A DNA stretch of 64,000 nt, taken from positions 124,001 through 188,000 of the forward strand of contig NZ_JADMNM010000004.1 in assembly GCF_016461955.1 (NCBI RefSeq), in the 5' to 3' direction. Shown piece after piece: positions 1-64,000 of the stretch (position 1 is its first letter; the number at the start of each line of letters is the position of its first letter). Under the pieces are notes generated by a model, which made no database searches, was not told where the DNA came from, and was given only the letters and a program-made list of their open reading frames with translations. This stretch comes from Qipengyuania sp. YIM B01966 (GTDB taxonomy: Bacteria > Pseudomonadota > Alphaproteobacteria > Sphingomonadales > Sphingomonadaceae). The position numbers were made by a program, and so were the translations under genes.

Positions 1-54
1 ATGGATCGCGACCAGCGCCCTGACCTGCCTGCCACCCCGGCTCCGGCCCTCTGA
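1..54 (+). CDS. Possible C-terminal end of cytochrome b (partial)
   Basis: One reading frame enters from the left edge and stops at a TGA 28 bases before the cytochrome c1 gene. Its 17 visible residues are polar and Pro/Ala-rich, as expected for the tail of a cytochrome b whose gene normally precedes cytochrome c1 in the fbc/pet operon. This is inferred from position only. Another frame ends earlier, and the cytochrome c1 frame itself is also open to the edge, so the assignment is weak. Confidence 0.35.
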   Translation: MDRDQRPDLPATPAPAL

Positions 55-82
55 CGAATTTGCGAATTGGAAAGCGCCTGAC

Positions 83-946
83 ATGATCCGCCTCTTCGGT
101 ATCCTCGCCGGCCTGTTCTTCGCGCTCGCATCGCTGTGGGCGTTCGTCTTCGGGGCGGGCACCGTCATCAGCCAGGGCCATCTGGTGGAGCCGACGGCCG
201 AACACGAGTTTCATCTGTTGCCGCGCGATGCGAATCTTCCGACAGATGGCGCGTTCGGCAAATGGGACGTCGCGCAGCTGCAACGCGGCATGCAGGTCTA
301 CAAGGAAGTCTGCGCCGCCTGTCATGGGTTGAAATATGTCGCCTTCCGTGACCTCGAGGCGCTCGGCTATAACGAAGCCGAAGTGAAGGCGATCGCGGCC
401 GGCTTCCAAGTGCCGGGCGTCGATCCCAACACTGGCGAGGCGGCGCTACGCCCCGGCCTGCCGACCGACAAGTTCCCCTCGCCCTATCCCAACGCGATCG
501 CGGCGGCGGCGGCGAACAACAATGCCATCCCGCCCGACCTGTCGCTGATCACCAAGGCGCGGCATGACGGGCCCAATTACGTTTATTCGTTGCTGACCGG
601 TTACGGGCAGATTCCGGGTGAGCTGAAGCGCGAATTCCCTGCCTTCTCGACCCCGGGCGGGTTGCATTTCAATCGGTATTTCCCGACGCTCAACCTCGCC
701 ATGGCCCCGCCGCTGACGGCGGATGGGCAGGTGACCTATGCCGAAGGCCAGCCCAAGCCGACGGTCGACCAGATGGCGCGCGATGTTGCCGCGTTCCTGA
801 CCTGGACCGCCGAACCCAAGCTGGTCGAACGCAAGCAGACTGGCTGGCCGGTGCTGGGCTTCCTGCTGTTCGCTACGGTGCTCGCTTTCCTGGCCAAGAA
901 GCAGATCTGGGCGCGGCTGAAGCGTCCCGGTCACCACGGCGCCTGA
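83..946 (+). CDS. petC: Cytochrome c1 of the bc1 complex
   Basis: This is the haem-c subunit of ubiquinol-cytochrome c reductase. It carries electrons from the Rieske protein to soluble or membrane cytochrome c on the periplasmic side. The 287-residue protein starts with a hydrophobic export segment (about residues 1-25). The haem attachment motif CAACH lies near residue 84, with a candidate Met axial ligand in MAPPL near residue 211. A single C-terminal membrane anchor (about 255-275) is followed by basic residues, the usual c1 layout. The ATG has a GGAAAG ribosome binding site 8 bases upstream. The Rieske and cytochrome b genes would lie off the left edge. Confidence 0.95.
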   Translation: MIRLFGILAGLFFALASLWAFVFGAGTVISQGHLVEPTAEHEFHLLPRDANLPTDGAFGKWDVAQLQRGMQVYKEVCAACHGLKYVAFRDLEALGYNEAEVKAIAAGFQVPGVDPNTGEAALRPGLPTDKFPSPYPNAIAAAAANNNAIPPDLSLITKARHDGPNYVYSLLTGYGQIPGELKREFPAFSTPGGLHFNRYFPTLNLAMAPPLTADGQVTYAEGQPKPTVDQMARDVAAFLTWTAEPKLVERKQTGWPVLGFLLFATVLAFLAKKQIWARLKRPGHHGA

Positions 947-985
947 TCCGGCCCGCGCCGGCCCGACCTGGCGCGCGGCGGATTG

Positions 986-1522
986 ATGACGAGGGCTGAT
1001 CTCACTGGACTCGTGAGGACCGTGCCGGATTTTCCGGCCCCGGGCGTGTTGTTCCGCGATATCACCACGCTGCTTGCCGATGGGCCTGGCTTTGCCGCCG
1101 CCTGCGGCGCACTGGCCGCACTGGCGACCCCGCTTCGCCCTTCGCTGATTGCGGGGATCGAGGCGCGCGGGTTCGTTTTCGGCGCGGCGCTGGCGAGCCG
1201 TCTGGGGCTCGGCTTCATCCCGATCCGCAAGCCAGGCAAGCTCCCGGTGCCGACCCTCCACCGCGACTATGCGCTCGAATATGGCACCGGTCGGCTCGAA
1301 CTCGACCCAACCAGCATCCCGCCGGGCGCGCGCGTACTGTTGGTTGACGACCTGCTGGCGACCGGCGGCACCGCGCTCGCCGCGGCCGCGTTGCTGCGCG
1401 AAGCGGGCGCGGTGGTGACCGATGCCCTGTTCGTCATCGATCTGCCCGATCTCGGCGGCACAGCGCGGCTTGCGGCAGAAGGCGTGCAGATGCAGGCGCT
1501 GATGACATTTCCTGGCCAATGA
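986..1522 (+). CDS. apt: Adenine phosphoribosyltransferase
   Basis: This purine-salvage enzyme makes AMP from adenine and PRPP in the cytoplasm. The 178-residue length is typical. The N-terminal VRTVPDFPAPGVLFRDIT segment and the PRPP-binding loop VLLVDDLLATGGT (about residues 115-127) are diagnostic for the family. I chose the ATG; a TTG one codon earlier is possible. It follows cytochrome c1 by about 40 bases and may be co-transcribed with it. Confidence 0.95.
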   Translation: MTRADLTGLVRTVPDFPAPGVLFRDITTLLADGPGFAAACGALAALATPLRPSLIAGIEARGFVFGAALASRLGLGFIPIRKPGKLPVPTLHRDYALEYGTGRLELDPTSIPPGARVLLVDDLLATGGTALAAAALLREAGAVVTDALFVIDLPDLGGTARLAAEGVQMQALMTFPGQ

Positions 1523-1612
1523 CCAGCGAACCACCCCGCGGCGCGGCAGGGAATGGCTTGACGCGGGCTGCGCGGCGGTGGCAATCGCGCAAGGCACGCC
1601 GCAAGGCTGCGC

Positions 1613-1686
1613 GCGGGTATAGCATAGTGGTAATGCTCTAGCCTTCCAAGCTAGCTAGGCGGGTTCGATTCCCGCTACCCGCTCCA
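1613..1686 (+). tRNA. tRNA-Gly (anticodon TCC)
   Basis: A cloverleaf folds by eye. The 7-bp acceptor stem pairs GCGGGTA with TACCCGC, followed by discriminator T and an encoded CCA. The anticodon stem CTAGC/GCTAG encloses loop CTTCCAA with anticodon TCC at 1645-1647. The T arm carries GGTTCGATTCC. It sits 28 bases before the ileS start on the same strand. Confidence 0.97.
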
Positions 1687-1714
1687 GCCCTTTGCCGCTA
1701 AGGCGCGCGCCAGT

Positions 1715-4630
1715 ATGAGCGCGCCCGAGAACACCGACACGCCCGATTGGCGGAATACCGTCTTCCTGCCGAAAACCGACTTCCCGATGAAGGCGGGTCT
1801 GCCGCAGAAGGAACCGGGCATTCTCGCGCGCTGGCAGGCCGAGGGGCTCTATCGTCAGCTCCGCGAAGCGCGCGCCGGGCGCGAGAAGTTCATCCTCCAC
1901 GATGGCCCGCCTTACGCCAATGGCGAAATCCATATCGGCCATGCGCTCAACCACGTGCTCAAGGACATGGTTGTGCGCACGCAGAGCCTGCTCGGCAAGG
2001 ACGCGCCCTATGTTCCCGGCTGGGACTGCCACGGCCTGCCAATCGAATGGAAGGTCGAGGAACAGTACCGCAAGAGGAAGCTGAACAAGGACGAGGTGCC
2101 GGCCGACGAATTCCGCGCCGAATGCCGCGCCTATGCCGCGCAATGGGTCGATGTGCAGCGCGAGCAGCTCAAGCGGCTCGGGATCGGCGGCGATTGGGAC
2201 AATCCGTACCTCACGATGGATTTCGCCGCCGAGGCGGTCATCGTGCGCGAATTGCTCAAATTCGCCGAGACCGGCCAGCTCTATCGCGGCGCCAAGCCGG
2301 TGATGTGGAGCCCGGTCGAAAAGACCGCGCTGGCCGAGGCGGAGGTTGAATACGAAGATATCACCTCGACCCAGATCGACGTGGCGTTCGAAATCACCGA
2401 GAGTCCTATTGCGGAGCTGGTCGGCGCGCACGCGGTGGTATGGACGACGACGCCGTGGACGATCCCGGTCAATCAGGCTTTGGCCTATGGGCCGGAGGTT
2501 GAGTACGTGATTGTTAGCTTTCCGAGCGCCCGTTTCTTGGTGGCGCGGGAACTCGCTGCCGAATTTGTCAGCCGTATCACCAGCAGTCCAGTGGACGCAC
2601 CGTTTCGGCCCTGGGAAGAAGCAAATGACTGGAGCGAACAATTAAAGCCGGTCAAAGGTTCAGACCTCGCCGGAACCCTGGCCCGCCACCCGATGCACCA
2701 TCTCGGCGGGTTCTTCGCCAAGCCGCGCCCGTTCCTGCCGGGCGATTTCGTCACCACCGACAGCGGTACGGGCCTCGTCCACATGGCCCCCGACCATGGC
2801 GAGGACGATTTCCTGCTCTGCCGCGAACACGGGATCGAGCCGGTCTTCGCGGTCGAGGGGGATGGCAGATATCGCGCCGACTGGGGCTGGCTCGGCGGGC
2901 AGGGGAGCGTCATCAACCCCAAGTTCAACGCGCCTGACGGGCCGATCTGCGCCGATCTGGCCGAGGCCGGAGCGCTGCTGGCGGCGAGCGCGGATTATCG
3001 CCATTCCTACCCCCATTCGTGGCGGTCCAAGGCGAAGGTCATCTTCCGTGCTACGGCGCAATGGTTCGTGCCGATGGACAAGGTGCTGACTCACCTGCCT
3101 GCCAAGACCCGCGCCGAGAAGAAGTGGGAAAACGAAGGCGGCGCGATCAATCCGGCGGATGAGGGCCTGTGCGCTTCGCCCACCTTGCGCGAAGCGGCGC
3201 TGGGCGAGATCGAGCGGGTGCGCTTCTATCCCGAAAAGGGCCGCAACCGGATCGGCAGCATGGTCGCCGGCCGGCCCGACTGGGTGCTCAGCCGCCAGCG
3301 CGCCTGGGGCGTGCCGATCACCTTATTCGTCGACCGCAAGAGCGGCGAATATCTGGTCGACGGCGCGGTCAATGCGCGGATCGTTGCCGCCATCCATCAG
3401 GGCGGGGTCGATGCGTGGAGCGACGCCAATGCGGCAGAGTTCCTCGGCCCGGAACGGGACCCGGCGGATTACGAGCGGGTCACCGACATTCTCGACGTGT
3501 GGTTCGATTCCGGGTGCACGCACGCCTTTGTGCTTGAGAGCGGGCGCTGGCCAGACCTGACCTGGCCGGCCGATCTGTATCTCGAGGGCAGCGACCAGCA
3601 TCGCGGCTGGTTCCAATCGAGCTTGCTCGAAAGCTGCGGCACCCGCGGCCGCGCCCCTTACGATGCGGTGCTGACGCACGGCTTCACCATGGCCAGCGAC
3701 GGGCGCAAGATGTCGAAGAGCCTCGGCAATACCGTCGATCCAAACAAGGTCATGGAAACCTACGGTGCGGACATCATCCGCCTGTGGGCGCTGTCGGTCG
3801 ATTTCACCGAGGACCACCGGATCGGCGACGAAATCCTCAAGGGCGTGGCCGACCAGTATCGCAAGCTTCGCAACACCTTCCGCTATCTGCTCGGCGCGCT
3901 CGACGGGTTCGACGAAGGCGAGCGCGTCGCGCCCGAAGCGATGCCCGAATTGGAGCGCTACGTGCTGGCGCTGCTTGCCACGCTGGACCAGACCTTGCGC
4001 AATGCGGCGGAAGGATACGATTTCAACACCTATGTCCGCGCGCTGGCCGAGTTCTGCAACGAGGATCTGTCGGCGTTCTTCTTCGATATCCGCAAAGACA
4101 GCCTCTATTGCGATGCGCCCGACGACCCGCGCCGCCGCGCATGTCGGACGGTGCTCGACACGCTGTTTCACGCGCTGGTCCGCTATGCCGCGCCGGTGCT
4201 GGTGTTCACTGCCGAAGAGGTGTGGGGCAGCCGCTATCAGCAAGGGGGCAGCGTCCATCTGCTTGAATGGCCCGACCTGCCGGTGGTGCCGGCCGATGAT
4301 ATGCTGTTCGCCCGCTGGAACGCTATCCGCGGCCTGCGCACCGAAGCCTATGAAGCGATCGAGCCGCTGCGGCGCGACAAGGTGCTGGGCTCCGGCCTCG
4401 AAGCCGAAGTCAGCCTGCCCGCCGATGCGGCCGGCACTGCAGACGATCTCGACCTTGCCGAATTGTTCATCACCGCGTCAGTGGCGATCAGTGATGGCGA
4501 CGCGGTGCAGGTAACCCGGACCGATCATCACAAATGCGGCCGCTGCTGGCGCCATCTGCCCGAAGTGGCCGAAACCGGCGCGCTGTGCGGCCGCTGCGCC
4601 GATGTGGTCAGCGAAGGGCACACGGAATGA
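1715..4630 (+). CDS. ileS: Isoleucyl-tRNA synthetase
   Basis: This class I aminoacyl-tRNA synthetase (971 residues) charges tRNA-Ile and edits Val-tRNA-Ile. The HIGH-type motif (GEIHIGHALN) is near residue 70. The CP1 editing domain has the VWTTTPWTIP signature near residue 242, and KMSKS (GRKMSKSLGN) is near residue 665. The C-terminal zinc finger is built from paired CxxC motifs (CGRCW and CGRCA). The stop overlaps the lspA start by ATGA, so the two are translationally coupled. A stretch of about 170 bases inside CP1 (2500-2670) has unusual codons for this gene, including a TTA leucine. Confidence 0.97.
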   Translation: MSAPENTDTPDWRNTVFLPKTDFPMKAGLPQKEPGILARWQAEGLYRQLREARAGREKFILHDGPPYANGEIHIGHALNHVLKDMVVRTQSLLGKDAPYVPGWDCHGLPIEWKVEEQYRKRKLNKDEVPADEFRAECRAYAAQWVDVQREQLKRLGIGGDWDNPYLTMDFAAEAVIVRELLKFAETGQLYRGAKPVMWSPVEKTALAEAEVEYEDITSTQIDVAFEITESPIAELVGAHAVVWTTTPWTIPVNQALAYGPEVEYVIVSFPSARFLVARELAAEFVSRITSSPVDAPFRPWEEANDWSEQLKPVKGSDLAGTLARHPMHHLGGFFAKPRPFLPGDFVTTDSGTGLVHMAPDHGEDDFLLCREHGIEPVFAVEGDGRYRADWGWLGGQGSVINPKFNAPDGPICADLAEAGALLAASADYRHSYPHSWRSKAKVIFRATAQWFVPMDKVLTHLPAKTRAEKKWENEGGAINPADEGLCASPTLREAALGEIERVRFYPEKGRNRIGSMVAGRPDWVLSRQRAWGVPITLFVDRKSGEYLVDGAVNARIVAAIHQGGVDAWSDANAAEFLGPERDPADYERVTDILDVWFDSGCTHAFVLESGRWPDLTWPADLYLEGSDQHRGWFQSSLLESCGTRGRAPYDAVLTHGFTMASDGRKMSKSLGNTVDPNKVMETYGADIIRLWALSVDFTEDHRIGDEILKGVADQYRKLRNTFRYLLGALDGFDEGERVAPEAMPELERYVLALLATLDQTLRNAAEGYDFNTYVRALAEFCNEDLSAFFFDIRKDSLYCDAPDDPRRRACRTVLDTLFHALVRYAAPVLVFTAEEVWGSRYQQGGSVHLLEWPDLPVVPADDMLFARWNAIRGLRTEAYEAIEPLRRDKVLGSGLEAEVSLPADAAGTADDLDLAELFITASVAISDGDAVQVTRTDHHKCGRCWRHLPEVAETGALCGRCADVVSEGHTE

Positions 4631-5160
4631 ACCCGGTCAAGCGAAACCGCCTGACCGGATTGGCGCTGGCGCTCCTGATCTTTGCCGTCGATCAATGGAG
4701 CAAATGGTGGGTCACCGGCCCGCTCGGCATCAACCAGATTGGCGATTACCGCGAGATCCTGCCATTCTTCGACCTGCGCTATGTTCGCAATTACGGTGTT
4801 TCGCTGGGGATGTTCGAGGCGACCTCGCCCGAGATGCGCTGGGCGCTGGTGGCGGTCACCGGGTTTATCGCGCTGATCGTGACGGTGTGGATGCTGCGCG
4901 AGAGAAGCTGGAGCGAAATTCTCGGCCTGTCGCTGATCCTCGGCGGGGCACTGGGCAATATCCGCGACCGCTATCGCGACGGCTTCGTCACCGATTTTGC
5001 CGATCTGCACATTGGCGAATTCCGCCCATTCATGATCTTTAACGTCGCCGATGCGGCGATCACCATCGGGGTTCTGATAATCCTTGCCCGTTCGTTCTTC
5101 GTGCGCGACAAGGATGACGACAAGACCCGACAATCGGCGCCCGGCGCCGCGGAGAGCTGA
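4627..5160 (+). CDS. lspA: Lipoprotein signal peptidase (signal peptidase II)
   Basis: This inner-membrane aspartyl protease removes the signal peptide from diacylglyceryl-modified prolipoproteins. The 177-residue protein has four hydrophobic segments. One conserved block is FDLRYVRNYGVSLGMF, where many family members have N-x-G-x-(A/S)F-(G/S). The catalytic-Asp blocks are GGALGNIRDR and VTDFADLH, followed by FNVADAAI. It overlaps ileS by four bases and is followed three bases later by a lipoprotein gene that is itself a substrate for this pathway. An in-frame upstream ATG inside ileS is not used here. Confidence 0.95.
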   Translation: MNPVKRNRLTGLALALLIFAVDQWSKWWVTGPLGINQIGDYREILPFFDLRYVRNYGVSLGMFEATSPEMRWALVAVTGFIALIVTVWMLRERSWSEILGLSLILGGALGNIRDRYRDGFVTDFADLHIGEFRPFMIFNVADAAITIGVLIILARSFFVRDKDDDKTRQSAPGAAES

Positions 5161-5163
5161 TAG

Positions 5164-5568
5164 ATGCGTAAGACCCTTCCCGCCCTGATCCTTGGCACCG
5201 CGCTGCTTGGCGGCTGTGCCAGCGGCGGCCTGTTCAACCGCAACGCGCCTGACGAATTTGCCGTCCAGCGCCAGGCGCCGCTGGTGGTGCCGCCCGATTT
5301 CAACCTCGCCCCGCCCGCCCCCGGCGCCCCGCGCCCGGCCGAAGGCACCGCCGCCGATCAGGCGCTCGAGGCGCTGTTTGGCGGCCCCGCGCCGCGCAGC
5401 CAGGTTGAAACCAGCCTGCTCGAACGCGCCGGGACGGTGGCCCCGTCGATCCGCTCGACCGTGGGCGATCCCGATACGCATACCGTCGCCAAAGGGCGGG
5501 TGACGCGCGACATCCTCGCCGCGCCCGAAGGCGATGGTGGCGCGGCGCAGGCGGTTATTCCGTCCTGA
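5164..5568 (+). CDS. bamF: DUF3035 lipoprotein, BamF-like
   Basis: This small lipoprotein (134 residues) has a clear lipobox (LLGGC, Cys near residue 19). The family-defining stretch NAPDEFAVQRQAPLVVPPDF follows, then Pro/Ala-rich disordered sequence. DUF3035 proteins are the alphaproteobacterial BamF component of the outer-membrane beta-barrel assembly complex in Caulobacter. The role here is transferred from that family. Its position directly after lspA is the usual alphaproteobacterial arrangement and suggests ileS-lspA-bamF is one operon. Confidence 0.8.
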   Translation: MRKTLPALILGTALLGGCASGGLFNRNAPDEFAVQRQAPLVVPPDFNLAPPAPGAPRPAEGTAADQALEALFGGPAPRSQVETSLLERAGTVAPSIRSTVGDPDTHTVAKGRVTRDILAAPEGDGGAAQAVIPS

Positions 5569-5598
5569 GCCAGCCCTGTTTGAGACTGGCGGGCCGGG

Positions 5599-6906
5599 TC
5601 AGTCCTGCGGGATGATCCGGCTGACCAGCAGCTTGTCGATCTTGCGGCCGTCCATGTCGACGACCTCGAACCGCCAGTTCTGATCGACGAAGCTTTCGCC
5701 TTCTTCGGGAAGTTTTTTGACCACCCACAGCGCGTAGCCGGCGGCGGTGGCAAATTCGTGTCCTTCGGGAAAATCGAGGCCCAGCCGCTCGGCCAGCACA
5801 TCGACCGGCACCGCGCCTGAAATCAGCAGCGATCCGTCCTCGCGCTCGACGATTGATGGCAGTTCGCCCTGATCCTGATCCGAGACAAAATCGCCGACCA
5901 GTGCGGTCAATAGGTCGGCCGGGGTAACGATCCCGTCGAGATGGCCATATTCGTCGTGAACCATGGCCATCGCCACGTCGGACGCCTGGAGGATGCGCAG
6001 CGCGTCCATCGCATCGAGCTGGTCGGGGATGATCGCGGGCTTGCGCATCAGCCGGGCAAAGTCGATCTTGCGGCCCGTCACCAGCTCGGCCAGCACTTCG
6101 CGCACCTTGACCACGCCGACGACCTTGTCGGGCGAACCATCGGCCACGGGCAGCAGCGAATGTGGGCTCTGTTCGATGGTTTCGCGAATGGCGAATTCAT
6201 TGGCCCCGATATCGATCCAGTCGATCTCGGGGCGCGGGGTCATCAGGCTACGCACAGGTCGTTCGGCGAGGCGCACCACGCCCGCAAGGATCGCGTGCTG
6301 TTCGTGCTCGATCACGCCCGACCGGGTCGCGTCGGCAAAGATCATCTGGAGCTCTTCGGCGGTCACCGCGGGCTCGCCGCCGCCGCCGATACCGAGGAGC
6401 CGGATCAAAAGGGCCGAGCTTTTGTCGAGCAACCACACGAGGGGCGCGGCCACCCGGGCGATCAGTGCCATCGGGCGCGACATGACTGTGGCGATCGGCA
6501 GCGCGGCCCGCAGCGCGACCTGCTTGGGCACCAGTTCGCCCACCACCAGGCTGAAATAGGTGGTGAGGCCGATCACCACCGCAAAGCCGACTTGCGGGGC
6601 ATAGGCCGCCGGCACGCCGGCTGCGGCCAGCCGCTCGCCTACCGGGCCGCCGAGGCTGGCACCCGAATAGGCGCCGGCGATGATGCCGACCAGCGTGATG
6701 CCGATCTGCACGGTCGACAGGAATTTGCCCGGATCGGCCGCCAGTTCGAGCGCGGTCTGTGCACCGGTGCTGCCGTCATCGGCGGCGGTCCGCAAATGCG
6801 CGGTCCGCGCCGATACGATGGCCAGTTCCGACATGGCAAAGACGCCATTCAGCACGATGAGCCCGGCGATGATGGCAAGGTCGGTCCAGGGAAACGGTGT
6901 CACCAT
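5599..6906 (-). CDS. CNNM/CorC family membrane protein (hemolysin-like, CBS pair)
   Basis: A 435-residue protein with the classic three-part layout. An N-terminal DUF21/CNNM membrane domain (about 1-190) contains SELAIVSAR and GELVPKQVALR. A cytoplasmic CBS pair (about 210-335) includes MTPRPEIDWID, followed by a C-terminal CorC/HlyC domain (about 350-430). Relatives act in Mg2+/Co2+ homeostasis; many are annotated TlyC or hemolysin without evidence of toxicity. It is convergent with bamF, leaving 30 bases between the stops. The exact transported ion is not evident from sequence. Confidence 0.9.
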   Translation of the reverse strand: MVTPFPWTDLAIIAGLIVLNGVFAMSELAIVSARTAHLRTAADDGSTGAQTALELAADPGKFLSTVQIGITLVGIIAGAYSGASLGGPVGERLAAAGVPAAYAPQVGFAVVIGLTTYFSLVVGELVPKQVALRAALPIATVMSRPMALIARVAAPLVWLLDKSSALLIRLLGIGGGGEPAVTAEELQMIFADATRSGVIEHEQHAILAGVVRLAERPVRSLMTPRPEIDWIDIGANEFAIRETIEQSPHSLLPVADGSPDKVVGVVKVREVLAELVTGRKIDFARLMRKPAIIPDQLDAMDALRILQASDVAMAMVHDEYGHLDGIVTPADLLTALVGDFVSDQDQGELPSIVEREDGSLLISGAVPVDVLAERLGLDFPEGHEFATAAGYALWVVKKLPEEGESFVDQNWRFEVVDMDGRKIDKLLVSRIIPQD

Positions 6907-7014
6907 GCCGCGCTAGCACAAAAGCCGTTTGGTGCCAGCATTCGCTGATCCACCCGGAGCGGGAACATAAACGCCGGGAAGAGGGTTTGGCGGGTCAAGG
7001 CGCGCGTGGGCGTA

Positions 7015-7045
7015 TTCACAGCGGCGGGGTGGTCCTCGCTAAGAT
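7015..7045 (+). promoter_or_regulatory. Candidate promoter of the OmpA-like lipoprotein gene
   Basis: TTCACA (7015-7020) and TAAGAT (7040-7045) are separated by 19 bases, longer than optimal. The -10-like hexamer recurs nine bases further on because of a tandem repeat. This is by-eye matching only. Confidence 0.3.
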
Positions 7046-7056
7046 AACTAAGATAA
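7039..7056 (+). repeat. Perfect tandem 9-bp duplication (CTAAGATAA x2)
   Basis: CTAAGATAA occurs twice head-to-tail, directly before the AAGGAAAAGGGA ribosome binding region of the OmpA-like gene. Each copy supplies a TAAGAT hexamer that could act as a -10 element, so the duplication may create two start sites. It is AT-rich against a GC-rich background. Confidence 0.7.
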
Positions 7057-7076
7057 CAAGGAAAAGGGACCAAGCG

Positions 7077-7760
7077 ATGAAGAAATCCCGGATGTTTACC
7101 GCCAGCCTCGCAGCCGTGTCGCTGCTGGGCGTTTCGGCGTGCGTGACCGACCCGAATACCGGCGAACAGAAGATTTCCCGTGCGGCCATTGGCGGCGCAG
7201 GCGGCACCGCACTTGGCTATTTGCTGGGCGGCGTCATCGGCGGCAAGACTGCGCGGATTATCGGCGCGGGCCTTGGCGGCGTGGCCGGTGGAGTGGTCGG
7301 TTACCGGATGGACCAGCAGATTCGTGAACTGCGTGAAACCACCGCTGGTTCGGGCGTTGATGTCACCGAAATCAACAACGGTCAGGCGATCCTGGTCAAC
7401 CTGCCCGACGGCGTGACCTTCGGGACGGGTTCGTATTCGATCAGCCCGACCTTCCAGACTACGCTGAACCAGGTCGCGCAGAGCCTGCAGCAATACCCCA
7501 GCAGCTTGGTTGACGTTTATGGTCACACCGATACGGTCGGTTCGGCCACGTCGAACCAGCGCCTGTCGGAACAGCGCGCTCAGGCCGTCGCCGACTATCT
7601 GTCGAATCAGGGCGTCAACCGCACGCGTATCCGCTGGCAGGGTTATGGTGAAACGCAGCTGCGCGTGCGCACCGGCGACAATGTTGCCGAACCGCTCAAC
7701 CGCCGCGTCGAAATCGTCATCACGCCGATCACGCAGGCGGACGTGAACGCCGCCCGCTAA
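7077..7760 (+). CDS. OmpA-family outer-membrane lipoprotein (YiaD/Pal-like)
   Basis: A 227-residue precursor with signal peptide and lipobox (GVSAC). A glycine-zipper region follows (about 40-80, [14 protein letters not shown]), then an OmpA peptidoglycan-binding domain (about 115-220). That domain has [14 protein letters not shown] and [13 protein letters not shown], and ends with NRRVEIVI. Glycine zipper plus OmpA resembles YiaD/Pal-type proteins that tie the outer membrane to peptidoglycan. I chose the ATG after a GGAAAAGGGA site; an upstream in-frame extension lacks a signal sequence and is not credible. A strong terminator follows. Confidence 0.9.
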
Positions 7761-7803
7761 TCGGCTGCATTACGCAAACCTTCCGCCCAATCCCGCGGAG
7801 AGA

Positions 7804-7831
7804 GGCCGGGGCCATTCGCCCCGGCCTTTTT
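7804..7831 (+). terminator. Rho-independent terminator after the OmpA-like gene
   Basis: A 9-bp perfect GC stem (GGCCGGGGC / GCCCCGGCC) with a 5-base loop is followed by TTTTT. It lies 44 bases past the OmpA-like stop, in the space before the convergent CysQ-type gene. Confidence 0.9.
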
Positions 7832-7839
7832 GCGTGGCG

Positions 7840-8619
7840 CTATCGGCTCAAGCGCGCCGCGCGGGCCGCGAGATGCTCGACCGCGGCGGCGTGAATGCCC
7901 GGCGCGCTGACCAGCAGGCCGAACGCGCGCGGGTCGCGTTTGTTGTAATTGAGCGGGCGGCCGAACGCATCGGTTACTGCTGCGCCTGCCTCGCGCGCGA
8001 TCAGCGCGGCGGCGGCGATGTCCCATTCAAACCCCCAGCGCACCGTCGCCACCAGATCGGCGGCGCCGGCGGCGACCATGGCGATCCGCAGCGCGATCGA
8101 ATTGGGCTTGGCGACCAGCGCCAGATCGCGGTCCTCACGGGCGAGCGAATCGGCGGGGACGCGCGCACCGGCAAACAGCGTGCGCTCCTTAACGGCAAGC
8201 TGCGTCCCGTTACGCTCCGCGCCCTGCCCCGATATACCGACCCATTCCTCGCCCCGCGCGGGTGCCACCAGGATACCGATCAGCGGCCGGTTATTGCTGA
8301 TCAGCGCCACCGACACCGCCCAGCCTGGTCGGCCACGGATGAAATCGCGCGTCCCGTCGATCGGATCGACCAGCCAGATGAGATCCCTCCCCAGCCGCGC
8401 CGGATCGTCAGCGGTTTCCTCCGACAGCCAGCCCGCCGCCGGAAGCAGCGCCCCCAATTCGCGGCGCAGGAAGCCATCGACTGCGAGATCGGCGGCACAC
8501 ACCGGGTTGCCGGGGCTCTTCTCCCACACTTCGGGCGCATGGCCTGCACCGGGCCATTGATCATACGCAATCCGCCCGGCCTCGCGGGCAATCTCCATCA
8601 GGCGCTGGCGGTCGATCAT
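7840..8619 (-). CDS. cysQ: Inositol monophosphatase-family phosphatase, CysQ-like 3'(2'),5'-bisphosphate nucleotidase
   Basis: A 259-residue member of the Mg2+-dependent, Li+-sensitive phosphatase superfamily. The metal-binding residues are visible as EE in WLSEET, the DPIDGT signature ([12 protein letters not shown]) and a late Asp in FEWDIAAA. CysQ relatives recycle 3'-phosphoadenosine 5'-phosphate from sulfate assimilation; a plain inositol monophosphatase role cannot be excluded. The chosen ATG gives the normal [12 protein letters not shown]-terminus; an ATG eight codons upstream is possible. It is divergent from sucC. Confidence 0.85.
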
Positions 8620-8721
8620 GGCGGGCGCGTGGTGGCCCTCCACGCGGCACTTTTCAAGCGCGGCGTCCTATGCAAAGGCCGGGGCGACTCCCCACGCAGC
8701 AAGGTGAAAAGAGCGCGCGCG

Positions 8722-9918
8722 ATGAACATTCACGAATATCAGGCCAAGGAATTGCTGGCGCAGCACGGTATCCCCGTCCCCGCGGGCCACGCCGCGCTGA
8801 CGGTCGAGGAAGCAGTCGAGGCCGCCCGCCAGCTGCCCGGGCCGCTGTACGTGGTGAAGGCGCAGATCCATGCCGGCGGGCGCGGCAAGGGCAAGTTCAC
8901 GGAACTTGGGCCCGAGGCCAAGGGCGGCGTGCGGCTGGCCAGGACGATCGAAGAGGTCGAGGCCAATGCCCGCGAGATGCTCGGCAATACGCTCGTCACG
9001 ATCCAGACGGGCGATGCCGGCAAGCAGGTCAACCGCCTCTACATCACTGACGGGGTCGATATCGGCAAGGAATACTACCTGTCGCTGGTGGTTGACCGGG
9101 CGACCGGCTGGATCGCGATGATCGCCAGCACCGAAGGCGGGATGAGCATCGAGGACGTGGCGCACGACACGCCCGAAAAGATCACCACCATAACCATCGA
9201 CCCGGCACAGGGCTTCATGCCGCATCACGGCCGCGCGCTCGCCTTCGGTCTCAAGCTGACAGGCGACCTCAACAAGCAGGCGCAGAAGCTCGGCAAGCAG
9301 CTTTATGACGCCTTCGTCGCGCTCGACTGTTCGATGATCGAAATCAACCCGCTCGCTGAAACCGAAGGCAAGCTGATGGTTCTCGACGCCAAGATGAGCT
9401 TCGATTCGAACGCGCTCTATCGCCACCCCGAGATCGAGGCGCTGCGCGACGAGACCGAGGAAGACCCGGCCGAGGTCGAGGCGAGCAAGTACGACCTCGC
9501 CTACATCAAGCTAGACGGGAATATCGGCTGCATGGTCAATGGCGCGGGCCTCGCCATGGCGACGATGGATATCATCAAGCTGAACGGCGCCTTCCCGGCA
9601 AACTTCCTCGATGTCGGCGGCGGCGCTTCGAAGGAAAAGGTCACCGAAGCGTTCAAGATCATCCTGTCCGACCCGGCGGTCGAGGGAATTCTGGTCAATA
9701 TCTTCGGCGGCATCATGAAGTGCGACATCATCGCCGACGGGATCGTCGCCGCGGCCAAGGAGGTGAACCTCTCGGTGCCGCTGGTCGTCCGGCTCGAAGG
9801 GACCAATGTCGAGAAAGGCAAGGAGATCCTTGCCAACTCCGGCCTCGCCATCGTGCCGGCCGACGATCTGGGCGACGCCGCCCGCAAGATCGTCGCCGAG
9901 GTGAAGCAGGCCGCCTGA
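8722..9918 (+). CDS. sucC: Succinate-CoA ligase (ADP-forming) beta subunit
   Basis: The beta subunit of succinyl-CoA synthetase (TCA cycle) has 398 residues. The N-terminus [16 protein letters not shown] opens an ATP-grasp fold (about 1-235). The CoA-ligase domain contains [14 protein letters not shown] and [12 protein letters not shown]. The ATG follows AAGGTGAAAAGAGCG. The gene is not followed by sucD; etfBA come next, after a 62-base gap holding a promoter-like sequence, so sucD must be elsewhere. Confidence 0.96.
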
Positions 9919-9925
9919 GGGCTGG

Positions 9926-9954
9926 TTGACGCTTACGTAAAGGTTAGATAGACG
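9926..9954 (+). promoter_or_regulatory. Candidate sigma-70 promoter of etfBA
   Basis: TTGACG and TAGACG are separated by 17 bases, 27 bases before the etfB ATG. The 8-bp palindrome TTACGTAA (9933-9940) lies in the spacer, where a dimeric regulator could bind. This separates etfBA transcriptionally from sucC. Confidence 0.5.
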
Positions 9955-9980
9955 CTGCGCAGAGCAAAGGAGCGCGAGAC

Positions 9981-10739
9981 ATGAAGATCCTCGTCCCCGT
10001 CAAGCGGGTGATCGATTACAATGTGAAGCCCCGGGTCAAGGCCGACGGCTCGGGTGTCGATCTTGCCAACGTCAAGATGAGCATGAACCCGTTCGACGAA
10101 ATCGCCGTCGAAGAGGCGATCCGGCTCAAGGAAAAGGGCCACGCGACCGAGATCGTCGCGGTCAGCATCGGCCCGGCCAAGGCGCAGGAAACGCTGCGCA
10201 CTGCGCTCGCCATGGGCGCCGACCGGGCGATCCTGGTCGATACCGGCGAAGAAGGCGCCTCGGCGCTGGAGCCGCTGGCGGTGGCCAAGATTTTGAAGGC
10301 GATTGCCGATGCCGAACAGCCTGGCCTGGTGCTGCTGGGCAAGCAGGCGATTGACGATGATTCCAACCAGACCGGCCAGATGCTCGCTGCGCTGATGGGC
10401 CGGCCGCAGGGCACCTTTGCCAATACGGTCGAAATCGACGGCGATCACGTGACGGTCAAGCGCGAGGTTGATGGCGGGCTCGAAACCGTGAAGCTGGCCC
10501 TCCCGGCGATCGTCACCACCGACCTCCGCCTCAACGAACCGCGCTATGCTAGCCTCCCCAACATCATGAAGGCCAAGCAGAAGCCGCTCGAGACCAAGAG
10601 CCCGGCCGATTACGGTGTGGACACCACGCCCCGGTTGAAGACGCTGCACGTCGCCGAACCGCCGGTTCGGCAGGCCGGGATCAAGGTTGCCGATGTCGAC
10701 GAACTCGTCGCCAAGATGAAGGCGCTGGGGATCGCCTGA
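9981..10739 (+). CDS. etfB: Electron transfer flavoprotein beta subunit
   Basis: The AMP-binding subunit of the EtfAB heterodimer accepts electrons from acyl-CoA and other dehydrogenases and passes them to ETF-quinone oxidoreductase. The 252-residue length is typical. Family blocks visible are [14 protein letters not shown] at the start, [14 protein letters not shown] near residue 35 and [17 protein letters not shown] near residue 118. It is followed after 29 bases by etfA in one operon. Confidence 0.96.
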
Positions 10740-10768
10740 GCGGCGCCTGAGCGAAAAGGACAGTGGAT

Positions 10769-11698
10769 ATGAAAACTCTCGTCTGGGTCGAACACGACAA
10801 TAGCAGCATCAAGGATGCGACGCTGAGCGCCGTCACCGCCGCTGCAAAGCTCGGCGAAGTGCACCTGCTGGTGGCCGGGCACAATGCCGCAGGCGTTGCC
10901 GACGAAGCCGCGAAGATCGCCGGCGTCAGCAAGGTCCATCTGGCAGACGATGCAGCGTATGATCACGCGCTGCCGGAAAATGTCGCACCGCTGGTGGCCG
11001 AGCTGATGGGCCATCACGATGCCTTCGTCGCGCCCGCCACCACCACCGGCAAGAACATCGCCCCGCGCGTCGCCGCGTTGCTCGACGTGATGCAGATTTC
11101 CGAAGTGCTGTCGGTCGAAGGTGAGCGGACCTTCACCCGCCCGATCTATGCCGGCAACGCCATCGCCACGGTCGAATCGAGCGATCCCAAGCTGGTCCTG
11201 ACCGTGCGCGGCACCGCCTTCGACAAGGCCGCGCGCGAGGGTGGCAGCGGCACGGTCGAGGCGGTGAGCGGGGCGGGCAATGCCGGCACCGCGCAGTTCG
11301 TCGGACAGGAAATTGCCAAGAGCGAACGGCCCGAACTGACCAGCGCCAAGGTGATCGTTTCGGGCGGTCGCGCGCTCAAGGATGCCGACACCTTCCAGCA
11401 GATCATCATCCCGCTGGCCGACAAGCTGGGTGCCGGCGTCGGCGCCAGCCGTGCGGCGGTCGATGCGGGCTATGTCCCCAACGATTACCAGGTCGGCCAG
11501 ACGGGCAAGATCGTCGCCCCGGAAGTCTATATCGCGGTCGGCATTTCCGGCGCCATCCAGCACCTTGCGGGGATGAAGGATTCCAAGACCATCATCGCCA
11601 TCAACAAGGACGAGGACGCCCCGATCTTCCAGGTCGCCGATATCGGCCTCGTCGGCGATCTCTATAAGCTGGTTCCGGAACTGACCGAAAAGCTCTGA
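10769..11698 (+). CDS. etfA: Electron transfer flavoprotein alpha subunit
   Basis: The FAD-binding partner of EtfB, 309 residues. The C-terminal FAD domain contains [28 protein letters not shown] and the signature [15 protein letters not shown], ending with [15 protein letters not shown]. The ATG follows AAAAGGA by eight bases; a GTG two codons upstream is an alternative. The gene ends in a good terminator. Confidence 0.96.
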
Positions 11699-11723
11699 TC
11701 TTTCGGGCAATTGTAAGGCTGCA

Positions 11724-11760
11724 GGCCGGCGGCGGGGCTTCCCGACGCCGGCCCTTTCTT
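11724..11760 (+). terminator. Rho-independent terminator after etfA
   Basis: The outer stem GGCCGGCG/CGCCGGCC encloses a smaller CGGG-gctt-CCCG hairpin and is followed by CTTTCTT. It lies 26 bases after the etfA stop. Confidence 0.8.
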
Positions 11761-11793
11761 GTACTCTCGAGGCAGGTTGAGGGGATGGGAACG

Positions 11794-12708
11794 ATGCGCA
11801 AGCCGCTGAATGCAATCGTGATCGCCGGGATGGCCGGCAGCCTTATGGCGCAAAGCACGCTTGCCCAGGCCGCAGACAATCCCCCCGCGCCGTACACACG
11901 GGTCGGGCCGTGGGTGGTCGACTATGATGCGGATTTTTGCCGCCTCATCGCCGTGTTTGCTCAGGGCGAACGCCGCATTTCGCTGCAACTCGTTCAGGCG
12001 GGCCCATCATCGACATACGAAATGTTGTTAAGCAGCCCGGAGATCGATGTCCGAAGGCAGTCCTATACGACGCGATGGGATCCGGCCAAGAGCACAACAC
12101 ACACCAACTTCTTCTATGGTCAGGCCGATAGTGGGATGCGGACCGTCCAGTTGAGCACCAGTTTGCTGGACCGCCCCTTCGAGGCGCAAGCGGACCCGGC
12201 TTTGGACAGGGCTGCAGCATGGCGCGCCTATCGGACCGAGCAGCGCGCCTTTGCGCGCACGGTCACGAGTCTCACCTTCGAAGGCGGGCCGCGAATCGGC
12301 GAACACGCCAGTACGCTCGTTACCGGGCCGATGGACCGGGTCCTTGCCGCGCTTGATACGTGCGGGGAAAATCTGGTGCAAAGCTGGGGCTTCGACCCGG
12401 AGCAGCAACTCGCGCTCCGGCAGGGCCCAGAACCGATTGGCAACCCCGGACGCTGGGTTACGCCGGATGATTACCCACCCAGCGCAATCCAGCGCGGCAT
12501 CGGAGGGTTGCTCAAATTCCGCCTGAGCGTCGAAATCGACGGCTCAGTATCGAGTTGTCACATCCCCCGCTCGCTGACGGATGCCGAGTTCAGTGAGGTG
12601 GCGTGCAACGCGCTGAGCAGGCGGGCCCGCTTCCATCCCGCGATTGACGCTTCTGGCAAGCCCGTCCGCGCACTCTATCTGGGCACAATCCGGTTTCAGG
12701 TCGGCTGA
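11794..12708 (+). CDS. Exported protein with TonB-type C-terminal domain
   Basis: A 304-residue protein with a cleavable signal peptide ending near LAQAA. An unrecognised middle domain spans about 30-215, and a TonB-family C-terminal fold about 225-304 (PPSAIQRGIGGLLKFRLSVEIDG, then HIPRSL and a terminal LGTIRFQV). There is no N-terminal membrane anchor or Pro-rich stalk, so it is not a classical TonB; it is probably a periplasmic protein using the domain for binding. Codon use is looser than in its neighbours (TTG and TTA leucines). I chose the ATG nine bases after GAGGGG; an ATG three codons earlier is too close to that site. Confidence 0.7.
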   Translation: MRKPLNAIVIAGMAGSLMAQSTLAQAADNPPAPYTRVGPWVVDYDADFCRLIAVFAQGERRISLQLVQAGPSSTYEMLLSSPEIDVRRQSYTTRWDPAKSTTHTNFFYGQADSGMRTVQLSTSLLDRPFEAQADPALDRAAAWRAYRTEQRAFARTVTSLTFEGGPRIGEHASTLVTGPMDRVLAALDTCGENLVQSWGFDPEQQLALRQGPEPIGNPGRWVTPDDYPPSAIQRGIGGLLKFRLSVEIDGSVSSCHIPRSLTDAEFSEVACNALSRRARFHPAIDASGKPVRALYLGTIRFQVG

Positions 12709-12725
12709 GTTCTGCACGCAACGCG

Positions 12726-14096
12726 TCAATACGCATTCCGGTGCGTCATCACCAGCAGCGTCCGCGCGAGGATCAGCGCGTCGCGCCAGAGCGACCAGGT
12801 CTCGATATATTCGAGATCGGCGGCGAGGCGCTGGGTCAAATCGTGTTCGGTCTCGGTTGTGCCGCGCCAGCCGCGGACCTGCGCGAGGCCCGTCATCCCC
12901 GGCCTAAGCCGGTGGCGGCGCCAATAGAGCGGGTCCACCTCCCAGAACAGACGCTTGCCCGCCTGTGAGCCCAACGCATGGGGGCGCGGGCCGACCAGGC
13001 TCATCGACCCGCCCAGCACGTTCAGCAATTGCGGCAACTCGTCCAGGCTGGTGCGGCGCAGAAACCGGCCGACGCGGGTGACGCGCCCATCGCTGCGGCC
13101 CGCCGAGCGCTGCCCTTCGCCATCCGCCGCCTCGCTGCGCATGGTGCGAAACTTGAGCATCCGGAACAGCCGGTTATGCCGCCCCATTCGCCGCTGAACG
13201 AACAGCGCCGGACCGCCGTCTTCGAGCCGGATCGCCAGCGCAACCAACAGCAGAAGCGGGCTGAGCAAAACCAGCGCGCCGCCAGCTAAGATGAGATCAA
13301 AGGCGCGCTTGGCCGCCCGCGCGCGCAAGCCCAGCGGCCCGGTCGAAACGACCAGCGATACGACCTCGCCATAGCGCGCAAGACCGACGGGTTGAAGCGC
13401 GGCAAGCGGGCCGGACACCAGTTCGCCGCGCACACCGGCCGCGCGCAGCACCTGCGCCCAGTCGGGGCGGGCCGCCTGCTCGCAGGTGACAACCACCCGG
13501 TCCATATTCGCCAGCGCCCGACCCAGCCGATCGAGCGCGGCCGGATCGTCAGGCACCGCCGACAGCCCGGCCTCCGCCGCGTTGAGGGCGAACGCACCCG
13601 GAATGCTGACCGCCGGGCCGCCCGCATCGATCAGCAGGATATTGGTCACCTGCCCGCTCGCCCGACGCTGCACCCAGCGCACGGCAGCGGCGCGGCCAGC
13701 TGTCATGATCAGCGCGCTCAGCACAATGGCAGCGCCGAACCGAGCCCCGGCAAACGGCTCGCTGCCGAGCAGCACGAAGGCGATGAACAGCAACAGTCCC
13801 GTCGCCAGCGCCAGCGCCAGCAGCGCTCGGCCGATCGCCGCCCCAAGATGTTCGAGCGCGCGCTGGGCATAGACCGCCCGGGGGAGCGCGATCGTCCAAT
13901 ACAGCGGAACCAGCAGATGCGCGGGGAGCAGGGCGACCCCGCGCCCGCCGGACAACCACCCGATTACCGCAAAGCCGGCATAAAGCGCGGCTGCGTCGAT
14001 CAGCATGAGCGCGAGATAGAGCCGCAGCCGGAACCGTTCGCGCGACGGGGCGAGCGGCTTGTCGAGCTTGAGCAGGTTACCGGCAGGGGCGTTCAC
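12726..14096 (-). CDS. Polyprenyl glycosylphosphotransferase (bacterial sugar transferase)
   Basis: A 456-residue membrane enzyme that should transfer a sugar-1-phosphate to undecaprenyl phosphate, the first step of exopolysaccharide or O-antigen assembly. Four N-terminal membrane segments (about 25-140) precede a nucleotide-binding-like region. The catalytic bac_transf domain (about 260-455) has an amphipathic membrane helix, QRRMGRHNRLFRMLKFRTMR, DELPQLLNVLGG and the MSLVGPRP signature. It stands alone: no glycosyltransferases or Wzx/Wzy adjoin it. Its start region is divided from holA by about 60 bases. Confidence 0.88.
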   Translation of the reverse strand: MNAPAGNLLKLDKPLAPSRERFRLRLYLALMLIDAAALYAGFAVIGWLSGGRGVALLPAHLLVPLYWTIALPRAVYAQRALEHLGAAIGRALLALALATGLLLFIAFVLLGSEPFAGARFGAAIVLSALIMTAGRAAAVRWVQRRASGQVTNILLIDAGGPAVSIPGAFALNAAEAGLSAVPDDPAALDRLGRALANMDRVVVTCEQAARPDWAQVLRAAGVRGELVSGPLAALQPVGLARYGEVVSLVVSTGPLGLRARAAKRAFDLILAGGALVLLSPLLLLVALAIRLEDGGPALFVQRRMGRHNRLFRMLKFRTMRSEAADGEGQRSAGRSDGRVTRVGRFLRRTSLDELPQLLNVLGGSMSLVGPRPHALGSQAGKRLFWEVDPLYWRRHRLRPGMTGLAQVRGWRGTTETEHDLTQRLAADLEYIETWSLWRDALILARTLLVMTHRNAY

Positions 14097-14160
14097 GTCA
14101 GCGGGAGCCTATCGCCCCCGCGCATAGGGATAAACCCTTATGCGCCGCCGCATCCCCGGT

Positions 14161-15216
14161 TCAGCGGCGCGGGCGGGCGGCGGTCGCGGCGAAGCGGGCG
14201 ATCTGGGTGATTTCCTGCGCCAGCAGCGTCTCGCCCGGATTGCTGGACGCCAGCAAAGCCTGATGCAGCGCAAGCAGCCGCGCGTTAAGCCGTCCGATCC
14301 GCGCGCCGCGCCAACGCTGCAATTGCACGGTGATGTCGCGCCGGTCCTTCCAGAAAATGCGCCGCGCCTTGCTTTCGGCCTCGACGAACCGCTCGACATT
14401 GCCCGCCGGCCCCAGACGCGTGGCCAGCCCGGCCAATTGCGCTGCGCGCCGCTCGATCGCCAGCAGTACCGCGACCGGGCTCATCGACATTTCCCGCATC
14501 CTTCGCAATTCGGCCGGCAGCCGGGCAGTATCGCCCGACAGCACGGCGTTGACCAGCGGGGCGAAGCCGTCATCCTCGGTGCGGGCGCAGATAGCCTCGA
14601 ATGCCTCGGGCGTGGCGGTGACGGGCGCTGCGGGCGCCGCGCCGAGATACAGCGCCAGCTTGTCCACCTCGGACTGAGCGAGCCGCACGTCGAGCCCGGC
14701 GGCGCGCGCCAGCCTTTCGGCAAGGTCGCCATTGAGGCGGATGCCCGCCTTGTCGGCCATGGTCCGCACTGCTCCGGTCACCTGGCCCAGGTCGGGGGGA
14801 TAGAACATCGCCACCAGCGCATCGCCGCGTTTTTCGAGCAGCTTGGCGATGCGCGATTTGTCGGTTGCGGCGGTGGCAATGATCAGCACCGGGCATATCC
14901 CGCCTTCGCCGGCGTCGATCTGGCCGACGAGGTTTTCGACGGCGGCCGCGCTTTCATCACCCTGCGTGCGGACCCACAGGTGTCGCGCCCCGGCAAACAG
15001 CGAGGTCGAGCGCGCCTCGTCGGCCAACGCCACCTGATCGCGCCTAAGGTCAGCCCCCGACAGCTCCACTCGCTCGCCCGCGTCGGGCAGCATGGCCGCG
15101 ATCCTTGCCGCAGCAACCGACGCCCCGCCCTCGTCCGGGCCGCAGAAATAGAAGATCCGGCAGTCGCGCACCGCGCGCGGGGCGGCGGCGGCGAAATCCT
15201 TTTGGCTGGCCTTCAC
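14161..15216 (-). CDS. holA: DNA polymerase III delta subunit
   Basis: A clamp-loader subunit of 351 residues that opens the beta sliding clamp. The N-terminus MKASQKDFA and the FYFCGPDEGGASVAAARIA segment match HolA, followed by the AAA+-like fold without Walker function and a helical C-terminal collar domain. It overlaps lptE upstream by four bases, the standard alphaproteobacterial leuS-lptE-holA arrangement. Confidence 0.9.
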   Translation of the reverse strand: MKASQKDFAAAAPRAVRDCRIFYFCGPDEGGASVAAARIAAMLPDAGERVELSGADLRRDQVALADEARSTSLFAGARHLWVRTQGDESAAAVENLVGQIDAGEGGICPVLIIATAATDKSRIAKLLEKRGDALVAMFYPPDLGQVTGAVRTMADKAGIRLNGDLAERLARAAGLDVRLAQSEVDKLALYLGAAPAAPVTATPEAFEAICARTEDDGFAPLVNAVLSGDTARLPAELRRMREMSMSPVAVLLAIERRAAQLAGLATRLGPAGNVERFVEAESKARRIFWKDRRDITVQLQRWRGARIGRLNARLLALHQALLASSNPGETLLAQEITQIARFAATAARPRR

Positions 15217-15737
15217 GGCTGTGCGCGCAGGCGCAGCGACAGGCGGGTCACAATCCGCTGGGCCAGATCCTGCGCGAGATTTTCCAGCGCGCGCTCTTCG
15301 GCAGCGATGGTGGCATATTCGCTCGACACGACGTCGATCCCGGCATCGGTGCCGTCAGTCGCGTCAATCACGATCGCCCCGGTGGCGAGGTCAACCAGCT
15401 GATATCGCGCCCGCAAGGTCCGCCGTTCGCGCCCGGTTGTGTCGTCGCTAAGCAGGCCGAGGCCCTGCAACTGGTCGTCCAGCCGCACATCGAGCCGGTA
15501 ACGCGCGCTGCCTTCGTCGATCGCCGCACCGCCGCGGGTGAAAGACAGGCGATCATTGAGCGCATTGCGGACCAGCCAGCCGCCGCGACCCGGTATCGCC
15601 GAGACCCGCACCTGCGCCAGCTCGCCGGCGACCGGATTGGCCCGGCCCGAGGCGTAAAGCGGTTGCAGCCCGCAGCCCCCCAGCGCAGTGCTCCCGAGTG
15701 CCAGCAGCAGCGCAGCGAGGGGCGCAGCACGCGTCAT
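15213..15737 (-). CDS. lptE: LPS-assembly lipoprotein LptE
   Basis: An outer-membrane lipoprotein (174 residues) that plugs the LptD translocon. The signal peptide ends in lipobox ALGGC (Cys near 22), followed by GLQPLYASG, typical of alphaproteobacterial LptE. A long region of beta strands and a helical C-terminus rich in E/R follow. It overlaps both leuS (ATGA) and holA, so translation of the three is coupled. Confidence 0.88.
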
Positions 15738-18247
15738 GCGACGATGTTGACCAGCCGGTCGGGAATCACGATCACCTTGCGAATTTCCGCGCCATCGAGG
15801 CTACGCTGCACCTTGTCGCTGGCCAGCGCAAGCGCCTCCAGCTCGGCCTGCGGCAGGCCCTTGGGGGCTGTCAGCGTTTCGCGCAGCTTGCCCTTGATCT
15901 GCACCGCGATAGTCACCTGGTCCTCGACCAGCAGCGCCGGATCGACCTCGGGCCAGACGGCTTCGGCGACCAGACCGCGCTCGCCCCGGCGGGCCCAGGC
16001 CTCTTCGGCGAGATGCGGCATCATCGGCGCGACCAGCAGGATCAGCGTCCGCACCGCCGCATCGCGGCTGGCCGATGGCGCGGCCTTTTCGGTCGACCCG
16101 GCGAGTTCGTAAATCCGCGCCACCGCCTTGTTGAACGACAGCGCCTCGATATCGGCGGCGACCGCGGCGATGGTCTGATGGGTCTTGCGCTCGAGAGCGG
16201 CGTCCTGGTCGCCCGAGCCCGACAGCGGCGCGGCAAACAGCCGCCACAGGCGCTGGACGAAGCGGCTGCACCCTTCGATGCCCGCCTCGCTCCACGGCAG
16301 ATCGCGCTCGGGCGGGCTGTCCGACAACATGAACCAGCGCACCGCATCCGCCCCGTGGCGGGCGATGATCGTGTCGGGGTCGACGACATTCTTCTTCGAC
16401 TTCGACATCTTGACCACGCGGCCGGTGGTGACGGGCGCGCCATTGGCGACCTCCACCCAATCCGCCCCCTCGCGGCGAACCTCGTCAGGCGACAGCCAGC
16501 TGCCATCACCCGCCTGATAGGTCTCGTGCGTCACCATCCCTTGCGTGAACAGGCTGGCGAAAGGTTCGGCCACATCGATCAGCCCGATGCGGTTGAGCGC
16601 GCGGGTCCAGAAGCGGGCGTAGAGGAGGTGCAGGATCGCGTGCTCGATCCCGCCAATATATTGTTCGACCGGCAGCCACTTGGCCAGTTCCTCGCGGTCG
16701 AACGGTTTATCTGCCGGCTGGCTGGCAAAGCGCAGGAAATACCACGAGGAATCGACGAAGGTGTCGAGCGTGTCGGTCTCGCGCCGGGCGGCTGCGCCGC
16801 ATTGGGGGCAGGTGGTGCGCTGCCAGGTCGGGTGCCGTTCGAGCGGATTGCCCGGCGCGGAGAAGTCGACATCCTCGGGCAGCACCACGGGCAGCTGGCC
16901 CTTGGGCACCGGCACGATTCCGCAGTCATCGCAATGAATGAACGGGATCGGTGTCCCCCAATAGCGTTGGCGCGACACGCCCCAATCGCGCAGCCGCCAG
17001 ACGGTCTTGCCGTGGCCCCAGCCTTCCGCCTCGGCCCGGTCGATTACCGCGCGAATGGCGAGCGGCACGTCCATCCCGTCAAGGAAATCCGAATTGACCA
17101 GCACGCCGTCGCCCGGCTCGGCCTCGCCCGCCAGCGGCAGGCCCGCGTCATCGACGGAAGGGGCGACCACGCGCGGGATCGGCAGGCCGTATTTGCTGGC
17201 GAAATCATAGTCGCGCTGATCGTGGCCGGGCACGCCCATCACCGCGCCGGTGCCATATTCCATGAGCACGAAATTGGCGATGAACACCGGCAGCTGCACG
17301 CCGGTGAACGGATGCACCGCGCCAATGCCGGTATCGAAGCCGAGCTTTTCGGCGGTTTCCAGCTCGGCCGCGGTGGTGCCGCCCTGCTTGCAGCGGTCGA
17401 TGAATTTGGCCGCCTCGCAATTGGTCATCGCCACGCCCTGTGCCACGGGGTGGTCAGGCGCGACGGCGACGAAGCTGGCCCCAAAGATCGTGTCGGGCCG
17501 GGTAGAATAGACCGCCAGCCGCTCGCCGTTCGACAGGGCGAAGCTGAATTCGAGCCCCTGGCTCTTGCCGATCCAGTTTTCCTGCATCAGCCGGACCTTG
17601 TCGGGCCATTGGTCGAGGCTGGCGAGACCGTCGAGCAGTTCCTCGGCAAAGTCGGTAATCTTGAGGAACCACTGCGCCAGCTTGCGCTTCTCGACCAGCG
17701 CGCCCGAACGCCAGCCGCGCCCGTCGATTACCTGTTCATTGGCCAGCACGGTCTGGTCGACCGGGTCCCAATTGACCTCGCTCTCCTTGCGATAGACGAG
17801 ACCGGCGGCATAGAGGCCGAGGAACAGCGCCTGTTCGTGGCCGTAATATTCGGGCTCGCACGTGGCCAGTTCGCGGCTCCAGTCGAGCGCGAAGCCGATC
17901 CGCTGCAACTGCGCCTTCATGTTGGCGATATTGTCGCGGGTCCAGCTGCCGGGGTGGACGCCCTTTTCCATCGCCGCGTTTTCCGCCGGCATCCCAAAGG
18001 CATCCCACCCCATCGGGTGCAGCACCTCGAAGCCGCGCATCCGCTTGTAGCGGGCGAGCACGTCGCCCATCGTGTAATTGCGGACATGGCCGATATGGAT
18101 GCGCCCGGAGGGGTAAGGGAACATCTCGAGCACGTAGCTCTTGGGCTTGGCGCTGGCGCTGTCGGCGCGGAATATCTGCGCCTCGTCCCAGACGCGCTGC
18201 CACTTGCCGTCAGAAATGGCGGGATCGAAGCGCTCTGGCGCGGTCAT
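15734..18247 (-). CDS. leuS: Leucyl-tRNA synthetase
   Basis: A class I synthetase of 837 residues. The HIGH motif is in [14 protein letters not shown] near residue 50. The zinc-type insertion [10 protein letters not shown] with TCPQCG is near residues 430-465, and the KMSKS motif is [13 protein letters not shown] near residue 610. The editing domain contains [13 protein letters not shown]. It is the second gene of the DUF3576-leuS-lptE-holA operon. Confidence 0.97.
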
Positions 18248-18274
18248 GGCAATCGGGCCTTCGCTGTGTGCGGC

Positions 18275-18730
18275 TTAGCCGGCCACGGCTTCGCGGCGAA
18301 GCTGGCGCGCCTTGGTCAGGATGATATCCTCGAGCCGCTGGACGGTCGCCGCCTGCACCGGCGCATCGACCCACATCCCGTTCTGCGCGACCTGCCGGCC
18401 GGCGGCGACCCGAATCGCATCGGCGCGCAAATCCTGGTCGAGGATGGTGACCGTCAGCTTGACCCGTTCGCCCGGATTGCGCGGATTGGCATACCAGTCG
18501 GTGACGATCACCCCGCCGGCGCTGTCGGCCTGGGTGATCTGCGCGAAACTGACCGTTTCGAGCGCGGCGCGCCAGAGATAGGAATTGACCCCGATGGTCG
18601 TCACATTGCTGGCGGCAAGGTCGGCACGCGGCAGATCGCGGCCACCGGCGCAAGCCGTGAGCGCCAGCGCGGCGACGGCAGGTGCGCCGAGCAGCGCGAT
18701 ACGGCGAAACGAGGGGGCAAAACCGGTCAT
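18275..18730 (-). CDS. DUF3576 lipoprotein
   Basis: A 151-residue lipoprotein precursor with signal peptide and lipobox (ALTAC, Cys near 27). The DUF3576 core NVTTIGVNSYLWRAALETV is diagnostic, followed by VIVTDWYANP. The molecular function is unknown. The family sits immediately upstream of leuS in many alphaproteobacteria, so an envelope-biogenesis role with LptE is plausible but inferred. Confidence 0.85.
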   Translation of the reverse strand: MTGFAPSFRRIALLGAPAVAALALTACAGGRDLPRADLAASNVTTIGVNSYLWRAALETVSFAQITQADSAGGVIVTDWYANPRNPGERVKLTVTILDQDLRADAIRVAAGRQVAQNGMWVDAPVQAATVQRLEDIILTKARQLRREAVAG

Positions 18731-18983
18731 GTTCGTCCTGTCAGAAACGGGTTACCGTCTCTATACCTGCCCACGCGGGGGCGGCAAGCGCCACGCGCGC
18801 ATGGGCCTTGTACCGGTCCAATTGTGGGGTGTGTGCAACAGTCAGAACCAGGAGCGCCAAAGCGACGCGAAAGGTTTTGAAATCCGGGAAACGAGTCCTA
18901 TTCTGCCCGTTGAAGCAACGGATTTATGCGGAGTCGCATCCCTCGAAAGTCTCCGTTTGCAGGTTGAGGAGCTTAAAGACCCG

Positions 18984-19757
18984 ATGTCCAGGCCCCGTTT
19001 CAGCACCGGATTGCGCGCTGCCGCGCCGCTGATGCTGTCGGCGGCCGCACTGGCGTTGCTGGTCGCTCCGGGGGCCAATGCCGCGTTGCCGGCGCTCGGC
19101 AAATCCTTTGTCAGCGGCAAGGGCCTGGCGACCTTTACCCCGGCCAATGTCGATCCCGGCCTCGCCGCGCGGGTCGCCCGCGATCTCGCGGCCAAGGGTC
19201 AGACGATGCGCTTTACCCCGTCAGGCGGCGTGACGCGGCGCGACGAATCGGTGACTGTGGCGGTCCGGGTGGATCGCGCCACGGCGCAGGCGATTGCGGT
19301 CCGCAATGCCGGCCGCACGCTGGCCACCCTTCCGGGCACGGGCGCACGCATGGCCGCCACTGGTGCCGAACCGGCCGTGGCGATTGCCCCCACGCGCTAC
19401 AATCTCGGCGCCGCACGCGGCTATAACAGCTTTGCCCGGCGGCCTGTTACGCTTGCCGGCGTGAACGATGCCAAGCTGCCTGATCTTGCCCGCCTGGCGC
19501 CCAGCACCGAAGACCGGCCGAGCCGGCTCCAGCCGCGCATTGCGATCGAAGATGTGCGGGAAGTGGGCCGTGCGCCGCGCACGCTGCAAGGTGCTGGCGA
19601 ACCGACGATGGATGTCGGCGGCGCGTACCGCGTGACCCGCAATCTCGACGTCACCGCCGGGGTTCGCGTTTCGCAGGACCGTGACCGGCTCGCTCCGCTG
19701 ACCGACGCGGCGGCGGACAATCAGGCTGTCTATGTCGGGACGCAGTTCCGCTTCTGA
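18984..19757 (+). CDS. Uncharacterised exported protein, possible outer-membrane barrel end
   Basis: A 257-residue protein I do not recognise. It has a signal peptide (about 1-36, ending near ANA) and a mixed central region with repeated Ala/Arg/Thr segments. The last 45 residues alternate as beta strands (RVTRNLDVTAGVRVSQDRD and QAVYVGTQFRF) and end in Phe, the C-terminal signature of outer-membrane beta-barrels. It has a long 5' region (250 bases from the divergent DUF3576 gene) and its own terminator, so it is probably monocistronic. A long upstream in-frame extension lacks start signals and is not used. Confidence 0.6.
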   Translation: MSRPRFSTGLRAAAPLMLSAAALALLVAPGANAALPALGKSFVSGKGLATFTPANVDPGLAARVARDLAAKGQTMRFTPSGGVTRRDESVTVAVRVDRATAQAIAVRNAGRTLATLPGTGARMAATGAEPAVAIAPTRYNLGAARGYNSFARRPVTLAGVNDAKLPDLARLAPSTEDRPSRLQPRIAIEDVREVGRAPRTLQGAGEPTMDVGGAYRVTRNLDVTAGVRVSQDRDRLAPLTDAAADNQAVYVGTQFRF

Positions 19758-19798
19758 CCTCCCGATCCGGCCGGACGTTACGGAAAAGCCGCGACAGG

Positions 19799-19820
19799 CC
19801 CCGCTTCGGCGGGGTTTTTT
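19799..19820 (+). terminator. Rho-independent terminator (CCCCGC-TTCG-GCGGGG-T6)
   Basis: A 6-bp GC stem closed by a stable TTCG tetraloop and followed by six T. It lies 42 bases after the exported-protein gene and 60 bases before phaB. Confidence 0.92.
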
Positions 19821-19879
19821 GTTGCCAAGCGATGGCGGCGGCATAATCCTCTCCGGCGGGAGACACAAAGGAGAGGATC

Positions 19880-20602
19880 ATGGCCCGCGTTGCAATCGTC
19901 ACCGGGGGAACCCGCGGAATCGGGCGCGCCATCTGCGAAAGGCTGCGCGATTCCGGCTTCACCGTGGTCGCCAATTACGCCGGCAACGATGATGCCGCGC
20001 GGGCGTTCAGCGACGAAACCGGCATCGCGACCTACAAGTGGGATGTGGGCGACCATCAATCGTGCCTCAATGGCTGCGCGCGCGTGGCGGACGAGGTCGG
20101 GCCGATCGACGTGGTGGTCAACAATGCCGGCATCACCCGGGACGGCACGCTGCACAAGATGAGCTATGACGATTGGCACGAGGTGATGCGGATCAATCTG
20201 GGCGGCTGCTTCAACATGGCCAAGGCGTGCTTTCCCGGAATGCGCGAGCGGGGCTGGGGGCGGATCGTCAATATCGGTTCGATCAACGGGCAGGCCGGGC
20301 AATACGGTCAGGTGAACTACGCTGCGGCGAAGTCCGGCATTCATGGCTTCACCAAGGCGCTGGCGCAGGAAGGGGCCAAGGCGGGCGTCACCGTCAACGC
20401 CATCGCGCCGGGCTATATCGATACCGACATGGTCGCCGCGGTGCCGCCTCCGGTGCTGGAGAAGATCGTCGCCAAGATTCCCGTCGGCCGGCTCGGTCAG
20501 GCCGATGAAATCGCCCGCGGCGTCGCCTTCCTGTGTTCGGAAGATGCCGGTTTCGTGACCGGCTCGACGATGAGTATCAATGGCGGCCAGCATATGTATT
20601 GA
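19880..20602 (+). CDS. phaB: Acetoacetyl-CoA reductase (NADPH)
   Basis: A short-chain dehydrogenase (240 residues) reducing acetoacetyl-CoA to (R)-3-hydroxybutyryl-CoA for polyhydroxybutyrate synthesis. It has the Rossmann motif TGGTRGIG, NNAGITRDGTLHKM, the catalytic Ser in NIGSINGQAGQYGQ and YAAAKSG with Tyr/Lys. It ends SMSINGGQHMY, the PhaB-type C-terminus. No phaA or phaC is adjacent. A plain SDR role is the alternative. Confidence 0.88.
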   Translation: MARVAIVTGGTRGIGRAICERLRDSGFTVVANYAGNDDAARAFSDETGIATYKWDVGDHQSCLNGCARVADEVGPIDVVVNNAGITRDGTLHKMSYDDWHEVMRINLGGCFNMAKACFPGMRERGWGRIVNIGSINGQAGQYGQVNYAAAKSGIHGFTKALAQEGAKAGVTVNAIAPGYIDTDMVAAVPPPVLEKIVAKIPVGRLGQADEIARGVAFLCSEDAGFVTGSTMSINGGQHMY

Positions 20603-20758
20603 TGGCCCGTGTCCTACAGCGCAGCGCGCGGCTAGCATGGCAGCGCGCGCCTGTTGGATCGTGTTGGATTGGCGGGCCGCGCCCTTGGGGCTGCCGGCTG
20701 TCGCCCGTCCAGCAACGGGTTCAGATGATTGTTATTACTGATTTTTCTGATTTCGGAT

Positions 20759-20791
20759 CAGGGTGACACAGGTGTCGCCTTTGTCACCCTG
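20759..20791. promoter_or_regulatory. Nested inverted repeats upstream of fumC
   Basis: A perfect 10-bp inverted repeat (CAGGGTGACA / TGTCACCCTG) has a 13-base spacer. A second, overlapping palindrome GACAC-AG-GTGTC sits at 20765-20776. The two cannot form at once. They lie 20 bases before the fumC ATG, just downstream of an AT-rich stretch that may hold the promoter. An operator or a leader RNA switch is possible. The U-tract needed for a terminator is absent. Confidence 0.6.
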
Positions 20792-20811
20792 ACGAGTGCG
20801 AGGGTAAAGGG

Positions 20812-22203
20812 ATGGAAACGCGGATCGAACGCGACACGATGGGCGAAGTGGCCGTCCCCGCCGAGCGGATGTGGGGCGCGCAGACCCAGCGCAGCCGCGA
20901 GAATTTCCGCATCGGCACCGAATTGATGCCGCGCGAGATCGTCCACGCGCTCGGCCTCGTCAAACAGGCCGCCGCGCGGGTCAATGCCCGCATGGGGGTG
21001 CTCGATCCGGCTCTGGCAGAAGCAATCGCGTATGCCGCCGGCGAGGTCGCCTCCGGCGCGCTCGACGCGGAATTTCCGCTGGTGGTGTGGCAGACCGGCT
21101 CGGGCACGCAGAGCAACATGAACGCCAATGAGGTGATCGCACACCGCGCCAACCGGGCGCTCGGCGGCGATCCGGCAGCCAAACAGCCGGTCCACCCCAA
21201 TGACCATGTCAATGCCAGCCAGTCGTCGAACGACACCTTCCCCAGTGCGGTACACATCGCCGCTGCCACCGCGCTGACCCGCGACCTGCTGCCGGCCTTG
21301 CGGGCGATGCACGCTGACCTCGCGGCCAAGGCGCAGGCGTGGGATCACATCATCAAGATCGGCCGCACGCACACGCAGGACGCGACCCCGCTGACGCTGG
21401 GGCAGGAATTTTCGGGTTATGCTGCGCAGGTCGAAGCGGGCATCGCGCGGATCGAACTGACGCTCCCGGGGCTGTTCGCGCTGGCGCAGGGGGGCACCGC
21501 GGTCGGCACCGGGCTGAACGCGCCGACAGGTTTCGGCGCGGCGGTCGCGGCCGAGATTGCCGCGCTAACCGGCTTCCCGTTCACCAGCGCGCCCAACCGG
21601 TTCGAAGCGCTTGCCGCCGATGATGCGTTGGTCTTCGCCCATGGCGCACTGGCCGCGCTGGCGGGCGGACTGTACAAGATTGCCAGCGACATCCGCCTGC
21701 TCGGCTCCGGCCCGCGCTCTGGCCTTGGCGAACTGGCGCTGCCCGCCAACGAGCCGGGCTCATCGATCATGCCGGGCAAGGTCAATCCGACCCAGGTCGA
21801 GGCGCTGACGCAGGTTTGCGCGCAGGTGTTCGGCAATCAGGCGACGATCGGTTTTGCCGGCAGTCAGGGCCAGTTCGAGCTCAACACCTATCGCCCGGTG
21901 ATGGGCTACGCCTTTCTACAGTCGGTGCGGCTGCTGGCGGGCGCGGTGGACAGCTTCACGCGGCACCTGCTCGTTGGGCTCGCCCCGCGCGAGGGCAATA
22001 TCGCCCGCGGCCTCGCCAATTCGCTGATGCTGGTCACCGCGCTCGCCCCGGCGATCGGCTATGATGCCGCCGCCGCCATCGCCAAGCACGCGCACGAGGC
22101 GGGGCTGTCTTTACGCGAGGCGGCGCTCGCCAGCGGCAAGGTGGACGAGGCCCAGTACGACCGGTTGGTCCGGCCCGAGAACATGCTGGGGCCGGACCGG
22201 TGA
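20812..22203 (+). CDS. fumC: Class II fumarate hydratase
   Basis: The iron-independent, oxygen-stable fumarase (463 residues) of the TCA cycle. It shows the [28 protein letters not shown]-terminal region, [14 protein letters not shown], the [14 protein letters not shown] active-site block and the superfamily signature [13 protein letters not shown] near residue 320. The nested repeats just upstream suggest specific regulation. Confidence 0.96.
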
Positions 22204-22214
22204 GCCCGGACAGG

Positions 22215-22895
22215 TCAGTAGATATAATAGCCGGCGACCTGGCCGCCCTGCGCGCCGCGTTCGAGTGTGACCGTCTCTACCGCGCCGGCGCGGTGGGCGA
22301 AGCTGGTGCGGAACACTACCATTTCATAGCCATTGGGCGGCGCCGGGACCGAGCGGATTTTGGTGACCTCCCGGTCCTGTACGGCGCCCAGCGGGGTGCG
22401 CGCACCGGCAATCGCAGCTGCGAACTGCGCCGCGCTGTTGGCGGCGGGGATGGCCGGAGAGGCATCGCGCGCTTCGTCTGTGCGGCCCCCATCGACCAGC
22501 GCCAGCCATTCCTGGGCCGCTTGCACCTTGGCGGCGTCGACCGCCGGTTGCTCCACTGTCGGCGTGTCATTGGCGCTGCCAGCCTGCATGAACATCAGCG
22601 CCGCTCCGGCGATAAAAGTCAAACCCATGATCCATACTCCAGCTGTGCGCGGCAGCGAGAAGCCTGCCGACGGCGCTGGTTCCTGCGCGGCAGCGCTGGG
22701 GGGATGGACCCCGATTTTCTGGTCCGCACGATTTTCGCGGGTGGCGGCCCCTTCATGCGCGAGCAGCATACGTGCCGCCGCACGGCCGCTTGGCGCGGCG
22801 GTCTTGCGGCGGGCCGAACGCAGCCGATCGTTGATCGTATGCACCGACAGGCCGAGCGTCGCAGCGATCGATTTGGCATCGTGCCCGGCCAGCAT
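22215..22895 (-). CDS. LuxR-type HTH membrane protein with DUF4019 domain
   Basis: An N-terminal LuxR/GerE helix-turn-helix (GHDAKSIAATLGLSVHTINDRLRSARR) precedes a linker, one membrane helix (about 85-105) and a periplasmic DUF4019 domain (about 125-226). This suggests a one-component transmembrane regulator. The ATG given is the only canonical start, yet it cuts off the first HTH helix. The frame stays open upstream to about 22937 and encodes GIDQLSDKERETLRL, which matches the missing part. A non-ATG start or a frameshift is therefore likely. Confidence 0.75.
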   Translation of the reverse strand: MLAGHDAKSIAATLGLSVHTINDRLRSARRKTAAPSGRAAARMLLAHEGAATRENRADQKIGVHPPSAAAQEPAPSAGFSLPRTAGVWIMGLTFIAGAALMFMQAGSANDTPTVEQPAVDAAKVQAAQEWLALVDGGRTDEARDASPAIPAANSAAQFAAAIAGARTPLGAVQDREVTKIRSVPAPPNGYEMVVFRTSFAHRAGAVETVTLERGAQGGQVAGYYIY

Positions 22896-23008
22896 CAGCC
22901 GCAGCGTCTCGCGTTCCTTGTCACTGAGCTGATCGATCCCGCTGGTCGCAGTGCCAGGCCTATCGCCGCAGTTGCGCCTGCGCCAACCCCCAGAAACTCG
23001 GGTGTGGC

Positions 23009-23260
23009 ATGACGGCGCGCTATCATCCGCCGGTCAAGCATTCGGTAGAGATTGCCGGGCACAAGACCTCGATCAGTCTCGAGCCACTATTTTGGGAAGC
23101 GCTGCATCAGTCCGCGCGCGAGGAGGGCGTTCCACTCAGCGCGGTGATCGCGCGGATTGATGCCGAACGGCTGAAGGCGCAGCGGCCGCCGGGGCTTGCC
23201 GGGGCGCTGCGCCTTTATCTGTTCGCTCGCCTGGTGGAGCGAAGCGATAGCAGTCAGTAA
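23009..23260 (+). CDS. Ribbon-helix-helix domain protein
   Basis: An 83-residue protein matching the RHH_4 family. The strand KTSISLEPLFWEALHQSARE is followed by VPLSAVIARIDAER. Proteins of this family are small dimeric DNA-binding candidates of unknown target. It is divergent from the HTH-DUF4019 gene, and its 3' end overlaps the convergent small membrane protein gene by seven bases. Confidence 0.75.
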   Translation: MTARYHPPVKHSVEIAGHKTSISLEPLFWEALHQSAREEGVPLSAVIARIDAERLKAQRPPGLAGALRLYLFARLVERSDSSQ

Positions 23261-23484
23261 TTGGTCGGCGGGTCGCTCGCCGGGAAGCTCTGATCGCTTT
23301 CGAAATCGGGCTTTTCCCAGCTGCCCGGCTTGTCACCGACGGCTTCGGCACCGGCATCGCGGACGAAATGGTCGCGGTCCTTGCCGGCATAGGCAAAACC
23401 CTTGCCGTTGGACTGGTTGTTCTGGAGATAGCGGTAGCCGGCATAGCCGAGCGCACCAAGGGTTGCGAGACGCAGGATCGACAT
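23254..23484 (-). CDS. Small membrane-associated protein
   Basis: A 76-residue protein beginning MSILRLATLGALGYAGYRYL, one hydrophobic N-terminal segment, then a charged acidic tail ending SFPASDPPTNY. The ATG is preceded by AAAGGAA at good spacing. The ASDPP ending is common in small sphingomonad proteins of unknown function; no activity can be assigned. Confidence 0.7.
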   Translation of the reverse strand: MSILRLATLGALGYAGYRYLQNNQSNGKGFAYAGKDRDHFVRDAGAEAVGDKPGSWEKPDFESDQSFPASDPPTNY

Positions 23485-23551
23485 TTTGAGTTCCTTTCGC
23501 CCTCCCAACGCAGAGCGGCCCCTCGGGGTCCGGCGATGGCGAAAGAATCCG

Positions 23552-24835
23552 CTATTCGTCGCTCACCCGTTCGATATCGGCGCCGACCAGCGCGAGCTTT
23601 TCTTCCAGCCGTTCATAGCCGCGGTCAAGATGATAGATCCGCCGGACCACGCTTTCGCCCTCGGCCGCTAGCGCGGCAATGATCAGACTCATTGAAGCGC
23701 GTAGATCGGTGGCCATCACTTCGGCCCCGGTCAACCGCTCGACCCCGTGGACGATCGCCGTGCGCCCCGCCGTTTCGATATGCGCCCCCATCCGCGCCAG
23801 TTCGGGCACGTGCATGTAACGGTTCTCGAAAATCGTCTCGTTGAGGACGCTGGTGCCTTCGGCCCGGCACAGGAGCGCCATCAATTGCGCCTGCATATCA
23901 GTGGCCAGGCCCGGATAGGGCGCGGTCGAGAGATTGACCGCCTTCAGCGGTCCGTTAGCCGCTACCCGCACGCCGCCGGCGACCTCCTCGCAGGTCACCC
24001 CGATGGCCTGGAGTGCATGGAGCGTCGCGCTCATGTCCCGCGCCACGGCCCCCGCAAGAGTCACCTCGCCGCCGGTAATCGCCGCGGCGCAGGCATAGGA
24101 CCCTGCCTCGATCCGGTCGGGCATGACCTTGTAGGTCGCGCCGGTCAGCCGGTTGACACCGTGGATCGTCAGGTCGCTGGTGCCGATGCCCTCGATCTGG
24201 GCGCCCATCGCGACGAGCAGATTGCACAGATCGACGATTTCCGGCTCGCGCGCGGCGTTGAACAGCCGGCTGGTGCCGTTGGCGAGCACGGCGGCCATCA
24301 GCGCGTTCTCCGTCGCGCCGACCGAAACGACCGGGAAATCAAAGTCGCCGCCCGGAAGGCCGCCATCGGGCGCCACCGCGCGGACATAGCCGGCGGCGAG
24401 CTCGATTTCGGCGCCGAACGCTTCGAGCGCCTTCAGATGAAGGTCGATCGGACGGTTGCCGATCGCACAGCCGCCGGGGAGCGAAACAGTCGCCTCGCCC
24501 GCCCGCGCCAGCATCGGGCCGAGGACGAGGATCGAGGCGCGCATCTTGCGGACCAGATCATAGGGCGCGACCGTGCTGGTCAGGCGCGGGGCCTGAAAGG
24601 TCACCACTCGCCCGAAATCTTCCGGCCGGTGGCCAGCAATCGACGCCGAAACGCCGAACTGGGTCATCAGGTGCTGGAACCCGTCAATATCCGCCAGCCG
24701 CGGCAAATTGCGCAGCGTCAACGGCTCTTCGGTCAGCAGCGCGCAGGGGATCAGCGTAAGGGCCGAATTCTTCGCGCCGGAAATGGGAATGGTGCCCGAC
24801 AGGCGGTTGCCGCCGCGAATGACAATCTTGTCCAT
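23552..24835 (-). CDS. murA: UDP-N-acetylglucosamine 1-carboxyvinyltransferase
   Basis: The first committed enzyme of peptidoglycan synthesis, 427 residues. It has the inside-out alpha/beta barrel with [24 protein letters not shown] at the start. The active-site Cys, the fosfomycin target, lies in [16 protein letters not shown] (near residue 121). The protein ends [12 protein letters not shown]. It is divergent from galU. Confidence 0.96.
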
Positions 24836-24883
24836 GGCCGGGCTTTAGCGCGATTCGCATGTCCGGCAAGCGGCGGCTGTAAC

Positions 24884-24905
24884 GCCTGTGTAACACAGGC
24901 TTTTT
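24884..24905 (+). terminator. Terminator-like hairpin in the divergent murA/galU region
   Basis: GCCTGTG-TAA-CACAGGC followed directly by TTTTT reads as an intrinsic terminator on the + strand, although no + strand gene precedes it. The same bases form a 17-bp palindrome (GCCTGTGT-A-ACACAGGC) that could be an operator. Confidence 0.65.
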
Positions 24906-24908
24906 CAA

Positions 24909-24937
24909 TTGACCGGCATGGTGCCGGTGCTCATAGG
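24909..24937 (+). promoter_or_regulatory. Candidate galU promoter
   Basis: TTGACC and CATAGG are 17 bases apart. The predicted start of transcription falls at about 24944-24946, at or within two bases of the galU ATG, and no Shine-Dalgarno sequence is present. Confidence 0.45.
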
Positions 24938-24945
24938 CAAGCGCT

Positions 24946-25821
24946 ATGACATCCCATCGACCCGTCCGCAAAGCCGTGTTTCCTGTCGCCGGACTTGGCA
25001 CCCGCTTCCTGCCTGCGACCAAGGCGATCCCGAAGGAATTGCTCCCGATCGTCGATCGTCCGCTGATCCAGTATGCCGTGGACGAAGCGCGCGAGGCCGG
25101 GATCGAGCAGATGATCTTTGTCACCGGGCGCGGCAAGACCGCCATCGTCGATCATTTCGACATCGCGTTCGAACTCGAAACCACGATGGAGGAACGCGGC
25201 AAGGACCTGTCCGCGCTCGATCCGACGCGGTTCGTGCCGGGCGATCTTATCACCGTGCGCCAGCAGGTGCCGCTCGGCCTCGGCCATGCTATCTGGTGCG
25301 CCCGCGCGGTGATCGGCGATGAACCCTTCGCGATCCTGCTGCCCGACGAGCTGATGATCGGTGAGCCCGGTTGTCTGAAGCAGATGGTCGAGGCCTATGA
25401 CCAGGTCGGCGGCAATCTGATCAGCGTGCTCGAGGTGCCGCGCGAACAGGTGTCGAGTTACGGCGTCATCGACCCTGGCCCAGCCAGCGGCGCGCTGACC
25501 GAGGTGCGCGGGCTGGTCGAGAAGCCGCCGGTTAACGAGGCGCCCTCGAACAAGATCGTGTCGGGCCGCTATATCCTCCAGCCCGAGGTGATGCGTGTGC
25601 TCGAAGGGCAGGAGAAGGGCGCCGGCGGCGAAATTCAGCTGACCGACGCGATGGCGCGGATGATCGGCCAGCAGCCGTTCCACGCGGTCACCTTTGCCGG
25701 CCGGCGGTTCGATTGCGGCAGCAAGACAGGCTTCGTGGAAGCCACGCTGTCCCTGGCGCTCGAACGGCCCGACATGGGCGCCGAAGTGCGTGCCATCGCC
25801 GAAGGGTTGCTCGCCCGCTAG
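24946..25821 (+). CDS. galU: UTP-glucose-1-phosphate uridylyltransferase
   Basis: Makes UDP-glucose for polysaccharide and glycolipid synthesis. The 291-residue protein has VRKAVFPVAGLGTRFLPATK, the GalU nucleotide-binding start, then IPKELLPIVDRPLIQYAVDEA, ILLPDELMIG and GGEIQLTDA. The ATG used has no ribosome binding site (probably leaderless). The stop interlocks with that of the convergent P450 in CTAG. Confidence 0.96.
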   Translation: MTSHRPVRKAVFPVAGLGTRFLPATKAIPKELLPIVDRPLIQYAVDEAREAGIEQMIFVTGRGKTAIVDHFDIAFELETTMEERGKDLSALDPTRFVPGDLITVRQQVPLGLGHAIWCARAVIGDEPFAILLPDELMIGEPGCLKQMVEAYDQVGGNLISVLEVPREQVSSYGVIDPGPASGALTEVRGLVEKPPVNEAPSNKIVSGRYILQPEVMRVLEGQEKGAGGEIQLTDAMARMIGQQPFHAVTFAGRRFDCGSKTGFVEATLSLALERPDMGAEVRAIAEGLLAR

Positions 25822-27104
25822 GCGGCGGTGAAGCGGATCGGCAGCGTCTTCAATCCGCCGACAAAAGTCGATTTGGCGCGCCGGGGCTCGCCAGCCAGTT
25901 CGATCGTCTCGATCCGGTCGAGCAAGGTCTCGAACAGGACGCGCATTTCCAGCCGCGCGAGATGGAGGCCAAGGCACTTGTGCGCGCCGGCCCCAAAGGC
26001 GAGGTGCCGATTGTCGGCCCGGGCGGCATCGAATCGGCGTGGTTCCTCAAATTGCGCGGGATCGTGATTGGCCGCGACATAATTCAGCATCAGCCAGTCC
26101 CCCGCCGCGATCTGTTGGCCGCCCAGTTCGACATCGCGGGCGGCAGTACGCATGAAATGCTGGACCGGGGTGGTCCAGCGGATCGCTTCCTCGACGATGC
26201 CGGGCAGCAGCGAGCGATCGGCCCGCACCCGCGCCCATTGTTCGGGATCGCGCGCCAGCGCCAGCATCGCCCCGGCCGTGCTGGCGCTGGTCGTGTCGTG
26301 CCCGGCAGCGGCAACGATGATGTAATAGCCCATCATGTCGCGGTCGTTCAGCGGCTCCCCATCGACCGTCGCAATGGCGATGGTGCTGGCGACATCATCG
26401 GTCGGGTTCGCGTGCTTCTGCGCCGTCAGCCTGGCAAAATAAGCCTCGAAATCCTTGACCGCGCCGACGATAATCTGGGTGATCGCCTCGGGCGGGAGAT
26501 CCTTGAGGCCGGACTGGTTGAGGTCCTCGTCCTGCCCGCCAAACATCTGCTGCGTCAGCATCAGCATCCGCGGCTCGTCCTCTTCCGGAACGCCGAGGAT
26601 CTGCATCACCACGTGCAGCGGATAGGGCGCGGCGACCAGCTTGCAGAAATCCGCTTCCGGGCCCTCGGCGATCAGGCGGTCGACCGTCTTGCCCGCCAGC
26701 GCGCGCAGCTCCCCTTCCAGCTGGCGCAGGTTCTTCGGCATGAACCATTCCTGCGTCAGCTTGCGGTATTTCATGTGGATCGGCGCATCGAAGGTAACGA
26801 GGCTGGCCACCAGATGGGGGCTGCCACCGGTGACCTGCTGGGCAAAGGCTATCCCGTCATTGAGCGAGAACACCACCGTCTGCGGGTTGTTAAGGAACGT
26901 CGCATTGTCCTTCGACACCGTCAGCACATCATCATAGCGGGTGAGCAGCCAGAACGGCGGATGCTGGCCTGACGGCGCCTCCACCCAGCCGACCGGCGTT
27001 TCGGCGCGGAGCCGGTCGAACGTATCGAGCAGCCCGTCCCATTCGGCATAGGCGGCGGGGTCGATCACCTGGCGGGCATCGGCGGCGGCGATCATCGGGC
27101 GCAT
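25818..27104 (-). CDS. Cytochrome P450
   Basis: A soluble bacterial-type P450 of 428 residues. The I-helix AAAGHDTTSAST supplies the O2-activating Asp-Thr pair, ExxR lies in EEAIRW (near residue 280), and the haem loop FGAGAHKCLGLHLARLEM places the Cys ligand near residue 366. Its start overlaps the stop of the upstream acyl-CoA ligase (TGATG), so the two are coupled. The context points to oxidation of a CoA-linked or fatty/terpenoid acid substrate, but the substrate is unknown. Confidence 0.92.
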   Translation of the reverse strand: MRPMIAAADARQVIDPAAYAEWDGLLDTFDRLRAETPVGWVEAPSGQHPPFWLLTRYDDVLTVSKDNATFLNNPQTVVFSLNDGIAFAQQVTGGSPHLVASLVTFDAPIHMKYRKLTQEWFMPKNLRQLEGELRALAGKTVDRLIAEGPEADFCKLVAAPYPLHVVMQILGVPEEDEPRMLMLTQQMFGGQDEDLNQSGLKDLPPEAITQIIVGAVKDFEAYFARLTAQKHANPTDDVASTIAIATVDGEPLNDRDMMGYYIIVAAAGHDTTSASTAGAMLALARDPEQWARVRADRSLLPGIVEEAIRWTTPVQHFMRTAARDVELGGQQIAAGDWLMLNYVAANHDPAQFEEPRRFDAARADNRHLAFGAGAHKCLGLHLARLEMRVLFETLLDRIETIELAGEPRRAKSTFVGGLKTLPIRFTAA

Positions 27105-28651
27105 CAGGCTACCTCCTCGTGGGCGGCCGCGCGGGCGGCGAATTCGTCGCGCAATTCGCGTTTGTAGAGTTTGCCATTCGCCTCGCGCGGTAATTGGTCG
27201 CGAAACTCGATCAGACGCGGCAGCTTGATCTTGGCGAGCTGCCCGGCAAGATAGTCGCGCAATTCCGCCTCGAGCGCGGGGCCCGTATCGGCCATGTCGC
27301 CGGGCTGGATCACCGCCACCACCTGTTCGCCCATGTCGGGATCGGGCGCGCCGATCACCGCAGCATCCATCACCTTGGGATGGGTGACCAGCAGGTTCTC
27401 GATCTCCTGCGGGTAGATGTTGACCCCGCCCGAAATGATCATGTGGCTCTTGCGGTCGGTCAGCGTCAGATAGCCGTCTGCGTCCAGCCGCCCGATATCG
27501 CCCAGCGTCATCCAGCCGCGCGGATGCATCGCGTCGGCGGTCTTCTGAGGGTCGTTATGATAAGCGGGGAGAATGTCGTTCTCGAAATAGATCAGCCCGT
27601 CCTGGCCGGCGGGCAGCTCCTCGCCATCAGGGCCGACGACATGGATCGTGCCGTAGATCGATTTGCCGACCGAGCCTGGGTGCGCCAGCCATTCGGCGCT
27701 GTTGATCATGGTCATGCCGATCCCTTCGGAGCCGGCATAATATTCGAGGATGATCGGCCCCCACCATTCGATCATCGCTTGCTTGACCGGCACCGGGCAC
27801 GGCGCGGCGGCGTGAATGGCGCGCCGGTGGGACGACAGATCGTAGCGTTGGCGCACATCGTCCGGCAGTTTAAGCAGGCGGATGAAATGGGTCGGCACCC
27901 ACTGACTGTCGGTCACGCGGTAGCGCTCGATCGCGGCAAGCGCGGCCTCGGGCTCGAATTTCTCCATCACCACCACCGTGCCGCCAAGCCGGTGGACGAT
28001 GCTCGACCAGGCCAATGGGGCGGCGTGATAGAGCGGGGCGGGCGACAGATAGACCATCTCGCCATCGGGCGGCATCCCGGCGCCATAAGTGGCAAGCGCT
28101 GCCAGCGGGACGGGCGCCTCAACCTCGGGGCTGGCTGGCGGGGCGGGTCGGATACCCTTGGGCTGGCCGGTCGTGCCTGAGGAATAGAGCATCGACAGGC
28201 CGGCAGTCGCATCGGCTATCATGGTGTCGGGCTGCGTGGCGAGCGCCGTCGCCAAATCGTCAGCACCGCCACTGCCCAACATCAGCACCGCCAGATCGGG
28301 CATTTCGGCGCGCAGCCGGGCGACGGTATCGGCGAAATGCTGCGAACTGAGCAGCAGCCGCGCTTCGCTGTCGCGCAGGATATAGGCGATTTCAGGCGGG
28401 GTCAGCCGGGTCGAGATCGGCACCAGCATGGTCCCCGCCCGCTGCGAGCCCCAGACGATCTCGAAATAGCGGGCGTTGTTCTCCATCAGCACGGCGAAGG
28501 CATCGCCGGGTTTGAGGCCGTGGCTGCGCAGCAGGTGGGCGACGCGGTTGGCGGCCTCGTCAAGCTGGGCGTAAGTCACCGTCTCGCCGCTGCCGGCCAT
28601 GATGATCGCCGGCCGGTCGGCGCGGGACTTGGCGTGCTGAATGGGGTGCAT
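27104..28651 (-). CDS. Acyl-CoA synthetase (AMP-forming)
   Basis: An ANL-superfamily ligase of 515 residues. The P-loop-like motif appears as MLYSSGTTGQPKGI (near residue 170), and the A5 motif region contains YYAGSEGIG. A8 is WMTLGDIGRLDADGYLTLTDR, and the catalytic Lys is in REANGKLYKR near the C-terminus. It activates a carboxylic acid to its CoA thioester. The ATG follows AGAGGAA; an upstream ATG lacks such a site. It forms a two-gene operon with the P450. Confidence 0.93.
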   Translation of the reverse strand: MHPIQHAKSRADRPAIIMAGSGETVTYAQLDEAANRVAHLLRSHGLKPGDAFAVLMENNARYFEIVWGSQRAGTMLVPISTRLTPPEIAYILRDSEARLLLSSQHFADTVARLRAEMPDLAVLMLGSGGADDLATALATQPDTMIADATAGLSMLYSSGTTGQPKGIRPAPPASPEVEAPVPLAALATYGAGMPPDGEMVYLSPAPLYHAAPLAWSSIVHRLGGTVVVMEKFEPEAALAAIERYRVTDSQWVPTHFIRLLKLPDDVRQRYDLSSHRRAIHAAAPCPVPVKQAMIEWWGPIILEYYAGSEGIGMTMINSAEWLAHPGSVGKSIYGTIHVVGPDGEELPAGQDGLIYFENDILPAYHNDPQKTADAMHPRGWMTLGDIGRLDADGYLTLTDRKSHMIISGGVNIYPQEIENLLVTHPKVMDAAVIGAPDPDMGEQVVAVIQPGDMADTGPALEAELRDYLAGQLAKIKLPRLIEFRDQLPREANGKLYKRELRDEFAARAAAHEEVA

Positions 28652-28761
28652 ATGATTCCTCTCCACCGCCAGCCTAACCGGCACGGTGAAGGCTGCAAGC
28701 CCGTTGCGATGGAAAACCTAGATTGTCACTCCCCCCGCTCGCCACGCGGACGGCAGATACG

Positions 28762-28790
28762 AAAAAGGCGCCGGGATCACTCCCGCCGCC
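28762..28790 (-). terminator. Rho-independent terminator after the M23 peptidase gene
   Basis: Read on the - strand, GGCGGCGGGA-GTGA-TCCCGGCGCC (one mismatch) is followed by TTTTT. It lies about 30 bases past the peptidase stop. Confidence 0.8.
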
Positions 28791-28817
28791 TTGCTCGGTT
28801 TAACGGTGCGTTAGGGC

Positions 28818-29591
28818 TTATTCGCCGCCCATGCCGCCTTCGCCGGGGGCCAGTGCGAGGCGCGCCTGCGCTTCGGTTTCGACCATGTACGGGATCGGGT
28901 TCACCGCTTCGCCGTTGACGCGCACCTCATAGTGGAGGTGCGGGCCGGTCGAGCGGCCGGTCGAACCGACATAGCCGAGGATGTCGCCCTTGCGGACGCG
29001 CTGGCCGGCAGCGACGGCGATGCGCGACATGTGAGCATAGCGGGTTTCGAGCGCTCCGCCATGATCGAGCTGGACATAAAGGCCGTAGGCGCCGTTGGCC
29101 TGCGCCATGTCGACCGTACCGTCCGCCGTGGCGTAGATCGGCGTGCCGGTCGGGCTGGCGAGATCGATACCCTTGTGTGCGCGGCGGCCGCCGATCACGG
29201 GGTGGTTGCGCATGCCGAAATCGCTCGACAGGCGGGCGCTGGCGAGCGGCATCCGCGACGGGATCGAGACGCCCATCCGCGGGGCGCCGACGATGCCCGA
29301 AACGCCGCCCGAATTGCCGCTGGTCACCACCGTCGAAGGTGCATTCGGCGTGCCCCAGCTGGCGAAGAGCTGCTGGAACTGTTCATCACCGCCGGTCAGC
29401 GGGGCAGCTTGCCCTTCACGAACCGGAGCGGCCATTTCGGCGGAGCTGGAATTGGCCAGCGCGGGCTGCGCGGCAATGGCAAGAAAAGCGGCAGTACATG
29501 CAGCAAGAATGCGGCGCGCGGCGTGGAAAGCTGGCAAATGACCCGTCCCGTTCTTGTCGGCGCCGAAGCCCCGATGACCCCTTTTCGCCAT
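28818..29591 (-). CDS. M23-family peptidoglycan peptidase
   Basis: A 257-residue exported protein. A long positively charged start and hydrophobic segment (signal, about 25-46, ending ALA) are followed by a linker and a LytM/M23 zinc endopeptidase domain (about 120-225). Visible metal and catalytic residues are HKGID (HxxxD), the AHM segment and HLHYEVRVNG (HxH), so it is predicted to be active. It probably cleaves peptide cross-links during growth or division. The domain order is signal-linker-M23 without coiled coil, so it is not EnvC-like. Confidence 0.9.
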   Translation of the reverse strand: MAKRGHRGFGADKNGTGHLPAFHAARRILAACTAAFLAIAAQPALANSSSAEMAAPVREGQAAPLTGGDEQFQQLFASWGTPNAPSTVVTSGNSGGVSGIVGAPRMGVSIPSRMPLASARLSSDFGMRNHPVIGGRRAHKGIDLASPTGTPIYATADGTVDMAQANGAYGLYVQLDHGGALETRYAHMSRIAVAAGQRVRKGDILGYVGSTGRSTGPHLHYEVRVNGEAVNPIPYMVETEAQARLALAPGEGGMGGE

Positions 29592-29684
29592 CCCCCGGCG
29601 AACGCCGGCCCCGAGCGAAAATTTTATTCAACCCCTTGGGAACCCCCGCGGGCTTGATGGATTGTGGACTAACCGGTCAAATCC

Positions 29685-30488
29685 TTACCAATCAATAGCG
29701 GCATACCATTCCCGCGATAAACCGGCTGCCGCGCGCGCTGAGTCGTTGAACGGCGGTTTAATCGCCCCCCGAAAGTAAGACTTTACTAACTCTTGCCAGA
29801 GGTTTTGCGGCGGTTGGGCGCTATCACCGGCCACCTTCACAAAATGTTTGATGCCAATGGCGACGTGGCGAATTTCGTCGTCAAGGATTCGCTCAAGGAT
29901 GCGCGCCCCACGCCTGTCGCCATGCTGGCGAACCTTGGCCAGCGTCGCCGGCGTGACGTCGAGGCCGCGTGCCTCCAGTACCATCGGGACGATCGCCAGC
30001 CGCGCGGCGACATCATGCCGCGTCTTGGCGGCCGATTGCCACAGCCCGTCATGCGCCGGCAGCGCGCCGTAATAACTGCCGAGCAGCCGCAAATGCCGGT
30101 CGAGCAGCGTGAAATGCATCGCCTCGTCGGCGGCAACCGCGAGGAAGTCACTCACGAAACCCTCTCCCGTCGCCCCGCCGAAGCGCCCCGCCATATCGAG
30201 CGCGAGATCGATCGCGACGAATTCGATATGCGCCAGCGCGTGCCACAGGGCGATTCGCGCTTCGGGTCCGCCCCCTGCGGCACGTTTGGGCATCTCTCGT
30301 GGGGGCAGCAGCACCGGCCGCGCAGGCCAGGCAGGCTGGTCCGGCATCGGGCAGTCAAACACCATGTCGAGCCGCCCGAGCCGCCAGTCGCGCGCGGCGG
30401 CGCGGGCGGCCAACACCTTGTCACGCGCGCCTGGCGTCAACAGCGCCGCGCGGATCGCCTGCCCGACGCTGCGACGCGGCGGCGTCAC
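29685..30488 (-). CDS. DUF455 ferritin-like protein
   Basis: A 267-residue protein starting at GTG, which overlaps the bcp stop as GTGA. Helical ferritin-like fold with di-metal ligand motifs: HIEFVAIDLALD (first Glu), ADEAMHFTLL (ExxH) and DDEIRHVAIG (ExxH). DUF455 proteins are annotated as ferritin-like with unknown substrate; an iron- or oxygen-linked redox function is inferred from the ligands. A much longer open frame continues upstream but runs antisense through known genes and is not coding. Confidence 0.85.
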   Translation of the reverse strand: MTPPRRSVGQAIRAALLTPGARDKVLAARAAARDWRLGRLDMVFDCPMPDQPAWPARPVLLPPREMPKRAAGGGPEARIALWHALAHIEFVAIDLALDMAGRFGGATGEGFVSDFLAVAADEAMHFTLLDRHLRLLGSYYGALPAHDGLWQSAAKTRHDVAARLAIVPMVLEARGLDVTPATLAKVRQHGDRRGARILERILDDEIRHVAIGIKHFVKVAGDSAQPPQNLWQELVKSYFRGAIKPPFNDSARAAAGLSREWYAAIDW

Positions 30489-30949
30489 AGCGCGCGGGCC
30501 GCCGCCAGCACCTCCTCGGCATGGCCGGCGACCTTGACCTTCGGCCAGACGCGCGCCACGCGGCCGTCCGCATCGGTGAGGATGGTTGTGCGGACGAGCC
30601 CCATGAATTCGCGCCCGTAGAGCTTCTTGGTGGTCCAGATGCCGAGCGCATCGGACAGGCCTGCTTCCTCGTGGTCGGTCGCCAGCGGCACGGCGAGGGT
30701 GTGTTTGGCGATGAAGTTCCGGTGCTTCGCGAGGCTGTCCTTGCTGATGCCATAGACCGCCACGCCAAGCTCGGCGAAGGCGCCGGCGAGTTCGCTGAAG
30801 GCCTTGGCCTCGGTGGTGCAGCCGGGCGTATTGTCCTTGGGGTAGAAGAACAGCACCGCCTTGCCGAGCGATGCGGTGTCGAGCACCCCGCCATCGGCCA
30901 GGTTGAGTTCCATCGCGGGCAATCTCGCGCCCGGTTCGATCCCAGCCAT
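30485..30949 (-). CDS. bcp: Peroxiredoxin (thioredoxin-dependent thiol peroxidase, BCP/PrxQ type)
   Basis: A 154-residue peroxiredoxin reducing H2O2 and organic peroxides. The peroxidatic Cys is in DNTPGCTTEAKAF. The position five residues on, where many BCPs have the resolving Cys, is Lys here, so a 1-Cys mechanism or another partner is implied. The ATG used follows GGAGG at seven bases; an adjacent ATG is the alternative. It overlaps glnE upstream and DUF455 downstream. Confidence 0.92.
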   Translation of the reverse strand: MAGIEPGARLPAMELNLADGGVLDTASLGKAVLFFYPKDNTPGCTTEAKAFSELAGAFAELGVAVYGISKDSLAKHRNFIAKHTLAVPLATDHEEAGLSDALGIWTTKKLYGREFMGLVRTTILTDADGRVARVWPKVKVAGHAEEVLAAARAL

Positions 30950-33642
30950 CATATATCCTCCACAGGTTCGCCGAAAATCCCCGCCCACGCCGCCGCGACC
31001 GTGCCGCGCGCGTGCCCGATCGCCGAAAGGAGCGCCGGATAATCACTGTGACCGCAGGCACGGGCCAGCGCGGCGGCGGCGGGTGGCGAGGGCGCGGCCA
31101 GATCGAGCGCGAGCAGGCGCGCGGCGACCAGCACCTTGCCCAGCAGCTGTTCGGCATCGCTGAGCGCCGGGGGCAGCAAGCCAGCCCCGACCAGCAGGCC
31201 AACCGCCTGCGGCAGATGCGGATCGAGCCCGGCGCCACCCTGTAATTGGAGGAAATGGACGATGAACTCGAGATCGACCAACCCGCCGCGCAGCAGCTTG
31301 ACGTCAAGCGGCCCCTTGGGCGCCTTGTGCGCTGCCATCTCGGCGCGCATCGCCAGCACGTCGGCCCTGAGCTGCACAGCATCGCGCGGCCGCGCCAGCA
31401 CCTCGGCAATCGCCGCCTCGACTTCGGCGCGGGCAGCTGGCGGCCCGGCGATCACCCGCGCGCGGGTCAGCGCCATATGCTCCCACGTCCACGCATCCTC
31501 GCGCTGATAGCGGGCGAAACTTTCGATGCTCGCGGCGAGCGGGCCCTGATTGCCCTGCGGCCGCAACCGCGTATCGACCTCGTACAAGGCGCCCTCGGCG
31601 GTCGGCACGCTGAGCGCGGCGGTGACCCGCTGGGCCAGCCGGTTGAAATAGAGCGTCGCGCCCAAAGGCCGCGCGCCATCCGATTCGCTCTCGTGCGAAC
31701 CGCTGAACAGATAGATCAGGTCGAGATCGGAGGCATGGGTCAGCGCCCCGCCGCCCAGCCGGCCAAGGCCAAGCACCAGCAGCGCGCCGCCCGCGATACG
31801 CCCATGCGTCGCGGCAAACTCCGCCTCGGTAGCGGACAAAGCCGTGCGGATCGCCGCCTCGGCCGTGCGCGCCAGGGCGGCGGCAATGTCGGCCGGATCC
31901 TGCGCGGCGGCGATCAATTGCACACCGAGCGCAAAGCGCGTTTCACCGGTGACCACCCGAATCCGGTCGAGCACCGCCTCGTAATCGTGCGCGCCTTCGA
32001 CCACCGCCATGCGCGCGGCCAGCGCGCCGGTATCGCCCGGCAGGTCGAAAGCCGAATGGTCGATCAGCGTGTCGAGCAGCGCCGGGCGCCGCGCCAGTTT
32101 CTCGGCCAGCGGGGGGGCGAGCGTCAGGATGGTGATCAGCTGGTCGAGCAGCGCGGGCCGCGCTTCGAGCAGGCGGAACAGGTTGATCGCCGAGGGGGCG
32201 GCGGCGAGCAGGCGTTCCCAGCGCAGCAGCGCGCCGGGGGGATCAGGCGCGTCTGCCAGCGCCGGCAAGAGCTGCGGCAGCAGCGCGGCAAAGGCGCGCC
32301 GGGCGCTTTCGGTGCGCAATGCGCGGTACCGCCCGTCGCTCCACCCCTCGATCCGCGCGGCGAGCTGGGCCTCGTCCGCAAAGCCGAGAGCCGCGGCGAG
32401 ATCGGGCTGCGCGGCAGGGTGCAGACCACCATCAGCGCCGCCCTCGTCCGCGATCAGCGTATCGAAGCGCCCGCCGACCTGCTCGGTCAGCGCGTCCAGC
32501 TCCGCAATCAGCGCCGGCCCGTCCGCCAGCCCGTCAAGCCGGGCGACATTGTCGAGCGCTGGGCCATCCACCGGCAGCTCGTGCGTTTGCTGGTCGGCGA
32601 CCATCTGCAGCCGGTGTTCGAGCGTGCGCAGCCGGTCATAGGCGGCGCCCATCTCGTCGGCGTCGGTGGCGCTGATGATCGCTGCCGCGGCCAGCGCGTC
32701 GAGCGCAGCGCGCGTGCCCCGGCAGCGTAGCGACGCATCGCGACCGCCGTGGATCAGCTGATGCGTCTGGGCGAAGAATTCGATCTCGCGGATGCCGCCG
32801 CGCCCATGCTTGAGGCTGAAGCCCGGGCCTGGCGCGGCCGGTCCGCGATGCGCGGTGCGGATGCGGCGGGTGAGCTGGCGGATTTCGTCGATCGCGCCGA
32901 AATCGAGGCTCCGCCGCCAGACGAAGGGGCGGATCTGCGCGAGGAAATCCTCGCCCGCCGCAAGATCGCCCGCCGCCGCGCGCGCGCGGATAAAGGCGGC
33001 GCGTTCCCACGGCAGCGCCGAACTTTCATAATGGCTCAGCGCGCCTGCCACCGGCAGCGCGGGCGGGCTGATTTCGGAGGCCGGGCGGAGCCGCAGATCG
33101 ACGCGGAAGACATATCCGTCGGCGGTATTGTCGCCGAGCAGACGGACGATTTCGCGCGCATAACGCTGCGCCGCCTCGCCCGGCTCGTCCCGCTCGCGCC
33201 GGGCCATACGGTCGGGATCGTAGAGCAGGATCGGGTCGATATCCGAGCTGTAATTGAGCTCGTCCGCGCCATGTTTGCCCAGTGCCAGCGCGAAGAAGCC
33301 GTCGCTGGTGGCACCCGGCACGCGCTTGCCCATCGCCGCTGTGATCGCGCTATCAAGCGCGCGGTCGGCAAAGGCGGACAGCTCGCCCACCACTCTGGCC
33401 AAAGGATACGCTCCGGCAAGATCGCCAATCGCCAGCGCGGTGGCCAGCGCCAGCTTCTCGCGCCGGAGCGCAATGCCGGGATCGGCCGCGTCCGCCCCGG
33501 CAGCTTTCGCCCAAGCCAGCGCCGCCTCGCCTTCGCCCCCAGCCAACAACGCGGCCAGCTCGGGCTGGCGGGCCAGTGCCTGGGCAAGGAACGGCGCGTG
33601 CGCCTGTGCGCGGCTGATCGCGTTCTGCCACTCGCCATCCAT
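30949..33642 (-). CDS. glnE: Glutamine synthetase adenylyltransferase / adenylyl-removing enzyme
   Basis: An 897-residue bifunctional regulator that adds AMP to or removes it from glutamine synthetase in response to PII. Two nucleotidyltransferase domains are visible. The N-terminal removase half has ALGKHGADELNYSSDIDP near residue 135; the C-terminal half has GLGRLGGGALTHASDLDL near residue 640. Each is followed by a helical domain. I chose the ATG giving MDGEWQNAISRA. The first of three overlapping genes glnE-bcp-DUF455. Confidence 0.95.
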   Translation of the reverse strand: MDGEWQNAISRAQAHAPFLAQALARQPELAALLAGGEGEAALAWAKAAGADAADPGIALRREKLALATALAIGDLAGAYPLARVVGELSAFADRALDSAITAAMGKRVPGATSDGFFALALGKHGADELNYSSDIDPILLYDPDRMARRERDEPGEAAQRYAREIVRLLGDNTADGYVFRVDLRLRPASEISPPALPVAGALSHYESSALPWERAAFIRARAAAGDLAAGEDFLAQIRPFVWRRSLDFGAIDEIRQLTRRIRTAHRGPAAPGPGFSLKHGRGGIREIEFFAQTHQLIHGGRDASLRCRGTRAALDALAAAAIISATDADEMGAAYDRLRTLEHRLQMVADQQTHELPVDGPALDNVARLDGLADGPALIAELDALTEQVGGRFDTLIADEGGADGGLHPAAQPDLAAALGFADEAQLAARIEGWSDGRYRALRTESARRAFAALLPQLLPALADAPDPPGALLRWERLLAAAPSAINLFRLLEARPALLDQLITILTLAPPLAEKLARRPALLDTLIDHSAFDLPGDTGALAARMAVVEGAHDYEAVLDRIRVVTGETRFALGVQLIAAAQDPADIAAALARTAEAAIRTALSATEAEFAATHGRIAGGALLVLGLGRLGGGALTHASDLDLIYLFSGSHESESDGARPLGATLYFNRLAQRVTAALSVPTAEGALYEVDTRLRPQGNQGPLAASIESFARYQREDAWTWEHMALTRARVIAGPPAARAEVEAAIAEVLARPRDAVQLRADVLAMRAEMAAHKAPKGPLDVKLLRGGLVDLEFIVHFLQLQGGAGLDPHLPQAVGLLVGAGLLPPALSDAEQLLGKVLVAARLLALDLAAPSPPAAAALARACGHSDYPALLSAIGHARGTVAAAWAGIFGEPVEDI

Positions 33643-33750
33643 GGGCGCTGCCCTGCCCGCTCTGTCGGGCGGGCGCAAGCCGCGCGCTTGAGTGTCGCCC
33701 CGCGCTCCGGCAAAGGGGTGTCAGACCACGAAACCATGGGGATGAGGCCG

Positions 33751-35418
<1,668 letters not shown>

Positions 35419-35426
35419 GCGGCGCG

Positions 35427-36419
35427 ATGACGGCGATCATGCCGCCCGAATGGGCGCCGCAGGACTGGCTGTGGATTGGCTTTCCGCATGACGGCGATGA
35501 GTGGCCCGGCGTGCTGCCGCGCGCACAGGAACAGATCGCCGCTTTTGCCAATGCGGTCGCCGAAAGCGGGCAAGAGGTGCGGCTTATGGTCCGCGACGCG
35601 GCCAACGAGCAGCGCGCGCGGATGCTGGTCAGCGAACAGGTGACGCTCGAACAGCGCGCCTATGGCGATATCTGGCTGCGCGATACCGGGCCGCTGGTGG
35701 TCTCCGCGCCCGATGGCACGCGCGCGGCGCGCCGGTTCGGCTTCAATGGCTGGGGCGGCAAATATCTGATGCCGGGCGACGAGACGATCGGCGCCGAGCT
35801 GGCAGAGGATGCCGCCCTGCCCGTCACCGCGTATGACTGGGTGCTGGAAGGCGGCGCGATTGACGGGGACGGAACGGGGCTGGTGGTGACCACCGAGCAG
35901 TGCCTGCTCAACCCCAACCGCAACCCGCAGATGCGCCGCGCGGAGATCCAGCAGGGCCTCACCGACGCGCTCGGCTTTACCCGCGTTTTGTGGCTCGGCG
36001 ACGGGCTGCTGAACGATCACACCGATGGCCATGTCGACAACCTCGCTCGCTTCGTCGCGCCGGGCGTGCTGACGCTGCCCCGGGCAACGGGGACGGGCGA
36101 TCCCAATGCCGCGATCTATGCCGATGCCAAGGCGCGGGCGGAGGCGTTCGGCGTATCCGTGCGCGAGATACCCTCTCCCGGCCTGATCACGCGCGGCGAT
36201 TTCGTCGAGCCGGCCAGCTACGCCAATTTCGCCATCACGACCCATCTGGTGGTGGTGCCGACCTTCGGCTCGCTGCACGATGCGGATGGGGTCGCGGCGA
36301 TTGGCGAATTGTTCCCCGACCGCGCGGTGATCGGCCTGCCCGCCGACGCGGTGCTGGCCGGCGGCGGCGGGTTTCACTGTGCGAGCCAGCAGATGCCGAC
36401 GGCAGGCTGGCGGGCTTAA
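35427..36419 (+). CDS. aguA: Agmatine deiminase family protein
   Basis: A 330-residue guanidino-group-modifying enzyme making N-carbamoylputrescine from agmatine. It shows PPEWAPQDWLWIGFPHD at the start and YGDIWLRDTGP. The substrate block is EGGAIDGDGTG, HTDGHVDNLARFV holds the catalytic His/Asp region, and the nucleophilic Cys is in GGGGFHCASQQMP near residue 318. The usual partner aguB is not nearby. It starts nine bases after the M28 gene. Confidence 0.93.
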   Translation: MTAIMPPEWAPQDWLWIGFPHDGDEWPGVLPRAQEQIAAFANAVAESGQEVRLMVRDAANEQRARMLVSEQVTLEQRAYGDIWLRDTGPLVVSAPDGTRAARRFGFNGWGGKYLMPGDETIGAELAEDAALPVTAYDWVLEGGAIDGDGTGLVVTTEQCLLNPNRNPQMRRAEIQQGLTDALGFTRVLWLGDGLLNDHTDGHVDNLARFVAPGVLTLPRATGTGDPNAAIYADAKARAEAFGVSVREIPSPGLITRGDFVEPASYANFAITTHLVVVPTFGSLHDADGVAAIGELFPDRAVIGLPADAVLAGGGGFHCASQQMPTAGWRA

Positions 36420-36454
36420 CGCTTTGTTAGCAGGAGAAGGGAGACAAGCGGGCC

Positions 36455-36586
36455 ATGGCCCGCGCAATCGCCCTTGCCCAGCATCATACCGCCCGGCTGC
36501 CGCTGCACGATCTGGCGCGCTCGGTGATCATTGCGGGCTGCGCGCTGGCGCTGGCGCTGGCCGGCCCGGCGCTGCCGCACTTCTGA
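36455..36586 (+). CDS. Putative 43-residue membrane peptide
   Basis: A short open frame beginning MARAIALAQHHTARLPLHDL is followed by one hydrophobic helix (about 23-40, VIIAGCALALALAGPAL). An AGGAGAAGGGAGA stretch lies upstream. The ATG sits in the palindrome GGGCCATGGCCC. Short frames are common in GC-rich DNA, but the purine-rich leader and clean helix support translation. No function is known. Confidence 0.45.
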   Translation: MARAIALAQHHTARLPLHDLARSVIIAGCALALALAGPALPHF

Positions 36587-36593
36587 TACTGCT

Positions 36594-37018
36594 CTAGTGG
36601 TTTGAATGATCCGTCCCGGGTGCGGGGGTGCCCGGCGCTGCCGATGCTTCTGCCGCGGGTCCACGCGCCGCCAGCCATGCTTCCATTTCGGCAATCTCGC
36701 CCTTCTGCGCGGCGATGATCCGCTGGGCAAGGTCGCGCACCTCGGGATCCTTGCCATATTTGAGCGCCACTTCGCTCATCTCGATGGCGCCCTTATGGTG
36801 GGCGATCATGCCGCGCATGAAGGCGGTGTCGGGATTGACGTGGATCCGCGCCATCCCCTCGTGCATCCGCTAGTTGACCCGGTCATAGGCGGCCTGCGCC
36901 TCGGTCCGGGCCTCGGCCGCGGCGGCATCCACCGTGGCGCCAGCCTCCTGCGCGCTCTGCGGTGCTTGCTGGCACCCGGCCAGCAACATGGCGACGGCCG
37001 TGGAGCAATAGACTTCAT
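36594..37018 (-). pseudogene. DUF305 lipoprotein gene, broken by a frameshift and an amber stop
   Basis: An excellent start (AAGGAG, six bases, ATG) opens MKSIAP in one frame. The lipoprotein sequence AVAMLLAGCQQAPQSAQEAG continues in another frame, so one base appears lost near 36990-37005. In that second frame a TAG at 36870-36872 interrupts AAYDRVN-stop-RMHEGM. The DUF305 core then continues intact (FMRGMIAHHKGAIEMSEVAL) to HSNH. Two lesions suggest decay; sequencing error is the alternative. An internal restart at the ATG at 36866 would give a 90-residue protein with no export signal. Confidence 0.75.
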
Positions 37019-37019
37019 C

Positions 37020-39035
37020 TCACTCTCCTTTGAGATCGGGCGGCGTGGCCGCCTCGGTCAGCAGCGCGATCGCTTCGGCCAGTGGCATGACCCGCTGGTG
37101 CTCGGCGCCCAGCGTTCGCAGCGCAACGGTGCCTTCGTCGGCCTCGCGCTTGCCGACCACCAGCAGGTGCGGAACCTTAGCGTGGCTGTGTTCGCGCACC
37201 TTGTAGTTGATCTTCTCGTTCCTGAGGTCGGTTTCGACCCGGATGCCCGCGCCGCGCAGCTGTTCGGTCACCTGCTGGGCATAGCCATCGGCGTCCGACA
37301 CGATGGTCGCCACTACCGCCTGCACCGGCGCCAGCCACACGGGCAGCCGCCCGGCGAAATGTTCGATCAATATGCCGATGAAGCGTTCGTAGCTGCCAAA
37401 GATCGCGCGGTGGAGCATGACGGGGCGGTGGCGTTCGCCATCCTCGCCGACATAGCTCGCATCGAGCCGTTCAGGCAGCACCCGGTCGCCCTGGATGGTG
37501 CCGACCTGCCAGGTGCGACCGATCGCGTCGGTCAGATGCCATTCGAGCTTGGGCGCATAGAACGCGCCTTCGCCGGGCAGTTCTTCCCAGCCATACTGGT
37601 CGTTGGCCATGCCCGCTTCGGCCACGGCGTCGCGCATTTCCTGTTCGGCCTTGTCCCAATCGGCATCCGATCCGAACCGCTTTTCAGGGCGCAGCGCCAG
37701 CTTGACGTGATAGGTGAAGCCGAAATCGCGATAGACCTCGTCGGCCAGCGCGCAGAAGGCACGCACCTCCTCGACCACCTGCGCTTCGGTGCAGAAGATA
37801 TGGGCATCGTCCTGCGTGAACTGGCGCACGCGCATCAGGCCGTGCAGCGCGCCGTGCGGTTCGTTGCGGTGGCAGCAGCCCATCTCGCCCAGCCGGATCG
37901 GCAGGTCGCGGTACGAGGTGATGCCCTGCTTGAACACCAGCACGTGCGCCGGGCAGTTCATCGGCTTGATCGCCATCCAGTCGGCATCGGGCGCGACTTT
38001 CGGTGCGGCCCCGGCGCCTTCGGTGTCCACTTCGGGCACGATATCGGGCACCGCGAACATGTTCTCGGCATATTTGCCCCAGTGACCCGACTGTTCCCAC
38101 TGGCGGATATCCATCAATTGCGGGGTCTTGATCTCGCGATAGCCCGCACCGTCCATCTTGCGGCGCATATACGCTTCGAGCTCGCGCCAGATGCGATAGC
38201 CCTTGGGGTGCCAGAAGACGCTGCCATGCGCTTCGGCCTGGAAATGGAACAGGTCCATTTCCTGCCCCAGCTTGCGGTGATCGCGCTTGGCGGCTTCTTC
38301 CAGCCGCGTGAGGTGCGCGTCGAGCTGCTTCTTGTTGAGCCAGCCGGTGCCGTAGATGCGGCTGAGCATCGCGTTCGACTGGTCACCGCGCCAATAGGCG
38401 CCCGATACGCGGGTCAGCTTGAAGGCATGGGGGTCGAGCCGCCCGGTGCTGGGCAGATGCGGCCCGCGGCAGAGGTCATACCAGCCGTCACCCGAATGAT
38501 AGACCGTTATCTCGCTGTCTTCGGGCAGTTCGGCGATCCATTCCGCCTTGTAGGTTTCGCCCTGCGCACGCCATTTGGCGATCAGATCCTCGCGGTCCCA
38601 CACCTCGCGGCGCAGCGGCTTGTCGGCGGCGATGATGCGGCGCATTTCGGCTTCGATCGCCGGCAGGTCTTCCTCGGTGAACGGGCCGCGCGCCGGATCG
38701 GGGGCGAAATCGTAATAGAACCCGTCTTCGGTCGCCGGGCCGAACGTGATCTGCGTGCGCGGGAACAGGTGCTGGACCGCTTCGGCCAGCACATGGGCGT
38801 AATCGTGCCGGGCGAGTTCCAGCGCATCGGCCTCGTCGCGGGCTGTCACCAGTGCCAGCGCGGCATCGCCGTCGAATGGGCGGGTGAGATCGCGCAGTTC
38901 CCCGTTAACGCGCGCGGCAATCGCCGCCTTGGCGAGGCCGGGGCCGATCGCGGCGGCGACATCGGCAGGCGAGCTGCCGGCGGGCATTTCGCGCAGCGAA
39001 CCGTCGGGCAGGGAAATTTTGAACATCTCGGACAT
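37020..39035 (-). CDS. thrS: Threonyl-tRNA synthetase
   Basis: A class II synthetase of 671 residues. The N-terminal TGS domain ([20 protein letters not shown]) is followed by an editing domain with [16 protein letters not shown] (HxxxH). In the catalytic core, motif 2 lies around [18 protein letters not shown]. The C-terminal anticodon-binding domain is about 570-671. I chose the start at MSEMFKI; a longer frame upstream has no start support. The broken DUF305 gene follows immediately. Confidence 0.96.
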
Positions 39036-39104
39036 GGGCGCAGCCCTAGTGCCCGCGGCGCGCGCCTTCAAGGCTGGCGGTTGCGCCGCGCGGCGCGCCG
39101 CCGC

Positions 39105-39872
39105 ATGATGGCAGCGATGCACGATGTTTCCTGTCATACGCTGCCCGACGGGCGCCGGATCGCCTATCACCACATTCCGGGCACCGGGCCGCTGCTGGTG
39201 TTCCTGCCCGGCTATATGTCGGACATGGCCGGCAGCAAGGCCGAGGCGCTGATGGGCCGGGCGCTGGCCGATGGGCGCGCCTGTCTGCTGCTCGATTATT
39301 CGGGCTGCGGGCAGAGCGATGGAGATTTTGCCGAAGGCACGCTCAGCCGCTGGCGCGACGAGGTGCTGGCGCTGATCGATGCGGTCGATACCGGGCCGGT
39401 GCTGCTGGTCGGCTCATCGATGGGCGGCTGGCTGATGCTGCTGGTGGGCGAGGCGCTGGGCGCGCGACTCGCCGGCATGATCGGCATCGCCGCCGCGCCT
39501 GATTTCACCGAATGGGGCTTCACCTTGCCCGAACAGGGCCTGCTGGCGGCGGGCGAGACGCTCTATGCCGACAACCCCTATGGCCCCGAGCCGACGCCGA
39601 CCCATGCTCGGTTCTGGGCCGACGGGCAGGCGCAGCGCCGCCTCGCCAGCCCGATCGCGCTGACCTGCCCGGTGACGCTGCTGCACGGCCAGCGCGACGC
39701 GGACGTGCCGTGGGCCACCAGCCTGCGGCTCGCCGAAGCGCTGCGTTCGGACGCGGTACAGGTGGTGCTGGTCAAGGATGGCGACCACCGCCTGTCACGC
39801 GACGAGGACATCGCGCTGCTACATGACACCGTGGCCGCGATGCTTGGCCGCATTGCCGGAGAGACCGCATGA
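39105..39872 (+). CDS. Alpha/beta hydrolase
   Basis: A 255-residue serine hydrolase. The oxyanion region is [12 protein letters not shown], the nucleophile elbow VGSSMGGW (Ser near residue 107), the acid residue probably in [10 protein letters not shown] and the His in [11 protein letters not shown]. It resembles ABHD10-like thioesterases and esterases. Three in-frame ATGs lie close together; the first is used. It overlaps the following TPR gene by ATGA. Confidence 0.85.
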
Positions 39873-40705
39873 TCGCCCCGCTGCTCTTGATCTTCGCTCA
39901 GGTCGGCCCTGCGCCGGGCGGGTTTCCGCTCGAACCGCTGCCGATTCCGCGCGCGCCCGCAGCGCCGGCGTCAGCCCCGGCACCCGCCGTGCCAGCGGAC
40001 CCGCGCCTCGCCACCTGCCTGCGCAGAATTACCGCCGATGCCGCGGAGGGGGAACAGGCTGCCCGCGGCTGGGTGGCGGAATTGCCCAATTCGGCCGCCG
40101 CGCATCATTGCCTCGGCATTGCGCTGGCCGCGCGCGAGCAATGGGCTGCGGCCGGGGCGAGCTTCGTCGAAGGGCGGTCACGGGCCGCCGAGCCTGCCTA
40201 TCGCGCGCGTCTCGGTATCCTCGCCGCTGCCGCGATCAGCGCCGGCGGCGAGCGCGAGGCAGCGCTGCCGCTGCTGGTCGAGGCCGAGGGCGAGGCGCGG
40301 ACCGCCGGGGCGACCGAACTGCTGTCCGCCGCTTTGGCCGACCGGGCCGCGCTGCTGGTCGAACTCGAGCGGCTGGCCGAGGCGCGCAGCGTGCTCGCCC
40401 GCGCCCGCGCCGATCTGCCGCGCAATGCGCCGCTGTGGCTGCTGTCCGCGACGCTTGAGCGCCGTTTGGGGTCGCTCGACACCGCGCAGGCGTTGATCGT
40501 GGAGGCAGCAGGTTTTGCGCCCGGCGATCCTGAAATCGGCCTTGAAGCCGGGGTCATTGCCATGCTCGCCGGTGACGAGAACGCCGCCCGGCTGAGCTGG
40601 CAATCCGTCGTCGCCGTCGCGCCCGGAAGCGAGGCGGCGGGCATCGCGCAGGGCTATCTGGCGCAATTGCCGCCCGCTCCCGCCACGCCCGCGCCCGGTC
40701 GGTGA
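39869..40705 (+). CDS. TPR-repeat protein
   Basis: A 278-residue protein with a short hydrophobic start and a Pro/Ala-rich linker (about 15-45). About five helical tetratricopeptide-like repeats follow (about 60-260), for example ARSVLARARADLPRNAPLW and IEVG-like turns between helices. TPRs mediate protein-protein contact; the partner is unknown. It is translationally coupled to the alpha/beta hydrolase and sits eight bases before the LLM oxidoreductase. Confidence 0.7.
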   Translation: MIAPLLLIFAQVGPAPGGFPLEPLPIPRAPAAPASAPAPAVPADPRLATCLRRITADAAEGEQAARGWVAELPNSAAAHHCLGIALAAREQWAAAGASFVEGRSRAAEPAYRARLGILAAAAISAGGEREAALPLLVEAEGEARTAGATELLSAALADRAALLVELERLAEARSVLARARADLPRNAPLWLLSATLERRLGSLDTAQALIVEAAGFAPGDPEIGLEAGVIAMLAGDENAARLSWQSVVAVAPGSEAAGIAQGYLAQLPPAPATPAPGR

Positions 40706-40712
40706 GCGGCCG

Positions 40713-41708
40713 ATGACCGCGTTTTCCGTGCTCGATCTGGTTCCCGTGCGCGAAGGCGGCACTGTGGCCGAGGCGCTGGCCGAGGCGGCGCGGTTCGCCC
40801 ACGCCGCCGAGCGGGCCGGGTGCAAGCGGTTCTGGGTGGCCGAACATCACGCGATGGACGGCATCGCCGGCGGGGCGACCAGCGTGGTGCTTGGCCATAT
40901 CGGCCAGGCGACGCGCACCATCCGCATCGGCGCGGGCGGGATCATGCTGCCCAATCACAATCCGTTCGTCATTGCCGAACAGTTCGGCACGCTCGATGCG
41001 CTGTTTCCGGGGCGGGTCGATCTCGGCCTCGGCCGTGCACCGGGGGCTGATGGGCGGATCGCCGCGGCCTTGCGCAAGGATCCGCGCATTGCCGCCGAAC
41101 GCTTCCCTCAGGACGTGGTCGAATTGCAGGCCTTGTTCGCCGCCGATCCCCGGCTGACGGTGCAGGCGCCCCCCGGCGCCGGTGCCCAGGTCGAACTGTG
41201 GATGCTCGGTTCGAGCCTGTTCGGGGCGCAGCTGGCCGCGCAGCTCGGCCTGCCCTACGCCTTTGCCAGCCATTTCGCGCCCGATCATCTGGACGGCGCG
41301 CTCGACCTCTATCGCCGCACATTCCGCCCTTCGGCCGCGCTCGACCGGCCTTATGTGATGGCGGCGATGACGCTGTTCGCCGCTGACACCGACGAGGAAG
41401 CCGAATTTCTCGCCTCCTCGCAGCAGCAGAGCTTCGTCCGGCTGCGCACCGGCAATCCGGGCAAATTGCCGCCGCCGGTTGCCGACTATCGCGCCAGCCT
41501 GCCGGGACAGGCGCAGGCAATGCTCGACCATCTGGCACAGGCCAGCGCCATCGGCAGCCCTGCGACAGTACAGGAGCGCGTGGCGCGGTTCATCGAACGC
41601 ACGGGTGCCGACGAGATCCTCTTTTCGGGCGCCGCCTTCGATCCCGCCGCGCGCATTCGCTCGCTCGAGCTGGCGATGGCAACGCTGGGCGCCGCGCCGC
41701 CCCACTAG
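40713..41708 (+). CDS. LLM-class flavin-dependent oxidoreductase (MsnO8-type)
   Basis: A 331-residue bacterial-luciferase-like barrel enzyme using FMNH2 or F420-type flavin. The start MTAFSVLDLVPVREGGT, the RFWVAEHHAMDGIAG block and GGIMLPNHNPFVIAEQFGTL are typical of the MsnO8 subgroup. The substrate is unknown. It is probably co-transcribed with the hydrolase and TPR genes. Confidence 0.88.
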   Translation: MTAFSVLDLVPVREGGTVAEALAEAARFAHAAERAGCKRFWVAEHHAMDGIAGGATSVVLGHIGQATRTIRIGAGGIMLPNHNPFVIAEQFGTLDALFPGRVDLGLGRAPGADGRIAAALRKDPRIAAERFPQDVVELQALFAADPRLTVQAPPGAGAQVELWMLGSSLFGAQLAAQLGLPYAFASHFAPDHLDGALDLYRRTFRPSAALDRPYVMAAMTLFAADTDEEAEFLASSQQQSFVRLRTGNPGKLPPPVADYRASLPGQAQAMLDHLAQASAIGSPATVQERVARFIERTGADEILFSGAAFDPAARIRSLELAMATLGAAPPH

Positions 41709-41845
41709 CTGCGCGGTTTTCCGCTACGGCGCTTGCGGCCTTGCGGGGCCGCGCCTATCGCCGGCGGGGCTGCATCGGGCGGCCGATGGCTGATATTCCT
41801 TCACCAGTTAGAAGAGCCCGCACGGGCGACGGGACATGACCGACC

Positions 41846-44800
41846 ATGGCTTCGACTACCGGCAAGACGCCGCACAAGACAACCAAGACCAGCACCCCGG
41901 CCAAGCCGCGCACGAAGGCCGGCGCTGCCACCGGCGCGATGCTGGACGAACTGGCCGAACGGCTGCGCGAATCGATCCTTCCAGGCGATACCCCGCTGCC
42001 TGCCGAACGGGCGCGAGAAGCCGCCGCCTTCCTGCTCGAAACCGCCACCACCCGCACCGCTGACGATGCGGGCATCGCGCTCCAATCGGCCAGCGAGGAA
42101 CGGCGTTACATGCGGATCGCGCTGGTCAACCGGGATATGCCGTTTCTGGTCGATTCGGTCGCGGCGACGATTGCTGCGCACGGTCTGGCGATTGACCGGC
42201 TGATCCACCCCGTCGTCCCGATCGAGCGGTCCGCCGCTGGCGCGCTCACCGCAATCCCGTCGACGGACGAGGATGACGCCGATTACGAATCGATGATCTA
42301 CATCGAAACCCAGCGCGTCGATGCCCGCACCCGGCGCGATATCGAACAGGCGCTGCGCACCACGCTGGCCGATGTCCGCGCCGCCGTGGCTGACTGGCAG
42401 GCGATGCGCGCGGCGATGCGCGACGATGCCGCGCGGATGGCTGATCCCGAACCCGCGCAATTGCTGAGCTGGCTCGAACAGGGGGCGCTGACCTTGCTCG
42501 GCCACCTCACCCGCGACCGTGACGGCAGGCAGAGCGAGGCACTCGGCATCTGCCGCAAGAGCGCCAAAAGCCTGCTGGCCGATGTCACCTACGACCGCGC
42601 CTTTGCCTGGTTCGACCAGCGCGGGATCGAGGCCGCACCGCTGATCATCAAGGCGAACCTCACCAGCAACGTCCACCGCCGGGTGCCGCTCGACCTGTTC
42701 CTCGTGCCGATCATCGAGGGCAAGATGGTCAGCGCGCTGTCGGTCCATGCCGGGGTCTGGACCAGCGCCGCACTCGCCACGCCGCCGCAGCAGGTGCCCG
42801 TGCTGCGCAAGTCGCTGGCGCATCTGCTCGACGCGCTCGATCTCGATGCGGGCGGCCATACCGGCAAGTCGCTGGTCCATGCGCTGACCGCATTGCCGCA
42901 TGATCTCATCATCGGTTTCGAGCCGGCCGATCTGGAGCGGGTGACCACCGCGATGATGAGCCTGGTCGATCGCCCCCGCCCGCGCCTGGCGCTGGTCGAA
43001 TCGCCGCTCTCGCGCCATCTGTTCGCCTTCGTCTGGCTGCCGCGCGACCTGATATCGACCGAGGTGCGCCAGCGGATTACCGAGCGCCTGGCCGAAGCCT
43101 CGGGGTCCGAGGTGCTCGAATGGTCGCTGCTCGTCGAAGGCGGCAATATCGCCATGCTGCGCTTCGTGTTCGACATTCGCGATGGCGGGTCGATCCCCGA
43201 TGAAGCCGCGCTCAACACCGAAATCACCGAGATGCTGCGCGGTTGGGGCGAGGCGGTCGAAACCGAACTCGCCGCCGGAATGGAGCCGGGCCGCGCCGCG
43301 GCGATTGCCGGCCGCTATGCCGAGGCGTTTCCGCTGGCCTATCGTTCACGCTACGGCGCGCACGAGGCGGCGCGTGACATCGACCGGCTGCGGACGCTGG
43401 CCAGCCACGAAGGCGCCGAGGATGCCTGCCACCGCGCGGTGCGGCTCTACCGGCTTGACCGCGACGCGCCCGGCCATTTGCGGCTGAAAATCTACCAGCA
43501 CGAAGGGGTGCTGCCGCTGTCCGATGCGGTCCCGGCGCTGGAGAATTTCGGCTTCCGGGTGCTGCAGGAACAGCCGACCAAGCTCGACGAGGGCCGCCTC
43601 GGCACGGTCCACGATTTCGAGCTCGAGCTGCCCGCGGGCGAGGGCACCGCCCCGCTGCTCGAACGCGGCGCCGCGATCGAACAGGCGATTGCCGCCGTGC
43701 TCAATGCCAATGCCGAGGACGATTCGTTCAACCGGCTGGTGGTCTCGACCGGGCTCGCCGCGCGCGAGGCCGAATGGCTGCGCGCCTTCTATCGCTATCT
43801 GCGCCAGACCGGGCTCGGCTACACGATCTATACCGTGGTCGATGCGCTGGCCCGCGCGCCGCAGGTCACCCGGCCAATCATCGACCTGTTTGTCGCGCTG
43901 CACGACCCCGCCTTTGCCGGGGATCGCCACGAGGCTGCCAATGCCGCGCGCGAGGCCATCCGCACCGGTCTCGGCAAGGTGGCGGCGATCAACGACGACC
44001 GGCTGCTCAGGCTCTATCACGCGCTGGTCGAAGCGATGTTGCGGACCAACGCCTTTGCCCCCGCAGCGGCAGAAGCGCTGGCGTTCAAGTTCGATTCGGC
44101 CAAGGTGCCCGGCCTGCCGCGCCCGCTGCCCTGGCGCGAGATGTTCGTCTATTCGCGCCGGGTCGAGGGCATCCACCTGCGCGCCGGGCCGATCGCGCGC
44201 GGGGGCCTGCGCTGGTCCGACCGGCGCGACGATTTCCGCACCGAAATCCTCGGCCTGATGAAGGCGCAGCGGGTCAAGAACGCGGTGATCGTGCCGACCG
44301 GCGCCAAGGGCGGGTTCTACCCCAAGCAACTGCCCGATCCGGCGCGCGACCGCGAGGCATGGGCGGCAGAGGGCAAGGCCAGCTATCAACTGTTCATCCG
44401 CAGCCTGCTGTCGATCACCGACAACATCGTCAAGGACCGGGTGGTTCATCCCGAAGCGGTCGTCGTCCATGACGGACCCGACCCCTATTTCGTGGTCGCC
44501 GCCGACAAGGGCACGGCGAGCTTTTCCGACACCGCCAATGCGATTGCCGAAGAACGCGGCTTCTGGCTCGACGATGCCTTCGCCAGCGGCGGCTCGAACG
44601 GCTATGATCACAAGGCAATGGGCATCACCGCGCGCGGCGCGTGGATTTCGGTCCAGCGCCATTTCAGCGAGTTGGGCATCGACATCCAGCGCGAACCCGT
44701 CACCGTCGCCGGCTGCGGCGATATGTCGGGCGACGTGTTCGGCAACGGGATGCTGCTATCCAAGGCGATCCAGCTGGTGGCCGCGTTCGATCACCGGCAC

Positions 44801-46603
44801 ATCTTCATCGACCCCGCGCCCGATCCGGCGGCGAGCTGGCAGGAACGCAAGCGCCTGTTCGATCTGCCCCGGTCAAGCTGGGACGATTACGACAAGGCAC
44901 TGATTTCCAAGGGCGGCGGCGTCTGGTCGCGCACGCAGAAGACAATCAAGCTGCCGCCAGCGGCGAAAAAGCTGCTCGGTCTCGACCAGGCCGAAATCGA
45001 GCCTGACGCGCTGATCTCGGCGATCCTCAAGGCGCCGGTCGAGCTGCTGTGGTTCGGCGGCATCGGCACCTATATCCGTTCGAGCGCCGAAACCGATCCG
45101 CAGGTGGGCGACCCGGCCAACGACGCGCTGCGCGTCGCCGGCGAGGAGGTGCGCGCGCGGGTCATCGGCGAAGGGGCCAATCTGGGCGTGACGCAAGCCG
45201 GGCGGATCGAATTCGCGCTGCGCGGCGCGGACGGCGCCGGCGGGCGGATCAACACCGACTTCATCGACAATTCAGCCGGCGTGAACTGTTCCGACAACGA
45301 GGTGAACATCAAGATCGCGCTCGCCGCGGCGCGCCGCGCCGGCAAGCTGTCGGAAAAGGCGCGCAATACGCTGCTGGAATCGATGACCGAAGAGGTCGCC
45401 GAACTGGTGCTCGACGACAATCGCAAGCAGCCGCTGGCGCTGTCGATCGCCGAACGCGGCGGGGCCGGGGCGATGGCCGCCCAGATCCAGCTGATCGAGG
45501 TGCTGGAAGAAAGCGGCGCGCTCGACCGGGCGACTGAAGGGCTCGCCCCGAGCGACGTGCTGCGGCGGCGCGCGGGCGATAGCGTGGGCCTGACGCGGCC
45601 AGAACTCGCCGTGCTGCTGTCGAGCACCAAGCTCGTATTGCAGGCTGCGTTCGAGGCGAGCACGCTGCCCGACGATCCGCTGCTCGAACCGGCGCTGATG
45701 ACGAGTTTTCCCACGAGGATGCAGGCGAAATTCGCCAAGCAGATCCGCGAACACCAGCTCCGCCGCGAGATCATATCGACGGTGCTGTCAAACCGGATCA
45801 TCAACCGTATGGGGATGGTTCATCCGTTCGAACTGGCCGAGGAAGAAGGCGCCGCGCTCGACCATGTCGGGATGGCGTTCGTCGCGGCGGATGCGCTCTA
45901 CGGTATCAACCCGCTGTGGGACGAGATCGAGACCGCGCCAATGCCCGAAGATGCGCGCCTCGCATTGTTCGACCGGCTGGCTGTTGCCATGCGAAACCAC
46001 ATGGCTGATTTGCTGCGAGCCGGTGTCGGCACACGCGGGGCGTCCGTAGTAGTGGCCGAACTGGGCAAGGCGGTGGCCGGCCTCGCGGACCGTACCGGCG
46101 AATTGCTGGCAAGCGAAAGCCGTGCCCAGTCCGAAGCGCTGTCGCAGGAACTGGTGGCGCTCGGCGCGCCCGAGAAAATCGCCGCACGGGTGGTCCACCT
46201 GTTCGACCTCGACGGCGCGGTGGGCGTCGCCCGGCTGGCGCAGGATACCGGCATGGCGGCGCGCACGCTGACCGGCGCGTTCACCGATCTGGGTGCGCGC
46301 ATGGGGCTTGACTGGGCGCAAGGCACCGCCGCGCTGATGAATCCGTCCGACGTGTGGGAACGGCTGCTGGTCGCGGGCCTCGCGCGCGATTTCCAGCAGA
46401 TGCGGCTCGATTTCCTGCGGCGACTGGCGCGGCGACGCGGGTTCAAGGACGATCCGCTGGCGGTGGTTGCAGCCTGGGCGGCCGATCATGAGGCGGGGCT
46501 GCGGCAGTTCCGTTCGGTGATCGGCCGGGCGCAGCAGGGCAGGGTGCAGCCGGCAATGCTGGCGCAGATCGCCAGCCAGGCGCGCAACCTGCTCGGGCAA
46601 TAG
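41846..46603 (+). CDS. gdhB: NAD-specific glutamate dehydrogenase (large type)
   Basis: A 1,585-residue GDH of the 180-kDa class found in Proteobacteria and Streptomyces, which oxidises glutamate to 2-oxoglutarate and ammonia. A long N-terminal regulatory region (about 1-700) precedes the catalytic core. In the core, GPIARGGLRWSDRRDDFRTE and PTGAKGGFYPKQLPDP hold the substrate Lys. Further on are GDMSGDVFGNGML, FGGIGTYIRSS and GEGANLGVTQAGRIEF of the NAD domain, then a helical C-terminus. It starts after a Lys/Thr/Pro-rich basic tail. It has its own 137-base upstream gap. Confidence 0.95.
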   Translation: MASTTGKTPHKTTKTSTPAKPRTKAGAATGAMLDELAERLRESILPGDTPLPAERAREAAAFLLETATTRTADDAGIALQSASEERRYMRIALVNRDMPFLVDSVAATIAAHGLAIDRLIHPVVPIERSAAGALTAIPSTDEDDADYESMIYIETQRVDARTRRDIEQALRTTLADVRAAVADWQAMRAAMRDDAARMADPEPAQLLSWLEQGALTLLGHLTRDRDGRQSEALGICRKSAKSLLADVTYDRAFAWFDQRGIEAAPLIIKANLTSNVHRRVPLDLFLVPIIEGKMVSALSVHAGVWTSAALATPPQQVPVLRKSLAHLLDALDLDAGGHTGKSLVHALTALPHDLIIGFEPADLERVTTAMMSLVDRPRPRLALVESPLSRHLFAFVWLPRDLISTEVRQRITERLAEASGSEVLEWSLLVEGGNIAMLRFVFDIRDGGSIPDEAALNTEITEMLRGWGEAVETELAAGMEPGRAAAIAGRYAEAFPLAYRSRYGAHEAARDIDRLRTLASHEGAEDACHRAVRLYRLDRDAPGHLRLKIYQHEGVLPLSDAVPALENFGFRVLQEQPTKLDEGRLGTVHDFELELPAGEGTAPLLERGAAIEQAIAAVLNANAEDDSFNRLVVSTGLAAREAEWLRAFYRYLRQTGLGYTIYTVVDALARAPQVTRPIIDLFVALHDPAFAGDRHEAANAAREAIRTGLGKVAAINDDRLLRLYHALVEAMLRTNAFAPAAAEALAFKFDSAKVPGLPRPLPWREMFVYSRRVEGIHLRAGPIARGGLRWSDRRDDFRTEILGLMKAQRVKNAVIVPTGAKGGFYPKQLPDPARDREAWAAEGKASYQLFIRSLLSITDNIVKDRVVHPEAVVVHDGPDPYFVVAADKGTASFSDTANAIAEERGFWLDDAFASGGSNGYDHKAMGITARGAWISVQRHFSELGIDIQREPVTVAGCGDMSGDVFGNGMLLSKAIQLVAAFDHRHIFIDPAPDPAASWQERKRLFDLPRSSWDDYDKALISKGGGVWSRTQKTIKLPPAAKKLLGLDQAEIEPDALISAILKAPVELLWFGGIGTYIRSSAETDPQVGDPANDALRVAGEEVRARVIGEGANLGVTQAGRIEFALRGADGAGGRINTDFIDNSAGVNCSDNEVNIKIALAAARRAGKLSEKARNTLLESMTEEVAELVLDDNRKQPLALSIAERGGAGAMAAQIQLIEVLEESGALDRATEGLAPSDVLRRRAGDSVGLTRPELAVLLSSTKLVLQAAFEASTLPDDPLLEPALMTSFPTRMQAKFAKQIREHQLRREIISTVLSNRIINRMGMVHPFELAEEEGAALDHVGMAFVAADALYGINPLWDEIETAPMPEDARLALFDRLAVAMRNHMADLLRAGVGTRGASVVVAELGKAVAGLADRTGELLASESRAQSEALSQELVALGAPEKIAARVVHLFDLDGAVGVARLAQDTGMAARTLTGAFTDLGARMGLDWAQGTAALMNPSDVWERLLVAGLARDFQQMRLDFLRRLARRRGFKDDPLAVVAAWAADHEAGLRQFRSVIGRAQQGRVQPAMLAQIASQARNLLGQ

Positions 46604-46607
46604 CGCG

Positions 46608-46656
46608 CTGCTTGCCCCGCCTGGTTGGCGCCCCGCTGCTTGATACCCCCTGCTTG
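46608..46656 (+). repeat. Four imperfect CTGCTTG direct repeats, 13-15 bases apart
   Basis: CTGCTTG begins at 46608, 46636 and 46650, and CTGGTTG at 46621, giving spacings of 13, 15 and 14 bases. The first three copies have CCCC after the heptamer. The last copy overlaps a TTGACG hexamer that could be a -35 element. They fill the gap between gdhB and the flavoprotein gene. Confidence 0.55.
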
Positions 46657-46688
46657 ACGTCGGGCGGTTTTGTGCCAATCCCCTGCCC

Positions 46689-47915
46689 ATGGACAGGGCT
46701 GATGTACTGATCGTCGGTAGTGGGCATGGCGGGGCGCAAGCCGCCATTGCGCTGCGCCAGCATGGCTTTGCCGGCAGCGTGGCGATCGTCGGGCGTGAGG
46801 CGGAACTACCCTATGAACGCCCGCCACTGTCGAAGGAATATCTCGCCCGCGAAAAGCCGTTCGAACGGCTGCTTATCCGCCCGGCGCAGTTCTGGGCCGA
46901 CAAGGAGATCGCGCTGATCCAGGGCGCCAGCGTAGTCGCTGTGGACTCGGCCGCCCATAGCGCTGAGCTGCATGACGGGTGCCGGATGGGCTATGGCACG
47001 ATGATCTGGGCTGCCGGCGGCGATGCGCGGCGGCTCTCGTGTGGCGGAAATGACCTGGCCGGGGTGCACTCGGTCCGCACGCGCGCCGATGTCGACCGGA
47101 TGATGGCCGAACTCGACGCTGGGGCGGCCCAGGCGGTGGTGATCGGCGGCGGCTATATCGGTCTCGAGGCAGCTGCCGTACTGACCAAGCTCGGCTGCGC
47201 GGTGACGGTGATCGAGGCGCTGCCTCGCGTGCTGGCGCGCGTGGCGGGCGAACCGCTCAGCCGGTTTTACGAGGGCGAACACCGCGCGCACGGCGTCACC
47301 ATGATGCTAGAAACCGCGGTCGATTGCGTTGAGGGAGAAGGCGGGCAGGTCACGGGCGTCCGGCTGGCCGATGGCGCCGTGCTGCCGGCCGACCTGGTGG
47401 TGGTCGGCATCGGCATCGTCCCGTCGATCGGGCCGCTGATCGCGGCCGGCGCGGCGGGCGGCAACGGGGTCGATGTCGATGAATATTGCCGCACCACGCT
47501 GCCCGATATCTACGCCATCGGCGACTGCGCGGCCCATGCCAGCCGCTGGGCCGACAATGCGGTGATCCGCCTCGAATCGGTGCAGAACGCCAATGACATG
47601 GCGACCACCGCGGCCAAGGCGATCTGCGGCGACCCGCAGCCTTACGCCGCCTTCCCGTGGTTCTGGTCGAACCAGTACGATCTGAAGCTCCAGACCGCCG
47701 GCCTGTCACTGGGCCATGACGAGGCGGTGGTGCGCGGCGATCCGGCCGAGCGAAAATTCTCGGTCATCTACCTCAGGGAAGGCCGCGTCATCGCGCTCGA
47801 CTGCGTCAATATGGTCAAGGATTACGTCGCCGGGCGCAAGCTGGTCGAGGCGCGCGCGATGCCCGACCGCAGGCTGCTGACCGACCCGGCGGTGGCGCTG
47901 AAAGACCTGGTCTAG
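46689..47915 (+). CDS. FAD-dependent ferredoxin reductase-like protein
   Basis: A 408-residue NAD(P)H-dependent flavoprotein of the rhodocoxin/putidaredoxin-reductase family, which passes electrons to 2Fe-2S ferredoxins serving P450s or dioxygenases. The FAD motif is [12 protein letters not shown] at the start, the NAD motif [17 protein letters not shown] near residue 145, and the second FAD block [13 protein letters not shown] near residue 275. It is the best local candidate for feeding the CYP153, though it is 3.4 kb away and no ferredoxin gene is present. Confidence 0.88.
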
Positions 47916-48994
47916 GAGGCCGCTGGAAGCCGCGTGAGCGCCCATCGGGCGGCTTCGGCCACCACGGGGTCAACGTCGCTCGTCAACGCGCTGAGCGGGG
48001 CTCTGAGGGCCACATCGCCGCTATTGCCAGCAGCGATCGCACAGTTCCGGACGAAGCGGTTTCGCCCGATCCGCTTCACCGGCGATCCGGCAAACAGGCG
48101 GCGGAAGCCTGCATCGTCCAGCGCCAGCAATTCCGCCAATCGCGGCGCGACCAATTCGGCGCGCGGAAGGAAGGCGCGGTGGCGCGCGGCGGCATCGGCG
48201 AACTTGTTCCACGGGCACACGGCGAGGCAATCGTCGCAGCCATAGATGCGGTTGCCGATCGCGGTGCGGAATTCCTCGGGGATCGGACCGGAATGTTCGA
48301 TCGTCAGATAGGAAATGCACCGCCGCGCATCGAGCCGGTAGGGCGTGGGAAAGGCGGCGGTGGGGCAGGCATCCTGGCACGCGCGGCACGAGCCGCACAG
48401 GTCGCGGTGCGGCTTGTCTGGCGCGAACGCAATCGTCGTGTAGATCGCGCCGAGGAACAGCCAGCTGCCGTGCTCGCGGCTGACAAGGTTGGTATGCTTG
48501 CCCTGCCAGCCGATCCCCGCCGCCTCGCCCAGCGGCTTTTCCATGACCGGCGCAGTATCGACGAACACCTTCAATTCGGTGTCGGGCGCCTCCGCCATCA
48601 GCCAGCGGGCGAGGGCCTTGAGCGCCTTTTTCACCGTATCGTGATAATCGCGCCCTTGCGCATAGACCGAAATCCGCGCGCGTTCGGGGTGGTCGGCCAG
48701 CGCCAGCGGGTCGCCGCCGGGCGTGTAGGCCATACCAAACGCGATCACCGAGCGCGCTGCCGGCCACAGGCTTTGCGGCCCCTGCCGCTGGTGCGCGCGG
48801 GTGGCCATCCAGTCCATCGCGCCGTGATGCCCCTCGCCCAGCCATTGGTGCAGGCGGCGGGCGCGCAGCGGATCGTCGGCCGCATCGGTGAACCCCACCG
48901 CCACGAAACCGAGCCGCCGCGCCTCGTCGCGCAGCCGCTGCTGAAGCGCCGGATTTGCCGCCGCGTTAACCAATGCGCTGTTGCTCCTGTTCAC
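47912..48994 (-). CDS. queG: Epoxyqueuosine reductase
   Basis: Catalyses the last step of queuosine tRNA modification with cobalamin and two 4Fe-4S clusters. In its 360 residues, the cluster-binding region reads [16 protein letters not shown] and [14 protein letters not shown] (about 195-260), and [16 protein letters not shown] is diagnostic. The GTG given has little ribosome-binding support. A TTG seven codons in, at 48973, follows AGGAG by ten bases and may be the true start. Confidence 0.93.
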
Positions 48995-49016
48995 GCCTTG
49001 CGCCTAGTCAGGGGCG

Positions 49017-50027
49017 ATGGACGGGTCGGTAAGCGAAGCATACACCCCAGGCAACAGCAGCAGCGGGCAGGGAGATCGGACCCCGGCGATCGAGGCGCGT
49101 GGGCTGGTCAAAAGGTTCGACGGGACGCTGGCGGTGGACGGGGTCGATCTGACCGTGCCCGAGGGGGCGATCTACGGCATCCTTGGCCCCAATGGCGCGG
49201 GCAAGACCACCACCTTGCGCATGCTGCTGGGGATCATCGAACCCGATGCGGGCCTGCGCCGCGTGCTCGGCCATGACCGGCCGCACGATATCGCCCGGCT
49301 GATCGGCTATCTGCCCGAGGAACGCGGGCTCTACCCCTCGATGCGCGCGGACGAGGCGATCGCCTTCATGGGCGCGCTGCGCGGCCTGCCGCTGGCCGAG
49401 GGGCGCGTGCGCGGGCGGGCGATGCTGGAAGAGGCGGGCCTTGCCCATGCGGCCGAGAGGCAGATCCGCCAGCTGTCCAAGGGGATGGCGCAGACTGTCC
49501 AGCTGCTCGGCACGCTTGTCCACCGCCCCCGCCTGGTGGTGCTGGACGAGCCGTTCTCTGGCCTCGACGCGATCAATCAGGGCAAGCTCGAACGGATGAT
49601 CCGCCGGCTGGCCGAAGATGGCACCACGGTGATCTTCTCGACCCACGTAATCGCCCATGCCGAACGCTTGTGCCAGGGCATCGCGATCATCGCCGGCGGC
49701 AAGGTGCCCTTTGCCGGGCAGGTCGACGAAGCGCGCGACCGCATCCCGGCACAGGTCAGCCTCGAAACCCGCGCCCCCGACGGGCGCTGGCGCGCCGCGC
49801 TGCCGGCCGATGCCCATCACGACATCAAGGCCGGCGGCGGGCATTTCTGGCGCTTTGCCCTGCCCGATAGCGGGGTCGAGCCGCTGCTGCGCGCGCTGAT
49901 CGAAGGCGAGGCGGGCATCTTGTCGCTGTCGATCGAGCGCGCGGGCCTGCACGACGCCTTCGTCCATATCGCCGGTGAGGCGGCCGCCGCCGCGCTAAAT
50001 GCCGACGGCCCGGAGACTGCCCGATGA
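49017..50027 (+). CDS. ABC transporter ATP-binding protein (NatA-like)
   Basis: A 336-residue ATPase. Walker A is GPNGAGKTT (near residue 58), the Q-loop region YLPEERGLYP, the signature LSKGMAQ (divergent from LSGGQ) and Walker B LVVLDEPFSGLD, with the H-loop in STHVIAHAERLC. A C-terminal DUF4162-like extension (about 240-325) is typical of NatA-type exporters. It overlaps the permease gene by ATGA and is divergent from queG with only 22 bases between. Confidence 0.92.
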   Translation: MDGSVSEAYTPGNSSSGQGDRTPAIEARGLVKRFDGTLAVDGVDLTVPEGAIYGILGPNGAGKTTTLRMLLGIIEPDAGLRRVLGHDRPHDIARLIGYLPEERGLYPSMRADEAIAFMGALRGLPLAEGRVRGRAMLEEAGLAHAAERQIRQLSKGMAQTVQLLGTLVHRPRLVVLDEPFSGLDAINQGKLERMIRRLAEDGTTVIFSTHVIAHAERLCQGIAIIAGGKVPFAGQVDEARDRIPAQVSLETRAPDGRWRAALPADAHHDIKAGGGHFWRFALPDSGVEPLLRALIEGEAGILSLSIERAGLHDAFVHIAGEAAAAALNADGPETAR

Positions 50028-51256
50028 GCGCCGCTGCCACCGCCCGCCTGCCGCTGTGGCGCGCCGCCTGGGTCGTCGCCCGGCGCGACTTCCTCGCCAT
50101 CCTGCTGAGCCGCGCCTTCCTGTTCTTCCTGCTCGGTCCGCTGTTCCCGCTGCTGGTCGGCGGGCTTGCCGGCGGGCTCGGCGCAGAAGTGCAGGAACAG
50201 GTCCAGCGGCCGGCCATCGCGGTCGCCATGCCTGCGGCAGATACCGCCGCGGTGCTCGCCGCCGCCACGCGCCTGGCCGAACCGCTGGGCGAGCGGCTGC
50301 CGCCGATGCGCGCGGCCCCTGCCGGCGAAGGCCCGCAGGCGCTGCTGGCGAAGAAGGAGAACAATCTGGGCGCCGTCCTTACCGGGACGCTCGACCGGCC
50401 GGTGCTGACCGGATCGGCCGAGACCATCGAGCGCTGGCAGGGGCTGGTCGCCCTAACCGTGCGCGATGCGCGCAGCGGCGCCGCGCGTGCCGCCCCGGGG
50501 GATGTCAGGCTCGCGCCCACCGCAAGCACCGCCAGCGACACCAGCCGCCGGCAATTGCTGACCGCGCAGGGCGCGCAAGTATTGCTGTTCCTGCTGTCGA
50601 TGATGCTGGCCGGGATGGTCCTGTCCAACCTGGTCGAGGAAAAGGCCAACAAGATTATCGAAATCCTCGCCGCTGCGATCCCCATGGATGCGGTGTTCCT
50701 CGGCAAGCTGTTTGCCATGCTGGGCGTCTCGCTGGTCGGCATCGCAGTGTGGACCGCGTGTTTCGGCGGGGTCATCCTGCTCGCCGGTGACGCGCTCCCG
50801 CCGCTGGCCGCGCCGGCGGTGGGCTGGCCGGCCTTCGTGATCCTGTTCGTCGCTTATTTCGCGATGAACTATTTGCTGCTCGGCTCGCTGTTCCTCGCCA
50901 TCGGGTCGCTCGCCAGCACGGTGCGCGAGGTGCAGACGCTGTCGCTGCCGGTGACGATGGCGCAATTGCTGGTGTTCTTCTTTGCCGGCTACGCGATTGC
51001 CCAGCCCGGTACGCCGGTCGAACTGGCGGCGATCGGCTTTCCGCTGTCCTCCCCGTACGCGATGCTGGCCCGCGCCGCGCAGGATCCGACGCTGTGGATT
51101 CACCTTGCCGCGCTCGGTTGGCAGACGCTGTGGGTGGCGCTGTTCATCCGCGCGGGTGCCAACCTGTTCCGGCGCCGGGTGATGAAATCCGGCCCGCAGC
51201 GGGCCACGGCGACGGGCGGCTGGCGCAAGCGGTTCGCCGCAAAAAGGGTGGCATAG
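50024..51256 (+). CDS. ABC-2 type permease (NatB-like)
   Basis: The membrane partner of the preceding ATPase, 410 residues. One N-terminal helix (about 30-55) leads into a large extracytoplasmic domain, then five or more helices (about 180-385). VEEKANKIIEILAAAIP in the first cytoplasmic loop is characteristic of the NatB/ABC-2 family. Exporters of this type move Na+, drugs or peptides; the substrate is unknown. Confidence 0.9.
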   Translation: MSAAATARLPLWRAAWVVARRDFLAILLSRAFLFFLLGPLFPLLVGGLAGGLGAEVQEQVQRPAIAVAMPAADTAAVLAAATRLAEPLGERLPPMRAAPAGEGPQALLAKKENNLGAVLTGTLDRPVLTGSAETIERWQGLVALTVRDARSGAARAAPGDVRLAPTASTASDTSRRQLLTAQGAQVLLFLLSMMLAGMVLSNLVEEKANKIIEILAAAIPMDAVFLGKLFAMLGVSLVGIAVWTACFGGVILLAGDALPPLAAPAVGWPAFVILFVAYFAMNYLLLGSLFLAIGSLASTVREVQTLSLPVTMAQLLVFFFAGYAIAQPGTPVELAAIGFPLSSPYAMLARAAQDPTLWIHLAALGWQTLWVALFIRAGANLFRRRVMKSGPQRATATGGWRKRFAAKRVA

Positions 51257-51268
51257 TGCAACCTTATA

Positions 51269-51296
51269 TTGACACTTGTGTCAGCGAGGGCAGGAT
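51269..51296 (+). promoter_or_regulatory. CYP153 promoter with TGACAC-TT-GTGTCA operator
   Basis: A perfect 14-bp palindrome (51270-51283, 6-bp arms, 2-base centre) overlaps a consensus -35 TTGACA (51269-51274). CAGGAT 16 bases further is a weak -10. The arrangement is that of a repressor operator occluding the promoter. It lies 60 bases before the CYP153 ATG, just after the ABC permease stop. Confidence 0.65.
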
Positions 51297-51343
51297 GCGC
51301 GGATAAAGACCGCGCCCGGGCGCGGCTGACCCGGAGAGAGTTC

Positions 51344-52675
51344 ATGGCCACCCAGCTTGCCCAGCGCCCCGTCTGCCGCACCTCGCCCAGCGCGGTCGAG
51401 GCGCTCGAGACCCATCTCGCCAGCCATCCGCAGGAGCGCAGTGTCCATACCGACCCGTTCGATGTCAGCCGCAGCGACATCTATGCCGAGGATTGTTGGC
51501 AGCCGATCTTTGCCGAAATGCGCGCCAGGGGGCCGCTGCACTACGTTAAGGAAAGCCCGGTCGGCGCGTACTGGAACGTGGTCACGCACAAGGCGGTGCA
51601 GCACGTCGAATCGCTGCCCGACATCTTTTCGTCGAGTTGGGAATATGGCGGGATCACCATCCTCGACCGCATTCCCGACGAGGAACTGGCGCCGGGTGAG
51701 GAACGCTTCGAACTGCCGATGTTCATCGCCATGGACCGGCCCAAGCACACCGGCCAGCGGCGGACCGTGGCGCCGGCCTTCACCCCGGCCGAAATGGTGC
51801 GGATGGATGCCGAAATCCGCCAGCGCACGGGCGAATTGCTCGATACGCTGCCGCACGGCGAGGTGTTCGACTGGGTCGACAAGGTCTCGATCGAACTGAC
51901 CACAGGGATGCTGGCGATCCTTTTCGGCTTCCCGTGGGAGGATCGCCGGCTGCTGACCTTCTGGTCCGACTGGGCGGGCGATACCGAACTCGCCATGGTC
52001 CGCGAACTGGACCCGATGCGCCGCGGCGTGCTGTATGAAATGGCGGCCTATTTCCAGACGCTGTGGGCGGAACGCTCAGGCGCGGAGCCGACCCCGGATC
52101 TCATTTCGATGATGATCCATTCGCCGGCGATGAACCAGATGCGCCCGCAGGAATTCATGGGCAATCTGATCCTGCTGATCGTCGGTGGCAACGATACCAC
52201 GCGCAACACGATGAGCGGGATCATCCACGCCTTCGACAAGTTCCCCGACCAGCGCAAACTGTTCGAGAAGCAGCCCGAGCTCATCCCCAACGCGGTGCAG
52301 GAATGCATCCGCTATCAGACCCCGCTGGCGCATATGCGCCGCACGGCCAATCAGGATACCGAGCTGTTCGGCGAGCAGATCAAGGCTGGTGACAAGCTGG
52401 TGCTGTGGTACCTCTCGGCCAATCGCGACGAGACGGTGTTCGACAATCCCGACAAGCTCGACATCACTCGCGAGAACGCCCGCCGGCACCTGTCATTCGG
52501 CCACGGTATTCACCGCTGCGTCGGCGCGCGGCTGGCCGAATTGCAGCTGCGTGTCCTGCTCGAAGAAATGCACAAGCGGCGGATGCGCGTCCATGTCGCC
52601 GGCGATGTCCAGCGCGTGCGGGCGAACTTCGTTCATGGCTTCCGCAAACTCGAGGTCGAGCTGACCCAGTTCTAG
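51344..52675 (+). CDS. Cytochrome P450, CYP153-type alkane/fatty-acid terminal hydroxylase
   Basis: A 443-residue soluble P450. The I-helix LLIVGGNDTTRNTMSG is the hallmark of CYP153, enzymes that hydroxylate medium-chain alkanes and fatty acids at the terminal carbon. ExxR occurs in the VQECIRYQTP segment, and the haem loop is FGHGIHRCVGARLAELQ (Cys near residue 393). The ATG follows GGAGAGAG. The usual ferredoxin and reductase genes are not adjacent. The stop interlocks with that of the PilZ gene. Confidence 0.92.
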   Translation: MATQLAQRPVCRTSPSAVEALETHLASHPQERSVHTDPFDVSRSDIYAEDCWQPIFAEMRARGPLHYVKESPVGAYWNVVTHKAVQHVESLPDIFSSSWEYGGITILDRIPDEELAPGEERFELPMFIAMDRPKHTGQRRTVAPAFTPAEMVRMDAEIRQRTGELLDTLPHGEVFDWVDKVSIELTTGMLAILFGFPWEDRRLLTFWSDWAGDTELAMVRELDPMRRGVLYEMAAYFQTLWAERSGAEPTPDLISMMIHSPAMNQMRPQEFMGNLILLIVGGNDTTRNTMSGIIHAFDKFPDQRKLFEKQPELIPNAVQECIRYQTPLAHMRRTANQDTELFGEQIKAGDKLVLWYLSANRDETVFDNPDKLDITRENARRHLSFGHGIHRCVGARLAELQLRVLLEEMHKRRMRVHVAGDVQRVRANFVHGFRKLEVELTQF

Positions 52676-53343
52676 CCCGTCGGCAAAGCGCGCCCGATCA
52701 GCAGGTCGGGCGCCTGCAGTCGCACCGCCAGGCGGGCAAACTCGCTGAGCGTAAAGGTTTCGTCGAAAGCGAGACCATAGCGATTTTCCTGCCGCCAGCG
52801 CATATGGGCGCAAATGGGGGCCATCCCCGGCGTGCTCAACCTCACCGCCTGATCCTGCGCCAGCGCGACCGGGCTGGTGATCCGCGCACCTTGCCCCGAA
52901 AGGTTGTCGATCCTGATGGCTACGCTCAGCGGGCCGCCGGCGGGTCCCCGTAAAAAGCCAACCGCGATCTCGAGCCGGCCGGGCAAGTTGAGGTCGACCC
53001 GCAAGGGGCGCGGCGGTGGTGCGCCATCGCCGGCAATGACGCGGTCGATATTGCATTCGGCGGCGAAGCGCAGGCCGATCTGGTCGGCTTTGGCCCAGAC
53101 CAGTTCGACCGCCAGCGCATCGCCTGACGTAAAGGCGAGCAGCGCGCCGTCGAGCGCGGGCAGCCGGTGAAACGTCTTGAGCCGCACGCCGCGCACGGAA
53201 ATGTCGCGCATGACAGCAACGAATTCGCCCGCCGCGCACATCAGCTTTGCGGGCCGTATCAGCACCCGTGCGCGCGGGATCGCCCGCTGCTCGGCCCGGC
53301 AACTGACCAGTTGTTCGCCAAATTCCCGATGTAGCAATGCCAT
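52672..53343 (-). CDS. Tandem PilZ-domain protein
   Basis: A 223-residue cytoplasmic protein with two PilZ-like barrels. The first (about 15-105) has RAIPR (RxxxR) and DISVRG (DxSxxG), the cyclic-di-GMP-binding pair. The second (about 115-215) has DNLSGQG but no RxxxR, so it probably does not bind the nucleotide. I chose the ATG giving MALLHREFGEQ; the longer frame runs towards the tRNA and is not credible. Confidence 0.8.
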   Translation of the reverse strand: MALLHREFGEQLVSCRAEQRAIPRARVLIRPAKLMCAAGEFVAVMRDISVRGVRLKTFHRLPALDGALLAFTSGDALAVELVWAKADQIGLRFAAECNIDRVIAGDGAPPPRPLRVDLNLPGRLEIAVGFLRGPAGGPLSVAIRIDNLSGQGARITSPVALAQDQAVRLSTPGMAPICAHMRWRQENRYGLAFDETFTLSEFARLAVRLQAPDLLIGRALPTG

Positions 53344-53430
53344 GGCGCCCTCGCCCCCCTGAGGGCTGGGGTACGCGGCGACGGTTAGCGCGATGCTGGC
53401 GCCCGCCTCGGGGGAATTGCGTAGAGCGGC

Positions 53431-53515
53431 TGGTGCGGGCGGCGGGACTCGAACCCGCACGAGCAAGGCTCAGGGGATTTTAAGTCCCCGGCGTCTACCA
53501 TTCCGCCACGCCCGC
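53431..53515 (-). tRNA. tRNA-Leu (anticodon TAA)
   Basis: Read on the - strand, the acceptor GCGGGCG pairs with CGCCCGC, then discriminator A and encoded CCA. The anticodon stem GGGGA/TCCCC encloses CTTAAAA with anticodon TAA. A long variable arm (TGAGCCTTGCTCG) marks a class II tRNA. The T arm has GGTTCGAGTCC. Confidence 0.97.
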
Positions 53516-53558
53516 ACGGCTGGCGCCGTAGCGCGTTGCCCCTGGCGGAGCAAACGGG

Positions 53559-53870
53559 TCAGTCGGCGCGTTTGCCCGCAGCTGGCTTGGCGCCGGGGTT
53601 GATCACCGCGCGCATTTCCTTGCCCGGCTTGAAATAGGGGACCCGCTTGGCCGGCACGGTGACGGTGGCCCCGGTGCGGGGATTGCGCCCCTCGCGCGCG
53701 GCGCGCTCGCGGGTGGAAAAGGCGCCGAAGCCGCGTAGTTCGACCCGCCCGCCTTCGGCCAGCCGCGTGGCAATCTCGTCGAAGAAGATATCGACCACCT
53801 GCTCGATCTCGTCGGCCCGCAGATCGGGGTTTTCCCGCGCCAGCGCCTGCAGCAGTTCGGACCTGATCAT
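53559..53870 (-). CDS. ihfB: Integration host factor beta subunit
   Basis: A DNA-bending nucleoid protein of 103 residues. MIRSELLQALARENPDL opens the helical dimer region. The DNA arm is RGFGAFSTRERAAREGRNPRTG, and VPAKRVPYFKPGKEM matches IhfB rather than HU. The ATG follows GGAGACGGTGG. A longer frame upstream is not supported. Confidence 0.93.
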   Translation of the reverse strand: MIRSELLQALARENPDLRADEIEQVVDIFFDEIATRLAEGGRVELRGFGAFSTRERAAREGRNPRTGATVTVPAKRVPYFKPGKEMRAVINPGAKPAAGKRAD

Positions 53871-54004
53871 TCCACCGTCTCCTAGGCCGAGCCCGTGCCC
53901 ATCAAATTTCACCGCGCTCGCCGCCCGCTGCGATCTGGACCTGTGCCCGGCACGCACTAGGTGCCAGACCTTAGAGGCCGGCGCAATCGCAGATATAACT
54001 TCGG

Positions 54005-54364
54005 TTAATTCTCGACCAGTTTTGGCCCGGCATCCAGCAGGTCCTCCGGGAGCAGTTTCAGCCGCCTGATCCGCCGGGTAATTTCAGGCCACTCCTCATC
54101 GAGAAAGCGCCGCGCCTCGCTCTGGCGCAACTGCTCGGCGGCTCCGGGCAGGACCACGATGCCAATCCCCCGCTGCACCTCGACCAGGCCATCGGCCTGA
54201 AACTGCTGATAGGCCTTGGCCACGGTCAGTGGATTGGCCCCTTGCTGCGCAGCCAGGCTGCGGACCGAGGGCAGCAGGGCGCCTTCGGCGTAGGTGCCGT
54301 CGATGATCGCGGCGGCAACCATGTCGCGCAGTTTCAGATAAACGGGCCGGGACGAACTGCTCAT
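54005..54364 (-). CDS. GntR-family regulator, YtrA-like
   Basis: A 119-residue protein with an N-terminal winged helix (PVYLKLRDMVAAAIIDGTYAEGALLPSVRSLA, then NPLTVAKAYQQF) and only a short helical tail. This is the YtrA subfamily, which normally controls an adjacent ABC transporter. Here the nearest gene is the divergent POT transporter operon, its likely target. The longer upstream frame is not used. Confidence 0.85.
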   Translation of the reverse strand: MSSSSRPVYLKLRDMVAAAIIDGTYAEGALLPSVRSLAAQQGANPLTVAKAYQQFQADGLVEVQRGIGIVVLPGAAEQLRQSEARRFLDEEWPEITRRIRRLKLLPEDLLDAGPKLVEN

Positions 54365-54369
54365 CTCAG

Positions 54370-54389
54370 GTGTAGCACTGCCATAACAC
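54370..54389. promoter_or_regulatory. Imperfect inverted repeat GTGTAG-N8-TAACAC near the GntR start
   Basis: GTGT and ACAC ends are symmetrical over 20 bases directly upstream of the GntR start codon, the usual place for autoregulation. Symmetry is only partial, so this is a weak candidate operator. Confidence 0.3.
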
Positions 54390-54530
54390 GGCGCGGCGCG
54401 CAACTGGCGGGGGGTGGCGCAAGGCCGGTTTCGGCCGCAACAAATGCTTCACATGGGCAAATCTGCCGCTAGGTTGCGCCGATTGCGGCCGGGTCGAGCC
54501 GCACCGATGCAGGGAAGGTCAAGACAAGCC

Positions 54531-56144
54531 ATGGCAACCGGTTACGCCGAAAGCGGCGACGCGCGGGGCACCATTCTGGGGCACCCCAAGGGACTGTTCG
54601 TCCTGTTTTTCGCGGAAATGTGGGAACGCTTCTCCTATTACGGGATGCGCGCGCTCCTGATCTTTTACCTGACCAAGCACTGGCTCTATTCCGACGAGCA
54701 ATCGGGTATTATCTACGGCGCGTATACGGCGCTGGTCTATATCACCCCGGTGATCGGCGGGTATCTGGCTGATCGTTATCTCGGGCAGCGCAAGGCCGTG
54801 GCCTATGGCGCGGTGCTGTTGACGCTGGGCCATTTCTTCATGGCGTTCGAAGGGGATGCCGGGGCCGGTCATACCAACAACCCGGTGATCAACATCTTCT
54901 GGCTCGCCCTGTCGCTGATCATCGTCGGTTCGGGCTTCCTCAAGGCGAATATCTCGGTGATCGTCGGCCAGCTGTACCCCCGCACCGATGTGCGCCGGGA
55001 TGGTGCTTACACGATCTTCTACATGGGGATTAACCTCGGCGCCGCGATCGGTTCGCTGCTGTGCGGCTATATCGGCGAAACCTATGGCTGGGCCTATGGC
55101 TTCGGCCTCGCGGGGATCGGGATGCTGCTCGGCCTCGCGGTGTTCACCTGGGGCAAGCCGCTGCTGCTAGGCCGCGGCGAGCCGAGCCGGCCGCTCTCCA
55201 AGGGCACCGAATGGGGGCTTTATGTCGCCGGTTTCGGGCTCGTCGCAATCTGCTGGGTGCTGATCCAGAACCAGGCGATGGTCGGCTGGCTGCTCGGCAT
55301 CTTTGGCGGCCTGCTGGTCGCCTATGTGATCTTCACCGCCGTGACCAAGCTGGCACCCGAAGATCGCGACCGGATTTTCGCCGCGTTGTTCCTCATCATC
55401 ACTTCGATCATCTTCTGGGCGCTGTTCGAACAGGCCGGCTCGTCGCTCAACCTGTTCACCGACCGCCATGTTGACCGCGCCGGCGTGCCGGCATCGACAT
55501 TTCAGTCGATCAACGCGATCTACATCATCCTGCTGGCGCCGCTCTTTGCCACGCTGTGGACGGCGCTCGCCCGCAAGGGCATGGAACCTTCGGCGCCGTT
55601 CAAGTTCGGCCTCGGCGTGGTGCAGGTCGGCCTCAGCTTCTTGGTGCTGGTCTGGGGCGCTTATTCGGTCGGCATCGACGTGCCGACCCCGGTGATCTTT
55701 ATCTTCCTCATCTACCTGCTGCAGACGACTGGCGAGTTGTGCCTGTCGCCGGTCGGCCTGTCGGCCATGAACCGGCTGGCGCCGGCGCATATGGCCTCGC
55801 TGATCATGGGTACCTGGTTCTTCGCCTCGGCCACCGGCAATTTCGCCGCGGGTTTGATCGCCTCGGCCACCGGTGCCGAAGGGGTGGGCGAGGAAGCCGG
55901 CAAGCAGGTCGTGCTCGACGTCTACAGCACGGTCGGCTGGGTCGCCGTCGGAGTCGGCATCGTGGTGCTGCTGATCAGCCCGCTGATCAAGCGCTTGATG
56001 CATCTCGACACGCTGCGCGACGATACGGTCGATGATGACCTCGCCGGTCAGCACGAGATCGGCGAACCGCAGGCCGCTGGCGTCCACCCGGCCGCCGATC
56101 ACCCGGCCGGGACGATGTATCCGACCGACGAACCGCGGAGGTAA
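54531..56144 (+). CDS. POT-family proton-coupled peptide transporter
   Basis: A 537-residue inner-membrane symporter for di- and tripeptides. The ExxERFxYY proton/substrate motif is present (AEMWERFSYYGMRALL), with GGYLADRYLGQRKAVAYGAVL after it and FYMGINLGAAIGSLLCG (PTR2 signature) near residue 165. More than twelve helices are visible. The ATG follows AGGGAAGG. It is the first gene of an operon with two amidohydrolases and a prolyl isomerase. Confidence 0.93.
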   Translation: MATGYAESGDARGTILGHPKGLFVLFFAEMWERFSYYGMRALLIFYLTKHWLYSDEQSGIIYGAYTALVYITPVIGGYLADRYLGQRKAVAYGAVLLTLGHFFMAFEGDAGAGHTNNPVINIFWLALSLIIVGSGFLKANISVIVGQLYPRTDVRRDGAYTIFYMGINLGAAIGSLLCGYIGETYGWAYGFGLAGIGMLLGLAVFTWGKPLLLGRGEPSRPLSKGTEWGLYVAGFGLVAICWVLIQNQAMVGWLLGIFGGLLVAYVIFTAVTKLAPEDRDRIFAALFLIITSIIFWALFEQAGSSLNLFTDRHVDRAGVPASTFQSINAIYIILLAPLFATLWTALARKGMEPSAPFKFGLGVVQVGLSFLVLVWGAYSVGIDVPTPVIFIFLIYLLQTTGELCLSPVGLSAMNRLAPAHMASLIMGTWFFASATGNFAAGLIASATGAEGVGEEAGKQVVLDVYSTVGWVAVGVGIVVLLISPLIKRLMHLDTLRDDTVDDDLAGQHEIGEPQAAGVHPAADHPAGTMYPTDEPRR

Positions 56145-56145
56145 T

Positions 56146-57533
<1,388 letters not shown>

Positions 57534-57537
<4 letters not shown>

Positions 57538-58928
57538 GCGCGCGCCTCAGCTCAGCCGCGCAGGCCGCCCTGCTCGGCCTCGCGCTCGCTGTGCCGGCCA
57601 CGCCGGCCGCCGCGCAGAGCTTTGCCGTGACCAATGCCACCATCGTGACCGGCGATGGCAGCGAGCCGGTTGCCGGCGCGACGGTGGTGGTGCGCGGCGG
57701 CCGCGTGGTCGCCGCCGGGCCGGGCGTGGCTGCCCCGGCCGATCTTGAAAGCATCGACGGCACCGGCAAATGGGTCACCCCGGGGCTGGTCGCGGCGGTC
57801 ACCGAGCTCGGCCTGTGGGACGTCAGCGGGGTGCAGGACAGCAACGACGCCAGCGCCCGGTCCAGCCCGTTCAGCGCCGCGCTCGACATTGCCCCGGCGA
57901 TCAACCCCGCCTCGCAGCACATTGCCATCAGCCGCGCCGCGGGGATTACCCGCGCGGTCGTCGCCCCCTCTGCCGCCAGTTCGATCTTTGCCGGCCAGGG
58001 CGCGGTGATCGACCTTGCCGACGATGCCGATCCGATCGTCCGCCGCCGGGCGTTCCAATATGTCGAAATGGGCGAAACCGGCGCGCGCCTTGCTGGCGGC
58101 AGCCGCGTCGCTGCCCATGCGCTGCTCCGCAATGCCCTGCGCGAGGCGCTCGATTACGGGCGCGGCGAGGCGATTGGCGGCGCCGGTATGCGCGGCCGCG
58201 AGCCGGGCCGGGTGACCGATCCGCAGGTAGTCGACAACCGGATGGTGCCGCCCGCCGGCGAACGCGCCAGCGACGTGCTGCTGACCCGTTTCGATGCCGC
58301 CGCGCTGGTTCCGGTCGTGCGCGGCGAACAGCCGCTTTACGTCCACGTCGAACGCGCCGCCGATATCCGCGCCGCGCTCGCCCTCCCGCGCGAATTCCCG
58401 CGGCTGAAGCTGGTGCTGGTCGGGGCGAGCGAGGGCTGGCTCGCCGCGCAGGAGATCGCCGCCGCCGGCGTGCCGGTGATCGCCAACGGGCTGACCGACC
58501 TGCCCTCCTCCTTCGAGCAGATCGGTTCGACCCAGAGCAATATCGGCCGGCTGGTCGCCGCCGGGGTCAAGGTGGCAATCAATGCCGCGGCGATGGAACA
58601 GCCGCGCTACCTGCCGCAATTTGCCGGCAACCTCGTCGCCCTGACGCGGATGCCGCGCGCCAGCGGGCTAAGTTGGGGGCAGGCCTTCGCTGCGATCAGT
58701 TCGGTCCCGGCCGAGATTGCCGGACTTGCCAGTGGCACGGGCACGCTGCGCGCCGGCGCGCCGGGCGACGTGGTGATCTGGAGCGGCGACCCGCTGGAAG
58801 CCGGCTCGACGCCCGAAATGGTGTTCATCGACGGGGTCGACCAGCCGCTCGACAACCACCAGACGCGCCTTCGCGAACGCTATCGCACGCTCGACGAAAG
58901 CCGGCTGCCCAAGGCCTATGACTGGTAG
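57534..58928 (+). CDS. Amidohydrolase paralogue lacking the HxH metal motif
   Basis: A 464-residue exported protein (signal peptide ending AAAQS). The amidohydrolase fold is clear: VTNATIVTGDGSEPV, IDGTGKWVTPGLV, and an end with AGAPGDVVIWSGDPLE. Where active members read DAHTHLG this one reads AAVTELG (V89, E91), so the first metal site is gone. The later His in VHVERAADI and the final Asp region are also altered. It overlaps the active paralogue by four bases, suggesting a structural or regulatory partner. Confidence 0.85.
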
Positions 58929-59415
58929 GGCCGTTTTCGCGCTCGCCGCGCTGGCCGCAGTGCTGGCTGGGCCGGTTGCAGCGGCCGCACAAGAGGCGCC
59001 GCAGGTGGTGCATGATACCGCCTGGCACAATGCGCAACGCGCGGCCCTGGCGCGGCTCGATCCGGCAGCGGGATGGCGCGTGCTGCCTGACGGCGTCGCC
59101 TTGCGGCGGATTGCCGGGGATGGCAGCGGCGCCCGGCCCACATTGGCTGACCGGGTGACCGTCCATTACCGAGGCAGCTTCATCGACGGCACGGTGTTCG
59201 ACAGTTCGCTCGACCGCGGTGAGCCGGCGACCTTCCCGCTCGCCCGGCTGATCCGGGGCTGGCAAGTGGCGATCCCCGAGATGGGGGTGGGCGATCGGTA
59301 CGAGATCGTCATCCCGGCCGACCTCGCCTATGGTCCACTGGGCAAGGGACCGATCCCGGGCAATGCGACCTTGCTGTTCACCATCGAGTTGCTGGGGATC
59401 AACCCGCCCGGATAG
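58918..59415 (+). CDS. Exported FKBP-type peptidyl-prolyl isomerase
   Basis: A 165-residue periplasmic isomerase. The signal peptide ends AAAAQ. The FKBP domain (about 70-163) has VTVHYRGSFIDGTVFDSS, a RGWQVAIPEMGVGDRYEIVIP core and AYGPLGKG before the last strand LLFTIELLGI. The start lies 11 bases inside the preceding amidohydrolase gene, so the two are tightly coupled. Prolyl isomerisation alongside peptide uptake and hydrolysis is suggestive of proline-containing substrates. Confidence 0.9.
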   Translation: MTGRAVFALAALAAVLAGPVAAAAQEAPQVVHDTAWHNAQRAALARLDPAAGWRVLPDGVALRRIAGDGSGARPTLADRVTVHYRGSFIDGTVFDSSLDRGEPATFPLARLIRGWQVAIPEMGVGDRYEIVIPADLAYGPLGKGPIPGNATLLFTIELLGINPPG

Positions 59416-59427
59416 GAGTGACCTGCC

Positions 59428-60105
59428 ATGAGTGATCCGCTGCTGTCACTGCTGGCCGCCAGCATCGCTTTTGTCGGCTCCCATTTCGCGCTGTCACACC
59501 CTTTGCGAGCACCGCTGGTTTCGGCCCTGGGGGAAAACGGCTTCCGCATCCTCTATTCACTGGTGGCATTGGCGACGATTGCATGGATGGCGTTCGCCTT
59601 CCGTGCTGCGCCGACCGCCGATCTGCCGGGCAGCGGCGAGCTGGGCTGGATCATCGCCACCATTATCACCCTGCCCGCGCTGGCGCTGCTGCTCGGCTCG
59701 TTTCGGGGCAACCCCGCGCTGCCTGCGCCGGGCGCCGCGCAGCTTGCCGCACGCGAGCCGGCGGGCGTGTTCCGCGTCACCCGCCATCCGATGATGTGGG
59801 GGTTCGCGCTGTGGGCGATCAGCCATATCGTCCTGTGGTGGAGCGTCAGGACACTGATCGTCGCCGGCGCCATCCTGCTGCTCGCACTGGTCGGCGCGCA
59901 TTTGCAGGACCGCAAGAAGGAGACGCTGATGGGCGCGGCGTGGGCAGGGTGGGAAGCAAAGACCAGCTACTGGCCGCGATGGGGCGCGCTGCTCAAGCTC
60001 AATCCGCTCCTCTGGCTCGGCGCGCTGGCGGCATGGTGGATCATCACCTGGTCCCACATCCACGCCGCCGGGGTGCCCGCCGGCATCTGGCGCTGGCTCG
60101 GCTAG
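59428..60105 (+). CDS. nnrU: NnrU family membrane protein
   Basis: A 225-residue protein with about six membrane helices. FVGSHFALSHPLRAPLV near the start and RHPMMWGFALWAISHIVLWW are the NnrU signatures. NnrU was named from denitrification clusters, but the family also occurs without them and resembles isoprenylcysteine methyltransferase-like membrane proteins. It is 12 bases after the FKBP gene. The stop interlocks with the S41 gene. Confidence 0.88.
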   Translation: MSDPLLSLLAASIAFVGSHFALSHPLRAPLVSALGENGFRILYSLVALATIAWMAFAFRAAPTADLPGSGELGWIIATIITLPALALLLGSFRGNPALPAPGAAQLAAREPAGVFRVTRHPMMWGFALWAISHIVLWWSVRTLIVAGAILLLALVGAHLQDRKKETLMGAAWAGWEAKTSYWPRWGALLKLNPLLWLGALAAWWIITWSHIHAAGVPAGIWRWLG

Positions 60106-61304
60106 CGCCGGGGTTGGGCGCAAGGGGGCGAGGCAAAGGTTTCGCGCGGCGTTCCGTCCACCTGCATCAGCCGTTCCACCGGCAGCTTAATGGTGAGATC
60201 GGCGGTTCCGAGCGGCAGATCCTCGACCGCACCCAGCAGGCCCGCCATCTTTGTCCCGCAAACAGTCGCGCCGAGCTCGCCCAGCCCTAGCGCCAGCCCT
60301 TCGCCCATGCTGCCTGTCCAGCGGCCGACGCGCACGGTCAATTGCCCGCTATGGCGGCGCACGCCGGGTCGGGGCAGCACGAGTTCCAGCCATTCGCGGG
60401 CAATCCCCGTGTCCCGCACCGCACTTGGCAGCGCGTGCCGCTGATAGGGGGTCGGCGCAGCTGCGAACCACCCCATGATCCCACGCGCGACATGCGTGTT
60501 CCCGCCGCCGGGCGTGTTGGTAAGATCGATTTCAATCGGGGCCGCCGGGTCCACGCTCAGCATCGGCTGATCGAACGCTGCGATGGTCGCGTCGTCGCCT
60601 AGCGCATTGTTGATGGTAATCACCGGGGTGATGGCCGCGTTCTGCAACGTGACCGGCGGCATGGTCCCAACGCGCTGGTCATACAGGCTCACGAGCCTGC
60701 GCCGCACGGCTTTGTCCCCGGGGTTGCGGAAGGTCAGATCGCGCACCCGGTCACGCCGGCCGGCGGCGAGTACGCGGGCGGCAAAGCCGTCGCGCTCACC
60801 GCTGCCGGTGGTTCCCAAGCCACCCCAGAAGGCGGCGACCGCATCGGCCATGGGCACCCCGCCGACAGCCACCAGCTCCGGCCCTTCGCGCACACTGGCC
60901 ATCGCGGCAGGCGATCCGGGGCGGACAGCGGTGATCCGATAGGCCCCGCCACGCGGTTCAACCCACAGATCGGCATAGCTTGGCACCAGCGCGTAACTGT
61001 CGGCGAAGCTGGAGCCGGTAATCGCATGATGATCAGCCAATAGCATCAGCGCGCGTTCGGTGAAGGCGAGCAGACTGCGCCCATCGCGCACCGCATCGCG
61101 TTCGGCCGCCAGCGTGGCGCTCAACACAAACCGGCCGCCGGGCAGGCGTTCCGGGTAGGCATAACGGTGGTTGATCAGCGGCTCGAGCGCCTGCGCTGCT
61201 GCGCGGTAATCGACAGCGGCCTCTCCTTGCGCCGCCGCATGCGCCAGCGCGGCCGCCGGCAGCGCACCGCACGCCAGCGCCAGGGCGGCCAGACGCACGA
61301 TCAC
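60102..61304 (-). CDS. S41-family peptidase-like exported protein
   Basis: A 400-residue protein with a signal peptide (ends ALAHA). A helical N-terminal domain and a PDZ-like segment (about 100-145, YRITAVRPGSPAAMASVREG) precede a tail-specific-protease core. GRWTGSMGEGLALGL places a candidate nucleophile Ser near residue 325. The family cleaves unfolded or tagged periplasmic proteins. It starts at GTG overlapping the upstream gene as GTGA. Confidence 0.8.
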   Translation of the reverse strand: MIVRLAALALACGALPAAALAHAAAQGEAAVDYRAAAQALEPLINHRYAYPERLPGGRFVLSATLAAERDAVRDGRSLLAFTERALMLLADHHAITGSSFADSYALVPSYADLWVEPRGGAYRITAVRPGSPAAMASVREGPELVAVGGVPMADAVAAFWGGLGTTGSGERDGFAARVLAAGRRDRVRDLTFRNPGDKAVRRRLVSLYDQRVGTMPPVTLQNAAITPVITINNALGDDATIAAFDQPMLSVDPAAPIEIDLTNTPGGGNTHVARGIMGWFAAAPTPYQRHALPSAVRDTGIAREWLELVLPRPGVRRHSGQLTVRVGRWTGSMGEGLALGLGELGATVCGTKMAGLLGAVEDLPLGTADLTIKLPVERLMQVDGTPRETFASPPCAQPRR

Positions 61305-61717
61305 GTTTTTGTCGCCAGCATCGCCTGCAGGGCGCCGGCCAGTTGCCGCACGCTCAACGTGCCGTCAGGCGCGGCATGGACTTCGGCCACCTTGGCGGGG
61401 TCGAGCGCGTGCTGCCTGATGAAGCTGTTGATCAGGTCTGTGATGTCGTCAGGATCGCAGAAGTCGGGCGCCAGCAACTGGTCGTCCGGATGCGGGGTCA
61501 GCGGATCGAAGAACACGTCCAGCTCTTCGCGCAGCCAGCGGGCGGTTTCGGGCGTGGCATACCCTGCCAAAGCGGCGATGAACTGCGCTTCATCAAGGTT
61601 CGGGCGGGTCTTTGCGATTTCGGCGGCGGTCGCCCGCCAATCACGCTGTGCCTGCCACGCGAACAGCCCCAGCGCCGCGACTATGGTCAGCGTCCAACCC
61701 AGCCAGCCAATCGCCAT
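61301..61717 (-). CDS. Uncharacterised small membrane-anchored protein
   Basis: A 138-residue protein with one N-terminal membrane helix (about 5-22). A helical acidic domain follows, including LREELDVFFDPLTPHPDDQ and DDITDLINSFIRQH, ending in a possible single EF-hand-like stretch APDGTLSVRQLAGAL. I do not recognise the family. It lies six bases after dxs and overlaps the S41 gene, so the three form one operon. Confidence 0.75.
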   Translation of the reverse strand: MAIGWLGWTLTIVAALGLFAWQAQRDWRATAAEIAKTRPNLDEAQFIAALAGYATPETARWLREELDVFFDPLTPHPDDQLLAPDFCDPDDITDLINSFIRQHALDPAKVAEVHAAPDGTLSVRQLAGALQAMLATKT

Positions 61718-61723
61718 GGCCCA

Positions 61724-63649
61724 CTAGGCCCGCGCTTCTTCGACCCCGGCAGAATTATGCCGCAGCGCCTTGAGCGCGGTATCGACGATCTGCGGCGCGT
61801 TGAGGCCGGCTTCGTCGTACTGCTTCGCAGGATCGTCATGATCCTGGAACAGGTCGGGCAGGCGCATGGTGCGGATGCGCAGGCCCGCATCGGTCAGCCC
61901 CTCGTCGCTGGCCATGGTCAGGACGTGCGCGCCGAGCCCGCCGATCGCGCCTTCTTCCAGCGTTACCACCACCTCGTGCGTGGTGATCAGCCGGCGAATC
62001 AACTCGCTGTCGAGCGGCTTGGCAAAGCGCAGGTCCGCGACCGTGGTGCTCAACCCCTTGGCTTCGAGCTGGTCAGCGGCCTTCAGTGCTTCTGTCAGCC
62101 GCGTGCCGAGGCTCAGCAGCGCGATCTTGCTGCCGCCCCCGTCCTTGCCGCGCACGATGCGCCCCTTGCCGATCTCGAGCCGCTCGGGCTGGTCGGGCAG
62201 CGCCACGCCGGTGCCATTGCCGCGCGGATAGCGGAAGGCGATCGGGCCGTCATCGTGCAGCGCGGCAGTATAGGTCATGTGGACCAGCTCGGCCTCGTCG
62301 GCGGCGGCCATCACCACCATGTTGGGCAGCGTCGCCAGATAGGTGATGTCGAAACTGCCGGCATGGGTGCAGCCATCGGCGCCGACCAGCCCGGCGCGGT
62401 CGATGGCGAAGCGGACCGGCAGGTTCTGGATCGCGACATCGTGGACCACCTGGTCGAAGGCGCGCTGGAGGAAGGTCGAATAGATCGCGCAGAACGGCCG
62501 CATCCCCTGCGCGGCGAGGCCGGCGGCGAAGGTCACCGCGTGCTGTTCGGCAATGCCGACGTCAAACGCGCGGGCCGGGTGCGCCTTGGCGAATTTGTCG
62601 ACCCCCGTGCCGCTCGGCATGGCGGCGGTGATGGCGACGATCCGCTCGTCCGTTTCGGCAAGCTTTGCCAGCGTTTCGCCGAACACGTTCTGGTAGGAGG
62701 GTGGCCCGGCCGGTCCCTTGGTCAGCTCGCCGGTGACGACGTCGAATTTCGTCACCCCGTGATATTTGTCGGCGCTGTTTTCGGCTGGGGCATAGCCCTT
62801 GCCCTTATGCGTCACGACATGGACCAGCACCGGCCCTTCCGCGCTGTCACGGACATTTTCGAGCACCGGGATCAGATGGTCGAGATTATGCCCGTCGATC
62901 GGCCCGACATAATAGAACCCCAGTTCTTCGAACAGCGTGCCCCCGGTCGCCATGCCGCGGGCATATTCCTCGGCCTTTTCCAGCCCGTGATGGACCCGGC
63001 GCGACAGCTTGCGCGCGAGCTTGGAGGCGAGCGTGCGCAGCTCGATATATTCGCTGCTCGACACCATCCGCGCGAGATAGGCGGAAAGCCCGCCAACCGG
63101 CGGCGCGATCGACATATCATTGTCGTTGAGGATCACCACCAGCCGGTCGCCCGCGGCCTCGGCATTGTTCATCGCTTCATAGGCCATCCCTGCGCTCATC
63201 GCGCCGTCGCCGATTACCGCGATCGCCTTGCCCGGCTGCCCGGCGAGCTTGTTGGCGACGGCAAAGCCCAATGCTGCCGAGATCGACGTGCTCGAATGCG
63301 CTGCGCCGAACGGGTCGTATTCGCTTTCGCTGCGCTTGGTAAAACCGCTCAGCCCGCCGCCCTGGCGCAGCGTACGGATCCGGTCGCGGCGGCCGGTGAT
63401 GATCTTGTGCGGATAGGCCTGGTGGCCGACATCCCAGACGATCTTGTCGCGCGGCGTGTCAAACACATAGTGCAGCGCCACGGTCAGTTCGACGACGCCC
63501 AGTCCTGACCCGAGATGTCCGCCGGTGCTGCCGACCGCGTCGATCATCTCGGCGCGCAGTTCTTCGGCCAGTTGCGGGAGGTCGCCGGGCTGTAATTGGC
63601 GTAGATCGCGCGGGTAGGTGATCGTGTCTAGCAGCGGAGTATCAGGCAT
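61724..63649 (-). CDS. dxs: 1-deoxy-D-xylulose-5-phosphate synthase
   Basis: A TPP enzyme of 641 residues, the first step of the MEP isoprenoid pathway. It shows the [19 protein letters not shown] start and [18 protein letters not shown]. The TPP motif is [17 protein letters not shown] with NDNDMSI (near residues 147-180). The transketolase pyrimidine domain has [17 protein letters not shown], and the last domain has [13 protein letters not shown]. Carotenoid, quinone and hopanoid supply depend on it. Confidence 0.97.
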
Positions 63650-63705
63650 CCCGCCGGATTAGCCGCGCGGCGGCGCGCTGTCGATGGTGTGCGACCGGCC
63701 CGCGC

Positions 63706-64000
63706 TCAGACAGCGCATTCGGCGCACAGGCCCCGCAGTTCCACCACCGGCCGCACAGCGGCAAAGCCGGCGGCGTGCCCCGCATCACGCAGCGCGCCGG
63801 TCACGCGCTCGTCATCGAGGTGGCGGGCGGTGCCGCAATCATCGCAGATGAGGAAGATGCAATCGTGCCGGCAGCCCGGATGGCTATTGGCAAGATAGGC
63901 GTTGGCGCTCTCGATTCGGTTGGCGAGGTTCGCTGCGACGAACAGGTCGAGGATGCGATAGACGCTGTTGGGCGCCACCCGCTTGCCGCGCGCAGCCGAG
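63706..64000 (-). CDS. zur: Fur-family regulator, Zur-like (5' end beyond window)
   Basis: The gene is cut by the right edge; about 98 C-terminal residues are visible. GKRVAPNSVYRILDLF is the end of the winged helix recognition region. HPGCRHDCIFLICDDCGTARHLDD holds a zinc site, and the C-terminal GLCAECAV supplies the paired Cys of the structural zinc site. The pattern fits zinc-responsive Zur better than Fur. Confidence 0.8.
   Translation of the reverse strand, partial: SAARGKRVAPNSVYRILDLFVAANLANRIESANAYLANSHPGCRHDCIFLICDDCGTARHLDDERVTGALRDAGHAAGFAAVRPVVELRGLCAECAV

Follow-up and report, generated by a model that had tools for sequence, protein, structure and literature searches.

Dihydroorotase belongs to the amidohydrolase superfamily, and pDHO of Pseudomonas aeruginosa is a dihydroorotase-type sequence that lies beside the ATCase gene. 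Dead-and-live paralogue pairs are known among peptidases, decarboxylases and tRNA deaminases. First, in the M16B pairs (MPP alpha/beta, Thermus TTHA1264/TTHA1265 and Sphingomonas SPH2681/SPH2682) the subunits are homologous and the metal motif is found in one of them; in Thermus the two genes are neighbouring, and the homodimeric relative BHP has two motifs (PMC12731061). Second, pDHO is described as an inactive dihydroorotase homologue that is needed for ATCase activity and is part of a stoichiometric complex (PMC7053772). Third, Trypanosoma AdoMetDC is an active enzyme in a functional complex with a catalytically dead paralogue, the prozyme (PMC6221367 and PMC5201418). In our searches of the open-access literature, we found no description of a live/dead pair made of two amidohydrolases from one branch.

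Here, we analysed a stretch of 64,000 nucleotides (the window) from Qipengyuania sp. YIM B01966, in a genome of 2.44 Mb and 43 contigs whose best matches among named genomes are Qipengyuania, Novosphingobium, Sphingomonas and other Sphingomonadales. Two genes of the window encode an amidohydrolase-fold protein deprived of its metal ligands (DEG) and its intact upstream paralogue (CAT); their coordinates are collected in Table 1. For CAT we use the 501-aa numbering of the mechanical ORF (56032-57537), its likely start having been picked by eye. The closest solved relative of both by sequence is 3ooq from Thermotoga maritima (locus presumably TM0814), titled “amidohydrolase”, which scored 94 bits with DEG and 199 bits with CAT. 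Like CAT, 3ooq reads HSH at the metal site but, unlike the pair, it is one intact enzyme of 396 residues. A large plasmid of Qipengyuania citrea also carries this entire cluster with its neighbours, in the order GntR regulator, peptide MFS transporter, amidohydrolase, amidohydrolase family protein, FKBP isomerase and NnrU protein, and the pair is carried as well by the large plasmid pSA1 of Novosphingobium resinovorum. Elsewhere in the window, a 400-aa frame on the reverse strand (60102-61304) matched nothing in NCBIfam and, in Pfam, only PDZ at a score below the threshold.

Table 1. Coordinates of the CAT-DEG locus and its neighbours in the window.
Feature	Coordinates	Strand	Basis
GntR-type regulator, conserved beside the pair in near relatives	54005..54403	-	Annotated relative and synteny
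POT-family peptide/H+ symporter, upstream of CAT	54414..56144	+	Profile scan, neighbourhood comparison
CAT, intact paralogue, metal site complete (six of six residues); probable lipoprotein from an IAGC lipobox pattern	56146..57537	+	
ATGA, overlap of CAT stop and DEG start, 4 bases	57534..57537	+	Sequence; relatives
DEG, ligand-less amidohydrolase-fold protein, 464 aa	57534..58928	+	Frame, alignments, AlphaFold2 model, structure comparison
V89-T90-E91, at the HxH place of active relatives	57798..57806	+	Sequence and alignments
H271, sole kept residue among the six metal-site positions; His in 27 of 88 DEG rows	58344..58346	+	Joint alignment
G297, at the place of the fourth metal His (H338 in CAT); 80 of 88 DEG rows have Gly, none has His	58422..58424	+	Joint alignment
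DEG tail motif QTRLRERY, residues 443-450	58860..58883	+	Tail pattern over aligned rows
FKBP-type prolyl isomerase, 11-base overlap with the DEG end	58918..59415	+	Profile scan, neighbourhood

The initial annotation had proposed that both His of the HxH motif are replaced in DEG, by V89 and E91, while length and fold motifs are kept. Both proposals could be confirmed. Residues 81-93 of DEG read VTPGLVAAVTELG, where the upstream paralogue carries HSH within the segment VTPGVIDIHSHLG. Moreover, the loss was wider than claimed. By mapping onto DEG the six CAT residues that we take to be metal ligands from the superfamily pattern (H155, H157, K246, H312, H338 and D392), we found in the alignment V, E, E, H, G and a gap, that is five of six positions gone and the third His kept. 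A catalytically competent metal site, consisting of HxH, Lys, two further His and Asp as mapped from CAT, is absent in the DEG of the window. The gene itself is uninterrupted, with 464 codons and no internal stop, and its product, like CAT, matched the Pfam amidohydrolase profiles above cut-off (for DEG, PF07969 with 33.0 bits for a cut-off of 29.7 and PF01979 with 30.3 bits for a cut-off of 25, the best stretches lying in the C-terminal part at 318-434). The two paralogues share 27% identity across 418 columns.

An AlphaFold2 model of DEG alone reached a pLDDT of 86.3 and a pTM of 0.84. When compared to solved structures, this model found 3ooq as top match (Z 44.5 over 365 residues, rmsd 3.5), the remaining 49 entries shown having Z scores of 22-24. 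Judged by this predicted structure, DEG is a full-length amidohydrolase-fold protein that kept the barrel and lost the metal site. The model of CAT alone was weaker (pLDDT 73.2, pTM 0.76, Z 34.8 to 3ooq), with a pLDDT below 50 in the stretch that follows HxH (about 130-177). This may come from a narrow alignment of 56 sequences and not from the absence of a partner.

Whether the loss of HxH is kept among orthologues had been set as a test beforehand. We used a first aligned set of 50 rows, made of 50 fetched loci minus one in which both genes are broken (L082), plus the window; L083, whose DEG is cut by a contig end, was kept. HxH was present in none of the 50 DEG rows and in all 50 CAT rows. 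In a second set, taken from the best 80 of at least 588 loci in a contig scan and therefore made of close relatives, both frames could be measured in 77 loci (in L119, L148 and L159 our script did not find both full frames), with HxH in 0/77 DEG and 77/77 CAT; the two sets overlap partly and their counts are not to be summed. Then, we looked at 38 wider loci, whose genomes are more distant and belong either to the same class or to other classes within the phylum. A single DEG row (L214) has the HxH letters (GAHTH), and it lacks the Lys, the third and fourth His and the Asp. Since its neighbour in the tree is devoid of HxH, these letters are perhaps a chance return.

By considering all six ligands in a joint alignment of 88 DEG rows (the L083 row being truncated), we counted none kept in 52 rows, one in 33 and two in 3, thus never more than two of six, and the fourth His survived nowhere (Table 1). 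All six are kept in 80/80 CAT rows and in 8/8 C-terminal domains of fused proteins described below. A shift in the alignment that would hide HxH was rejected, as the PG and G flanks line up and the motif was also searched for as a pattern. We likewise rejected a sequencing error or a pseudogene as the cause, given that the loss is common to orthologues (49 besides the window, and 77/77 of the partly overlapping second set) and that dN/dS is low. As read from these alignments, ligand loss in DEG is old and shared. In genome G459, a second and divergent CAT-DEG-like pair (L206) lies beside the normal pair (L205), and its dead member keeps the first His only.

We then asked how faithfully the two genes travel together. 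DEG and CAT are both found in the same 51 of 59 relatives (the genome of the window included) and neither in the same 8, and DEG accompanies CAT in each of the 50 fetched loci of relatives. Across the phylum, the DEG profile matched 62 of 398 genomes and the CAT profile the same 62, lists that were compared by eye. Because the DEG profile also picks up CAT (at best with an E of about 6e-59), match places were checked: in the 8 genomes with the weakest DEG match the places of DEG and CAT differ by their coordinates, and the remaining 54 have a DEG E-value of at most 4e-106. In a sample of the class, 14/289 genomes matched DEG, all with a second CAT-like place. Within our E-value limits, none of the sampled genomes (59 relatives and 398 across the phylum) has DEG or CAT alone. 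The two lie on different contigs in G260, in which the DEG match begins at base 7, as at a contig break.

Adjacency was as constant. Both genes are present in 80/80 loci (best 80 of at least 588), and the orders printed, for 76 of them, are all CAT-DEG. In the wider loci the genes adjoin on the same strand in 38/38; best-hit labels gave DEG in 37/38 with two reversed orders, and the profile scan gave both genes in order in 38/38. The overlap with the intact paralogue pointed out in the initial annotation is indeed there, and a start codon in frame and exactly 4 bases ahead of the CAT end is available in 77/77 loci (from the best 80 of at least 588), in 48/49 relatives, L051 being the exception, and in 18/38 wider loci. 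For the two former counts the start was sought near the CAT end, so that they mean that a start exists and do not imply its use. The other 20 wider loci have a possible DEG start between -1 and +15, and in relatives the overlap often reads ATGA or GTGA. Such co-inheritance is partly expected without contact between the proteins, the genes overlapping.

Taking these observations together, we propose that DEG is very probably a pseudoenzyme subunit of a putative obligate heteromer with CAT in the periplasm. Of the earlier suggestion of a catalytically dead partner kept by selection, death and upkeep are borne out by ligand loss, dN/dS and co-occurrence with adjacency; that DEG is a partner subunit we strongly infer.

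Alternatively, DEG could be a separate periplasmic binding or chaperone-like protein of the same pathway, for example one that captures substrate for the POT transporter, with no lasting CAT complex. The barrel cavity, free of metal, could bind a ligand, and the pair has a POT gene nearby in 63/80 loci (best 80 of at least 588) and in 40/50 loci of relatives, counts that contig ends and stretch lengths lower. However, POT is found in 1/38 wider loci; in the 37 others the fetched stretch has no POT match and CAT and DEG are still together. We therefore dropped POT as the defining partner; the constant unit is CAT plus DEG. Clustering of neighbours in these 38 loci revealed no context common to more than 5 of them. 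Given also that the presence or absence of DEG is the same as that of CAT, we regard a free-standing binding protein as unlikely.

Another alternative is that DEG is itself an enzyme, its old barrel hosting a new chemistry that needs no metal. R134, D254, R274, D277, E300 and N336 are invariant or nearly so in DEG, which evolves under constraint. However, the former metal positions vary: across the 88 DEG rows, 15 residue types occur where the first His stood and 14 where the second did, which makes it unlikely that this pocket houses a new active site under conservation; we give this explanation very little chance.

Maintenance of DEG by selection was supported by pairwise dN/dS values, computed by the Nei-Gojobori method with our own script on the 25 closest pairs; more distant pairs have a high dS and are rough. 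Values ranged from 0.04 to 0.49 for DEG and from 0.02 to 0.35 for CAT, and those of DEG were higher in 23/25 pairs, indicating that DEG is constrained, more loosely than CAT. We also looked for decay by frameshift. The DEG frames are full-length in the 38 wider loci; among the 50 loci of relatives, the DEG of L083 is cut by a contig end and both genes of L082 are broken into several frames, in a genome (G007; 86% complete, 7% contamination) for which joint decay and assembly errors are both conceivable. One or two internal stops were flagged in the DEG matches of G328, G425, G612, G623, G658, G674 and G704 and in the CAT matches of G351, G540, G636, G638, G647 and G653; in the loci that were fetched, which do not include those of G623 and G704, the profile match lies within one long frame. 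That DEG would be a decaying, functionless duplicate, as its lost catalytic residues, its higher dN/dS and the broken genes of G007 might suggest, is hardly credible with a dN/dS that never exceeds 0.49, full-length frames in wider loci and, in the samples searched, no CAT without DEG.

Coming back to the putative heteromer with CAT, we looked at the ends of both proteins. A DEG tail pattern, [QRS]xxLxx[RKQ]Y, chosen after the tails had been seen, is present in 152/165 DEG rows and 0/157 CAT rows, the rows of relatives, wider loci and contig-scan sets being pooled by one script. CAT ends with SDFxLG in 133/157 rows, a tail found in 0/8 fused C-terminal domains as cut out. Also, the last 15 residues of CAT are near-invariant in the alignment, yet their pLDDT is 24-32 in the model of CAT alone. 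By eye, neither motif is seen in the printed ends of four single-gene relatives, and that of Nonomuraea has a C-terminal extension of another sequence. The DEG and CAT alignments stop 10-12 residues before the end of 3ooq, which thus has no room for such long tails. The pair-specific tails are, from their sequences, candidate sites of CAT-DEG contact.

At the other end, a lipobox-like pattern (loose, with starts set by script) is found near the N-terminus of CAT in 68/78 cases and of DEG in 4/78. An AxA signal pattern does not discriminate (69/78 for DEG, 71/78 for CAT), and by eye the N-terminus of DEG is Sec-like. Together, the lipobox counts and the Sec-like start point to CAT as a probable lipoprotein and to DEG as a protein that is probably soluble in the periplasm.

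To place the pair among its relatives, we used plasmid records, the only source of our Bacillota, Actinomycetota and Bacteroidota rows. Those of Nonomuraea, Monoglobus, Acetoanaerobium and Cytobacillus (Bacillota and Actinomycetota) have a related gene with HxH, and no second amidohydrolase lies beside it in the two annotated stretches (Monoglobus and Cytobacillus). In the records of Nonomuraea, Monoglobus and Acetoanaerobium, the DEG and CAT profiles each match one frame only, with close scores (275/288, 227/247 and 232/266 bits, respectively). In other phyla, the relatives of CAT presumably function in the absence of DEG. A tree built by a quick method from 100 chosen rows, with 34/97 inner branches weak and the root not fixed, puts the four single-gene relatives on the CAT side (SH-aLRT 94). 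In this tree, the CAT and DEG rows are largely apart, but two changes are required for each label, and one clean origin of DEG does not follow from it; the DEG member of L206 and the DEG rows of fused-type loci are not placed firmly relative to the main DEG group. By eye, the DEG sub-groups resemble the CAT sub-groups. The simplest reading of these sequences would be that a single-gene enzyme was duplicated and that one of the copies then lost its metal site.

Accordingly worded as a scenario, an ancestral single-gene metal-dependent amidohydrolase of the kind of 3ooq and the Bacillota and Actinomycetota relatives would have given rise to two neighbouring genes, CAT keeping the metal site and DEG losing it but not the barrel. 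Both would be made together, probably by coupled translation, and exported to the periplasm, where CAT would probably be lipid-anchored and DEG soluble. There they would form an obligate heteromer in which DEG replaces one subunit of an ancestral homo-oligomer and completes or stabilises the active site, holds the substrate, or both, the chemistry being done by CAT. In sphingomonads the substrate would probably be a small peptide or an N-acyl amino acid, on which the pair would act in concert with the cluster's POT transporter. This is a thin hint, based on that transporter and on the weak kinship of CAT, far below family cut-offs, with prolidase-like and carboxypeptidase-like amidohydrolases; it is thin because ochratoxin-degrading amidohydrolases score about as well with CAT.

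Another architecture is found in eight loci of the phylum (L185-L192), all belonging to classes other than that of the window. Their CAT is the C-terminal domain of a frame of 1006-1110 residues whose N-terminal amidohydrolase domain has lost HxH, the Lys and the third and fourth His, with an Asp at the sixth position in 1/8; a separate DEG gene follows the fusion, which makes two dead barrels for one live. As DEG still lies beside it, the fused dead barrel differs from DEG, and the fusion is no proof of CAT-DEG contact. Pieces of this arrangement also occur on a plasmid of Hymenobacter volaticus (Bacteroidota), where the CAT-like part is split between two annotated genes that adjoin a DEG-like one. 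It is conceivable, although we lean against it, that in Pseudomonadota and at least one Bacteroidota record periplasmic amidohydrolase assemblies of live and dead barrels work only when mixed, mostly 1:1 and with two dead for one live in the eight fused loci, the dead barrels forming a substrate chamber or a regulatory site and being locked by the pair-specific C-terminal tails.

The family lends itself to study as a natural series, since it includes single-gene enzymes, live/dead pairs and dead-live fusions accompanied by one more dead partner. It also calls for caution in annotation: in the Q. citrea record, our one annotated example, the name given to DEG is “amidohydrolase family protein”, and readers may thus presume activity in a protein without its metal site.

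How does the pair compare with the systems introduced above? DEG is not a pDHO by its sequence, dihydroorotase models scoring far below their cut-offs (for example 22.1 versus 645 bits), nor by its context, its neighbours being POT, CAT and FKBP and not ATCase. pDHO serves the unrelated enzyme ATCase, whereas DEG adjoins its active paralogue, the N-termini of the two resembling export signals. AdoMetDC-prozyme differs in being eukaryotic and another enzyme, and the AdoMetDC fold differs from the amidohydrolase fold. The M16B pairs are similar in having one live and one dead homologue, encoded in Thermus by neighbouring genes, but their fold and chemistry are unrelated and their complexes have been solved, whereas we infer that of CAT and DEG. 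All in all, CAT-DEG would work like MPP alpha/beta, the M16B pairs and pDHO, while being a member of none of them.
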